The notes below the pieces were generated by a model. That model did no database searches. It saw nothing but the letters and a program-made list of their open reading frames with translations, and had not been told where the DNA came from. A DNA stretch of 64,000 bases, taken from positions 79,763,034-79,827,033 of the forward strand of contig OY720345.1 in the NCBI GenBank assembly GCA_963082975.1. The letters are read 5' to 3'. Origin of the DNA: Labia minor (Eukaryota; Arthropoda; Insecta; Dermaptera; Spongiphoridae). Position numbers and translations under genes: made by a program. Positions within the stretch are counted from its first letter, which is position 1. Each line of letters opens with the position of its first letter. Positions 1 to 64,000 of this stretch are shown piece by piece.

Positions 1-161
1 ATTTTTTATATTAATCGTCAAGTTCGGATTGGAGGTTAAAAATAAGCAATTTACATGTAGAAAAAAATGAAAAATAATAGGAAAGATTTGTTTTATAGGA
101 TGAATGTGTTAATGTATTTTGTATGTTGTGTTTTGGAGGGCGTTTTCACCGAAAAAATTCT

Positions 162-1992
162 TTACTCGGTCTTAGAGTCATCATGACCTCCCGCTGCAAC
201 TGCTGGTGCTCCTGTTGATGGAACAGTTTGTTCAGATGACTTTTTGGCGGCATCTTCTTTTATATCTTCATCTCCACCAGCCCCAGAATCAGCTGCATCT
301 TCAGTTTTGTTATTAGCAAGGGATTTTTTGTCCTCTATTGAATCAGATGCAAGTTTATCAGTAATAGTTTTCTTCTCATTTTCCTTTTCCTAATGAAAAA
401 AATAATATTATCATTAATATAGGTATATATATTCTAATCAAATATTTTTTTTTAATTTATTTTGATAAATATTAAAATTATTATTATTATTTTTAGTTAA
501 AATTAAAAAAAATAATAAGATGAATCTCACTTCTTCTCCATTATTTTCTTCAGACTTGTCATTAGTTTCAGGTTTGACTTCTTTATTTTCTTCAGCCTTT
601 GACGGTGATGCATCGTCATTAGAATCTTCTTTCTTTTTCTTTTTGTCTTCATCTACATCCATTTTATTATCCTCGTTCTTTGCTGCTGAATCACCTCCAT
701 CCTCTTCAGCAGTATGTTCTTCTGATTCTTCATCTTCTGTTCCATGCTTTTCACCCTTTTTGGGTCGACCTCTTCTTGCTAAAATTAAAATATTTTTTAA
801 GTTTTAATAAATTTACTAATAATTTAATATTTGTATATATATATATATAATATAGATTTAATATAAATATAAATTTATGACGTTTTTTTATTTTTTTTTG
901 CAAAAAGTAACTTAAACTTACATTTACCTCCTCTAGTAGGTGTTTTTCTTTCTCTTTTTGCTGGAGGGGCAGGAGAAGGTTGAATTCCTCGTGTTGATGA
1001 ACGAGTTCGACGTCTTGTCTCAACCTCAGAATTTTCTTCTTTCTGAAAAATAAATAAACAATTAGTAAAAAATTAATTTTTGTATTTATTAAAGCTTTTG
1101 TGGTTATTTTGATAATTATTAAGAGAATTTTTATTAAAAGACCACATTATTTGTACAATTATTTTAATTTAATAAATAATTTTATACAAATAATGTGGTC
1201 TTTTAATAAAAATTCTCTTAATAAATTAATTTTTATTTAAAAATTGTTTTTCCCCTTGTTAACAATTTTTTTTAAAAAATAAACATTAATTAATGAGAAA
1301 TTTGTTTTTTTTTAATTGTCGTTCATTTAAAAATTTTAAAAATGATTTTATATATTCTATTAAACATTTATAATGTTTTATTATTATATTTATTAGTGTG
1401 TTAGTAGGATTACTGAGAACAATAATAAAGCATCATATGCAATGTTTACATACCAAAAAATTGGATTTTAATTATGAGAATTTAATATTTTTTAAAAAAT
1501 TAGGATTTAAATAGATAGAAAATAATATTATTTAATTGATTTTTAATTTATTTTAAAATAAAAAAAATTTAAAAAATATACAAATTTTAGAAAATAAGTT
1601 TCCCGCGTAAAAGTCCCGCCGTGGAGGAATCAATGGAATGGAAGGGGTCGTAGCCGCTAATACCGCCATTGAGAAAATTATACTAATGCCTAAGTACATT
1701 AATGCATATATATATACCCTAATCAGGGGTATGGATTTCATGTTCTTACATTCTTTATTACTAATTTTAATCAATTAAAATTTATACCTATAAATTAAAA
1801 GAATATAAATGATATATTTGAAAAGAACATAAATCCACTGACTAGGCATGGAACTTCTATCACGTTGTGTATGCAAGCAAACAGATTCATAAATATTTTC
1901 CATTTGAAAGAAAATTAATATAAAAATTTAACTACCTTATTTGTTTGTTCAACTGCGTTGTCCTTCTTCATTTCGGCCTTATCTCCAGACAT
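162..1992 (-). CDS. Acidic/lysine-rich AT-hook nuclear protein (four coding exons)
   Basis: Exons read on the minus strand are 1936-1992, 928-1042, 531-778 and 162-389, all joined by GT-AG introns with consistent phase, giving about 215 aa. The start is MSGDKAEMKK; the stop is TAA at 162-164. Exon 2 is basic and Arg/Ser/Pro-rich, and the exon 2/3 junction creates RRGRPKKGE, an AT-hook core (RGRP) that binds the minor groove of AT-rich DNA. The rest is low-complexity Glu/Asp/Lys/Ser, expected to be disordered, with a basic run KKKKKE. The composition suggests a chromatin-associated protein, but I do not recognise the family; a HMGA-like or other AT-hook acidic protein is possible. The gene model (splice sites, phase, start, stop) is seen directly; the nuclear role is inferred from the AT-hook and composition. 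Confidence 0.75.
1116..1224. repeat. Perfect 40-bp inverted repeat inside intron 1 of the AT-hook gene
   Basis: The arm at 1116-1155 is the exact reverse complement of 1185-1224, separated by a 29-bp AT-rich spacer that itself can partly pair. Such a perfect hairpin would fold in the pre-mRNA. It may be a fold-back MITE or the remains of one; no target duplication is obvious. Confidence 0.9.
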
Positions 1993-2901
1993 AATTTACT
2001 TTATTGTATGAAGTATAGACGCAATTGAGCTGAAAACGAAGCAGGACCCGGCTCAAGTGTTTACACAAAGATGGCAGTTAGCGTGGGTCACGTGATTCGA
2101 TAATGCAATTGCGTACTCTACGAACTAACTTTTAATTTTTAAATTTTAAATAAAAATGCGGGAAACAATTTTATTTTATTTTAAAATTATTTCAACTTAA
2201 ATGAAAAATATGCTTGAATATTATAGAAATTTAAAAATCATAAGACAATTAAATATGTTTAGTTAATTTTTAATTCAATTAATTCAACGATTAAGAAACT
2301 TAATGTTAAATTTAATTTTTTAATCATAAATGAATTAATATTTTCTAAAAATTATTTAATTATAATAAATTCATAAATTTTATTTATTCTTATCTTATTT
2401 TACAAATCACAAGGAAACTTTATATATATATATATATATATATAGAATTGTATAGAATAGATGTAGAATAGAGTAATGGGCAAACGAAGTCAGAGTCGCA
2501 TTCAGTATTTCCATATATTATAAAGACAGAACTATACAAATTAAAATTTAAATTAATACGGTTTCACACTCCACTCAAATCTTAAAATTGATTTAAAATC
2601 AGTCAATTCATTTTAAAAAACGTAGAAAGGGACGTGAGAGAGATGCTTGATCTATACTTGTGGGCCTTGTGAATATTTATCAAAAATGTTTTCAAACGTG
2701 GTAAAATCTAAAATAGCCTCTCATTGTTTTTCTAATTAAATTTAATTCTTTTAATCTTAACTTAAATAGTTTAAATTTTCTATATAGAATTTCAAAATAA
2801 TTGAATAATTTTGATAGAACATATCTTTGTTTATTATTATTATTGTTAATATATATATAAATATATAAACATTACTTTTAAATAAATTTAATTTTGTTAA
2901 A
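1993..2901. other. Intergenic region, divergent promoters
   Basis: This is the gap between the divergent AT-hook gene and the C2orf81 homolog. It is AT-rich with a TA microsatellite near 2420-2443. The segment 2035-2110 is less AT-rich and carries GTCACGTGA (2087-2095), a palindromic E-box, about 95 bp upstream of the AT-hook ATG. No coding frame is convincing here. Confidence 0.6.
2087..2095. promoter_or_regulatory. Candidate E-box (GTCACGTGA)
   Basis: A perfect 9-bp site with the CACGTG core lies 95 bp upstream of the AT-hook start codon, in the only less AT-rich patch of the gap. bHLH-ZIP factors of the USF/MITF type bind such sites. Functional use is inference from position only. Confidence 0.3.
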
Positions 2902-3723
2902 ATGTCAACCAATTTAGATAGTCCTCATATTAAAAAAATAATACCAAATGATAAGTGGCAAAGAATTATTAATGAAAATTTAGAATTATCTATTATAATA
3001 GAAATATGGGATGATATTTTAAATCGAATGGAATCGATATGTTTTGATAAATATATGGAAAAGCAGGTAAAAAATTTTGTAATACATTGTTCTTATTTAG
3101 CCTGGTGTGATATTATAAATCTCTATTTTCTAAAACGAGATTTAGGGGAAGCGGCAGATTTACAGGAGAGTCCAATATGGAAACCAGATAGTGAACCAAT
3201 ATCATCCATTGTTGATCCATGGTCAGAACAGACAATACCTATCATGGATAATATTGTGGAAAATGAAATTCCACAGGCACCATCTCTTCAAAAAATATCA
3301 GTCATTCCATCTTCGAGTACAATTATTAGTCAATTAGAGGAAGGGTCTGAAGTATTTTCATTTAAAACATATGATTCAAGTTTTTCATCTGAAAGTTTAT
3401 ACTCCATATCTGGATCCATAACTAAAACCACTTCCACAACAATGAGTTTTTATTCTGAACCTGCAACATCAAATTGGGTGATGCAACGTAAATTAGAAAT
3501 GGAGAATATCAAACGACAATTTGACTTGACTACAGAATGCATAATGAATTGGAAAAAGAAGCGATATATTCCAGGAGAAGTAGTTCCACTTCAAGTACTT
3601 TCAGCTTCAAAATTACCGGCTCGATGGGTGGATATTAAATGTACTGTAATACCAGCTCCACCTTATCAAAATACAAAGAAAAAGTTGTCCACTAGAAGAC
3701 CATTTATGATAACTTTAAAATAA
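2902..3723 (+). CDS. C2orf81 homolog, single coding exon
   Basis: An uninterrupted 273-aa frame from ATG 2902 to TAA. Residues about 70-115 hold the block RDLGEAADLQESPIWKPDSE followed by VDPWSEQTIPIM; this matches the conserved region of vertebrate C2orf81 as I recall it, where a DEGE/DPTWGEDEEP-like stretch is followed by a DxWxxxxxPV motif. The preceding segment (residues 15-70) is helical with Trp and Cys residues and aligns with the family's N-terminal domain. The C-terminal half is Ser/Thr-rich and ends in a basic KKKLSTRRP segment. The family is poorly characterised; ciliary or testis expression has been suggested for vertebrate members, so any function here is open. There is no signal peptide or membrane segment. 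Family assignment rests on motif recall, not on a search. Confidence 0.75.
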   Translation: MSTNLDSPHIKKIIPNDKWQRIINENLELSIIIEIWDDILNRMESICFDKYMEKQVKNFVIHCSYLAWCDIINLYFLKRDLGEAADLQESPIWKPDSEPISSIVDPWSEQTIPIMDNIVENEIPQAPSLQKISVIPSSSTIISQLEEGSEVFSFKTYDSSFSSESLYSISGSITKTTSTTMSFYSEPATSNWVMQRKLEMENIKRQFDLTTECIMNWKKKRYIPGEVVPLQVLSASKLPARWVDIKCTVIPAPPYQNTKKKLSTRRPFMITLK

Positions 3724-4751
3724 TTTTTCAAATGTTTAATTTAAAAAATAAATTAATAATTTTTTTTATATACATATATATATATTTTCATAGTACGTTT
3801 TTAATCATTAAAATTTCTTATTGTTATTATTTTGATTTTACATTAAATTGAGGGGAGTTTGATTTTTATTTTAAAATACAATTTTTACTTTGCCATAAGA
3901 TTCATTTTTATTCAGAAATTCTAGTTAAACACGATACATCAAATAAAAAAACGAATAAAAAATTGTATATTGGAAAAATATTATAAAGAAATATTTAAAT
4001 TAAAATGTTATTTAATAATTTTATTAAATAGGTGGAAAAATTTTGGTAATATTTGAAATTTTGAAAAAAGAGAATATGCAAGAAAGAAAGAAAGAAAAAA
4101 AAAACCGTAAATGGGTTTAGCGCATGCGTAAATGCTTTCGTATATATGATACCAGGGGTCGCTCAATTTGGTCTTTTATTCGGCCTTTCTCTGTTTCCTC
4201 GAAACTCGTTTTCGAGAGAAACAAAACTACCCGCCGTTTCAAACAAATTAAAAACAACATTAAGGGAAAATTGAGTAATATTAAATTTCATTTTCTATTT
4301 TTTTATTTTCGAATTCATCTTGGGAAATCTCTAAAGGTATAAAAAATATCCTATCAATTTTTTATGGTATATTAATGTCATGTGTCAAGATTTGGCCACG
4401 AGGAAATTAATTTTTCTTATTAATTTTTAATAAATATTCTCTGTTTTTATTATCACGATATATCTTTCATTATAAATATTTCCTTTCTTTTGTTATTATA
4501 TAATTTACAAATTTATTTAAAATAAATTATTAAATTTAATGTATTATATATTTTATAACACACTTTTTTTTTTATTCATTAATTTTTTCAAATATTTTTA
4601 CTTTTTCATAACCTATCCGGTTAGTAACAATAAATTAATATAAACCTTCACTAAAAATGTATTTTTAATATAATTATTAAAGAATCATATTTTAGTTTAT
4701 TGAATAATTTAATTTAGGTTACATTTAAATTTATTTTTAAATTTACTTAGA
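3724..4751. other. Intergenic region including ABCF2 5' leader
   Basis: AT-rich spacer. A GAAA-rich run at about 4080-4105 precedes a less AT-rich patch (4113-4265) that looks like the ABCF2 promoter and first non-coding exon. A good donor (CTAAAG followed by GTATAA) sits at 4336/4337 and a good acceptor (ATTTACTTAG) ends at 4750, one base before the ATG. A spliced 5' UTR intron at 4337-4750 is therefore likely. Confidence 0.5.
4117..4129. promoter_or_regulatory. Candidate NRF-1-type site upstream of ABCF2
   Basis: The palindromic core GCGCATGCG lies in the presumed ABCF2 promoter, about 220 bp upstream of the candidate 5' UTR splice donor. NRF-1 (EWG in insects) binds GCGCATGCGC-like sites in housekeeping promoters. 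The site is visible; its use is inferred. Confidence 0.35.
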
Positions 4752-7467
4752 ATGCCTTCCGACGCGAAAAAGAAACAACAACAAAAGAAAAAAGAGGCTG
4801 CGAAGGCTAGACAAACAGGCGGTGGGAAAAAAAATGTGACTAGTTCTAATAATCAAGAAAAAGAAAAATCACCTAGTGCTCAAAATATTTTAAATGGAGC
4901 TAATTCAGGTGAAAATGGAAGTACTACTTTAAGCGTTGAAGGTATTTATTTTTTACGATTATATTTTATAATTAATAAAAGAAATGGTTTATTTAATATA
5001 TCTTTTTCAATTTTAGAGGCTCTTTGTTTGAAATTAGAACAAGATGCCCGTTTAAATGCAGAAGCAAGAGCTTGTACTGGAATTTTAGCTGTTCATCCGA
5101 GATCTCGTGATGTAAAAATAGATAATTTGTCTATTTCATTTCATGGGCATGAACTTTTACAAGATACCATGTTGGAATTGAATTGTGGACGGCGTTATGG
5201 TTTACTTGGGTTAAATGGAAGTGGTACATATCCAATTTTACAATTTTTACAACTCGGGTTCAAAAGGTTTAAATTTATATATTTTTTTTTTAAGGTAAAT
5301 CAACTCTACTTTCTGTTTTGGGAAATCGAGAGGTCCCAATACCCGAACATATAGATATTTTTCATTTATCACGTGAAATGCCAGCATCCGATAAATCGGC
5401 ATTACAGTGTGTTATGGAAGTTGATGAAGAAAGAGTTCGGCTTGAGAAATTAGCAGAAACACTTGTTCAATGCGAGGATGATGGTATTTTTAACTTAATT
5501 ATAATTTTTTATTATTGATGAATATTCATTAATATACTATATATATTATTTATATTTATGAATCTTTTATCTTTTTTTAGAATCTCAAGAACAATTGATG
5601 GATGTTTATGAACGATTAGATGATATGTCTGCTGATACAGCTGAAATGCGGGCAGCCTGGATCCTTCATGGTTTAGGTTTTACAAAAGAAATGCAACACA
5701 AGAAAACAAAAGATTTCAGTGGAGGATGGCGTATGCGAATTGCTCTTGCCAGAGCATTATATGTTACGCCTCATCTTTTACTTTTAGATGAACCTACTAA
5801 TCATCTTGATTTAGATGCTTGTGTATGGCTTGAAGAAGAATTAAAAACGTAAATTCTTTAATTATTTGTTTAACAAAATTTCATTAGTAACAATTTTTTT
5901 ATTAAGTAAATTTTCCATTTTAGTTATAAAAGAATATTGGTAATTATTTCACATTCGCAAGATTTTCTAAATGGTGTTTGCACTAATATTGTTCATTTAG
6001 ATAAGAAACGGTTGAAATACTATACAGTAAGTTAATTTTTTTTCTCAAAATAAAAATTTGAAATTTGGACTATTAAAAATTTGATTATTTCTATAGGGAA
6101 ATTATGATGCTTTTGTTCGTACTCGATTAGAACTTATTGAAAATCAAATGAAACAATACAACTGGGAACAAGATCAAATAGCTCATATGAAGGTAAACAA
6201 TTAATTTTTTTAGAGAAATAAATTAATAAATTTTTTACATATTAACTATATTATATATTCTTCAATTAAAAATTTATATTCTTATATATAAATTATTAAT
6301 TTTTTTATATATTTTAGAATTATATTGCACGATTTGGTCATGGAAGTGCTAAACTAGCACGACAAGCTCAATCTAAAGAAAAAACATTAGCCAAAATGGT
6401 TGCCCAAGGTTTAACAGAAAAAGTAATGAATGATAAGACCGTCCATTTCTATTTCCCTTCGTGTGGAACAATTCCTCCTCCAGTAATTATGGTGCAAAAT
6501 GTTAGTTTTCGATATACTGATACAACCCCTTGGATTTACAAAAATCTAGAATTTGGGATTGATCTTGATACTCGAATTGCACTTGTTGGACCGAATGGAG
6601 CAGGAAAAAGTACTTTACTTAAATTATTATATGGAGAGGTAAATTACTTTTTCAAATATAATATTTAGACTATTTAAATTAAATTAATAAATTCCTTTTT
6701 CTTTTTATTTAGCTTATACCAACTGAAGGTATGATTAGGAAAAATTCTCATTTACGATTTGCTCGCTACCATCAACATCTTCATGAATTGCTCGATCTGG
6801 ATTTAAGTCCTCTCGAATATATGATGAGCTCTTTTCCTGAAGTAAAAGAAAAAGAGGAAATGCGAAAAATTATTGGTCGCTATGGGCTAACTGGAAGACA
6901 ACAGGTAATTTAAATAAGAATATTCTTTAATTTTTTAAGATTATTATATATTGAAGATATTTATGGAATTTAATTTAGGTTTGCCCTATAAGACAATTGA
7001 GTGATGGTCAAAGATGCCGGGTAGTTTTTGCTTATTTGGCATGGAAAGCTCCTCATTTACTACTCCTTGATGAACCTACTAATCATCTCGATATGGAAAC
7101 TATTGATGCACTTGCTGATGCTATCAACGACTTTGAAGGTGGAATGGTTCTAGTTAGCCATGATTTCAGGCTTATAAGTCAGGTACTATAACACTAAAAC
7201 AATTTTTAAAACACAATAAATATATACAAATCATAATATTTTTATTATTTGTTTGAAAATCAAAATCTAACATTTTATTAAATATAAATATCAATATATA
7301 AAATATCTTTTTTACTATTTTTTTTTTTATAATTTTAGGTTGCTAAAGAAATTTGGGTATGCGAAAATGGAACAGTAACTAAATGGCAAGGAGGTATTCA
7401 AACTTATAAAGAACATCTTAAATCCAAAATTCTAAAAGATAAAGATGTTTCTTCTAAAAAAAAATAA
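4752..7467 (+). CDS. ABCF2: ABC transporter F family member 2 (ABCF2), complete
   Basis: Coding exons: 4752-4941, 5017-5223, 5295-5483, 5581-5848, 5924-6026, 6097-6192, 6318-6638, 6713-6904, 6979-7182 and 7339-7467. Phases agree throughout and give 632 aa, close to the usual ABCF2 length. This soluble ABC protein has two nucleotide-binding domains and no membrane segments; ABCF proteins act on ribosomes or translation. Order: Lys/Gln-rich N-terminus ([11 protein letters not shown]); first Walker A (LNGSGKST, near residue 130) split by intron 2; signature DFSGGWRMR and Walker [13 protein letters not shown] (near 265); the linker ([20 protein letters not shown]); second Walker A (GPNGAGKST, near 445); second signature LSDGQRCR and Walker [13 protein letters not shown] (near 555); switch His in VSHDFRL. 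All catalytic motifs are intact. The second signature is LSDGQ rather than LSGGQ, which is normal for this family. Identification is from sequence recall and is very strong. Confidence 0.96.
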
Positions 7468-8500
7468 TAATATGTTTATAACATAAATGAATGTAACAAA
7501 TTTAAACGAAATATAAAAGTTGTACTCATTTTGACTCGACAGAGATCAAAATAATTAATGATTTCTTCAGTTTTATGAATTCTATTTATAGTTTAAATTT
7601 GTCTATTTATTTTAAAATATTTTTTTTTAATATTAATTCCGTACGTTACAATTATTCTTGTTAAATCTGTAATTTTATGATCAAATTGTTGGACATCTAT
7701 AATAAAATCAAGATTATCATTATCAGAAATATTTTGAGAATTAAATTAAATGACATAGAATAAATGCATTATAACATTCAATTATAGGAAATTAATGTTT
7801 TATAAAATTATTTCGAATCAAAATAAAATCTATATCTTAAATTATTGAAACTGTTTTATTTCATAATCTCCTAATTATAACAAGTATCACAAGCAATATT
7901 TAATTAAATTGATTTATGTAATTTGAATTTGTATTGACAGTCCGCTCCAAATTTATTTTCTCTTTTTGCTTCATTTTTAGATCTTAGCTTCTCTATTGTT
8001 TTCCTGGGCACGAATGTTGGGTATTGTTTATGATTTTAATTAGTCTAGAATCAAAAAAAAGAGTATCTCATTTACTTTGTATTAATTATTGAAATTTAAA
8101 AAAAAAATATTTTTCTTATATATATATATATATATAAAAAGGTTTAATCTTTACATTGCTAAAAATTTTGCATATCACGTTTCGTACCCTGGAGAAGCCA
8201 AATATGACTAGAATTTTCATGTCTGTCTGCCTGAGAAATTGAAATCAAAATTAACTTAAACGATAACTATACTATAATTATTATATTCCTCTATTTGAAC
8301 AACAACTATAAATTTTAACTAATCAAAAAACCCAGAAATTCATTTTTGAAAAATATAATGCTCTGTGATCTTCATTTGAAGCCTCCACTCTCTCTGTGAA
8401 CCTGTCGATGCATGCTCTAAAATTAATATAAAAATACTAATTCTACTATAAAAATACTAATTTCCACAAAGAATTATTATAATATTAGCTGCTGAGAATG
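7468..8500. other. Intergenic, no gene seen
   Basis: AT-rich sequence downstream of ABCF2, with a TA microsatellite near 8120-8140 and short homopolymer runs. No frame with recognisable protein similarity and no clear repeat boundary. Confidence 0.6.
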
Positions 8501-8508
8501 CGTTTGCC

Positions 8509-9423
8509 TAGTGATTCTCAACCTGGGCGATCGACATCTTAAAGGGGGCGATTATTTGACTATAAGCTTTTGGAGGGCGAAATCATTTTCAACTCTAAAA
8601 TAAGTTGACCTGTGGCCAGGTCCGAACCGACCGACGGTTTGAAATAAATTAATTTCCAGCTACAGAAACAATTTCAAATAATTTTCATATATCTATTAAT
8701 GTAATAAAAAACAGATATGGATACTTAAATAATAAATATAAACATTTTAAATTTTATTTTATTTATAATATATATGCAAGACCAGGCTGTGACGTCATGA
8801 ATGGTTGGATGACGTCATATAATTTTAAATCAAGAAAAAACTAATAAATATGATTTTTCTCGAGGATAAAACCAATACAAAGTGCATGATTCGTGGTGAT
8901 ATATAAAAAAATCTCCTTTGGTGTGAAAATAACCCTTTCCTTCCTATCGTCGAACGCTAATACTACCACTTCCGGTTTCCGGAATTGCACCAAAAGTTGA
9001 TCAATTCATCCCACTGATGCATTAAGTAAATATACCAAATTTCATCAAAATCGGTTGAGCCGTTCAGGCTGTACACATCTATACGGACGGACAGACGGAC
9101 GGACAGACGGACAGACATCATGCTAAAAATACTTTTTTCTGTTTAGAAAATGCATGATTCGTGGAGATATGTAAAAATCTCCACATGTGAAATTTGGTGT
9201 GAAAACAATACCTCCCTTACTATCGTCGGTCGGTAAAAAAGGTAAGATGATTTTGCGATCAGGTTCCGAAACTCGATTTTTCAAAATATCAAGTATCACC
9301 AAGGGTATCTACCTTATATTAGGGATATTCATGCAATTTTTATCTGTTAAAATTTATAGGGGGCGAATTATGAAGCTGGCCTTACGAAGTGGGCGTTTGG
9401 TCAAAAAAGGTTGAGAAACACTA
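8509..9423. mobile_element. Non-autonomous hAT element interrupted by a family-B element
   Basis: The ends are inverted repeats: TAGTGATTCTCAACCT at 8509 and, as reverse complement of the right end, TAGTGTTTCTCAACCT. They are flanked by a near-perfect 8-bp duplication (CGTTTGCC 8501-8508, CCTTTGCC 9424-9431), the length typical of hAT transposition. The interior is non-coding, and most of it is a family-B insertion (8600-9234). Confidence 0.75.
8600..9234 (-). mobile_element. Family-B Helentron-like short element, copy 1
   Basis: Reverse-orientation copy of a 620-635 bp repeat. Read on the minus strand it starts TACCGACCGACG and ends with the inverted copy CGTCGGTCGG followed by a GACCTG-GCCA-CAGGTC hairpin and AACTTAT. 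It contains a (GGACGGACA)-type microsatellite near 9077-9115. Other copies are at 27467 and 38140, and a 3' half is at 34243. It lies inside a hAT element. Confidence 0.75.
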
Positions 9424-9431
9424 CCTTTGCC

Positions 9432-10445
9432 TGAATGTAATAGGTTTTCATTTATTTTATTTCAATCAATATATTTTAATATATTATAATATATTTTATA
9501 TTATAAACCCTTATTATCTTTTTGAGTTCTTATTTATTATTAATTTAATCACTAAATTAATTATTTACTTTATTGTATATATTATAAAAGAGTATAATAT
9601 TTCTTAATCTTTTCATTTTGATATTTTATTTTTTATTCATGCTAGGGGATTCAAAAATTATTAGCCACAGCAAACCCAATCCTCCACAGTCTGTGGTTCT
9701 GAGCCATCTCCATCTAACTCTTATTCTCTCCCAATTTTCTCAAGTTCTCCTTTAATCAGTGCGTCTTTGGTCTACTAACTGATTACTTCTCAATTGACCT
9801 CCCCTCAACTAAGTTTCAAGCTAGTTTTTCTATATCTTTCTAATCACGTGTTACATCCATCTCAACTTATATATTAGTTTAGATTTGATTGAGTATTTGT
9901 ATTAAAATTTAAACAAATTCAAATTATCTCTTACTTTGCAATCAAAAAAAAATTTCTAACTTTTTTGAGAGTAAAGGTATTGTAATCCCAATTCCACTAC
10001 TACCTTTTTCACAGATCAAGTTATAATGCCCAAAAAGTGGTTTTTCTCGTTAACGTATGTGTGTGTCTGTGGCAGAAATCTTGTGAACAAAATTCAAAAG
10101 GTAAAATCGAGCATAATAAAATTTTATATTAAAACTTCTATTGAGTTACTAGCAACCTGGCAACATTTCCTTATTTTAAGTATATTTATAAATAAACAAA
10201 AATGTAAAATTGCCATATTTCTTAAAATATAAAAAAATTATTTCAAACAAATTATAAAGAATTAAATAATAGATTTTTCATCTCTTATGAAAAATTTTGT
10301 CCTAATTTAGAAAGAAACTTTTTATTAAATTAATTTGATTGTGTCATTAAATTTGTAAAAATAATATAAATAATCAATCAAGTGTAAATTAAAAAGTGAT
10401 TTTTCCAATATGAACAAGAAGTGGTGGTTTAAAGTCGTCTGGGTC
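9432..10445. other. Intergenic, no gene seen
   Basis: AT-rich sequence. The patch 9640-9850 is less AT-rich and may be an old transposon remnant, but I could not classify it. No convincing coding frame. Confidence 0.5.
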
Positions 10446-10453
10446 CTCTGGAC

Positions 10454-10735
10454 CAGCGGTTGCCGAAGTGGTGGTCCGCGAGAAAATTTCGCTGGTCCGC
10501 CGAAAAATGTGGAATATACTTACTCATCATGTTAAGTTATGTTTTAAAATGCATTAAAACATGATTCAATACATAACAATACTTGATAAGTTATAAAAAC
10601 TCAATGTTTATGTGTTCTTTGATGACAATTTTTATTTATAAATATATTTAAAACTTAAAAAATCCTATTAGTGGTCCGCGGGATTTAAATTATGAATTAA
10701 CTGGTCCGTGAGGTCAAAAAGTTTGGCGACCGCTG
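10454..10735. mobile_element. Short hAT-type MITE, 282 bp
   Basis: Inverted ends CAGCGGTTGCCGAA (left) and CAGCGGTCGCCAAA (reverse complement of right), flanked by CTCTGGAC (10446-10453) and CTCTAGAC (10736-10743), an 8-bp duplication with one mismatch. The interior repeats TGGTCCGCG/TGGTCCGTG motifs near both ends. No coding capacity. Confidence 0.85.
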
Positions 10736-10743
10736 CTCTAGAC

Positions 10744-11280
10744 GAGCAAATCAAATCACCTCAAATCTCCCCGTTACCCTTATAACCAGACGATTTCTTT
10801 TTTTTACCAGTAAATCATTTCAGCACTTATTTAAATTTCCCAGAGGGTTAAATTGGTATCGAGTCCATTTTCGAATTGTCCCACGTTGGGAAACGCCTCT
10901 AGACTCTTTTATGTTTTGAGGCCTCCTGATATTCTACCTATATACAATTATTATTTTTGATCAACCCACTATCACTACCCATTTAAAAATAAAAATAAAA
11001 TAAAATTGGTAAATTTTGTACTTTATTTTTAAATGGAGCTAAAGAGTAGACTTAATTAATTTTACACTCACAATCAGATATACAAATATTCATAAACCAT
11101 AGCAGAATATATTTGGTCAATTTATATATACAAGTTATAATTATAATTTTAGTGATTTGATTGTTGATTGGCAAAGTGTTTGTATTCATTAGAAAATGCT
11201 TTTTCTACTCTACAAAACTGTGTGATTTATTTTTTAATATAATTTTATTTTTTTCAACCTTAGAAATAGAATATCCAGGA
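10744..11280. other. Intergenic, no gene seen
   Basis: AT-rich spacer between the hAT MITE and the mariner relic. No supported feature; the true left end of the mariner element may lie in its last part. Confidence 0.5.
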
Positions 11281-12905
11281 GGCAAAAATCAGCATTTTCG
11301 ACATCTACATTTGTCCGCTTTTCATCTCAATCAAAAAGCATTTGGAGCCGCTTGACATATACAACGTGTATGGAGAAGATATAAGAGTATGCGCAGCACA
11401 AAAATGGTTTGCGAAGTTCAAAAACAGCGACTTTAACCTCGAAGTGGATGACCTGCAAAATTCGATGAGGAGGATCTAAAGGTGCTTTTGAAGGAAGATG
11501 GTAGCCACAAAAGTCGTGAATTGACTGTAAAAAAAATCTGGAGTGTCTCCACTCGACTATCTCGCAAATTTGAATTGGATTAAATAACATATATTAATTT
11601 AAATTTAATTAATTATAAATTATCAATTAAAATTAATAAATAATATTTATTAAACCAGCGCAGGTTTGGCTCTTTGTTGATGTCACCACGTCACGTGTTG
11701 GCGCCTGAGATTTGCAGTGTTAAAAAATTCTGGTACTTTCAGCGATTCAATCAAGCTGAAATTCTATATATAGCACTTTTATACAATTATTAATCAAGTG
11801 AAAAATTATCAAACATATATCTTTATTTTTCCGGCACTTTAGAAGAAAAAAAATCAAAAAGTTGTAGGTAATGACCCTCTTCCGTTTGAGCTACATTTCT
11901 CAAAAGTTGACAGAAAACTATGAATTTTGAATAATACCCATGTACCAAATTTCATCATTCTAGCTCAAACCGTTTTTGCGTAATCTTGGTACATACACAC
12001 ACAGACATTTTTCTCAACCTTAGTGAAAATGATTCAGGAACCTTCAAAACGTATAAAAACATCAAAATCTCAACATCGAAAATTTTCGTGATCGCAATAC
12101 TATCTCTGGCAAGATAGTAATGAACTGCGATCATAAGACGATCCTCAATTATCTTCATTCACTGGGATTTACCGAAAAACTCAGAGCCTAGGGTTTCACG
12201 AGCTTAACGAAATCAACAAAGAAAATCGTCTACAAATCTTTACTCAACACCTCGTACGCCATCGAGCAACACGCGGTCATAAACAGCGCTTTTTGTATCG
12301 AATCGTCTCGGGTGATAAGAAATGGTGCCTGTACATGCATATTTAAGCAAAGAAAGGATTGGGTGGCCCCAGGAGGCACGAAGAAGCCGAGAGTCAACCA
12401 ATATCTCCACCCGAAAAAGACCATGATCTGCGTTTGGTGGGACTGGGAAGGCATAATACACTGGGAAATGCTTGGAAAGAACGCAACGGTCAACAAGGAG
12501 CTCTACATCTTCCAACAACGCCTAGTAAATGAGGCTAAACGCTGAAAAAAACCGATCGACAAGGCCAAGTCATCTTGTTATACCTCAACGCCAGAACCCA
12601 TGTTGCACAAGTCGTCAAATCCTCACTTCAAAAGCTCGAACGAGAGGTTCTTTGGCATTTGCCGTGCTCTTCGGACCATGCGCCATTATCACCTTTTTCG
12701 CTCCATGTCGAATCAAATCAGGGGTGGCGAAGAGGACCTCAAAAACTGTCTCAACAATTTCTTCAACACCACGCCATGTGATTTTTGGCGGAATAGCATC
12801 AACAAATTGGTCGAGAGGTGGGAGGAGGTGGTAAACAGTAACATCAAATACATAATTAATTAATTTATTGTTATAATTATTGTTTTTTGTTTAAATAAAG
12901 CTCTT
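11281..12905 (+). pseudogene. Mariner-family transposase relic, split by a family-A element
   Basis: Before the insertion (11281-11536) broken frames read as a mariner helix-turn-helix region (AFGAA, then FDEEDLKVLLKEDGSHKSRELT). After it (12120 on) the frame resumes as LNYLHSLGFTEKL, followed by VSGDKKWCLYMHI (first catalytic Asp), DWVAPGGTKKP, LHPKKTMICVWWDWEGIIHW, and near the end YHLFRSM and LVERWEEVV, which are classic mariner blocks. Several frameshifts and stops make it non-functional. The right end is probably in the 12860-12945 stretch (AATAAAGCTCTTTGTG then TTTTTTTTC-type sequence); exact inverted repeats were not resolved. Confidence 0.85.
11537..12119 (-). mobile_element. Family-A Helentron-like short element, copy in mariner
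   Basis: A 583-bp repeat in reverse orientation. Read on the minus strand it begins with the palindrome ACTATCTTGCCAGAGATAGT (12099-12118), has a TGTGTGTATG-type tract, and ends GCGAGATAGTCGAGTGGAGACACTCCAGA, where TGGAG-ACA-CTCCA forms a terminal hairpin. Removing it restores the mariner frame (ELTVKK then LN), with the insertion falling at a TT and no duplication. Confidence 0.75.
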
Positions 12906-12909
12906 TGTG

Positions 12910-13764
12910 AAAAAAAACGAACAAACTTATTCCCGAATCCATAGTTATATATTATTTTTGAGTAACTCTTTCTCTTCCGTTAAGTTAAAGAAAATTATAT
13001 AACATCATATATATAAAAATTTTTATTTGCAAAATTTTAAATTTTTTTTAGAAACCAAACCCTATAGATTAATAAATATGTAGCCCATCATCATATATTA
13101 TTTATATTAATTATAAATTAAGTAAAATAATTCTAACTAAAACAGTAGTTAGTTTTAAATTATTACTTTTTTATACTTTAATCAGAGATTTTATATTAAT
13201 TTTTCGCGAAGTATTCGGATTTAATATTAAACTTTATCTCGTTTTTTAAAATAAAATTTTAAATATTCATTGAATAAATACAAAAAAAAATCTGAAAATA
13301 TTTTTTAAATAAAAATTTAATACTTATCTATAAAAAAATATTTTTAATATTTTTAAATTTTGGGGCCCTAGGCACGTGCCTAGTTGGTTCTTATGCTTTT
13401 TATAGATTTTTGATAAAATAATTAAAATTACTAAAAAAAAAAAATATTACAAATTATAAAATTTAAATTATTATTAAAAAATCATTATTGAATAAAATTA
13501 TTTATATTATATTTTGTTTATTATATTTCATTAAAACTTAAAAAGCAGAGAATTTCCGAATGAATATTATTACTATTTAAGAATATTTTGCATATTTGGC
13601 ATTACTGAATTTCAATTTGTCAAACTAAATGCTCAAATTTTTGCCGCTTATTTAAGAGATTATTTTTCAATTGTCATTAATAATATTTCCATAAATATTT
13701 GTTTAATAGATTATATATCCTAAAATAAATTAATTATTTTATTTTTTTATATACTAAGATAATT
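12910..13764. other. Intergenic, no gene seen
   Basis: AT-rich upstream region of Nup37. A 16-bp perfect palindrome CTAGGCACGTGCCTAG at 13368-13383, next to GGGGCC, resembles a fragment of an old hAT-type element. Nothing else supported. Confidence 0.5.
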
Positions 13765-14495
13765 ATGAAAAATCAAACAAATCCAAATTTTATTGAAAAA
13801 TTCCCTCAACAGATACATCAAGTTGAATTTTCCCCTTTTGAATGGTCTCAAAATTTAATATGTATAGCCTTGGATGAAATTATGCAAGTTTCATCAATTA
13901 AATTTCCTGTAATTTTATTGTGAATTTGATAGAATATTTAAAAATTCATATATTACGAATATAAAAATTCTTTTACTACTTTTAGGAAGATAATGAATCG
14001 GAATGTTATGATGAATTTTTTGTTGAACCTCTCCGTCAATTTCAACATCATATTCGATCTCAGGCAATTGCATGGTCACCAGATTCCACTCTCACAGAAC
14101 TTCCTAAAAACATTACTTTCTGCACTGCCGGATCTGATTTTTCTATTTATATATTTTTTAGTGATTTAACTTCCAATGACACGATTCAAGTAAGTTATAT
14201 ATTATACCCTTTACCCTTTTCTTATAATTCCTTAATTATAAAAAATAATTTCTAAATTATATTTACAAAGGAAATTGCAGGCCATAAAGATTATATTAAT
14301 TCTATTTCCTTTGATAAATCTGGTGATAGTATTGTTTCAACTGGAGATGACCACACCTGTAGAGTTTGGTTTCGTGATCGTTTTCAAGAATGGGATGATA
14401 TAGAAAAGCGTATAGTTTTTAATCTTTCATCACCAGGTAACCAACTAATTATTTAAATTTGGAGGTAACTATACAGTTTTTCGGACAAACACACA

Positions 14496-14534
<39 letters not shown>

Positions 14535-16261
14535 TAGTTGTATTTAAATTATTTAATTTTTATATAAAACACAACCGAAGAGTAGGGTAAAAATAATATA
14601 TATATTGCATCTACTGGTAAAAATTTCATTACTATCCAAGTGTGTGTCCTGAAAACTGTATAATTAGCACTTTTCAATGTTTTAGCATTATCATTTGCTG
14701 AATATGATAGTCTCGTTCAGGAATTTTTAGAGTCGTATATATTCAAATATCTAGGGATTAAAAATGCCTTTTATTTTCTTACTTTATTTTATTATTTTTA
14801 TCTATTAAAAGACTTAATAAACTGATGAGAATATTAACAATCCAAAATTAACTTTTAAAAATGTTAAAGGAATAAAGTTTAGTATGTTTAGATAAAAGCT
14901 CGATAACAAATAATTATTACAAAACGAAATTTGAATATTATTTATAAAAATACGCATAGATAAATAATAACTTTTGATATCTAACATTGCAAAAAATTTT
15001 ATCAGGTTTATTTAATTAATCAAATATTACACAATTTTTGCAAATATAATATGAAATTAATAGATTAAACCATATGCATTTTTTTATTAACACCGAAATT
15101 AAACTTAAAAATATAAAACTTAATATGTATAATTTTTATATGAAGTCACTCGATGTAGTTTCAAGTTGATTAATTTATTTACTTTATGTCAGTTTTGATT
15201 ATTCTTTTTATAAATAGGTATGAGTGTTTGCTGGCATAATGATGAACCAGGCAAACTTATGGTGGCTGAATTATCTGGCTTAATACAACTTTTCAATGTT
15301 CATGCACAGCATGCGATCCTATCTTTGGATTGCGGCAATAGTTCGCCATTAATATCAGCAGATTGGGCTCCAAGTAATGGAATTATGATTGCTGCTGTTG
15401 CTGGACCTGATTTATTAGTTTGGAACTGTACTAAACCAAGGTAAAAAATTTTATACCTTTATTATTTCGAAATCGGAAAAAAAAATCCTTCATAAAATAA
15501 TTCTTAAAGATTTACTCTTATATTCAATAAAACAGGGCCTCTTTAGTAATCCCCCCTCCACCCCAATTGGAAAAATTACCGAACATACCATAAATTTAAG
15601 TTTAGGAGGCTTTATAAAATAATATTACTTTATAATGATTCATAATTTAATTTAAAAGAAAAAAATCCAAATACATTTCAAATCTGATAATATTTCTTTT
15701 CTAGTCGTCCTAAAGAAGTAAGAACTATTCATTCTTCTGGTGGTAGTGTGGTTCGATTTTGTCCAAATAGTGATAACCACATTGCTTCCATAGGCCAGCC
15801 TGACCACCAATTAGTAATCACCAATATACGCCAACAAAAACCACTTCTTCTATCAAATAATCAGGTATTTAATATTTTATACCATTTTATTTTTAAAAAA
15901 ATTCATTAAATTTTTCAGTATAATCAATATTTTTGTTCAAATTTAAATGAGTATAATTTTTTAAATACAAATATAAATACATTCTAGGTATTATGAATGA
16001 TTACAACAAACTGAAACTTATCAAATAATACCCAGTCCATGTTATTGTTTCAGTTTTAAATTCATTCATATTTTTTATGAATAATTTTTCCCATCTTTTG
16101 ATATGCTTATTTGTATACATATATTTTTAAAATATTGATTAATCTAGCCCTCAAAATTATGTTTTCAGATATCAAGTGGACTTTCATGGCATTTTCGTCT
16201 TCCATATGTTTGTTCAGGAAATGATAGAAACCTTTGTTTTTGGAAAATTGTTATGAAGTGA
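13765..16261 (+). CDS. NUP37: Nucleoporin Nup37, complete
   Basis: Six coding exons: 13765-13908, 13986-14189, 14271-14436, 15218-15440, 15705-15864 and 16169-16261, giving 329 aa, close to the roughly 326 aa of vertebrate Nup37. Nup37 is a WD40 beta-propeller subunit of the Nup107-160 Y-complex, needed for nuclear pore assembly and kinetochore function. Recognisable blocks in order: VEFSPFEWSQN near residue 20, AIAWSPDSTLTELP near 75, DDHTCRVWF (a WD repeat) near 145, SPGMSVCWHND spanning the exon 3/4 junction, AQHAILSLDCG, AVAGPDLLVWN, and the terminal SGLSWHFRLPYVCSGNDRNLCFWK. All match family blocks. The start is the first ATG in frame and fits the expected N-terminus. Intron 3 (14437-15217) is the longest and holds a TA microsatellite. 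Confidence 0.93.
14500..14531. repeat. TA microsatellite in Nup37 intron 3
   Basis: An uninterrupted AT dinucleotide run of about 30 bp within the intron, preceded by an ACACACGCA stretch. Confidence 0.9.
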
Positions 16262-17577
16262 AAAATACATTTATCTTTGATTTATTGTGTTCAGTGTTTA
16301 AATAATAAATTATAATTTTATTTATTAATAATTGTAAAAAATTTATAAAAAATATATACAATCCAAAACGTATATTGATTTTTCAATATCTCTTATTTTC
16401 CCATCCACTTCTTGTTTATAGAAAAAAATTATTTTTAATTGTAATCGGCAAGGAGAGTGACACCCACTTTTTTTTTTATCTATGAATTAGTAGGAGGAGA
16501 ACATGTATCCCTCGATGGAAGTAGAAGGCAACCTCCTGAAAATCCCTAACATCAAAATAATCCAAAGATTAGCCACCCTCCCCGTGTAACCTACCAATTC
16601 TAAATACCTTTGTCTCTTCTGCCTCCTTTATCAATGCTCCTCATTCTTGACAGATGTGCTCTGAAATTCCCAGATCTCACTAAATTCTATAATATCGTTT
16701 AATATATTTCTCTATAATCTCTTAATGAATGAACAAATTTAAAATCAATCATACTTACTATTATGTATGTTAAACTTAACTTGAAATATTACATTTACAT
16801 TTGAAAATAAATAAAATGAATACCTATTTAAAAATGTGTCATGATAGATAAATAACTCTGATTACTTACATTTGGTGAGCTGTATTATGTAAATCTTTTC
16901 ATCATTATCATCCGAGATGGAGAAGAAAATAAAAAAAATTCAAATCCATATCGAGTAGCAGGAACGAAGATTGAAACATGAAATAGAAGTAAAAGAGAAC
17001 GTATTAGATTAGGAAAATTTTAAAATAAGTAAATTTGAAATAAAAATCAAATAATAATAAATATTGACCTCGGAGTTAATAAAGGGTTGATATATCTCGC
17101 AGATTAAACTCGAAGACCAACTAAATTTGAATTGATACCTCGTCTCTCTCACCTGGATAAATAAGAAATTAATCAAGATGAGTTATTTATATAAATGAAA
17201 CGAAAAAAAGATATAAGAATAAATAAATAATACTAATATGATTCAAAAGGTGAAGGATTTTTAAAAATATCTTATTTCTGTGATTTTTTTGAGTTGAAAA
17301 TGATTTTCATTTAAAGACAATATGTAAATAAAGGAAAAATTAAATAGTTTAGATGATTTTTTTAATGTTTAAGTAATTTTCATTTAACTTTTAATAAAAT
17401 TTAATTAAACAGATATTAAATCTATTTGATAGAATATTTAAGTTTAATTCTATTTCAAAATTTTAATGAAAAATTTATAAATATATATAAATAATATATC
17501 AGTAAAAACTAATAAAAATGCATTTTATAAAATTTAATTTTTATTGAAATATTTTTTTTAGTTCATTATTGAAATTA
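16262..17577. other. Intergenic, no gene seen
   Basis: AT-rich. A less AT-rich patch at 16440-16650 contains a short broken frame without recognisable similarity. No repeat boundaries identified. Confidence 0.5.
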
Positions 17578-17760
17578 CAGTAAAAGCTCTTTATTCGCGG
17601 GGTATGTGTTCCATAAATATACTGGGAATACAGAAACCGTGAATACGGAATGGTAATTTGTATGGGATTATAAGGGATACGTTTCTAGGAGACAAAATAA
17701 AAAAAATATATATAATAAAATTAATTTAATTGAAGTTTTTGAACATTTTGATTAATTGTC

Positions 17761-18060
17761 TTAAGGCAATGTTTTGATAAATTTTGTAATTTTCTCTTGC
17801 TTGGTAGTTTTTAAAATCTTCAATTTAGACTGATACGCAGCAGTCGCATTAGCAATTTGCCTCTTAAAAATAAGACTTCGGTCCATAGACGAATCAATGT
17901 TCATAAAGAAATCGCAAAGCTCATTTGGCATTCTTAAACCTTTACTAAGTATTTCCAAATTAAATGTCACGTTTCCAGTGCTTGTTGAAGTCTCTTCTTC
18001 AATAGGCTGTGAATTTAACATTTCCTCCAAGTCGGTTTCAGTCTTCATTTTGCACTTCAA
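17761..18060 (-). pseudogene. Tigger-like transposase C-terminal fragment
   Basis: A 99-aa open frame whose pattern (ETDLEEMLNSQPIEEE, then a long helix ending in SLIFKRQIANATAAYQSK and a Lys/Thr-rich tail) resembles the C-terminal end of Tigger transposases. The DDE domain is missing, so it is inactive. A diverged copy with more damage is at 20609-20848. Confidence 0.55.
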
Positions 18061-18504
18061 GCAATTCTATCTGTTTGAACCTATTCATTTAGTAATAAGG
18101 TTGCTTTCATTCTGTTTGTTTACATCAGGGGAACACTTGGGCCAAACAAACAAGGTTTAACCCAAAAAAACATTTTACCTTTTTACTATTTTCACTAAGG
18201 TTGAGAAAAATGTCTGTCGTGTGTGTGTGTGTATGTGTATGTATGTAGACAAGATTACGCAAAAACAGCTAGAATCATGTTGGTACATGGGCATTAGTCA
18301 AATTAAGTTAATTAAGTGATTTTTTTCAACTTTGTTATTTTATATAGGCAGCTACTTTCAAAGTTTCAGTATTTATAATTATAGAGAACTTCACACATTA
18401 AAAATTTCTAAACAAATCTCTAAAACAAAGTGAATATATTTTTTTTAATTAAATGAATAAATTATTTTAAAAATTTGGAAAGGCTGAACATGTTTACCAT
18501 TTTT

Positions 18505-19076
18505 TACAATCTCGCCAGATCACGAAAAGTTTCGATGTTGAGATTTTGATGTTTTTATACGTTATGAAGGTTCCTCAATTATTTTCACTAAGAGGTTGAG
18601 AAAAATGTCTGTGTGTATGTATGTAACCAAGATTATGCAAAAACGGTTTGAGCTAGAATGATGAAATTTGGTACACGGGCATTATTCAAAATTCGTAGTT
18701 TTCTATCAACTTTTGAGAAATGTAGCTTAGGGTCATTACTTACAACGTTTTGATTTTTTTCCCCTAAAGTGACGGTAAAAATAAAGATATATGTTTGATA
18801 ATTTTTCACATGATTAAAAATTGTATAAAACTGCTAAGTATATATAGAATTTCAGCTTGATTGAATCGCTGAAAGTACCAGAATTAATTTTTTAACACTG
18901 CAAATCTCACGCGCCAACACGTGACTTGGTGCCATCATCAAAGAGCCAAACATACACTGGTTTAATAAATATTATCTATTAATATTAATTTATAATTTAT
19001 AATTAATTAAATTTAATTTAAATATAATATATTATGTTATTTAATCCAATTCAAACTGCGAGTGGAGACACTCCAG
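18505..19076 (+). mobile_element. Family-A Helentron-like element, copy nested in Tigger copy 1
   Basis: Forward-orientation copy. The 5' palindrome is degenerate (CTCGCCAGATC region), the TGTGTGTATGTATG tract and the AACGGTTTGAGCTAG core are present, and it ends AGTGGAGACACTCCAG. A second partial family-A segment precedes it at about 18181-18380. Confidence 0.7.
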
Positions 19077-19079
19077 CAA

Positions 19080-19274
19080 TTTTTTTTGACAAATTGAAAT
19101 TTTTTTTAAAAAAGTCGAAAGTGGTCGAGCCGCAAAATTTTTTTTTAAAAAAAGTCGAAAGTCTGGTCGCGAAAAACATTTTAACTTTTTTTTTTTTTTT
19201 TTTTTTTTAGAGACAAATTGAAATTTTTTTAAAAAAGTCGAAAGTGGTCGCGGGCCGCGAGTTTGACACCCCTG
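19080..19274. mobile_element. hAT-like fragment with poly-A/T rich interior
   Basis: It ends GCGAGTTTGACACCCCTG, a typical hAT right end in reverse complement (CAGGGGTGTCAAACTC). The interior has three similar AAAAAGTCGAAAGT blocks, suggesting internal tandem repetition. The left end is not resolved. Confidence 0.5.
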
Positions 19275-19583
19275 GTTTCTCAAAAACACCGATCGTGGGG
19301 AAGGCGACTTATGTCAAAGTTATATTATATAACATCATATTTTAGGCAAAGTTGTAATAAGATCTATTTTACTTTTTATTAGTTCATTTGACGGCATTTA
19401 CAAAGGATATTGGGTTGGATACCTATTGGAATCCTTTTATTATTATGTATGTACTTATTAGATTCGCGAAAAAGAAATTGGAATATAAGAATTGGGTTGC
19501 AATTTTTTAATCCGCGAATAGTGAAAACGCGAATGAAGGAAGCGCGAATAAGGAGTTTTGACTGTATTATAATTTTTAAAAAA

Positions 19584-19985
19584 GCTGGAGTGTCTCCACA
19601 CTCTATCTCGCAAATTTGAATTGGATTAAATAACATAATATATTATATTTAAATTAAATTTAATTAATTATATATTATAAATTAAAATTAATAAAAAATA
19701 TTAATTAAACCAGCGCATGTTTAGCTCTTTGTTGACCGCACCACGTCACGTGTTGGCGCGTGATTTGCAGTGTTAAAAAATTAATTCAGCGATTCAATCA
19801 AGCTGAAATTCTATATATAGCAGTTTTATACAATTTTGAATCATGTGAAAAACTATTAAAGATATATCTTTATTTTACGGTCAATTTAGAGGAATAAAAT
19901 GTAAATGTGGTAGGTAATCCCTCTTCCGAATGAGCTACATTTCCTAAAATTATAATCATAGAAATGATAGAAAACTACGAATACG
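19584..19985 (-). mobile_element. Family-A Helentron-like element, 5'-truncated
   Basis: Reverse-orientation copy starting with the family 3' end (CTGGAGTGTCTCCACACTC) and matching the family to about 19985, where it is replaced by the GC-rich island. It begins 20 bp outside the Tigger copy 1 right end. Confidence 0.65.
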
Positions 19986-20107
19986 GAGAGCTGAATGCGC
20001 TCGAGTCGCCCAGGCAGCCAGGAGGTGTGGTCAGGCGGAGAAGGGGAAGAGGGGCGGGGTGAGTGGGGTCGAGCGGGGACGAGTGGAGGTGTGCGTTGGG
20101 AGGAGTA
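19986..20107. other. GC- and GA-rich island
   Basis: A roughly 120-bp stretch of strongly G-rich sequence (GGGGAAGAGGGGCGGGG and GAGCGGGGACGAGTGGAGG) inside DNA that is otherwise about three-quarters A+T. No coding frame or named repeat recognised. Its left edge coincides with the truncation of a family-A element. Confidence 0.6.
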
Positions 20108-20377
20108 ATTTACAAATTATATTACAAATAAAAATTGTTTATGAATAAAATTAAAACACAAATAATAATTAATAGTTTTTGAATAGATTTTAAAACGAAT
20201 CTATAAATAATATTTATTTAAGTTTAATTAAATTCAAAGATTTTAATGAAAAATTTATAAAATTTATATATATATATATTGAAATTTTTTTTTGTGTCCT
20301 AAAATAAATTCAACAAGGGGTCTATGGATATTTTGTTTGTATGTCATTCATTATAATCTTTATGCATAATACATTTA

Positions 20378-21477
20378 CAGTAAAAGCTCCTTATTCGCGG
20401 GGTATATGTTCCATAAATATGCCGCAAATACAGAAACCGTGAAATGGGATTATAGGGGATACGTTCCTAGAAGATAAAATAAAAATATATATATATATAT
20501 AATAAAATTAATTTAATTGAAGTTTTTGAATATTATTATCTTAAGGTTTAGGCAATGATATGAAGAATTTTGTAATTTTCTCTTGCTTGGTAGTTTTTAA
20601 AATCTTCTTCAATTTAGACTGATACACAGCAGTCGCATTACAATTTGCCTCTTAAAAATAAGACTTCGTTCGATAGACGAATCAATGTTCATAAAGAGAT
20701 TGCAAAGCTCATTTGGCATTCTTAAACCTTTACTAAGATTTTCCAAATTAAATGTCACGTTTCCAGTGCTTGTTGTAGTCTCTTCTTCAATAGGCTGTGA
20801 ATTTAACATTTCCTCCAAGTCGGTTTCAATCTTCATCTTGCGATTCAAGCAATTCCTGAATGTTCTATCTGTTGTTCGAATCCATCTCGTCCTATTCTAT
20901 TCACACACACACACACACAATTTCGGCTATGTTTGCAGTCAATATTTGAATTTGCACAGATTCTTTGTTATTTTCCGCAGTCAGAGTAGGCAACAGTTTT
21001 TTACTATCTCACCAGAGAAAACGGTTTGGGCTAGAATAATAAAATTTGGTACATGGGCATTATTCAAAACTCGTAGTTTTCTATCAATTTTTGAGAAATG
21101 TAGCTCATTTGGAAGTGGAGACACTCCAGCTAATTTTTTAAATTTTAATATTTTATGTTCGTTTCTATTATATTATCTATTAGAGTAGATATCTGTGTTC
21201 AAAAGTAAAGCTGAATTTTGAATTTTCTCGGGCTGTGTACATTCGATTTTCGAAAAAAAATTTTCAATGTTTGTGGCTTCAGTTTGTTTACATTATTAAA
21301 AACACCCATCGCGGGGAAGGCGTCTATGAAGGATATTGGGTTGGATACCTATTGGAATCCTTTTATCATTATGTATGCACTTAATAAATCCGTGAATATA
21401 GAATTTTTAACCGCGGGGGTGGGTCGCATTTTTTTAACCCGCGAATAGTGAAAACGCGAATGAAGGAGTTTTTACTG
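20378..21477 (-). mobile_element. Pogo/Tigger-type relic, copy 2
   Basis: Left end CAGTAAAAGCTCCTTATTCG and right end (reverse complement) CAGTAAAAACTCCTTCATTC, flanked by TA (20376-20377, 21478-21479). It contains a minus-strand transposase remnant at 20609-20848 homologous to that of copy 1, and a collapsed family-A insertion (about 20995-21135) retaining the AACGGTTTGGGCTAG core and GTGGAGACACTCCAG end. Confidence 0.8.
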
Positions 21478-21479
21478 TA

Positions 21480-22750
21480 TAATATATAATAGAAAAAACA
21501 ATTGTTCATTCCTTCATGCGAATATTAATTCTAATGGATTTATAAAAAAATAAGATGATAAGAGTAAAATAAATGTATTATATATATATACTAACTCTAC
21601 GAATGATTCTAGAGTCAGAACCAAAACAAAAATTTGTATAGATATAGAGGAGTGAGTTCTCACATGAGGTAAATTTCTTTCTTCAATATAAATTCATAAA
21701 ATTAGGGGGACAAAATTAATTTAGTTATTTTACTATGAATTAATTATTTTTATTTGTCTATTTTATAGTATAATTTAATCTATTAATTTAATATTATTTA
21801 CTTTTATAATTTTAAATGACAATCAAGTTTGTTCCTTTTCCCTTTGAGTTCACAACAATTCATTTCGATCCAATTTTTAGTCATTCAAACAAAGAATGAA
21901 TTGAAATGATGAATAGTGACACATTTAATTTAAATCCTATTTTATTTCTTATCATATACCATCCATGTTAGAATAAATTATTCAATAGAAAATCTTTTAT
22001 TTTAGGATGATTTGTTCTTTTAATATTTATTTTGTTAAAAGATTATCTTTTATTAAGCAAAATATAAAATAGAATATATTTTAATCAATTTTATTTCTAA
22101 ATTAAAAATTGTAACTTATTCGATGTTTAAATATTTATAAAATAAAATAATAATATATTTATTCAGAAGACGGAAAAATGTTAGTTGGAGAAATGGAAGC
22201 TTTGAAATCTATTTTCCCTTTAGAATTTTTTGAAAATCCGTTTAAATGTTCAATGTTTTATTGAATAATGATAGAGCAACGGCATTCCCCAATTTGATTA
22301 TTCTTCTCAATTCGAGAATTGCTTATAAAGAGAGATCATTTTCTAGGCTCGATCAATCAGGATAGATTAAATAGTTTATCAATTATGTAGATTGAAAGTG
22401 AAGACGCAATGAAATTAGATTTTCAAATAATTTTAGAAAAATTTTTATAATAAAAACTTAGAAATATGTAAATATATGTATTCATATTCACATATGATGT
22501 AAATTTATATTCAATAAGTGTTTTTGTATTTTGAACATTTTTATTTTTTTAATTTATGTAGAAGTTTACCTATCTTATGATCCATATGACATTTGATATA
22601 TTGATTATGAATTTGAATTTTATTTTATTTAAAATAATATTAAAGACGGCCCCGAAAAAAAATCCAATCGGGCCCCACACATATTCGATCCGGGCCTGGT
22701 GGTTGTGGTATACAAATAGGCAGGTTTGTTAATTTATATTTATAAAAAAT
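21480..22750. other. Intergenic, no gene seen
   Basis: AT-rich. A GC-rich fragment at 22646-22705 (GGCCCCG and CGATCCGGGCCTGG) resembles an old hAT end. No coding frame supported. Confidence 0.5.
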
Positions 22751-23302
22751 TGGTAATTATTTACTAAACGGGAATCTCCAGGGATTTGGATGAAACTTTA
22801 CCTGTGGATTCCTTGTTTAATTCCAAAGAAACATTTAATTATAAAATTTTTCCCGGTCTTTTCTAGTTTATGAGATAAAGATGATTAAAATTTGCATAAT
22901 GGGCTACATTAACATTCAGTTTGACATTAATATTAATAATTGTTTTATGCATTTGGACCCAAGGATTAATCACTTATTTACTAATTTTTGGTTTTTTCAC
23001 TTCGGTTTGGATATAGAAAAATTATTTAATTAATTAGTTTTTTTCATATTCATATATCCAAAGTGAACTGAAAAAAAAAACATAGAAAATTAGTGAAGCC
23101 CTCTGCTGGCCAAATAAATAAAACATGGTAGCTAAATAGAATGTAATTGGATTTATATGCAAATTTTAATAATTTTTATCTCGTAAACTATAAGCGACCC
23201 GCAAAAATTGCATAAGAAAAGTTAATTTGGAATTAAAAAAGGAACCCACTAGTAAAGTTTTATCCAAATCCCTGGAGATTCCTGTTTTGTAAATAATTAC
23301 CA
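22751..23302. mobile_element. Fold-back MITE with about 150-bp terminal inverted repeats
   Basis: Both ends read TGGTAATTATTTAC inwards and continue as diverged inverted repeats (GAATCTCCAGGGATTTGGAT in both) for about 150 bp. Flanks are TAAAAAAT on each side (22743-22750 and 23303-23310), a probable 8-bp target duplication. A fragment of the same family is near 59550-59650. Confidence 0.75.
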
Positions 23303-23913
23303 TAAAAAATTAATTTAATTTTTATTAAATATTATAATTATACATGAATTAATTTAAAATTCTTAAATTTATTGCAATTTTGACACCTTCAAAAGTTTCT
23401 TGGTTGCACAATTTTTTTGAGAATTTATGTGATTCATCATCTTTGATGTTTTTAAATTATAAATTTGTAATAAAAAAGAGAATGAATGAAATTTTTAATC
23501 AATCCTTTTTATTTAAAAAAAAATCACTATATACTTAATGATATTTCCTTTAAAAATCGCGCAATTCTCATCCTTTCTATGACCTATTCTATAGTCGGCC
23601 AATCACTTGAATTCTCTCATTTAGATTTGAAGTTTAGAGGCTAGAGAAAGTTAATTATTAAAGTCCCTCTGCGAGGCTTCTAAAAGAAATCATTATATTA
23701 ATTACTTTCTCGTACTTATCCAAAATACATGTTTATAAAAGTTAGAATTTTTTTTAAAATTAATCCTTAAAATATATCCTTAAATTTGTTTATTTATTAA
23801 TGTCAATGCATTATAAAAGATAATATGTTACTAAAAAAGTATGTTATTAGATTAATACTCATTGCCACTTCTGTCAGTATAGAATGAATTGTTAAAAAAA
23901 CATTACTCCCGGC
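23303..23913. other. Upstream region of the CCDC50-like gene
   Basis: AT-rich noncoding sequence presumed to hold the promoter; no specific element identified. Confidence 0.4.
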
Positions 23914-26900
23914 ATGGAATCGGATAATTCTTTTCAAGAAAAGGATGTTTCTCCACAAAATCATTCGAGATCTCGAAGATCAACAGATACAATGCCCAAG
24001 CCAGGACGTGTCACTGAAGGTGAGCACAACACTTTGTTTCATATTTAATAATAACCTTGGAACCAACCAAGAAAGATAGATTTCTATTTTCTATATTAAT
24101 CTATGAATTTAAAAAGAATAAGGTAAAATAAATGCATTATTGTATTGTACCTATTTGATGTTAGAAACGAAGAATATATTTTTTTTCTATATAAAATTAT
24201 TTAAGTCTCAATGACTCATCGAACTTATTTACTTAAATGAAAAATAATTCGAATTAAATTATAATATATATATAAGATTTTGCATGTACAAAATTTAATA
24301 AATTTTCACCATATTTACATGATGTCAACTTTAAACCAAATAGCAAACTTAGTATTCAATGAAAAAAATAAAAATTTACTGAAAGAATAGAAAATTAATC
24401 TCATTCAGATTACATATTAATAAATTACTGAGATAAAATAAAATATTTTCATTAAAATAGTAAATCTTTTAGGTACTCAAAATTTTATAATTGATATACT
24501 TTTTTCATCTTCACTATTAAAAAAATATAATATTATTTATATATATATATATATATATATAGCTAGAGAGATAGATATAAATATAGATATAGATCTATAT
24601 AAATATGTCTAGCTGATCTTGAAAAATATTCCCAGAATTTTATGAAATTCTTCTATTAGGGGGTTTTTCAGGTGAAGAATCGATCTGCATATACGTCTCC
24701 TTTATATGTGAAAAATCCTTTTATTTATTTGTATTTTTTTTTTTTTATTATTTTTTTCTTAATTTTTTTTCTTAATTAATTAAAGTAATTAATTACAGGT
24801 CTCAATAAATATTCAAATCAATTTATTATAATGATATAAGGTTGCTTTGTAAAAAATATTTCTATGATTAATATATGATTAATAATATTATAAACTGATA
24901 TATTTTACATATATGATTTTTTAATAACAATCTATTTCTTTAATTAATATATTCATTTAAGAATATCTTTTTTTTCAACAAAAATATTTAATAAATATAA
25001 TAGTAATAATTTTAAATGAAAAGGGGTTAAATATTTAATTATTAGACAATTAATTATTAAACATTTAATAATTTTAATAATTCTGGATAAGATTTGCTAA
25101 AATTAGTATTTTTGTTTAGTTGATCATGTATGAACAGATTTTCTGAACTCACAATTCTTAAGGATGTTTAATCAAAAATTAATATCAGTTTTTTTTGTTT
25201 TTTTTTTTTTTTAAATAAATCAATGGATTGATAGACATTAATTATTAATTATAATATAAGAATAGTAAAATGAAGCCAAGTCAATTTATTATTAATAACA
25301 GGCAGTCACAAAAATTCTTAAAACAATATACATATTTTAAACTACTGAGCAGCTTAGTGAACCAGTTACTTAAATTAAATTTCACTAATTCAATTAAAAA
25401 TTCGATATTAGAAAAGATTTTACTTTATAATAGAAACATTTATTAAAGTTGAAAAGATTCAAATTTCACAAAAAAAAAATAAAATAAAAATAGTATTAAT
25501 AATAATAATAATAATGGCTTGCTTAACAGTCCAAATTATTCATTTATAAAAAAGACTATACTTTAAGAAAATCTCCTTCATGGCTGGGGACACTCTATGA
25601 AGATTAAAGGTTTTCATAAAGAAATCCATAAACAAAATAATTTAATTTTAAGTGATTGGATGCTATGACATATTGCAAAAATAAATAAATATGGAGGATC
25701 TAGTGAGATTTTTGAAACTTTCTCACATACGGAGAGATCCATTGAAATCCGAGTAGACTGGTGAACCCGATTGACTGGAGAAGAGTTCGATGGATTTTAA
25801 AAAGTGAATGTTGTATAAATTTCAAAAAATGTTATTTTTCTAATATCATTGTGTGCGAACTCTCAACCTCGTAGTCCGGGTTTAAGTCCCAGGCCTGGTA
25901 AAAGAATTTCTTTAGTTGTGGTCTATTGAAAACCGAGAAAACCCAGCCTATTTGATCAAAATTTGGATTCTACTTGAAATAAAAAGTAGCGCCTCCGATC
26001 AAGAAAATCAAGATAAAGGTTGATCATAGAACACTTTATCCCGTTTATGTGACAACCGACTGATAGGCGCTATCCTTTCGTAGATTTTTTTAATATATTA
26101 TTATTACTATCTCGGCAGAGATAGTATTGCGATCATGAAAATTTTCGATGTTAAGATTTTTATGTTTTTATACGTTTTGAAGGTCCCTGAGTTATTTTCA
26201 CTAAGGTTGAAATGTCTCTCTGTGTGTGTGTATATGTATGTATAAAGATTACGCAAAAACGGTTTGAGCTAGAATAATGAAATTTGGTAAATGCGAATTA
26301 TTCAAAATTCGTAGTTTTCTCTCAACTTTTGAGAAATGTAGCTCAACCGGAAGAAGGTACCACGTTTTTATTTTTTTTCCTCTAAAGTGACCGTAAAAAT
26401 AAAGATATATGTTTGATAATTTTTCACATGATTAATAATTGTAAAAAACTCCTATATATAGAATTTCAGCTTGATTGAATCGCTGAAAGTACCAGAATTT
26501 TTTAACACTGCAAATCTCACGCGCCAACACGTGACGTGGTGACATCAACAAAAAGCCAAACATGCGCTGGTTTAATAAATATTATTTATTAATTTTAATT
26601 TATAATTTAATTTAAATTAATATATATGTTATTTAATCCAATTCAAATTTGCGAGATAGTCGAGTGGAGACACTCCAGATTTTTTTTTTTTTATAAATAT
26701 TTTTTCTTATATTGTCTTAAACTCTAATATTAATTAATTGATTGTATTATATATTTTTCACACTTTCCTAAATTTGATATGCTTCAGTTATTGCTGCTAA
26801 CTTTCTCTTATTTTCAAATTTTCATTAACATAAATAATTTATAAATTTTTAATGTAACTGTTACCATAAATAAATATTTGTTTCATTTTTTTCAAATATA

Positions 26901-29900
26901 TTTACTAATTGAATATAATTTAATAATTATGAAAATATACATTAAAACTTTAAAGAATTAATAATAAATTATTATCTGTATTTTGATTTCGGTTATATTA
27001 TATTTTGTTTTAAAATTTAAAAAAAAAAAAAATTTATATAATCAATTAATATTATAATCTTAAATAGATTACATACTATAAATTATTGTAAAAAGATATT
27101 ACATTAATATATATATTTATTTATATATAATGTTTTAGAAATACAAAAAATCTGGTGTGTCTCCACTCGACTATCTCGCAAATTTGAATTGGATTAATTA
27201 ACATATTTTATATGTAAATTAAATTTCATTAATTAAATTAAAAATTAAAATTAATAAATCGAATTGAGAGATAAAACTAACATTTCCTTTAATGTAAATA
27301 TTTGAAACGAGAGAAAAACATACGAATTGTTCTTAGCAAGAAGGAAATTTTCAAAAAAATAAATAAATAAATAATCATTTTCATTTCCATTAAGATACTA
27401 TTTATAAAGATCACAAGAAATCCATTAATCATTGATTAACCAAGAATAATTATTCAAACGCATTTTTACCGACCGACGATAGTAAGGGAGGTATTGTTTT
27501 CACACCAAATTTCACATGTGGAGATTTTTACATATCTCCACGAATCATGCATTTTCTAAACAGAAAAAAGTATTTTTAGCATGATGTCTGTCCGTCCGTC
27601 CGTATAGATGTGTACAGCCTGAACGGCTCAACCGATTTTGATGAAATTTGGTATATTTACTTAATGCATCAGTGGGATGAATGGATCAACTTTTGGTGCA
27701 ATTCCGGAAACCGGAAGTGGTAGTATTAGCGATCGACGATAGGAAGGAAAGGGTTATTTTCACACCAAAGGAGATTTTTTTATATATCACCACGAATCAT
27801 GCACTTTGTATTGGTTTTATCCTCGAGAAAAATCATATTTATTAGTTTTTTCTTAATTTAAAATTATATGACGTCATCCAGCCATTCATGACGTCACAGC
27901 CTGGTCTTGCATATATATTATAAATAAAATAAAATTAAAAATGTTTATATTTATTATTTATGTATCCATATCTGTTTTTTATTACATTAATAGATATATT
28001 AAAATTATTTGAAATTGTTTCTGTAGCTGGAAATTAATTTATTTCAAACCGTCGGTCGGTTCGGACCTGGCCACAGGTCAACTTATTAATCATCTAAGTT
28101 TATCAAACAACTGATTTACGTACATTTGAGTTAATTTATAAATAAAAAAAAATCTGGAGTGTCTCCACTCGGCTATCTCGCAAAATGGAATTGGATAAAT
28201 TACTACATATATATTATATTTAAATTAAATTATAAATTAAAATTAATAAATAATATTTATTAAACCAGCGCGTGTTTGGCTTAATGTTGATAGCCCATCG
28301 TCACCACGTGCTGAGGCGTGATTGCCAGTTAACGTGTTAAAAAATTAATTCCGGTACTTTCAGGCTGAATTTCTATTTATAGCAGTTTTATACAATTTTT
28401 AATCATGAGAAAAACTATCAAACATATATCTTTATTTTTACGGTCAGTTTAGAGGAAAAAAAATTAAAACGTGGTACGTAATGACTCTCTTCCGAAAGAG
28501 CTATATTTCTGAAAAGTTAATAGAAAACTACGAATTTTGAATAATTTTGAATTTTTGCGTAATCTTGTCTACATACACACATAAACATACAACCTTGGTG
28601 AAAATGACTCAGGAACCTTCAAAACGTATAAAAACATCAAAATCTCGACATAGAAAATTTTCGTGATCGCAATATTATCTCTGATGAGATAGTAAAAACG
28701 AATGAATTACTTCTCCCATACACAGTTGAAGAAAATTGAAATGTCTTTATGAGAAGTGTTTCTTATAAATAATTAATAATTCAATTATAAATAATATTTA
28801 GTAATCTTGAAATATAATAAAAAATAAGTCCATACAAAGCGTCAAATGATTATTTTCAAAATAATTAACTCTTTACTCTTTCTTGAATTTGGGTGATTGA
28901 TATCACTTTTATTTCAAGGAATCTTTATAGTATTAAAATATAAAATATAATGTAGTATGCAGCTCTTTTCGCCTTAAATATTCTACGATACAAAGATGGA
29001 TGATACGTAATGTTTATTTATCACTTTTTATAAGGTCATTTTAGAACGAGAATAATTTTTAAAATAACACAAAATATAGGTATTAAATAATAAATTAAGA
29101 AAAACCTATTTTTTATATTATTGATTATATTTTCTTATCGATTTATTTAGACAAATCGATTTCGTTTATCTCATTCAATATAATGTTAATGTATAATTTT
29201 TATTTTTATTTTAATTTTTATAATTTTATTCGAATTGTACAGTTTGCCGTGAGTGGATTATCAAAGAAGATGGTGCCCTTGCATATCGACTTCAATCGCA
29301 AGAGAGTGAGTATTTATATAATTGTTCTTTTGATTAAAATTGAGGAGACCAGGAAAGATTAGGTTGTAAGGAACATTGATACATAATTAACCCTAACAAC
29401 TGAATATAGGATTTTTAAAAGAAAGAAAAATAAAATTAATTTATTTTATGGCATTTTAGTTGAAAATCATTATTCAACAAATAAACAGCGTAATGCTCAA
29501 GTAAGAGAGGATACACCAAAGGCACGAGATGAACAATTAAGGGAGCTACGACAAGCGATGGATGAACAAACCAGACAAGAAGCTCTCGATGAAGCTCTTG
29601 CTAGAGAATTGGCTGCTCGAATTGAATGCGAAGAAGAACAACAAAAAAAAGTGCTTGAGCTTCGTGATCAAGCAGTTGCCCAGCAAATTCAGGTAATGCT
29701 CATATTTATGGTAATTAATTGATTGATGAATTTCTATTTGTTGTTTTTTCACTGTTTTCTTGAGAAAAACCCTTCTAATACTTCTTTTAATATACTTCTT
29801 CTCATTAATAATAATTAATATTAATATAAATTGAGTCAAGTATTATTAGTTATCAGGGCTGAGAATATTTACTAACCAATAACTAAAAATTGTCTATAAA

Positions 29901-31803
29901 TTGGTAGCATTTCTTAAACTTTCTTTTTCTTTTTTCTTAAATAGCCTATCGATTGTGATTTCCAGAATCATGTATGTATATATATCTGAGTTATTCTATA
30001 TAAATTTTTAATTTAAATTTGAAAATATTATTTCAATTAAATAGATTTATGAGGAAATAGAAGAAATTCAAAAAGCAATTGAAGAGGTAATATTTATCAA
30101 ATTTTAAATATACTCTTTTTATAAAACGTTTTTTAAAAAGTGTTTTTTATTTATTAGTCTTTCAAAGAGGATCAAAATGGAATGGTAATTAATTACTAAC
30201 ATTATGAAATTTATTATTTGGATTTAATTGATTGATTATTTTAATATTTAGCATACTTTTGGATATAATCCAAAGGTAAATTGTTAATTATTTATTTATT
30301 AAATTTTTTTTTTAGAAATGTCATTGTTATAATGTCATTTTATAATTCTAAATATTAAATTTGTTATTTTAGGAAAAAGAACGTCAACGATTGGAAAAAT
30401 TAGAACAAGAACGATATTTTAGAGATGTAAATTCAGTTGGATTACCTCTGCCAGAAGAAGAACTTACTAGACAAATGAAGTAAATATATTTTTAAAGAAA
30501 TAACAACATAATTTAATCTTATTCTTTAATCCAAAAATAATAAATAGATAATAATAATTTAATAATTAATATTTTTAATATTAAAATTTTGGTAGATAGT
30601 GTTGATTTAAATCACAACAATCACATCATTTGTTTTTTTCATTGAAAATATTTTGAACAAAATTCTCCTTTGACTATTTTTGTTAGAAGAACTTCCGAAT
30701 ATATTTAATTAATTATTTAATATATTAATTATTACTAACTCTTAAACAGGAATTCTCATAATTCTAATAAATATTTTCTCTACTTTTTCAAAGGGATATA
30801 TCATTTTATGGATCTTCAAAACAATCTCTTTCTAATTCTTCATTTAGTGATGAAGAATCTCGTCGAATCCAAGAAGAACAAGATGCAGTGAGTAGTTGAA
30901 AAAATTATAAAGAGAAAGGATAAGGAAAAGATTCATTTAGAATGGCAGGAGGCAGTTATTAAAGTTATAGAGATAGAACCAGTTGGTTCAACTGCAATAA
31001 CTACAGGGAAATTTCTCTTTTGACGACATCGTATAAGATTCTCTCAAATATTATTTAAAAGAAATTACGGAGAATATCAGTGGGGGTTCAGGCCAAATCG
31101 ATCAACTGTAGATCAGATATTTTCATTAAGGCAGACAATAGAAAAAAACATGAATTCAATATTTCTGTTCACCATTTTTTTGTAGACTTTAGTAAATGAT
31201 ATGACTCAATAGACCGGAAAAAACTTTCATCTTAATGGAAATTCCAAAAATCTAGTAGGTATGATTCAAATTAGTCTTGAAGGTATTAAAGGAAGAGTAA
31301 GATGCGGGATTCAATTTTCAGAAACTTTCGAAATTCAGAATGGGTTAAAACAAGAAGACGCACTATCACCAATTTTATTTAAATTAGTACTGGAATATGT
31401 AATTAGACAAATTGGAGAAAAATCAAACGGAATCGAAATATTAGGTTACGCAGACGACTTAAATATAAAAGGAGATTCGGCAATGACAATCAAAGATAGC
31501 GTAGAAAAATTAATCGAAGCAGGAAAAGAGGTGGGACTAGAAATTAATAATGCTAAGACAAAGTATTTAGTAACAGAGATGAATAGTATTAACACACAAA
31601 ATCTTAACATACAAAATATAGAATTTAAAAATGTAGAAAAATTTAAATACTTAGGTTCTGTAATCACGAAGGATAATAATATTCGAGAAGAATTTAAAGC
31701 GAGGTTGCAATCAGGAAGCGCGTTATCATGCAGTAAAAGGGCTTATCGCGTCAAAATTATTATCAAAGGGGATCAAAATTAATATATATAAAAATATATA
31801 TAA

Positions 31804-31841
<38 letters not shown>

Positions 31842-32728
31842 AGGAATTAGCGAGAATGCTTCAGGAACAAGAGGCTTCCACTCCTTCAGGGATTTCTATG
31901 TTGGATCAAGATCGTCTTTTAGCAATTGAGGCTCAAGATAAAGAACTTGCCAAACTACTCCAAGAAAAGGTTGAGCTATTGCTATATTTATATTATATAG
32001 TCTACATATATTCCTTATTCTAAACTTATTTCGTTTTTTTAGGAGAAAGCAAAAGCTAAACGTGCAAGAGAAAGAGCAAAACAAAAGGCTCTTCTTAAAA
32101 AACAAGAAGGAGCTAATGTTGAAAATCATGATATTTTAAGGGGCGGAGGTATAAGACCCACCGACTTGGATCTCACTAAACATTCAATTCGACAAAATCG
32201 GTAAATTATATATTTTAATATTTTCTTCATTATAAAATATAAGTTAGAGATTTATTATTTTTTGCTGGTAAATGTTAAAAATTCCTTTTACATTTTTTTA
32301 GATATAAAATGGATCCTGATAGTATTGAAGTTATGTTACCAAATGATAATCCAGGACCTTCTGGGCACATTCCAAATATAGCTATGGCTATTGATCCTAC
32401 ATATCCAAGAGCACAGCACTATAAGAATTACGCCTATGATAATTCATCCAATACCACAAGTCCGGCAAAATCACTTCCCCCTCCAGGTAATAATAAAACA
32501 AATATACAATTAAAAATATATTCATAGTTATTACATTTTAAAATTATAGATTTTTCTGAAGAAGAAGAAGATAACCCAGCTCCTCCCTATATGCCTATTC
32601 AAGGTCAACGACGAACTAGCACTTTGGAAAACAAACGAACTGGAACATCTGGTACAAATGTTGAGGGATCATCTAGTAAAACTCATCTTGGAAAATTAAA
32701 AGATAAAGAAAGCTGTAAACAACAATAA
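23914..32728 (+). CDS. CCDC50: CCDC50/Ymer-like coiled-coil protein, twelve coding exons
   Basis: Exons: 23914-24019, 29243-29305, 29460-29692, 30045-30086, 30158-30184, 30252-30275, 30373-30479, 30794-30887, 31844-31969, 32043-32200, 32302-32486 and 32550-32728; phases agree and give 447 aa. The N-terminal domain (VCREWIIKEDGALAYRLQSQ then E) matches the CCDC50 N-terminus, where a CRxxxxxEDxxLAxxLQxQE pattern is followed by IExH. Long Glu/Gln/Arg coiled coils follow, including IARLLQEKE-like repeats here written as ELARMLQEQE and ELAKLLQEKEK, the ubiquitin-interacting MIU-type motif of the family. The tail is Pro-rich and disordered. Ymer is a ubiquitin-binding signalling adaptor linked to EGFR and NF-kB in mammals. 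Exons 4-6 are very small (42, 27, 24 bp) and in phase, so they could be skipped. Intron 1 is 5.2 kb; intron 8 carries a LINE fragment. Confidence 0.87.
24540..24561. repeat. TA microsatellite in CCDC50-like intron 1
   Basis: A run of alternating T and A, followed by GATAGATATAAATATAGATATAG tandem hexamer-like sequence. Confidence 0.8.
26106..26679 (+). mobile_element. Family-A Helentron-like element, best-preserved forward copy
   Basis: Starts with the palindrome ACTATCTCGGCAGAGATAGT, has a TGTGTGTGTATATGTATG tract, the core AACGGTTTGAGCTAGAATAA, and ends GCGAGATAGTCGAGTGGAGA followed by CACTCCAGA. The 5' ACTATCTCG and 3' GCGAGATAGT are inverted partners; the 3' one lies about 20 bp inside the end, followed by a hairpin. 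Located in CCDC50-like intron 1. Confidence 0.75.
27151..27256 (-). mobile_element. Family-A 3'-end fragment
   Basis: Only the terminal about 100 bp of family A is present (TCTGGTGTGTCTCCACTCG then the AATTTGAATTGGATTA box). Confidence 0.65.
27467..28086 (+). mobile_element. Family-B Helentron-like element, copy 2 (forward)
   Basis: Starts TACCGACCGACG and ends CCACAGGTCAACTTAT. The 3' inverted partner CGTCGGTCGG and GACCTGGCCACAGGTC hairpin are both present. The same host sequence without the element exists at 42738-42750 (CGCATTTTTAATCATC), so the insertion split a T-T step with no target duplication. Confidence 0.85.
28153..28693 (-). mobile_element. Family-A Helentron-like element, reverse copy
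   Basis: Starts with the family 3' hairpin end (TCTGGAGTGTCTCCACTCGG) and runs to the 5' palindrome (TTATCTCTGATGAGATAG). The paralogous host copy at 42790-42905 carries a truncated and diverged version of the same insertion, so this insertion predates that duplication. Confidence 0.7.
30955..31790 (+). mobile_element. Non-LTR retrotransposon fragment (RT domain) in CCDC50-like intron 8
   Basis: Broken frames show the reverse transcriptase blocks YRGISLLTTSYKILSN, FRPNRSTVDQIFSLRQ, a VDFxxAYDSIDRKKL-like segment, and then an open stretch (31261-31782) with NGLKQEDALSPILFKLVLEY and the catalytic GYADDLNIKG. The C-terminal end aligns with copies at 36787 and 37786 (KYLGSVITKDNNIREEFKAR). Several stops and frameshifts make it dead. 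The clade is RTE- or Jockey-like and not resolved. Confidence 0.85.
31799..31840. repeat. TA microsatellite near CCDC50-like intron 8 acceptor
   Basis: A roughly 40-bp TA run ending four bases before the TAG acceptor of exon 9. Confidence 0.9.
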
Positions 32729-34108
32729 AATAGAATTATTTAACACATACATCTTTAAATAGTATTAATGATATAGAGTATAGATATTTTGTTCATATTT
32801 AAAAAATATATATCATTCCATTTTAATTATTTTGATGACGATTTTTATTTCTATGAATCTCATTTATTTTTATTTTTAGTAAAATTAAAATGATCTATTT
32901 TCTTTTAAAGTAATATTTTCTTAATTTTTATATATTATATTAATTATGTTGGCTATTTCATCTTTTTATTTATTTCAAGCTCAAATAAAATCTTAAATTT
33001 AGAAAAAAACTTATTGAATCTTTATACTCAAATTATTTGTACTCATATTTAAGTATTATTAAAAAAATTACTCACTAGATTTAAAAAAAATTAAATTTAT
33101 CTTTAGCCGTAGATTAAATTCCTAAAAAATGAATGGGCTAACTTTTTATCATTATGAAAATTAGAAATTAAAAAAAATTATTGTTTGAGATTTAATCATT
33201 TATTTCTGTTCATAATTTTCTCAAAATTTCTAGCTCAATACATTAAAAAGAAAACTAATTAATTTTAATTTTAAAAAATAATTTAATTGGTCTATAAAAA
33301 ATTATAGCTTTCATTTATTAACAAAGATTATTATTAAGATATTTATGTGTAAATGTGTAATTTTTTTATATACTAGTGATTTAAATTAGGAATTGATATT
33401 ATAAAAATAATTTTATGCTTAAAAAAATATAAAATATTATTTAATATATCTTTAAAACAAGAATACAATTGATATTCACATTAAATTTAAATATTTTTAT
33501 AAATATATCCAATTTATAGAAAAAATATCTCTCAATATATATATATAATTATTTTTTAAAAACTTAAAAGTAATTGTAAAGAATTCAATTGTTTTATCAT
33601 TTCATTTTTTATATTTATTATAAACTAAATATATTTTTGTTTAAAAAAAATGTTATGATTTTTATTTTCTCTTATTTATTAGATTGTGTATTTATTATTT
33701 CCATGGAGGTATGGAGTGACACTAACGCTTGTTTTAAGTGGTGGGGGTGGCTCCAAAAAAGTAGGGAGAAATTCTTGTCGCCCATTTTGTCTACATCAAA
33801 ACATTGAATTTTCCATAAGACATAATACATTTTTATTTCAAATTTTCTCGTATGTTTTGTACTGCAGCCGTATTTTGATTTACAAAGGCACTAAAAGATA
33901 GATGACTGATAATGATGCTTCTCATTTTTCAATTTTTGAAGTGCAGCTTTTCGTGATTCATCTTCATAAATATTTATGTTCTTTATGAGTCAAATAGTGT
34001 TTATTTGTTTCAATATGGCGGTATTTGGTGGAATTTTTTGCGCATCTGTCATGGCATGTACAATAGTTGTTTGAAACCATTTGAAACGACCTCTACCATT
34101 TTGTAGTA
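32729..34108. other. Intergenic, no gene seen
   Basis: AT-rich 3' flank of the CCDC50-like gene. From about 33700 the sequence becomes less AT-rich and repeat-like (short broken frames without similarity), probably part of an unclassified transposon ending in the GC-rich segment at 34109-34236. Confidence 0.45.
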
Positions 34109-34236
34109 GGTGGCACAAGGCCGCACAAGAAACTCTCGGAGGCCGCAGGTACCCCACCTCTGCTATATACCACTCGGGGGTACAGGGGGCGGAGCCCCCG
34201 TCTAGGTGTGAAGAACGCCGAAGGCGCTCTGAGCAT
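34109..34236. repeat. GC-rich transposon-end-like segment
   Basis: Contains GGCCGCAGGTACCCCACCTC (a hAT-like right end in reverse) and the palindrome GGGGGCGGAGCCCCC with flanks, then GAACGCCGAAGGCGCTCTGA. Exact element limits not found. Confidence 0.4.
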
Positions 34237-34242
34237 CTAGTT

Positions 34243-35287
34243 ATAAATAAAATAAAAAAAATATTTATGTCATATCCATATCTGTTTTTTATTGCATTAA
34301 TAAATACATTAAATTATTTGAAATTGTTTCTGTAGCTAGAGATTTATTTATATCAAACCGTCGCACAGTGGTATGAAACACCAAAAAAGCTGGCCAAAAA
34401 TCGAAAATTGAAAAAATTTTTTTTTGCATGTCGTTTATGGTATTTTGTTGAAGACATATTTATGTACGAAAAGCTGAAAATGTAGAGCACTACCATGACT
34501 CTACGAGTTTTCCGAACATCTCAAAGTCAGCTGTTTTTACTTTCTCACGAGATTTCCCAAAACGTCTGAAATTCGAGCTCATTCAAAATTGGTGTTTCGT
34601 TTCATAGAAAAGTTTCATTTGCAACTTGCGACATGGAAACTGTTGCTGGAGGTACGTACATGGACTTTTTTATTTTGTTTGCTAGAAATGCATGTATTAT
34701 ATTGATATTGGCTGATTTAAACCGCTTGTGTCAGAAAATGTAACCTGACGAAAAACTTTTCAAAAAACATTCCGCATTTTTTACATTGGTGACCATTGGT
34801 GACAATCTCATTTGAATCATAAAGATAAAGGTCTATAGATAAAGAATCATGAAGAAAAAATTGCTCCTTTTTGCCCCATTTGTTCCTATGAATTTTTTTC
34901 CGAGCGCGCGAACGTCAACAGACTAGGGCCTATGGGACCCACAGGTACCTGCAGGTTAGCGCGATTAATATCTCGTTAAGGTGCACCTGTCACTTTTCAA
35001 AAGAAGGAAAGATATTTGAAGTAAAATCAATGTAACAGCTCACCTTTTCTCGAATTCCGTCGCCTATTTTAGATGCATAATATAGTTGTTCTCCTTTTTC
35101 TCTTCATGACGTCATTTTTTGAAAAATCAACACATCATTTGAAATTTATCATTTTTTTTCGTACAATCTAACTTCAATTTCGAAATTTTCGGCTCAAAAA
35201 ATCCCACAACATTTTTGGCCAGCTATTTGGGCGTTTCAGACCACTGTGCGTCGGTCGGTTCTGCGCCTGCCCACAGGTCAACTTATT
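34243..35287 (+). mobile_element. Family-B 3' half, interrupted by a Transib-like element
   Basis: 34243-34363 matches the 3' part of family B (CATATCTGTTTTTTATTGCA, GAAATTGTTTCTGTAGCTAG) and 35249-35287 supplies its end (CGTCGGTCGGTT, then CCACAGGTCAACTTAT). The 5' half is missing. The 885-bp insertion between is described separately. Confidence 0.8.
34364..35248. mobile_element. Transib-like non-autonomous DNA transposon
   Basis: The 885-bp insertion has inverted ends CACAGTGGTATGAAACACC (left) and CACAGTGGTCTGAAACGCC (reverse complement of right), which align for about 38 bp. It is flanked by a perfect 5-bp duplication CGTCG (34359-34363, 35249-35253). The empty site is known from other family-B copies (AAACCGTCGGTCGGTT). 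Transib elements make 5-bp GC-rich duplications and have ends related to the V(D)J recombination heptamer; here the first seven bases are exactly CACAGTG. An A-rich CCAAAAATC/G lies 23 bp from the heptamer at both ends, similar to the RSS nonamer. The interior has no long frame, so a transposase would be needed in trans. The hAT alternative is disfavoured because no 8-bp duplication fits. Confidence 0.8.
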
Positions 35288-35340
35288 TTTTCAATTTTTT
35301 GGGCAAAAATTCAACTTTTTTGAATACGAGGTCTTTATTA

Positions 35341-35640
35341 ATTTATTTTATATGAATTTATTTTATTTTAAATGCTCATAGTATCTATCATAGTGTCTAT
35401 TTTATGCAAACCTAATTTGACACAGATTGTTCCGCAATTAGACTGCAAGGAATTGCTTAATAAAGCCCAATTTACACGGGTTTAGTACTTGTCATTAGTT
35501 ACTAGTCCACTTTCTTCCTGCTTAGCTAGTCGTTTACACTCACGCAACATGTGGACAGGTTAGTGTTAGTATATAGTAGGCTATAGTCAGGTTATGTTAT
35601 TGTTTATTGCACAGACCATCCGTTACCCGACCAAGGTTTA
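35341..35640. other. Spacer, no gene seen
   Basis: Moderately AT-rich sequence before the PIF/Harbinger fragment. The TTTACACGGGTTTAGTAC region may be the terminal part of that transposon; not proven. Confidence 0.35.
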
Positions 35641-36113
35641 TTGAAAAGCTGTCAGTCATCTGCCATCATGGAAAGAAGAATCCGTATGGTGAGATGTTAT
35701 TCACAATCATTAATAGAATATTTAATAGACGAAATTGAGAAGATCAATAAAAAAAAAAAAATTTGGACTAGGAATTGGTTGCTAAGAAGAGATACCCATG
35801 GATCTTCAGCAAGACTCTTAAGGGAATTAGCAACATCATGAAGAATTTAGGCGGTGTTTAAGGATAACACCAGTCCAATTCGAAACTTTATTAAAAAAAC
35901 TTTCTCCTGTTATTCAAAGAGCAGATACAAGTATGAGATCTGCCATACCAGTGAAAGTAACATTAGAAGCAAACCTTTCATTTCTAGCAACTGGAAATAA
36001 TTATGTTACGCTATCACATTTCTTCAGAATTTCACAATCAGCCATATCTTTGTTTATACCTGAAGTTTTGGACGCGCTGTATGAATGTTTAAGGGAATAT
36101 ATGAAGGTAAAAT
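35641..36113 (+). pseudogene. PIF/Harbinger (ALP1/HARBI1-like) transposase N-terminal fragment
   Basis: After a start-side segment (MERRIRMVRCYSQ, WLLRRDTHGSSARLLREL) one frame shift near 35830 leads to EEFRRCLRITPVQFETLLKK, LSPVIQRADTSMRSAIPV and then LEANLSFLATGNNYVTLSHF, which match the N-terminal region of ALP1/HARBI1-type transposases (an LATG block followed by a helix-turn-helix). A donor-like GTAAAA follows YMK near 36106. The DDE nuclease domain is not seen in the next 600 bp, so this is truncated. It could be a broken host-domesticated HARBI1-like gene, but the frameshift favours a relic. Confidence 0.7.
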
Positions 36114-36139
36114 ATAAAAATAATAATAATATATAACAA

Positions 36140-36786
36140 ATATTTTCTTATATTTTAAATTCTTACTAATAAAATATATAAATACAAATACAATAATAAT
36201 AAATGACAAATAATATATTATATTACTATTTTACTATTTATTTATTTATTTTTAGAAATTTTGATGTAATTCTGTATTATATTCCTCCCCTTTTAATTAA
36301 AATGATTTCCATTTCAATTAAAATTTACATTAATCCATTAACACAATAACAGCATTATTAAAAATTCCACTTTACACTCGACATATTTTACACATTTTAA
36401 AGAATTCAAATATTTTACATAACAAGAAAGGCAATTTGAAAAATACAAAAAACACACCTTTATATAGAACAAAGAAATCAGAAATTAAAATTAAAAGAAT
36501 TTTTTTATAATAACGAAAGTGATTATTATTTATTCAAGCATAATCAAAAATAATATAATATGTTCATATTCAATTCCATATCTTGTTCATTATTGAATTC
36601 ATCCCCTTATAATTTTTATAAATCCTATTAAAAATTATATATAATTAAATAATATATTATATTTTAAATTCTTACAAACCAAATATAAAAATACAAATAC
36701 AATAATAATATATGACCAATAATATATTAATATATTATATATTTATATATTATTATATATATATATATTTATAATATATAATTATT
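36140..36786. other. Intergenic, no gene seen
   Basis: Extremely AT-rich sequence with TAT-type microsatellite near 36730-36780. A roughly 100-bp block (TTTTAAATTCTTACTAATAA near 36155) recurs at about 36662, suggesting a local direct duplication. Confidence 0.45.
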
Positions 36787-37720
36787 ATGTTATTGTATCT
36801 ATTTTCTATTCTAAATGGGTTAAAACAAGGAGATGCATCATCACCAATTTTATTTAAATTAGTTCTGGAATATATAATTAGAAAAATTGGGGAGAGGTCA
36901 AACGGAATCGAATTAAACAAAAAAATTCAAGTATTAGGTTACGCAGACGACTTAAATATAATAGGAGATTCGGCAATTGCAATTATAGATAGTGTAGAAA
37001 AATTAATTGAAGCAGGAAAAGAGATGGGACTAGAAATTAATAATATTAAGACAAAGTATTTAGTAACAGAGAGGAATAGTATTAACACATAAAAGAATTT
37101 AAATCGACGTTGTAATCGAGTAACACCTGTTATTATGCAGTAAAGGGGCTTATCTCATCAAAACTATTATTAAAGAGGGTCAAAATTGAAATATATAAAA
37201 CAATAATTTTTCATGTTGACCGATGACTAGGGTGACCATATTTCGAAAACACCAAACCGGGACAGACGGTTTACCTTTTTTTTTTAGAACTAAATTGAAA
37301 AAAATTTTAAAAAAAGTACGAAATGTCCTAAATATTGAAAAAACGGGACAATTGGCTGTCCAGAAGACATTTTTGTGGACGCCGGGACAGAGCACCTAAT
37401 AACGGGACAATCCCGGAAAAAAGGGACGTTTGATCACCCTATCGATCACCCTGGGAGATGAGAGTAGATTTAGAGTATTTGTAAGATGAGAGTATTGTTC
37501 GCAGCATTTATAGGCCAAAGAAGATGAGGTCACAGGGAAATGGCGGAGATGGCATAACGAGGAATTGAATGATCTCCAGATATATAGTTAAGGTTATAAA
37601 ATCGAGAAGGCTGGGATGGGAAGGGGATGTGGCTGGAATGGGAGAGGCTAGAAAGATGGGCGAAAAATATATTTGTATTTAGTATTGTATAGAATTTATT
37701 AGATTGTGATTTTAAAATAA
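36787..37720 (+). mobile_element. Non-LTR retrotransposon fragment with nested hAT MITE
   Basis: RT domain segment homologous to the copy at 31261 (NGLKQGDASSPILFKLVLEY, GYADDLNIIG), then a degraded C-terminal region (IYRPKKMRSQGNG) after a hAT insertion at 37228-37441. Dead by stops and truncation. Confidence 0.8.
37228..37441. mobile_element. hAT-like MITE, 214 bp
   Basis: Ends TAGGGTGACCATATTTC and (reverse complement of right) TAGGGTGATCAAACGTC, flanked by CCGATGAC and TCGATCAC (6 of 8 match). The interior repeats CGGGACA motifs. Inserted in a non-LTR fragment. Confidence 0.65.
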
Positions 37721-37997
37721 AAAAAATTATATATTACTAGCTGCTAGCTTATTATATTACTAGATGATAGTATACAATAATAATATGTAGAAAAATTTAA
37801 ATACTTAGGTTCTGTGATAACGAAAGATAATAATATTCGAGATGATTTTAAAGCGAGGTTACAATCGGGAAACGCCTGTTATCATGCAATAAATGGGGTT
37901 ATCGCATCAAAATTATTATCAAAGGGGATAAAAGTTAAAATATATAAAACAATTATTTTACCGGTTGTATTATATGGATGTGCGCCATGGTCTATGA

Positions 37998-38925
37998 CAG
38001 GGATGTCCAACTCGCGGCCCGCGGGCCGCATTGCGGCCCACTCAAAGTTTTGATGCGGCCCACTATCGACTCATTTTGGAGTTAATTTTTAACGAATTCA
38101 CAGTCCGGCAATCGACCTATAACTTCGAGGCTATAAAAAATAAGTTGACCTGTGGCCAGGTCCGAACCGACCGACGGTTTGAAATAAATTAATTTCCAGC
38201 TACAGAAACAATTTCAAATAATTTTAATATATCTATTAATGTAATAAAAAACAGATATGGATACATAAATAATAAATATAAACATTTTTAATTTTATTTT
38301 ATTTATAATATATATGCAAGACCAGGCAGTGACGTCATGCATGGCTGGATGACGTCATATAATTTTAAATCAAGAAAAAACTAATAAATATGATTTTTCT
38401 CGAGGATAAAACCAATACAAAGTGCATGATTCGTGGTGATATATAAAAAAATCTCCTTTGGTGTGAAAATAACCCTTTCCTTCCTATCGTCGATCGCTAA
38501 TACTACCACTTCCGGTTTCCGGAATTGCACCAAAAGTTGATCCATTCATCCCACTGATGCATTAAGTAAATATACCAAATTTCATCAAAATCGGTTGAGC
38601 CGTTCAGGCTGTACACATCTATACGGACGGACGGACAGACATCATGCTAAAAATACTTTTTTCTGTTTAGAAAATGCATGATTCGTGGAGATATGTAAAA
38701 ATCTCCACATGTGAAATTTGGTGTGAAAACAATACCTCCCTTACTATCGTCGGTCGGTAAAAAGCTGCAACATTCAAAAACAAAAAACCACCTATATCCC
38801 CAAAAATCTCCATAAGTTTTGAGACATTCACTAGCTAGGCATAACATATTCTGGTAATTTTGCGGCCCAGTTAAATATTTAAGTTTGCGAAGTGGCCCAT
38901 TAAATTAAAAGGTTGGACTTCCCTG
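37998..38925. mobile_element. hAT element with perfect 8-bp duplication, carrying a family-B insertion
   Basis: Ends CAGGGATGTCCAAC and (reverse complement) CAGGGAAGTCCAAC, flanked by GTCTATGA (37990-37997 and 38926-38933). Subterminal GCGGCCC repeats are present near both ends. No transposase frame. A family-B element occupies 38140-38759. Confidence 0.9.
38140..38759 (-). mobile_element. Family-B Helentron-like element, copy 4 (reverse)
   Basis: 620 bp, nearly identical to the copies at 8600 and 27467; read on the minus strand it starts TACCGACCGACG and ends CCACAGGTCAACTTAT. The microsatellite is shorter (GGACGGACGGACAGAC). Confidence 0.85.
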
Positions 38926-39106
38926 GTCTATGACCTTAGGAAACAAGAATAGATTTAGAGTATATGAGAATAGGATTCTGCGAAGCATTTATGGGCCAAA
39001 GAAAGATGAGGTCACCGGGGAATGGCGAAGGTTGCATAACGAGGAATTGCATGACATCTATGCATCTTCAGATATAGTTAGAATTATAAAATCGAGAAGG
39101 TTATAA

Positions 39107-39497
39107 AGACAAGAAATATCCAATATAAATAGGTAATTTTTATGTTCATCTAAATTATTGTTAATTTCAACTAGTATTATATTTTTAAATATATTTATAA
39201 TGATATTTTTAAAATGAAATTAAAAATTTTTAGGTCTTTTAAATCCTTGTGAACACAAATTATTTAAATGGATTTTTATCTAAACATTTAAATATATTTT
39301 CAATTTTAAAAAAATAAATTAAAACTCAAAAATGATAAAGTCGAGTATTCCAAGGAAAACAGTCATGAAGAAAAACTTGAAGGTACTGATTCAAAAAATA
39401 CAGAAGACACCCATTTTGAATGTAATTACTGTAAAAAGAAATTTAATTTTAAATCTGGTGAGTCGAGTCACAATCGACTTAGGAGTGCTAAGAGTTA
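39107..39497 (+). pseudogene. Zinc-finger gene pseudogene 1
   Basis: Matches the zinc-finger paralogs from within exon 1 (AAATATCCAATATAAATAG) through the short intron and the N-terminal acidic part of exon 2 to a single first finger half (FECNYCKKKFNFKS), then diverges to a SGESSHNRLRSAKS end. Frameshifts are present before ATG-like 39332. The same truncated end occurs at 41816 and 56938, so the truncation is older than the later duplications. Confidence 0.7.
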
Positions 39498-39759
39498 ATA
39501 TTATTCACCATTAGTATAATTATCAATAAGTTAACATAATAAAAGCCAATTAAAAAAATATTAATAAAAAAAAGATTTTAAAGTAATATAGAACATAAAT
39601 TTTAAATAAAAAACCTAATATGTTTTATTGGTGAACTGAATCGTTGCTATCTTAAAGAAGATTTTTGGTTAATAATTTGAATGTCAATAAAAATCAAAAT
39701 TTAATACATTCATATTATTTATTACCTTATAATAATTGATAATAGATTATACAATTAAA

Positions 39760-40782
39760 ATGGATCTTTATTCAGAAGAAGACAGAAAATATCCAATATA
39801 TATAGGTAATTTTTATGTTCATCAAAATTAATTTTAATTTTCACTAGTATTATACTTTTAATTTATTTCTAATGATATTCATAATAAAAATAAAATTGTT
39901 TTAGGTCCTTTATATCCTTGTGAATATTGCAACACAAATTATATAAATGAGGAATTTTTATCTAAGCATTTAAAAAGATGTATTTTCAAACAAATAATTT
40001 CAATTTTAAAAAATAAATTAAAACTCAAAAATGATACAGTCGAATATTCAAATGAAAACAGTCATGACGAAAAACTTGAAAATAATGATTCAAAAAATAA
40101 AGAAGACAGCCGTTTTGAATGTAATTATTGTAAAAAGAAATTTAATTTTAAATCAAGATTAAATACACATATATTAATTCACACAGGTGAAAAACCTTTT
40201 CAATGTAATTATTGTAAAAAGAAATTTAATAGGAAATCACATTTAAATAGACATTTATTAATAATTCATAATGATGAAGAACCTTTTGAATGTAATTATT
40301 GTAAAAAAAAATTTAATTTTAAATCAAGATTAAATACACATATATTAATTCACACAGGTGAAAAGGCTTTTGAATGTAATTATTGTAAAAATAAATTTAG
40401 TAGGAAATCAGATTTAAATAGACATTTATTAATTCATAGAGGAGAAAAGCCTTTTGAATGTAATTATTGTAAAAAGAAATTTAATCATAAATTTAGTTTA
40501 GATAGGCATTTATTAATTCATAACGTTGAAAAGCCTTTTGAATGTAATCATTGTAAAAAGAAATTTAAGGATAAATCATATTTAATTAAACATTTATTAA
40601 TTCATACAGGTGAAAAGCCTTTTGAATGTTATTATTGTAAAAAGAAATTTAATAGGAAATCAGATTTAAATAGACATCTATTAATTCATACAGGAGTAAA
40701 CTCTTTTGATTGTAATAATTGTAAAAAGAAATTTAATGTAAAATCTAATTTAAATACACATTTATTAATACATAATGTTTGA
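39760..40782 (+). CDS. C2H2 zinc-finger protein, tandem paralog 1 (8 fingers)
   Basis: Exon 1 39760-39805 encodes MDLYSEEDRKYPIYI; a 99-bp intron follows; exon 2 is 39905-40782; total 307 aa. An N-terminal C2HC-type motif (CEYCNTNYINEEFLSKHLKR then C) is followed by an acidic Asn/Ser/Lys linker and eight C2H2 fingers on the scaffold FECNYCKKKF-x5-L-x2-H with TGEKPF-type linkers. Finger 2 has an extra residue between the two His (HLLIIH). No stop or frameshift. Expected to be a nuclear DNA-binding regulator; the target is unknown. Helix residues at -1, 3, 6 vary among fingers (for example R/D/R, H/S/R, D/Y/K), the remainder being nearly constant. The start is shared by all three paralogs. I do not recognise a named orthologue. 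Confidence 0.8.
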
Positions 40783-41300
40783 AAGGCTTAATAATGAAGA
40801 CTAAAGGTTTTCTTTCATTATTTCTTATATACTTAATAGTTTTATATTTAAATTTCTGATTTATTTAACTTAATATTATATTAACTAATTTATTTGGTCA
40901 ATTAATAACTACATTATTACCAATTTTCTATTTACTTTTAAGAATTTTATCCTTTTATTAATCATGTTCGTTTATTTGTTATTTTTTTATACAAACTAAA
41001 ATATGTCAAAAGATTGTTTCTTTTTACCAATCTATAATAGTAAATAAAAAATAAATTTTATAAAATCCTTTTTAATTTTTTCACGAGAATTTAATTATTC
41101 TATTATATTGATTGTATATAATATATTTTATATTGTAACTCCCGCCCCTTTGCTCAATTTTGTGTCAGGGGATGGCTCTACAGAGGGGAACGGGAAATAT
41201 TTTTTTCGATTATAAATGAAATAAACTAAAAAAAATTCCTAATTTCACAATATGAACTTAATAATTTATATATGTATATTAAATGTCTTGGAAAATGTTT
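40783..41300. other. Conserved 3' flank of zinc-finger paralog 1
   Basis: Nearly identical to the 3' flanks of paralogs 2 (49207-49702) and 3 (58636-59112), including the GCCCCTTTGCTCAATTT patch near 41145. It marks the duplicated unit. Confidence 0.8.
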
Positions 41301-41504
41301 ATAGAAATCAGTCATTGTCATTGATGAAATGATTTTTTTTTCAATTTTTTGGGAAAAAATTCAACTTCTTTGAATTCGAGGTTTTATAAATGTATTCAAT
41401 ATAAAATTATTCCATTTTTGATTGTAAATAAGATCCAATTTAGATATTTTTCTCTAGTATTATAATTTTAAATATATTTCTAATGATATTCATAATGAAA
41501 ATAA

Positions 41505-41816
41505 AATTTTTTAGGTCATAGACCATAGTTTAAGGTCCTTTAAATCCTCGTGAATATTGCAACACTAATTATATAAATGGAGAATTTTTAAGTAAACATT
41601 TAAAAATATGTATTTTCTAACAAATATTTTCAATTTTAAAAATAAATTACAACTCCAAAATGATACAGTCAAATATTCCAAGGAAAACAGTCATGAAGAA
41701 AAATTTGAAGATACTGATTCAAACAATACCAAGTTTTGAATGTAATTACTGTATAAAGAAATTTAATTGTAAATCTGATGAGTCGAGTCACAATCGACTT
41801 AGGAGTGTTAAGAGTT
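41505..41816 (+). pseudogene. Zinc-finger gene pseudogene 2
   Basis: Exon 2-like sequence from an acceptor-like TTTTTTAG near 41514, through CCTCGTGAATATTGCAACAC, to a damaged first finger (YCIKKFNC) and the same SDESSHNRLRSVKS-type end as pseudogenes 1 and 3. A TAA interrupts the C2HC segment. The near-identical pair is at 56640-56938. Confidence 0.7.
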
Positions 41817-41954
41817 AATATTATTCACCATTAGTATAATTATCAATAAGTTAACATAATAAGAGCCAATTAAAAAAATATTAATAAAAAAAAGATTTTA
41901 AAGTAATATAGAACCTAATATGTTTTATTGGTGAACTGAATCCACTTGGATATT

Positions 41955-42440
41955 TGAAAAAAAATATTTGATTTCTGTAATGCTAATTTTATATCTCAAT
42001 AAATAATTTTTAAATTCCCAATATTCATTCAAAAAAAATTTAAAAATGCCTCCCTGTCGGTCGGGAAAAACGCTCACACATGTCTGCCATCTCTGCCATC
42101 ACTAGAGCCGAAAAAAAATAGCATTGAGTGATTTACTCTGTGTATGTATGCTCTATGCACTCTATGGTTGCTATCTTAAAGAAGAGTTTTGGTCACAGAG
42201 TATCCGTACCAGAGGCATACACTCAATGCTATTTTTTTTTCGTTGCTAAAGGAGGCAAAGGTGGCAGGCGGGCATGTGTCAGCGTTTTTACCGACCGACG
42301 AGGGAGGCATTTTCATCGACCGACGAGGGAGGAATTTTTTAATTTTTTTTGGATGAATATTTGGAATTTAAAAATTATTTATTGAGATATAAAATTAGCA
42401 TTAGAGAAATCAAATATGCTTTTTTCAAAAATGTTACTTT
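41955..42440. repeat. Large imperfect palindrome (about 210-bp arms)
   Basis: The left arm (about 41955-42125) and right arm (about 42225-42440) are inverted copies: both contain ATATTTGATTTCT, AATGCTAATTTTATATCTCA, AATAAATAATTTTTAAATT, GCCTCCC with GTCGGTCG, and ATAGCATTGAGTG. The centre (42166-42184) holds GGTTGCTATCTTAAAGAAG, a box found upstream of zinc-finger paralogs 1 and 3. Probably two inverted copies of one short repeat. Confidence 0.75.
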
Positions 42441-43059
42441 TATATCCAAATAAATAATTTTTAAATTAACAGAAAACTCCACCTACTTTTATGTAATTAT
42501 CATAAATAAAATAAACGAATAATGTTCTTGTTAATATTTAATATGTATGGATTAAAAATTTTCTTCAATGTCAATATTAGAAACGAGAGAAACACATACA
42601 AATTGTTCTTAGTGAGAAGGAAATTTATAAATAAATAAATAAATAATCATTTCTATTTCCATAAATATACTATGTAAAAAGATCACAAGAAATCCATAAA
42701 TCAATGATTAACTAAGAATAATTAATCCAACGCATTTTTAATCATCTAAGTTTATCAAACAACTGATTTACGTACATTTTGGTTAATCTAAAAATGAAAA
42801 AAATGTGGGATGTCTCCGCTCGGCTATCATGCAAATTCCAATTGGATAAATTAACACATATTATATTTAAATTAAATTATAAATTAAAATTAATAAATAG
42901 TATTTGCATAATAATTTGAATTTATTTTCTTGGACTTGTAAAATCATCCCCCAGTTCACCCCAGTTGTCTATTGAAAATGAACGAGTTTCTTTCTATTTT
43001 AACTATTCTTCTATTTCCTCGTATACCTGATTCAAGACAATAGGCTAAGTTTTTATTAA
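42441..43059. other. Duplicated host sequence with family-A remnant
   Basis: 42560-42905 is a paralogous copy of 27280-27480 plus 28087-28260 without the family-B insertion, ending in a truncated family-A element (GTGGGATGTCTCCGCTCGG near 42803). 42910-43059 matches 55262-55310 and 55611-55710. Confidence 0.7.
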
Positions 43060-43182
43060 TAATAATAATAATAATAATAGCCTTTATTAGTTCTTACAAG
43101 TACATAATCATATTAAATAGTAATATAAATACAATAATAATATTTACAAATTTATATACATTTTTTTTTTTTTTTTTTATTT

Positions 43183-46100
43183 TTATATGGAACTAGGCCC
43201 TTTTAGGGCATAGGACTCTCCCAGTCTTTTCCATTTTGACCTATCTCTTGCAGTCTTCATCCAGTCTATTCCGACTTCTCTAATGAACTCTCTAGACCAT
43301 CTATTTGGCGGTCTTCCTCGATTTCTGGTTTTATCCAATGGACACCATTCTGTAGTGATTTTTGTCCACCTATCGTTGTTCATCCTCGCCACATGTCCTG
43401 CCCATCTCCATTTCAACTTCCTTACAGCTATGTTGATATTTTCCACCTTTGTTTTCTTGTAAATATCGGTTATTCGTTGCTTATCCATCCTTCTCACACC
43501 AAGTATACTTCTTATCATACTTCTCTGAGTGGTTTCTAATTTTGTCGATATTTTTTCTATCATCGTCCATGTTTGTGAGCCATAAGTAAGTGTTGGTAAG
43601 ATACACTTTTTAAAAACTTTTATTCTAGACGATATATCTAGTTCCTTGTTTTTTAAGATAAATTTCAAGCCCCAAAACTTACCCCAAGATATTCCTATTC
43701 TTCTTGTTAATTCTTCATATGTTCTTGATTTGTTAAAATTTAGTTTTTGACCCAGGTAAATTATTTCTTTTTTACATATGATGGGCGGTTCATTTTTTCC
43801 ATAAGAAATATCTCTTTCGTCGCAATTTGTAATTATCACTGTTTTTTTGTTGTTGATTTTGAGGCCTATTTTTTTGCTTTCTTGATTTAATTCTCTAATC
43901 ATACTTTTTATTTCCTTTTTTGATGTCCCTATAACGACCACATCGTCAGCGAATCTTAGATTACTTAAATATCGTCCGTTCACTCTTAGGCCCCTCTTTT
44001 CCCATTTTAGTTGACGGAACACTTCTTCTAGAGCACAGTTGAATAACAATGGCGACAATGGATCCCCTTGTCTAACGCCTCTCTCTACAGTAAAGAAAGG
44101 TCCAGGATCATCAATAATAACTCTTGCCTGCGAATCCTCGTATATTTTTTTGATTAGGTTGGTATATCCAGCGTCCACACCTTGAGATATCATAGCGTGA
44201 AAGACACTCTCTTGATAAACCGAGTCGAAGGCTTTCTCGTAGTCTATGAACGCTAGGTAAATTTCTATTTTATATTCAATTGATTTTTCAATTATTTGAT
44301 TTAATGTGTGCAGATGGTCGCATGTTGAATAGTTTTTCCTGAATCCGGCTTGTTATACTGACTGCGAATTTGTAAGGATATTTTCCAATCGATTATTAAT
44401 TAGTTTCATAAATATTTTTCCGATATTCGAAGTAATTGTTATCGGTCTGTAATTTTTAATATTCTTTGGATCACCTTTTTTAAATAAGATCATTATATTG
44501 GAAGTTTTCCATTGTTTTGGTATAATTTGACTTTTAATTATATTATTAAAAATAGATGTAAGTGGCTTTTTAATTAGTTTGATTGAGAGTCTCAATATTT
44601 CATTTTTTACACCGTCTATTCCTGGGGTTTTTCCTGATTTTAAATTTTTAATAGCGAATTCAATTTCACTTTCAATAAATAGAGGTATATTTATATTTTC
44701 ATTTGGATGGATTAAGTTGTTGTTATGTTCCCTTAATATATTAGGATTACTGTATAGTTTTTTATAAAATTTGGTTGCTATAATTTTTATTTGGGTTCTA
44801 TTAAATTTTTTATTTTTATTTTCATCATTGAGACTTGGAATTAATGTAATTCCCGTGGATAATTCTTTTTTTATTTTTTTAATAGAATTATATGGTTCTA
44901 TATAATTTTTTATTATGTTATCATTATAATCTTTTAAATCTTTTTTTATGTGATATTTAACCAATTTACAAAGAATATTATGTTCGATTTTACCATCTAT
45001 TGTGTTTCTTTTTATTCTTAATTCATTTCTTTGTTTTATTAGTTTTTTTGTATTTTCAGATAACTTGTGATTTTTTTGATATAATTCTTCGGATTTATCT
45101 TGCAACATTTTTATATTTTTTTCAAAAATATCGTATTGATCCTGTGTTTGTTGAATATTGGAGAAATTGATATTTTTAAGTTCATTTTCTACTTTTAAAA
45201 TAATTTCTGTTGTTACATTTTGAATATTTATTAATTTCATGATTTGTTTATTGCATTTTGGATTTGGTCTTCCTAAAATTACACTCGAAGATAATTCTAC
45301 CTTTATTAAACGATGGTCGGTGAAAAATGCAAATTTGTTATCAATTTCAAATTTACGTATCAAATTCATATGAGGAGATAGAATGTAGTCAATTTCGTTT
45401 TTATAAATTCCATTTGGAGCCATCCAAGTCCACTTTCTACCTGCTCTCTTCTTATAAAATGTATTTACAATTTTTAAATTGTTTGTTTCACAGAAGTGTA
45501 CCAATCTAACTCCATTTCCATTTCTTTTTCCATAGCCATAAGGTCCGATGATCATCTTTTCTTCTTCTATTCTCTTTCCTACTTGGCTGTTCAAGTCTCC
45601 AATTAGAATTAATTTATTTTTAATATTATTACGGTATTCGTCTACAACATTGGCAAGCAAAATATAGAAGTCCTCGGTTGTTTGTTCATCAGCCTCCGCT
45701 GTTGGTGCATATACTTGTACGATTGTTATAGTACAATTGTTTTTATAGGCAAGTTTCAAAAGTGCTATTCTATCCGAAAAACCCCTAAACTCCACAATAT
45801 ATTTTTTCATGCTATTTTTTACCATGAAACCCACTCCCCGTCTTCCTCTCATCTGACCAATGTAATAAAAAATATAGCCAGATTTTCTTTGTAATATTTT
45901 TTCACCTATTCTCTTTACTTCTGACAGCCCCAAAATTTCAATTTGAACACCCTCAAGAGCATTTTCAAGTTCGATTAATTTGTCCTCGTCTTTCAGGCTA
46001 CGAACGTTTAATGTTGCTAGTATTATTTTTTCATATTTATTTTTATTATTTTTTTCCTTTGAATTATTTTTATTTAAGTTTCTATTTATATCTTTCTTTT

Positions 46101-46296
46101 TAAATGAAATCTTTTGTTTTAATTTATTATTTTCAGTATTATCATTAATTCTATTAAGGTTAGTATGGTCGAAAATATTATGAATTGGGAGGTTTTGGTC
46201 GGTTATGCCTGAGTTGACCAGACTTACTGGGCAGGAGTCGAGATTTTGAGTATTTTTTTCTTTCAGATGTTCTAAAGACCTAGCTCCTATGATCAT
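43183..46296 (-). pseudogene. RTE-like ORF2: AP endonuclease plus reverse transcriptase, one in-frame stop
   Basis: The frame from ATG 46294-46296 is open to 44353-44355, where a TAA interrupts it, and continues in the same frame to 43183; no frameshift is needed. The N-terminal endonuclease domain shows ILATLNVRSL, LGLSEVKRIGE, IGDLNSQVG and FFTDHRLI (catalytic Asp-His near the end). The reverse transcriptase shows GIDGVKNEIL, NYRPITITSNIGKIF, AFIDYEKAFDSV, GVRQGDPLSPLLFN and FADDVVVIG. The tail RRMDKQRITDIYKKTK and KWRWAGHVARM is typical of RTE/BovB-like elements. The single nonsense codon lies just before the QAGFRKNYST block. Annotation pipelines often label such frames craniofacial development protein 2-like. 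Confidence 0.9.
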
Positions 46297-46299
46297 TTC

Positions 46300-46803
46300 C
46301 TATTCATCGTCATCACTCTCGTCAGGCTTTTTGGACCCATCACATTTTTCTATTTTATTATAAAATGATGTTATTTTGCCTTCATTTCGTCTAATTCTTT
46401 TTTCTTTATTCTCAATCTTATCATTCAATTTATCATAAGTAGAACTATTTTTAGAATTTTCAGGAGAATTTCTTAATGCTCTTTTTTTAATATTTCTATT
46501 TTTATTCGATTCATTATCAAATTTTTCTATAATAAGTTGATCGTATTTTAATATGGCAAATTTGCCTTCCTTCCTTGCCTTTATTAATTTAGGAATTAAT
46601 CTTTCCTTCTAGCCAATACATCTTTGGGAAAATCATCAGTAATGTAATACTTCGAATTTTTAAATTTTTTATTATTTCTGAGGATAATTTTTTTATTTCT
46701 CAAAGACAGCATGGATATTAGAACTGGTCTTTTTTTATTTTCTGAGGGGCGTCCTATGCGCTTTATAATATTAATATGTTCAATATTAATCTCGTTATTG
46801 GTT
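46300..46803 (-). pseudogene. RTE-like ORF1 C-terminal part
   Basis: Ends with a TAG (46300-46302) three bases before the ORF2 ATG. Frames read RIGRPSENKKRPVLISML, KYYITDDFPKDVLARRK and, after a one-base frame break near 46602, LIPKLIKARKEGK; these match the RNA-binding/CTD-like ORF1 protein of such LINEs. A Lys/Asn/Ser-rich tail follows. Confidence 0.7.
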
Positions 46804-46938
46804 AAAGATTAGTCGAACTTGAACAAAGAATGAGGAAAATGGAACATGAAAATAAATCAAAAAACATTATATTACATGGGCTGGATGAAGAAGAGGAACA
46901 TCCTGGCGAACTGGAGGATAAGGTGATATCAATCGTTA
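46804..46938 (+). mobile_element. Inverted 5' piece of the RTE-like element
   Basis: On the plus strand this reads LVELEQRMRKMEHENKSKNI then ILHGLDEEEE, the segment of ORF1 expected just upstream of the minus-strand part, in opposite orientation. It stops exactly at the right target duplication. Confidence 0.8.
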
Positions 46939-46951
46939 AAGTTTTTATTAA

Positions 46952-48018
46952 ACAGACCATATTTATAACCTGTCGATCAACCCATGTACTTAAAATTCGA
47001 TATTCCAAACATATATATTAAACTATTTTAAAATTATTTGTTATCATTTCTCAGATGGATTAATCATGAAAACAGCGATTTTACAACAAGCGAGAAGAAA
47101 AAGTTAAACCGTGGAGTGATAACTCAGAAAGTACCCCAAGATAATATGTTTTGTGTATTTAATAATAAAACTATTTTCAAAGGTGTAAATTTATACGTCT
47201 CACAATATATGAAAAAACAATATGTAAATAAGATATGTTTAATAGTGAGATCACCACATAATTTGTAAATATAATTTTATAATTTTTATTAATTTTCAAA
47301 TAAATATAATGTAATGTTTTAAGTGATAGATAATATATAATACATAATACATTTTCATCTAGCTGTATAAATTCAATAATAACAATTCAAAAATTGTAAA
47401 ATTTTCGCACAAGCGAAAAAACAATATGTTAAAAACAGTTAAAAAGATATGTTTAATAGTGAGATCACCACATAATTTGTAAATATAATTTTATAATTTT
47501 TATTAATTTTCAAATATATATTGTTTATATACATAAAAAATTATTCGTTTCTTTTAGATATGTTAATTACATAAAAAGATTGTAGAAAATTTTCAGTTTA
47601 ATGAAAAATTATTTATTTGGTAATTAAACCAATATTTATCTCCAAATAGATTACCATTTTAAATTTAACAGAAAATTTTCCACAATTTTTTAATTCCCGA
47701 AATTCCCGACAAAAAAAAATCAAAAAAAAAAAAAAAAAAATTCGCGCAGACACACACACAAGCCCGATTTTTTATAACGTTTTTTATAAAATTAGTATAG
47801 GAGTTATGGTACCAGGTGGCGCGATGTGCTAAAACTTTGCTTCAAAATTTAACCCGGAGTGGGTGCATCTTATAGATAGTCTGTGGTTAATAATTTGAAT
47901 CAATTTGAATGTCAACGGATGTGTACGGATACTCTGTGAATGTCAATAAAAATCAAAATTTAATACATTCAGATTATTTATTACCTTATAATAATTGATA
48001 ATAGATTATACAATTAAA
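46952..48018. other. Duplicated host sequence upstream of zinc-finger paralog 2
   Basis: Near-identical to 55703-56630 (ACAGACCATATTTATAACCT, AGATGGATTAATCATGAAAA, CCAGGTGGCGCGATGTGC). Short frames here (for example 47038-47268) are not conserved between copies and are not called. A poly-A run with an ACACACACA tract at 47708-47760 is also duplicated. Confidence 0.75.
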
Positions 48019-49206
48019 ATGGATCTTTATTCAGAAGAAGACAGAAAATATCCAATATATATAGGTAATTTTTATGTTCATCAAAATTAATTTTAATTTT
48101 CACTAGTATTATACTTTTAATTTATTTCTAATGATATTCATAATAAAAATAAAATTGTTTTAGGTCCTTTATATCCTTGTGAATATTGCAACACCAATTA
48201 TATAAATGAGGAATTTTTATCTAAGCATTTAAAAAGATGTATTTTCAAACAAATATTTTCAATTTTAAAAAATAAATTAAAACTCAAAAATGCTACACTC
48301 GAATATTCCAAGGAAAACAGTCATGACGAAAAACTTGAAAATAATGATTCAAAAAATACAGAAGAAACCCGTTTTGAATGTAATTATTGTAAAAAGGAAT
48401 TTAATTTTAAATCTCAATTAAATAGACATATCGTAATGCACACAGGTGAAAAGCTTTTTGAATGTAATTATTGTAAAAAGAAATTTAATAGGAAATCAGA
48501 TTTAAATAGACATTTATTAATTCATACAGGTGAAAATCGTTTTAAATGTATTTATTGTAAAGAGAAATTTAATCAGAAATCTAATTTAGACAAACATTTA
48601 TTAATTCATACAGGCGAAAACCCTTTTGAATGTAATTATTGTAAAAATAAATTTAGTAGGAAATCAGATTTAAATAAACATTTATTAATTCATAGAGGAG
48701 AAAAGCTTTTTGAATGTAATCAATGTAAAAAGAAATTTAAATTTAAATCATATTTAAAAAATCATTTATTAATTCATACAGATGAAAAAACTTTTGAATG
48801 TAATTATTGTAAAAAGAAATTTAAGAATAAATCATATTTAAATACACATTTTTTAATCCACACAAGTGAAAAGACTTTTGAATGTAATTATTGTAAAAAG
48901 AGATTTTTTAGGATAATAGATATAAATAGACATTTATTAATTCATACCGTTGAAAAACCTTTTGAATGTAATCATTGTAAAAAAAGATTTAATCATAAAC
49001 ATGGTTTACATAGACATTTAATAATTCATACAGGTGAAAAGCCTTTTCAGTGTAATTATTGTAAAAAGAAATTTAATGATAAATCATATTTAAGTAAACA
49101 TGTATTAATTCATACAGGAGAAAAGCCTTTTGAATGTAATTATTGTAAAAAGAAATTTAATTTTAAATCACAATTAAATACACATTTATTAATACATAAT
49201 GTTTGA
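48019..49206 (+). CDS. C2H2 zinc-finger protein, tandem paralog 2 (10 fingers)
   Basis: Exon 1 48019-48064, 99-bp intron, exon 2 48164-49206, 362 aa, intact. It has the same N-terminal C2HC motif and acidic linker as paralog 1, followed by ten C2H2 fingers with HTGEKPFECNYCKKKF-type linkers. Helix contact triplets (-1/3/6) in order: F/Q/R, R/D/R, Q/N/K, R/D/K, F/Y/N, N/Y/T, R/D/R, H/G/R, D/Y/K, F/Q/T. Fingers 1-6 and the last three correspond to those of paralog 3. Finger 7 has an unusual helix (RIIDINRH), with Ile replacing the conserved Leu. Upstream and downstream sequences are near-identical to the other copies. Probable nuclear DNA-binding protein of unknown target. Confidence 0.85.
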
Positions 49207-49702
49207 AAGGCTTAATAATGAAGACTAAAGGTTTTCTTTCATTATTTCTTATATACTTAATAGTTTTATATTTAAATTTCTGATTTATTTAACTTAATAT
49301 TATATTAACTAATTTATTTGGTCAATTAATAACTACATTATTACCAATTTTCTATTTACTTTTAAGAATTTTATCCTTTTATTAATCATGTTCGTTTATT
49401 TGTTATTTTTTTATACAAACTAAAATATGTCAAAAGATTGTTTCTTTTTACCAATCTATAATAGTAAATAAAAAATAAATTTTATAAAAATTCCTTTTTA
49501 ATTTTTTCACGAGAATTTAATTATTCTATTATATTGATTGTATATAATATATTTTATATTGTAACCCCCGCCCCTTTGCTCAATTTCTGTCAGGGGATGG
49601 GTCTACAGAGGGGAACGGGAAATATTTTTTTCGATTATAAATGAAATAAACTAAAAAAAATTCCTAATTTCACAATATGAACTTAACAATTTATATATGT
49701 CT
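49207..49702. other. Conserved 3' flank of zinc-finger paralog 2
   Basis: Matches 40783-41275 and 58636-59112. Interrupted at 49702/49703 by the Gypsy-type element; the continuation appears at 54838. Confidence 0.8.
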
Positions 49703-50328
49703 TGTAAAGTATCTTTTTAAATTAATCTTTTAAATCTTACAGAAGTTAGTTTACTTATATTTTGTTGTCAAGAAGGCCAGGGCCGCCCTAACCTAATAGG
49801 GCTAATTGGGCTATAGCCCTAGGGCGCAATCCTTCTGGGGGCGGCATTTTTTATTGGATTATATATTTTTTCTTATTAAATAGTAGTTTTATAGTAACCT
49901 CCAACCCGGAGTGACATCACTTCAAAGATTTTAATCATGCACATTCAAAATACATATCTATTTTTCTTATTCATTATATCCGTATAAGCATTGAATAAAT
50001 AATTTTAATAAGAATCCTAACAGCAGCGATAATTGTGCAGTTTGAAAATGTTGACATATAACATTTTCAACACAAATGACACTGTTTCAAATTTTATTGA
50101 AGAGTGTCTTTATTTTACGTGAATTTATTAGAAAATTTCTTATGAAAAGGGGCGCAAAATTTTAGAAGCCCACGGGCGCCGAAAATCTTAGGACGGCTCT
50201 GAAGAAGGCTTATATAGCTGACGTAATTGTTGTTTTTAAAACATTATTATTATTTTTATTGTATACATTTAATTCGATTCATAAACTTCGTCAATTATAT
50301 TTAATTGTATTTATTTAAATACATAACA
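49703..50328 (+). repeat. Left LTR of the Gypsy-type element (with hAT insertion)
   Basis: TG...CA boundaries; the 194-bp LTR is interrupted after AAGAAGGC by a hAT element at 49778-50201. Confidence 0.88.
49778..50201. mobile_element. hAT MITE inside the left LTR, 424 bp
   Basis: Ends CAGGGCCGCCCTAA and (reverse complement) CAGAGCCGTCCTAA, flanked by a perfect AAGAAGGC duplication (49770-49777, 50202-50209). The intact right LTR supplies the empty site (GTCAAGAAGGCTTATATAG). No coding capacity. Confidence 0.95.
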
Positions 50329-50451
50329 AAAGTGGCGACGAGGATTTAAAACGACAAGTCAAGTCACCTTATTTTTTGAAAATTTTGTAATTTATTTAAA
50401 TATTATCTAAGAGCAATTGATTTAAAATTCTATTATTGAATATAACTAAAG

Positions 50452-51009
50452 ATGGCAGAGACACAATCAGCAATATTGCAAGCTCTACAACAGCAAGGTG
50501 AGGCGTTAGCACTTATAATTCAAAATTTATCAATAAGGCAATCACAACCAACAAATGCTCCTAATCCAGTCAGTCATACATTAATGTCACATAGTGTGAC
50601 TTTCGAAATTTATAACAAAGATGAGGATTTTTCTATATACAAAGAAAGACTAGAAAATTTTTTCAATTTACGACAACTCAAGGCTGATACGGATGAAGTC
50701 CGGGTTGCTAAGCAACAAATTTTATTAAACTGTATCGGTAGACAAACTTATAAATTGCTATCATCTCTCTGTGCTCCTAAAAAACCTAATGAACTGACGT
50801 ATAAAGAAAATATTGAACTATTAGAAAAGCAACTGTGTCCAACTATCAATGTTTTCACAGAAAGGCATAAATTTTTATCAAGGATTCAATTAAAGCATGA
50901 AACGTTATCAGCTTATATAGCTGCATTGAAATTAAGCAGTCCAAAATGTAAATGGGAGTGCAATGGGTGCAGCCAGCAAGTAGACTCTGTTCATAGCTCA
51001 ATTTATTAG
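50452..51009 (+). pseudogene. Gypsy-type gag, 5' part
   Basis: 185-aa frame starting MAETQSAILQ with a capsid-like helical region (FEIYNKDEDFSIYKERLENF). The true frame is lost at about 50980: the next frame, open from 50984, continues the gag. A one-base length change inside gag, not at the gag-pol border, suggests a mutation and not programmed frameshifting. Confidence 0.8.
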
Positions 51010-53104
51010 AGGTTTAAGTGATGCAAACATAAGAGAGAAAATTTTGCAAATGGAATCAGCTGACACGGCAGATGTAAATAAAGTTTTAGAATATGCATTA
51101 AATATTGAGGCAGCAAGAAAGGAGAATGAAGAAGAATATAAGAAAAATAATATTTTTGAGAATTCTAACGTGGTGAAGGATTCTGGTGCTGAGATTAACA
51201 AAATAGGCCACACAAAGAAACCTGTTAAAACACAAGAAAAGTCACAAATATTTAATAATAAACCACAATATAATCGTAATTTTTCTTATCAAAGTAAAAA
51301 TAAAACATATATGTACAAAGGCTTATGTCTTTGCTGCGGGAATAATACACATGCTACAGCATCATGTAGATCAAAACATAAGCTTCGATGTTACAAATGT
51401 GACAAACGAGGACATCTTGCTAAGGTTTGCCTCAGCAACACAAATTATAACAAACAAAATCTTAGAAAAATCAAAACTACTGAGTATGATAAAGAAGACA
51501 TAGAGTTAAGTGAAGACGAATATTTTATCAATAATATTATTGATTCTAATAAAAAAATATTAGTTGATTTGTTTATTAACGACAAATGTCAGCCCTTTGA
51601 GCTAGACACTGGTTCTCCAGTATCAATATTATCTGAAAATGATTTAAATAAATTGAATTTTGAAACAATCAAAATACATCCTTGTTATACAAAGTTTAAA
51701 GCTTATAATGGCACATTAATTAAACCACTCGGCATAGCTAAAGTAAACGTTTCTTATATAGGTAAAACAAATCTTGGAGAGTTATACATAGTTGCAGAAA
51801 ATTTTTCTCCTATTATGGGACGTCAATGGATTAAAAATTTAAATATTTTAAATTTTGATATTCAAAATCACATAATTCATGCTATTCAGCCTGACTTAAA
51901 TAAAAATATTGATTATATTTTACAAACATACAAATCAGTTTTTGATGAAACTTCTGGAGTCATTCCGAATTTAGAAGTATCACTTCAGCTACGCGAGGAT
52001 GCAAAGCTTATTTTCTTGAATCCTCGAACTGTTCCATTTGCGTTGTTACCAAAAGTTAATGATGAATTGGATGCCCTTGAAAAACAAGGTATTATTGAGA
52101 AAATTGAATATTGTCCATGGGGAACACCTCTGGTAATTGTACCAAAGGCAGATAATAAAGGAGTGAGATTATGTGCTGACTATAAAGTCACAGTAAATAA
52201 ACAGTTGGTGGATGCACACCACCCCATCCCAAAAATTCAAGAATTATTTACAAAATTAAGAACAGGAAGCTATTATTGTGTCCTTGATATTTCGAGAGCA
52301 TATTTGCATATAAAATTGGATGAACCAAGCGCTCAGATAGCAGCTATAAGTACTCATCGGGGAACTTATAAGGCAAAAAGATTATTTTTTGGTCTGAAAA
52401 CTGCACCAAGCTTATTCCATGGAGTATTAGACCCTATATTAAGCGGACTTGAAGGATGCTTCGCATATTTTGATGACATTGTGATACAAGGACGTACAGT
52501 ACAAGAATGTAAACAAAATTTAATTAAATGTTTAGATCAATTAAAGAAATTTAACATACATTTAAATAAAAAGAAATGTAAATTTTTTGTAAAAAAAATT
52601 AAATACCTTGGATATATTATATCTGAAAAAGGACTAGAAAAAGATCCTGAAAAAGTATCTGCTATTATGGCTACACCAGCACCGAAAAATGCTGATGAGG
52701 TACGTTCATTTATGGGTCTTGCATTATTTTATTGTAAATTTATTCCAAGAGCATCTGAGTTACTACATCCTCTTTCTAACTTATTAAAAAAAGACGTCAA
52801 ATTTAACTGGACCAAAGACTGTGCAAGAGCATTTAAAAAAATTAAAGATGAATTAGCCAGTGATAGAGTATTGATGCCATACTATCCGGACTTACCGCTA
52901 GTTCTGGAATGCGATGCAAGTCCATTTGGGCTAGCTGCTATTTTGTCGAATGAGGAGGTAAATGGCGTTTTAAAGCCAATTCATTTTATATCCAGGACAT
53001 TGACAAATGCAGAGAAAAATTATAGCCATCTTTGGGCGACTAAAAAGTTGTTCCAATACCTATACGGAAAAAAATTTACTCTCATAACCGCCATAAACCA
53101 TTAG
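50984..53104 (+). pseudogene. Gypsy-type gag C-terminus fused to pol (protease, RT, RNase H)
   Basis: In one frame: two CCHC knuckles (CLCCGNNTHATASC and CYKCDKRGHLAKVC), the protease active site LDTGSPVS, RT with LDISRAYLHI and the catalytic YFDD, and RNase H with ECDASPFG. The frame breaks at about 53089 by a single-base loss in the conserved RNase H segment after LIT. The protein is described only; the element is inactive. Confidence 0.88.
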
Positions 53105-54163
53105 AATCAATCTTTAATCCTGCAAAGAATTTGCCTGCTATCACTGCACTACGTTTGACACGCTACGCTCTATTTTTAAGGCAATTTGAATATCAAATTA
53201 AATATCGCTCGGCGGCCCAACATACACATGTTGATTATCTATCAAGATCACCGGTCTCAAGTGTAAAAGAAGGATTTGTTGATGAATCTTATGAATTTGA
53301 ACAAAATACAATAAATAAATTATGTATATCACACATATCAGAAGCTATCACTGCTGTGACCGTAAAAAAAGAAACTGACAAAGATGAAGAATTGTCTAAT
53401 TTTAGAAAAGAGCTATATGAGAGGAGGGCGAGTCGTGATACCACGTACGTTACAACAAGCTATACTTAATGAGTTGCATAACACACATATTGGAGTAGTA
53501 AAAATGAAAGCCATTGCGCGTTCTGTTTGTTATTGGAAAGGAATAGACAGGGATATTGAATCCTTAGTTAAATCGTGCAACAATTGCGCGGAAGTGCACA
53601 AACAAGCTCCAAAAGCACCTCTTCATCACTGGGAGGATCCGAAAGAGCCCTGGCAAAGGATCCATGCTGACTATGCAGGTCCATTGGAGGGAAAATATTT
53701 TTTAATAGTTGTAGATGCGAAGACTAAGTGGCTGGAAATTAACTATCAAGCATCTCCTCCAACATCAGAGAGTACCATAAAAGCGTTTAAGAATATATTT
53801 GTAAATCAAGGTCTTCCATACATTATAGTAACTGACAATGCAACTTACTTCAAATCTCATGAATTTACAAGTTTTTGTGCAGCGCAAGGAATTACACAAT
53901 TATTTTCAGCTCCAAACCACCCAGCAACGAATGGTTTGGCTGAAAGATTAGTTCAAACGGTAAAACAAAAATTAAAAGCAATGTTAAATTTTCAAAGCGG
54001 CTCCATAAAAGAAAAATTACAAGAGATATTATTCTACTATAGGACTACACCGCTAGTTGACGGTAAAACACCAGCCGAACATCATATTGGAAGGCAGTTG
54101 AAAACAAAATTACACCTTTTAAAACCAGTACCAAAAGGCCTATATCTTAGACCAAGAGCATAA
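53105..54163 (+). pseudogene. Gypsy-type pol: RNase H end and integrase
   Basis: 53131-53410 continues RNase H and connector (AITALRLTRYALFL, HTHVDYLSR). A further frame break with probable loss of connector sequence occurs near 53405-53420. The frame ending at 54163 carries the integrase: zinc-binding ELHNTHIG with CNNC, and a DD35E core (HADYAGPLE, VTDNATYF, LAERLVQ). Past 54163 the C-terminal domain is scattered over frames to about 54590. Confidence 0.85.
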
Positions 54164-54643
54164 GACAGAGAGACAATTCTGTAAGGGACAAAGAGTGTTA
54201 TCAAGACACTACTTTGGTAATAGGAAGTGGCAATTTGGAATTATATTGAATAGAGTAGGTAGATTACACTACTTGGTGAAGAGCTGGACTCTGGATATGT
54301 ATTAAAGACATGTGGACCAGCTGATATCTACTGAATGTAGAAAACGGGAAGATACTGACCAACATCTTAGCGGCCACACACGGGCTGAGGGCCAAGAGCA
54401 AAAGAAAATTTTTGCCACTCTCCCACCACCTACCGAGAGAGCTGATGGGCCAATTTCAAGAACTGAGGGATCGAGTCCAAGGGAGGTCCAGCCCCTCCTT
54501 CTTCACAGAAGCAGAAGCCACCTGAATCTACTTCTCCAAAGTTTGTGCGGCGATCAGTTCGGATAAGGAAACCAGTGAAAAGACTTAATTTGTAAAACAT
54601 GTTATAATTCAAATTTTTAATATTTTTCATTAGCAGGGGAGAC

Positions 54644-54837
54644 TGTAAAGTATCTTTTTAAATTAATCTTTTAAATCTTACAGAAGTTAGTTTACTTATA
54701 TTTTGTTGTCAAGAAGGCTTATATAGCTGAAGTAATTGTTGTTTATTAAAACATATTATTATTATTATTGTATACATTTAATTCGATTAATAAACTTCGT
54801 CAATTATATTTAATTGTATTTATTTAAATACATAACA
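54644..54837 (+). repeat. Right LTR of the Gypsy-type element
   Basis: 194 bp, TGTAAAG...ACATAACA, uninterrupted. Confidence 0.92.
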
Positions 54838-56440
54838 TGTATATGAAATGTCTTGGAAAATGTTTATAGAAATCAGTCATTGTCATTGATGAAATTAATT
54901 TTTTTTTCAATTTTTTGGGAAAAATTCAACTCTTTTGAATTCGAGGTTTTATAAATGTATTCAATATAAAATTATTCCATTTTTGATTGTAAATAAGATT
55001 CAATTTAGATATTTTTCACTAGTATTATAATTTTAAATATATTTCTGATGATATTCATAATGAAAATAAAAATTTTTAGGTCATAAACCGTCATAAACCA
55101 TAGTCATAGTTTAAGGCCACAGAGCATCCGTATCAGGTACATCTCACTCTTAGGCAAGCTCTGAGTCCATGTTTTGACTTTAATGGGTTATGATACCAGA
55201 AGGCGCTGCAGGCACCTAATTTGTAACTCTGAAGACGCTCACGAGGCCGCACTACTGTAGAAGATAAAATTTGAATTTATTTTCTTGGACTTGTAAAATC
55301 ATCCCCCAGTTGTGTGTCCATGTGTGTTGATGTGTGTCATTGTCCCCTCCACAGGCTACATCGTGCATAAAAATTCGAAATCCGAAGGCAGCAATTGCAA
55401 ACATGCCTACAGTAAGTAAAATTTTATTATATAAATTATTTTATATTAATATTAAATTTATTAATATATTATTAAATATTTTATTTATTTACAAAATTTT
55501 ACATATTTGCCATATTAAATATTATTATTTATATTTACATTAATATTCAGTATTACTGAATTATGTACATATAAAATAAAATATTTGAATATATTATTAA
55601 TATATGTTGTCTATTGAAAATGAACGAGTTTCTTTCTATTTTAACTATTCTTCTATTTCCTCGTATACCTGATCCAAGACAATAGGCTAAGTTTTTATTA
55701 AACAGACCATATTTATAACCTGTAGATCAACCCATGTACTTAAAATTCGATATTCCAAACATATCTATTAAACTATTTTAAAATTATTTGTTATCATTTC
55801 TCAGATGGATTAATCATGAAAACAGCGATTTTACAACAAGCGAGAGAAAAAGTTAAACCGTGGAGTGATACCTCAGAAAGTAACCCAAGATAATATGTTT
55901 TGTGTATTTAATAAAACTATTTTCAAAGGTGTAAATTTATACGTCTCACAATATATGAATAAACAATATGTAAATAAGATATGTTTAATAGTGAGATCAC
56001 CATATAATTTGTAAACATAATTTTATAATTTTTATTAATTTTCAAATAAATATGATGTATTATGTATTATATATTATCTATCACTTAGACATTACTATTT
56101 TCATCTAGCTGTATAAATTCCATAATAACAATTCAAAAATTGTAAAATTTTCGCACTTTGAAAAAACAATATGTTAAAAAGATATGTTTAATAGTGAGAT
56201 CACCACATAATTTGTAAATATAATTTTATAATTTTTATTAATTTTCAAATATATATTGTTTATATACATAAAAAATTATTCGTTTCTTTTAGATATGTTA
56301 ATTACATAAAAAGATTGTAGAAAATTTTCAGTTAATGAAAAATTATTTATTTGGAAATTAAACTAATATTCATCTCCAAATAGATAATTTTTCATTTAAC
56401 AGAAAATTTTCCACAATTTTTTAATTCCCGGAATTCCCGA

Positions 56441-56474
<34 letters not shown>

Positions 56475-57195
56475 CACACAGACACACACACACACAAGCC
56501 CGCTTTTTTATAGCGTTTTTTATAAAATTAGTATATAGGTTATGATACCAGGTGGCGCGATGTGCTAAAACTTTGCTTCAAAATTTAACCCGGAGTGGGG
56601 ACATCTTAAAGATAGTCTGTGATCCGTATGTTTAAGGCGGTTTAAGGTCCTTTATATCCTCGTGAATATTGCAACTGATTGCAACACAAATTATATAAAT
56701 GGAGAATTTTTAAGTAAACATTTAAAAATATGTATTTTCTAACAAATATTTTCAATTTTAAAAATAAATTACAACTCCAAAATGATACAGTCAAATATTC
56801 CAAGGAAAACAGTCATGAAGAAAAATTTGAAGATACTGATTCAAACGATACCAAGTTTTGAATGTAATTACTGTAAAAAGAAATTTAATTTTAAATCTGA
56901 TGAGTCGAGTCACAATCGACTTAGGAGTGCTAAGAGTTAATATTATTCACCATTAGTATAATTATCAATAAGTTAACATAATAAGAGCCAATTAAAAAAA
57001 TATTAATAAAAAAAAGATTTTAAATATAGAACAAATTTTAAATAAAGAGCCTAATATGTTTTATTGGTGAACTGAATCGTTGCTATCTTAAAGAAGATTT
57101 TTGGTTAATAATTTGAATGTCAATAAAAATCAAAATTTAATACATTCATATTATTTATTACCTTATAATAATTGATAATAGATTATACAATTAAA
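54838..57195. other. Duplicated unit between paralogs 2 and 3, mosaic
   Basis: 54838-55117 matches 41275-41540. A block 55118-56629, flanked by 9-bp direct repeats GTTTAAGGC, contains the sequences that in the other unit lie at 42910-43059 and 46939-47880, with extra sequence at 55140-55610. 56640-56938 is pseudogene 3. 56939-57195 is the conserved upstream region of a paralog. The poly-A/ACACAC tract at 56443-56495 is duplicated from 47708. Confidence 0.7.
56640..56938 (+). pseudogene. Zinc-finger gene pseudogene 3
   Basis: Near-copy of pseudogene 2: damaged C2HC segment (CCTCGTGAATATTGCAAC with an inserted CTGATTGCAAC repeat), an internal TAA, acidic linker remnants, one finger start (FECNYCKKKFNFKS) and the same truncated SDESSHNRLRSAKS end. 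Confidence 0.7.
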
Positions 57196-58635
57196 ATGGA
57201 TCTTTATTCAGAAGAAGACAGAAAATATCCAATATATATAGGTAATTTTTATGTTCATCAAAATTAATTTTAATTTTCACTAGTATTATACTTTTAATTT
57301 ATTTCTAATGATATTCATAATAAAAATAAAATTGTTTTAGGTCCTTTATATCCTTGTGAATATTGCAACACCAATTATATAAATGAGGAATTTTTATCTA
57401 AGCATTTAAAAAGATGTATATTCAAACAAATAATTTCAATTTTAAAAAATAAATTAAAACTCAAAAATGATACAGTCGAATATTCAAATGAAAACAGTCA
57501 TGACGAAAAACTAGAGGATACTGATTCAAAAAATAAAGAAGACAGCCGTTTTGAATGTATTTATTGTAAAAAGAAATTTAATTTTAAATCACAATTAAAT
57601 AGACATATCTTAATTCACACAGGTGAAAAGCCTTTTGAATGTAATTATTGTAAAAAGAAATTTAATAGGAAATCAGATTTAAATAGACATTTATTAATTC
57701 ATACAGGAGAAAATCGTTTTAAATGTATTTATTGTAAAGAGAAATTTAATCAGAAATCTAATTTAGACAAACATTTATTAATTCATACAGGCGAAAACCC
57801 TTTTGAATGTAATTATTGTAAAAATAAATTTAGTAGGAAATCAGATTTAAATAAACATTTATTAATTCATAGAGGAGAAAAGCCTTTTGAATGTAATCAA
57901 TGTAAAAAGAAATTTAAATTTAAATCACATTTAAATAATCATTTATTAATTCATACAGATGAAAAAACTTTTGAATGTAATTATTGTAAAAAGAAATTTA
58001 AGGATAAATCATATTTAAATACACATTTTTTCATTCACACAGGTGAAAAGCCTTTTGAATGTAATTATTGTAAAAAGAAATTTTATAGGAAATCATATTT
58101 AAATTCACATTTATTAATTCATACCGTTGAAAAACCTTTTGAATGTAATCATTGTAAAAGGAAATTTAAGGATAAATCATATTTAATTAAACATTTATTG
58201 ATGCATACTGATGAAAAGCCTTTTGAATGTAATTATTGTAAAAAGAAATTCATTAGGAAATCAGATTTAAATGGACATTTATTAATTCATACAGGGGAAA
58301 ATCCTTTTGAATGTAATTATTGTAAAAAGAAATTTAATCATAAATTTGGCTTAAATAGACATTTATTAATTCATACTGGTCAAAAGCCTTTTAAATGTAA
58401 TCATTGTAAAAAAAGATTTAATCATAAATATGGTTTAGATAGACATTTATTAATTCATACAGGTGAAAAGCCTTTTCAGTGTAATTATTGTAAAAAGAAA
58501 TTTAAGGATAAATCATATTTAAGTAAACATATATTAATTCATACAGGAGAAAAGCCTTTTGAATGTAATTATTGTAAAAAGAAATTTAATTTTAAATCAC
58601 AATTAAATACACATTTATTAACACATAATGTTTGA
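57196..58635 (+). CDS. C2H2 zinc-finger protein, tandem paralog 3 (13 fingers)
   Basis: Exon 1 57196-57241, 99-bp intron, exon 2 57341-58635, 446 aa, no stops or frameshifts. Same N-terminal C2HC motif and acidic linker as its paralogs, then thirteen C2H2 fingers. Contact triplets (-1/3/6): F/Q/R, R/D/R, Q/N/K, R/D/K, F/H/N, D/Y/T, R/Y/S, D/Y/K, R/D/G, H/G/R, H/G/R, D/Y/K, F/Q/T. Compared with paralog 2, the first six and last fingers align while the middle has gained fingers, consistent with unequal exchange inside the array. Only the last 145 codons follow an internal Met (58198), so a single-frame reading would miss most of the protein. Expected nuclear DNA-binding factor; target unknown. 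Confidence 0.87.
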
Positions 58636-59112
58636 AAAATAGGCCTAATAATGAAGACTAAAGGTTTTCTTTCATTATTTCTTATATACTTAATAGTTTT
58701 ATATTTAAATTTCTGATTTATTCAACTTAATATTTATATTAACTAATTTATTTGGTCAATTAATAACTACATTATTACCAATTTTCTATTTACTTTTAAG
58801 AATTTTATCCTTTTATTATTCATGTTCGTTTATTTGTTATTTATTTATACAAACTAAAATATGTCAAAAGATTCTTTACCAATCTATAATAGTAAATAAA
58901 AAATAAATTTTATAAAAATTCCTTTTTAATTTTTTCACGAGAATTTAATTATTCTATTATATTGATTGTATATAATATATTTTATATTGTAACCCCCGCT
59001 CCTTTGCTCAATTTTGTGTCAGGATGGCTCTACAGAGGGGAACGGGAAATATTTTATTCGATTATAAATTAAACTAAAATTCCTAATTTCACAATATGAA
59101 CTTAACAATTTA
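58636..59112. other. Conserved 3' flank of zinc-finger paralog 3
   Basis: Matches the other two 3' flanks until about 59112 (CACAATATGAACTTAACAAT), where similarity stops; this is the right boundary of the triplicated unit. Confidence 0.75.
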
Positions 59113-60094
59113 ACTATTGAATGTTTCCATTAAACTCACTTTTAATAACAAAAATATCTCAAATGTCTCTCTTATATTAAAATGTTTCATTTAAAAATAA
59201 ATATATAATTATATATTTCCAATTTTTTAAGTAAAAAAAGAACTCTTTTTTGGGATTCCATTTGGTTATAATATAATTGATTGAATATAATTGAAAATCT
59301 GATTTATGAATTTAATTTGACTTTGTTTTTATTGTCACGGCAACACTTCTCAGGAGCCATACCTGTGCATGAATGTTTATTGTTAATTTAACCATAACAA
59401 AACAATCTTAAAATTAAACAATTTACGCCCATTACACAATATTTATTTTTTTTTATATATTATATACTTACGAGCATATATAGAAATGATATCACCTTCA
59501 TTGAGCATTGTTAAATGTAATTTTAGTTATTGTTCACTTTATCATATGAATGATGGATTAGGATAAAACTTTACCAGTGGATTCCTTTTCTAATTGGAAG
59601 AAACTTTCCTCAGGCAATATATGTTGGACGCTTCTAGTTTGCGAGATGAAAAGTAATATATATATAACTCCTTACAATAATCTTAATTGACCTAATTTGA
59701 CCTATAAAGAAATTTCATTTTTGGAGCAATTTTCTCAGACACACTTTGAATTTATACTTAAGAAACAAACTGACATTCACAAATCAAAATTTGAAAATAC
59801 CATGTATATATTTTCTTTATAATAATTATTTTAAAGTAGTTATATTTTCGTATTAATTTACTTATAATACTTTTAATTTTATTTATATATAAAAAATATT
59901 ATATATTACAGTTTGATCATTATTAGTTATCTTAAAAAAATAATTTTCAAATATACCTAAAATCAATAATTTTAATTTTTAATAAATTATATTTAATCTT
60001 AACGATTAACGGTAACAAAAATATTTCTACTACTCTAAATAAATCCAATTATAACATTCACATCTTTTCTCATAAAAAGAAAATTTTAAATTTA
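59113..60094. other. Intergenic, no gene seen
   Basis: AT-rich. 59550-59650 contains a fragment of the fold-back MITE found at 22751 (GGATAAAACTTTACCAGTGG). No coding frame supported. Confidence 0.5.
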
Positions 60095-60690
60095 TTCTTA
60101 TGAGATATGCAGTCCAAAGTTGTTGATATTCTTTCGTTGTATTTATCATATCAGAAGATTCTAGTATACCTCCCCACGACAGCTAGATCAGCACCTTTTT
60201 CAATAATAACATTGAGAAGGGAATTATACTGTTGACCTAGATGATCTTTTTTATTATCTAGTTGTACTCCGGGAATAAGACGAATATCTGCAGACCCATC
60301 TTTTTCTAAAGGACTTTGACATACTAATCCAGAAACGGCGTCATTATGCAAAAGTGACAAAGAAACAACTTCTAAAAATAATAATGATATAACATTTTTA
60401 GTAAAATATTGCGCTTATATCTTAAGAAGAACTTTAATATTATTCACCATTACTTTAACTATCAATAAGTAAATTTCCCTTTGAGCTCATTTTTGTTAAA
60501 AGGAAGAGCCCCTGTGCTTGTGAAGGCTCCGGCATATCTTCACCGGGTAACGCATGAACTGTTACTAAATGAGCCCAACGTTTAATTCATTCCCATCGAC
60601 GTCTAACAGTATGTCCTATGTCGGCGATTTTTCGATCTTCCATTATTAAAAAATCATAAATTTGAGACATTCTAGAAATAATTCAAGAAA
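60095..60690 (-). pseudogene. UMPS: UMPS pseudogene (orotidine-5'-phosphate decarboxylase part)
   Basis: Read on the minus strand, the first block has YDFLIMEDRKIADIGHTV, the decarboxylase active-site region (Asp-Lys-Asp of DRKxADIG), then AHLVTVHALPGEDM and LLTKMSSKGNLLID. A second block has AVSGLVCQSPL, IRLIPGVQLDNKKDHLGQQY and GADLAVVGR, and after a one-base frame break GILESSDMINTTKEYQQLW, the UMPS C-terminus. UMPS makes UMP from orotate in pyrimidine synthesis. Defects: an in-frame TGA at 60587-60589 with neighbouring residues missing, disruption at or near a former intron (about 60370-60470), and the frame break near 60170. The phosphoribosyltransferase half is absent. The retained intron-like stretch argues for a partial genomic duplication and not a processed copy. 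A functional UMPS is presumably elsewhere. Confidence 0.8.
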
Positions 60691-60945
60691 TAAATTATAT
60701 ATATATATATTTATGAAAAACAAGGATATTTAATTCTGTAAGGGGAGGGCCCACGTTCGGGATGCCAATCTGGAAGAGGAGTAGGTCCCTTACAAGGAGA
60801 GGGGAAGGAATATATATATATATATATATTTATGATATATTTATGAAAAACAAGGATATTTAATTCTATAAGGGGAGGGCCCACGTTCGGGATACCAATC
60901 TGGAAGAGGAGTAGGTTCCTTACAAGGAGAGGGGAAGAGGGAGGG
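60691..60945. repeat. Two tandem copies of a TA-microsatellite plus GGGCCCACGTTCGGGAT unit
   Basis: Each unit is a TA run, TTTATGAAAAACAAGGATAT, then a 58-bp core beginning TGTAAGGG (TATAAGGG in copy 2) and ending CCCTTACA (TCCTTACA in copy 2), then AGGAGAGGGGAAG. The core has TG...CA ends and a central CCCACGTTCGGGATGCCA that resembles an LTR/primer-binding junction in reverse, so an old LTR-element remnant is possible. Confidence 0.65.
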
Positions 60946-60988
60946 AAAATATGATGTGAGAGAGAGAAAAATGGACTTTATGGAATGG

Positions 60989-61222
60989 AATAAATTTAAG
61001 TAAAAAGAAATCTTTTTTAAAAATACACTTTACTTAAAATTGCACTAAAAAGTAAAAAATAAAATCACTGTAAAGTGTGTGCGCTCAAATTATAATAACA
61101 CTTTGCTTCCATGTGGTGTTATTTGATCGCACACACTTTACAGTGATTTTATTTTTTACTTTTTAGTGCAATTTTAAGTAAAGTGTATTTTTTAAAAAGA
61201 TTTCTTTTTACTTAAATTTATT
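60989..61222. repeat. Long inverted repeat, two 95-bp arms
   Basis: The arm 60989-61083 is the reverse complement of 61128-61222 with about two mismatches around one A/T run; the 44-bp loop is partly paired as well (AATAACAC against GTGTTATT). It would give an almost perfect about 95-bp RNA duplex if transcribed. Likely a fold-back MITE; no clear target duplication. Confidence 0.9.
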
Positions 61223-61371
61223 TTATACTTTTTAGTCGTGTTCAGCGCCTCTAGAACTGCTCGGTTTTCATTTTTTAGGTTTTCTGAGCTCAATACATAC
61301 ACAACAATAAACACTATCAAGGCACTGGAAAGTTAGAATCAAGACTAACTACTAACTTTTTATTTCTGATA

Positions 61372-61379
<8 letters not shown>

Positions 61380-61402
<23 letters not shown>

Positions 61403-62160
61403 AGTGAGCTCGGCGCTGGTCGGACGTGTGGCGCATCGCTTCTGATTCCCATCCGTTTTTCCTTGGGGTATTTGTTAAAACTGGTGGTAAGTTTTACATC
61501 ATTTTACTGAGCTTGAAGTGCTCTTTACAATGGGGCACAGCTGGGATCAATTGCTACCAAGGTGGGCACGATGGAACCTTAATGGGTAATTCTCGGTACT
61601 GAGACTGATGGGTATATGAACCCATTAATAAATATAATTAGTGATAATGATAATGATCATTATTTTAATTTTATTTTTGTCATCTAATTCCGAGTTCAAT
61701 TCAGGGTTCAACGTCCTACCAAGCAAATACTCCACTCCTTCTCCCCCCTCTACCACTCCTGTTTTAAATCCTTTATTTATTTATTTCTATTAATAACTAA
61801 TTCCGATTAATATTTACTAATATTATAAAATAAATAAATAACAATTTCCTTTTTTCCTATCAGTGGCTTGTGGCGGGCGGTTTGTATTGCGCGCTGGGTG
61901 ATCTTACATATTCCCTTGAGGGGCTCATAACTTATGACCATTGGCATCCATGAGGTCACAAGCCATATCTAGTATTGCTTCCACTTACTTGTACTAGATA
62001 TCTTACTTTTATCTTTCCTATCTGGCCTCCCTTGGCCAACTCTTGTTTCTTCCGACCCCGACGCTATTAGGTTTCCCAGGGCTAGGGGTCTTTTCATTTC
62101 TTACTATTTACTTTCTCTTCTCTTAAGCCAACTATGGCGAAACTCAGTAGCGTCTGTTCT
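61380..62160. other. Unclassified, less AT-rich region
   Basis: It starts after a TA/TG microsatellite (61370-61405) and is much richer in G+C than its surroundings (for example GCTCGGCGCTGGTCGGACGT and GGCGGGCGGTTTGTATTGCG). No long frame and no family recognised. Tracts such as CGACGCTATTAGGTTTCCCA look like degraded retroelement UTR. Confidence 0.4.
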
Positions 62161-62430
62161 CCAGGTTATTATTTATTAAAATTATTTATTTGGATATAAA
62201 ACCAACATTTCTGAAAAAAAGTATAATTGATTGTTGAGATGTTAGTTTTCTCTCTGAATAAATAATTTTTCACTTAACTGAAAATTCTTCAATTTAAATT
62301 CAATTCTAAATAAAAACAAAAAAAAAGCGGGCTAGGCACGGTTTAAATTAGTTTGAAATTAGTTTTTTTTCCTCCCTGTTTTTTTTTCGCCACAGATAGC
62401 GCAAAACGCGGTTTCAAAAATTAACATTGA
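62161..62430. repeat. Remnant of the repeat family seen at 47570 and 56280
   Basis: Shares the TTATTTATTTGGATATAAAA / AATAAATAATTTTTCACTTA arrangement and CACAGATAGCG motif with the repeats around the zinc-finger units. Similarity is partial. Confidence 0.4.
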
Positions 62431-62937
62431 GTGTCCAAGTCTGATACGGAATACGGTTGGTCTGTGGTCCTCCCTCCTGCTGTCAGCCATCTCAAATCTA
62501 TCAAGTTACAAAATAATCCGACAGATGACATTGTAATGTCCAACACACAGACCAACAGTTTTAAATGTAAAGAATTTAGAAACAAGAAGTTATCACATTT
62601 GTCACAATTACATTATAATTATATGAAATAAATAAATACAAACAGCTAACATATTTATAAAAAGTTTGTAACAAAAGGTTCTGATCGATATATTTATCGT
62701 TTATTCAACGACATATTTCGATATATTTTATTGTTAATTGTCATTTTTGCTTCCTTTTATATATGCAAAGGACTTTTTTTTAAAAAAATATTTCATAATT
62801 TACTTAAACCTGTGATGTAATATGATAATTTCATTTTCTTATTATTATTATGCAATACAATTAAATTTATTTTTTACTATAAAGTTTAATATTTAAAGTA
62901 ATTAACCAGTTTCCTATTTTCTCTATATTTTTATAAA
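62431..62937. other. Upstream region of the LDAH gene
   Basis: AT-rich. A short frame at 62431-62631 shows no recognisable similarity and is not called. The LDAH promoter is presumed to lie here; no specific site identified. Confidence 0.4.
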
Positions 62938-64000
62938 ATGACCTCCGAAGAAAATTTAAACTTAACTGAAAAAACTTTAAATGCTACTACAGAATATTTA
63001 ATGTTAAATAATTTTTCGACTCGAATTCGATGTTGGGGTGGACATTTTAATCTACCTTTTCCTGAAAATCCAAATCCTTTGGTGCTTTGTTTTACCGGCA
63101 ACCCAGGAGTTACCAGTTATTATCAACCCTTTCTTCGAAATATTCATAAAGAGACTGGATTTCGAATTTGGATTATTTCTCATGCTGGTCATGATGTTCC
63201 GATCGATTCTTCGAAAGAGAATAATAAACCATTATTTTATAATTTAAATGAACAAGTAAACATATTATTAATCTTGTCAGAAAATTTATCGAAAATTAAT
63301 TAATATATTTATAACTAAACAATTCTTAATAAGAATCAATATTATATATTATATTTATATAATTTTAGATTGAACATAAAAGACTTTTTATTAAACAATA
63401 CATTCCAAAAAGAGTTCCTCTACTAATTATTTCTCATAGTATTGGAGCATATATAACGCTTGAACTTCTTAAATCAGATGAACAAATTGCTCAAATGGTA
63501 TATTCATAAATATTTATTAATTTTATTATGATTATTACATATAATTAAACATATTTTCGAATATTAATTTAGGTTAGGAAAGCATATTGTCTTTTTCCAA
63601 CAATAGAAAATATGCGGATATCTCCCAATGGTTATTGGTTTGAAACTTTTGTTAAAAATGTACAATTTTTTGTTATATTTATAACAAGATTATTTTCAAA
63701 TTATATGCCTTTACGATGGAAGCAAATTCTGTTAAAACACTATTTCCACTTTTATAATTATGATGAAAATTTAATTGAATCTACTATAGAGTTGCTACAA
63801 CCATCTGTGTTGAATCAGGTAAGATATTTGACATAATCACAGCTTAAGCATTTTGAATTAATTATTATATACGTATATTTATTCATAAAAATATTAAATA
63901 CATATATATATATATATATATATATAAGTTTAAAGTTTATGTCTATTTAATAAAATTAATTTTGTTAAAAACTCATGACATATTTTTATACACATTACTA
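62938..64000 (+). CDS. LDAH: Lipid droplet-associated hydrolase (LDAH), 5' part
   Basis: Coding exons 62938-63255, 63369-63497 and 63573-63818, all in phase 0, giving 231 residues before the gene leaves the window. This alpha/beta hydrolase family associates with lipid droplets and is linked to cholesterol ester and triglyceride turnover. Visible blocks: LVLCFTGNPGVTSYYQPF (residues 48-65, the oxyanion-side GNPG motif), IISHAGHD (79-86), the nucleophile elbow SHSIGAY with Ser130, and LFPTIENMRISPNG, followed by a hydrophobic segment (FFVIFITRLF) compatible with the family's membrane-binding hairpin. The catalytic Asp and His should lie in exons beyond the right edge. The first in-frame ATG is used; it fits the family N-terminus. 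Confidence 0.92.

Follow-up and report, generated by a model that had tools for sequence, protein, structure and literature searches.

Transib ends and target-specific transposons

The antibody-gene recombinase RAG1 arose from the Transib lineage of transposons. The V(D)J recombination signal sequences (RSSs) have CACAGTG as their canonical heptamer and ACAAAAACC as their nonamer, and the Transib heptamer follows a consensus close to CACWRTG; a consensus for Transib ends was reportedly published by Kapitonov and Jurka in 2005. Passages of PMC8355894 describe Transib ends with symmetric spacers of 20–22 bp and some asymmetric 12/23 arrangements, and passages of PMC6941560 agree; in both sources, some Transib heptamers and nonamers are identical to those of canonical RSSs. 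The duplication generated by a moth Transib is given as CGNCG in part of PMC4735498, target choice in the RAG1 family is described in a passage of PMC11844651 as a GC-rich 5-bp site, and the Drosophila elements hopper and transib2 have, according to passages of PMC3276498, the palindromic target motif CCANTGG.

Strict target specificity is almost confined to non-LTR retrotransposons in the account given by passages of PMC3706591, with Dada as the DNA-transposon case and Pokey as a partial one, and in plants, nested LTR retrotransposons show a preference for regions of other elements, as stated in an excerpt of PMC6911290. A search of open-access titles and abstract openings returned no report of near-exclusive targeting by a Transib.

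A Transib insertion within repeat B

The window (the whole stretch of Labia minor DNA that was analysed, 64 kb long, to whose letters all positions refer) contains an insertion of 885 bp at 34364–35248, with CACAGTGG...CCACTGTG at its tips. The original prediction, which described such an insertion with inverted ends of about 38 bp, CACAGTG tips, and a flanking CGTCG duplication, is borne out in each of these respects by the letters of the window. The inverted ends are identical at 34 of 38 bp, or at 89% over 45 nt when the duplication and two outer bases are included, and CACAGTG/CACTGTG occurs within the 64 kb only at the two tips of the element. Its features are as follows.

34359..34363, + strand: left target-site duplication, CGTCG, present as a single copy in empty repeats
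34364..35248, + strand: element of 885 bp, near-certainly a non-autonomous Transib, an internally deleted form of a family of about 1027 bp
34364..34401, + strand: left terminal inverted repeat, 38 bp
34364..34370, + strand: left heptamer, CACAGTG
34394..34402, + strand: A-rich block CCAAAAATC, similar to the nonamer, 23 bp from the left heptamer (from the letters; putative function)
35206..35210, no strand: junction of the 142-bp deletion that separates the window copy from the 1027-bp form (from alignment to a 1027-bp copy)
35210..35218, − strand: A-rich block CCAAAAATG, 23 bp from the right heptamer (from the letters; putative function)
35211..35248, − strand: right terminal inverted repeat, 38 bp
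35242..35248, − strand: right heptamer, CACAGTG
35249..35253, + strand: right target-site duplication, CGTCG

The insertion is not a chance arrangement, since 39 further copies, roughly 1 kb long and 99% identical, were scored in the same genome. Its inverted ends begin with CAC and both carry CACAGTG, a heptamer near CACWRTG. The A-rich block that had been placed 23 bp inside each heptamer is there on both sides, CCAAAAATC on the left sharing seven of nine letters with the nonamer ACAAAAACC and CCAAAAATG on the right sharing six; within this one young family, nearly all of the copies displayed, and the autonomous elements as well, have the block at this 23-bp distance on both sides, with a single-base difference at one end in L002 and L010. 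The spacer is equal at both ends, and nothing points to a 12/23 rule. Of the earlier description of these ends as unusually RSS-like, the likeness stands and 'unusually' was overstated, as published Transib ends are alike in the passages of PMC8355894 and PMC6941560. Because that literature gives similar spacers and some RSS-identical heptamers and nonamers, the ends are typical of Transibs; heptamer, spacer, and A-rich block are all ordinary for the group.

The host of the insertion, which had been named as a family-B repeat with uninterrupted copies elsewhere, is indeed such a repeat: three other copies in the window, near 8597, 27955, and 38135, carry one CGTCG without an insert, and the joined flanks of the 885-bp insert align through the site to these three empty copies. 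The features of B in the window are the following.

8599..9239, − strand: repeat B, empty-target copy, with its 7-bp palindrome at 8631–8637
27463..28087, + strand: repeat B, empty-target copy
27468..27478, + strand: B 5′ subterminal repeat ACCGACCGACG, with the same CGACG core and no insertion in a genome-wide exact-pattern scan
28049..28055, + strand: empty target palindrome CCGTCGG in the B 3′ subterminal repeat
34262..34363, + strand: repeat B, truncated copy, part before the insert (103 columns, 89%)
35249..35287, + strand: repeat B, part following the insert, which includes the 3′ subterminal repeat (CGTCGGTCGGT) and a 3′ hairpin that has diverged
38139..38763, − strand: repeat B, empty-target copy, with its 7-bp palindrome at 38171–38177

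B starts with TTTTTACCGACCGACG, ends with CGTCGGTCGGTTCGGACCTGGCCACAGGTCAACTTATT, is about 620–640 bp long, and contains a GTCC-type microsatellite. Like a HINE, it possesses subterminal inverted repeats (ACCGACCGACG / CGTCGGTCGGT), a 3′ palindrome (GACCTGGCCACAGGTC), and a T-rich 5′ edge (TTTTTACC); the hairpin contains CACAGGTC, and the exact 5′ subterminal repeat was present in 20 of 30 sampled B copies. On these sequence features, B appears to be Helentron-like and resembles a non-autonomous HINE. Passages of PMC4067079 attribute to HINE/DINE-1 elements the same 5′ T run, subterminal inverted repeats, 3′ palindrome, and microsatellite; the repeats of B are, however, 11 bp long, with the 3′ one about 27 bp from the end, whereas the corresponding figures for mite HINEs in those passages are 12–15 bp and 38–60 bp. 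The exact empty 16-bp B 3′ site occurs 18,558 times in the genome, and by this number, B is a very successful Helentron-like family.

The window holds several other features. The remains of a LINE lie on the minus strand at 43183–46296, in which a reverse transcriptase is recognised and an endonuclease matches weakly, just under the cut-off, and Gypsy-type pol frames with reverse transcriptase, RNase H, and integrase zinc finger and core lie at 51044–54163. Three tandem-repeat blocks (40108–40784, 48356–49198, and 57544–58621), with a unit of about 84–86 bp as judged from self-match spacing, sit in larger window-internal duplications of approximately 89%–94% identity. A frame at 2902–3723 matches DUF4639 and is possibly a host exon.

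The element family and its autonomous members

The genome around the window comprises 604 Mb in 71 contigs, with a GC content of 26%–27%. Forty copies out of 134 candidates were scored (loci L001–L040, the window's own copy included), and over query bases 1–848, the remaining 39 show 99% identity, with two of the alignments beginning at bases 5 and 10. The measured short copies are 1012–1029 bp long and thus exceed the window copy by about 142 bp, for which reason the latter is taken to be an internally deleted variant; its bases 1–843 and 847–885 align to bases 1–843 and 989–1027 of one 1027-bp copy. A perfect 5-bp duplication flanks 38 of the 40 copies (CGTCG or CGACG in 36, CGGCG in two), the exceptions being L020 and L033, each with a damaged tip. 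The CGGCG pair, L034 and L035, lies on small contigs (60 and 25), and since the flanks of the two are the same, they may represent one insertion, with perhaps one locus assembled twice. By eye, the insert at L034/L035 lies inside an apparent Tc1/mariner transposase frame.

Searching the genome with the Pfam RAG1 profile (PF12940) gave two weak matches, with E values of 0.07 and 0.09 and below the family cut-off, and both loci carry the ends of the short element. The full-length elements are 3646 and 3647 bp long, 99.4% identical, and flanked by 5-bp CGWCG duplications. In both, a frame of 612 codons lies open from stop to stop; the first usable in-frame start is TTG, and a start in an upstream exon is therefore possible. 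The translated frame reaches 25.9 bits with the Pfam RAG1 profile, for which the cut-off is 25, and matches vertebrate RAG1 weakly (E 0.0002 to 0.003). Against 6pqn, which we take to be Hztransib of Helicoverpa zea, it gives an E value of 8.8e-107 over query residues 101–574, and five further PDB entries match. Of these structures, 6PQX, 6PQY, and 6PR5, which fall in the same structure-match row as 6pqn, are termed Transib in a passage of PMC11844651.

By hand count with a chain offset of 17, D206, D314, and E528 of the L041 frame align with D126, D225, and E436 of Hztransib, the catalytic triad as numbered in part of PMC6941560, and the catalytic D, D, and E are invariant in all ten aligned sequences (the query and nine of its 496 relatives). 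These relatives, at E ≤0.001, emerged from a protein search in which 7993 candidates were scored; among the 120 of them listed, the best stands at 81%, and those from ants, wasps, a bee, beetles, and a cricket stand at 45%–60%, which makes an insect the probable host. A search of the genome with the transposase gave 29 matches, of which two are intact, one is broken by a stop, and the rest are partial remnants. Derivatives of 1.24 kb and 1.43 kb found in this search keep transposase tails.

The genome search that had been proposed for longer elements with a RAG1-core-like DDE transposase has thus yielded two 3.65-kb elements that share the ends of the short one and encode a Transib transposase. 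Duplications at many sites, the other comparison proposed, are 5 bp long and CGWCG or otherwise CGNCG-like with few exceptions; neither the 8-bp duplications nor the hAT transposase that would have spoken for a hAT element was seen. The two longest frames of a full-length element include RAG1 and no kelch or RAG2 family, so within these frames no RAG2-like gene stands beside the RAG1-like gene as in RAGL elements. The window element is almost certainly a non-autonomous Transib, as originally proposed.

By sequence comparison, the form of about 1.03 kb is an internally deleted relative of the full-length Transib. One 1027-bp copy (L003) aligns to the full element over its initial 670 bases and its final 293 at 97.6%–100%; its bases 536–599 (64 bp), a stretch also found in the window copy, align to neither full-length element, and because of these unaligned bases, deletion alone does not derive the short form from either of them. 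The open frames and the 99% identity point to a family that may be active. The 38-bp degenerate pattern of the ends had no exact match in viral contigs, and blastn against phage records gave no match to the element.

A single target site

The most unusual feature of the family is its single target, where the original prediction gave as host only a 'family-B repeat'. Of the 40 copies, 36 lie intact at one B position, ttcaaac/CGTCG/gtcggtt, divided 16 to 20 between the two orientations; L033, with its damaged tip, lies at the same position, and both autonomous copies are at the B site in opposite orientations. The exact-end pattern CACAGTGGTMTGAAACGCC was scanned genome-wide to remove the bias of similarity searching, a scan that covers only ends matching the pattern, so that ends with other bases, such as the left end of the window element, fall outside it. 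It returned 228 ends (eight without and 220 with C at position −6), and 206 of them, or 90% (95% interval 86%–94%), lie in the 12-bp B context WWCMRACCGWCG. Among the 100 B-context ends listed, all read AACCGACCGACG or TTCAAACCGTCG save one, TACCGACCGACG, the partner end of which reads TTCAAACCGTCG.

A further 37 elements, each judged on one flank from the first 100 listed ends with C at −6, included 36 at B; three elements (L103, L106, and L124) were assigned to B by eye, and their ends also appear in the B-context list. Altogether, 75 of the 84 individual elements examined are at the B site, a share that is probably understated, as the set without C at −6 is exhaustive and the rest was sampled. 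The nine elements elsewhere are L020, L034, L035, L045–L048, L051, and L129; L047 lies at TTTTTAC/CGACC, which resembles, in a different register, the 5′ edge of a repeat similar to B. L051, on contig 51, is a 1.43-kb derivative with a CGATG duplication, and targets outside CGNCG are therefore occasionally used.

The background frequency of CGWCG was estimated from 124 kb, comprising the window and 20 evenly spaced 3-kb samples chosen by the analyst. These contain 36 such sites, of which four are the empty B site and 23 fall in the window, including three in or beside the insert. The estimate is of approximately 175,000 CGWCG sites per genome, with about 11% at B (upper 95% limit 26%), and even at 26%, the probability of finding 75 of 84 elements at B by chance is <1e-33 when sites are treated as independent. 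A stronger control than this comparison is internal to the repeat: insertion at the B 5′ subterminal repeat or at the internal CGACGATAG gave no match to an exact pattern anywhere in the genome.

A palindrome as the probable target signal

The 3′ and 5′ sites of B have the same core and one identical flank, and differ in the base after the core (CCGACGG versus CCGACGA). In about 285 kb examined, a set made up mostly of sequence fetched for containing B or the element and covering part of the loci, all 41 occurrences of CCGNCGG are B sites, 39 assigned by script and two by eye, the latter both reading ACCGACGGTTTGAA and being variant B sites; in the window and spaced samples, all four occurrences lie in B. 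On these counts, CCGWCGG seems almost private to B in a genome of 26%–27% GC. Targets outside B are looser (CGGCG/CGCCG, CGACC, and CGATG), and the palindrome is hence preferred rather than required. Its recognition is likely to be the cause of the targeting, an argument drawn from one abundant site at which reading the palindrome is inseparable from reading more of B.

Probable independent insertion and its alternatives

Near-exclusive targeting of one B position by independent insertion is assigned a probability of roughly 0.88. Rolling-circle elements can copy internal sequence, and a Transib that entered B once or twice could have been carried along as a composite by the rolling-circle mobility of B; most filled B copies differ in what adjoins them on the 3′ side, which would be the case with separate B insertions. 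Such hitch-hiking sits badly with the divergence of insert and host. Across 32 copies (L001, L007, L012, and L024 being left out), divergence from the majority is 0.34% for the element and 2.4%, or about seven times as much, for 106 flanking bases of B, which is the more diverged in 26 of the 32 copies and not so in the remaining six. The filled copies form no clade, and some of the B copies that carry an insert are truncated or altered (L007, L016, L024, L039, and the window copy). Orientation is unstructured, with a same-oriented nearest neighbour in 16 of 32 cases and the observed value reached in 858 of 2000 orientation shuffles for the element and 767 of 2000 for the flank. Moreover, the 1.03-, 1.24-, 1.43-, and 3.65-kb forms each occur at the B site in both orientations; four length classes in two orientations require a minimum of eight insertions at that base, unless inversion in place has occurred. 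Given the greater divergence of the B flanks and the lack of clustering among filled copies, hitch-hiking is most improbable. Gene conversion, in which B copies would serve as homology arms and an insert would pass from a filled copy to the corresponding position of an empty one, would also yield one position and perfect duplications. Moreover, in a comparison of 33 filled with 30 empty copies (the latter all from one end of contig C1), the filled flanks are slightly closer to one another (mean distance 4.7%) than to the empty ones (5.3%; empty to empty, 5.6%). It is nevertheless very unlikely: the correlation between element and flank distances is not significant (r 0.21, with 221 of 2000 permutations as high), the nearest neighbour of a filled flank is mostly an empty copy (26 of 33, ties included), and two orientations per length class need separate founders, barring inversion in place.

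The remaining accounts concern why one site should be occupied. Selection acts against insertions in genes, and an element that inserted at all CGNCG sites and persisted only in harmless repeats might come to be seen mainly in B, which is non-coding and has about 0.6% of its sites filled; yet the 5′ subterminal repeat and the internal CGACG of B, presumably equally harmless, contain no insertions, and most CGWCG sites in the sampled DNA are other than the B 3′ site, which leaves survivorship highly improbable. Tethering, in which a host or Helentron protein on the 3′ end of B would lead the transposase there, agrees with the use of the 3′ subterminal repeat and not the 5′ one, but insertions here occupy one base position, whereas the tethered elements in passages of PMC3706591 insert at a distance. 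The near-equal orientations (16 and 20) also speak against tethering, as does the palindrome explanation, which requires no partner, and it is considered unlikely.

Proposed course of insertion

The explanation as a whole, that of a trans-mobilised Transib with a palindromic target and independent insertions into B, is regarded as highly probable. A RAG1-like DDE transposase, for which an open frame persists in two full-length relatives, is proposed to mobilise the short Transib in trans. By analogy with studied Transibs, it would pair two ends, cut at the CACAGTG tips, and join the ends to the target with a 5-bp stagger. The preferred target would be a palindrome centred on the duplicated bases, CCGWCGG or perhaps ACCGWCGGT, provided almost exclusively by the subterminal repeat at the 3′ end of B, with its thousands of exact empty sites, and the Transib would accordingly land near-exclusively at one B position, mostly through independent insertions into pre-existing B copies. 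The insert would part the B 3′ subterminal repeat from the 3′ hairpin, probably rendering that B copy immobile, and excision of the element would leave a footprint in which up to 12 bases lie between AAACCGTCG and CGTCGGTCGG.

One transposon would here be using another as its landing pad. The family offers around a hundred natural insertions, 18,558 exact empty sites as controls, and, within the same repeat, a decoy that is half identical; with these, the bases that decide the target can be proposed from sequence; such proposals are testable with purified enzyme, a relative of which has a solved structure. The chances are even that target specificity has evolved here in a RAG1/Transib-lineage transposase, which would read a 7–9-bp palindrome, ACCGWCGGT, with such strictness that a single position in the 3′ end of a Helentron forms its near-exclusive niche, and that it is the first in that lineage to have done so.

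Comparison with known systems

RAGL/ProtoRAG elements, as portrayed in passages of PMC7204232, share CAC tips and 5-bp duplications with the family here; the protostome RAGL tip consensus given there, CACTWMCAAAC, is unmatched, however, and no RAG2-like family is present in the two longest frames. Dada and Pokey, in the passages of PMC3706591, are likewise DNA transposons specific for a multicopy sequence. Dada belongs to a different superfamily, targets snRNA and tRNA genes, and generates duplications of 6–7 bp, and Pokey targets the 28S rRNA gene, in part, whereas the target here is another transposon.

The family is at one with the Transib superfamily (Hztransib) in its RAG1-core-like DDE transposase, CAC-initial inverted ends, and GC-rich 5-bp duplication, and differs in that about nine in ten of its insertions lie at one position of one repeat. 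The closest likeness in target form is to hopper and transib2: CCANTGG in the passages of PMC3276498 and the CCGWCGG proposed here are both 7-bp palindromes consisting of the 5-bp duplication and one base on each side. The hopper motif was derived from hundreds of separate sites, and those passages mention no concentration in one repeat, whereas CCGWCGG is nearly confined to B.
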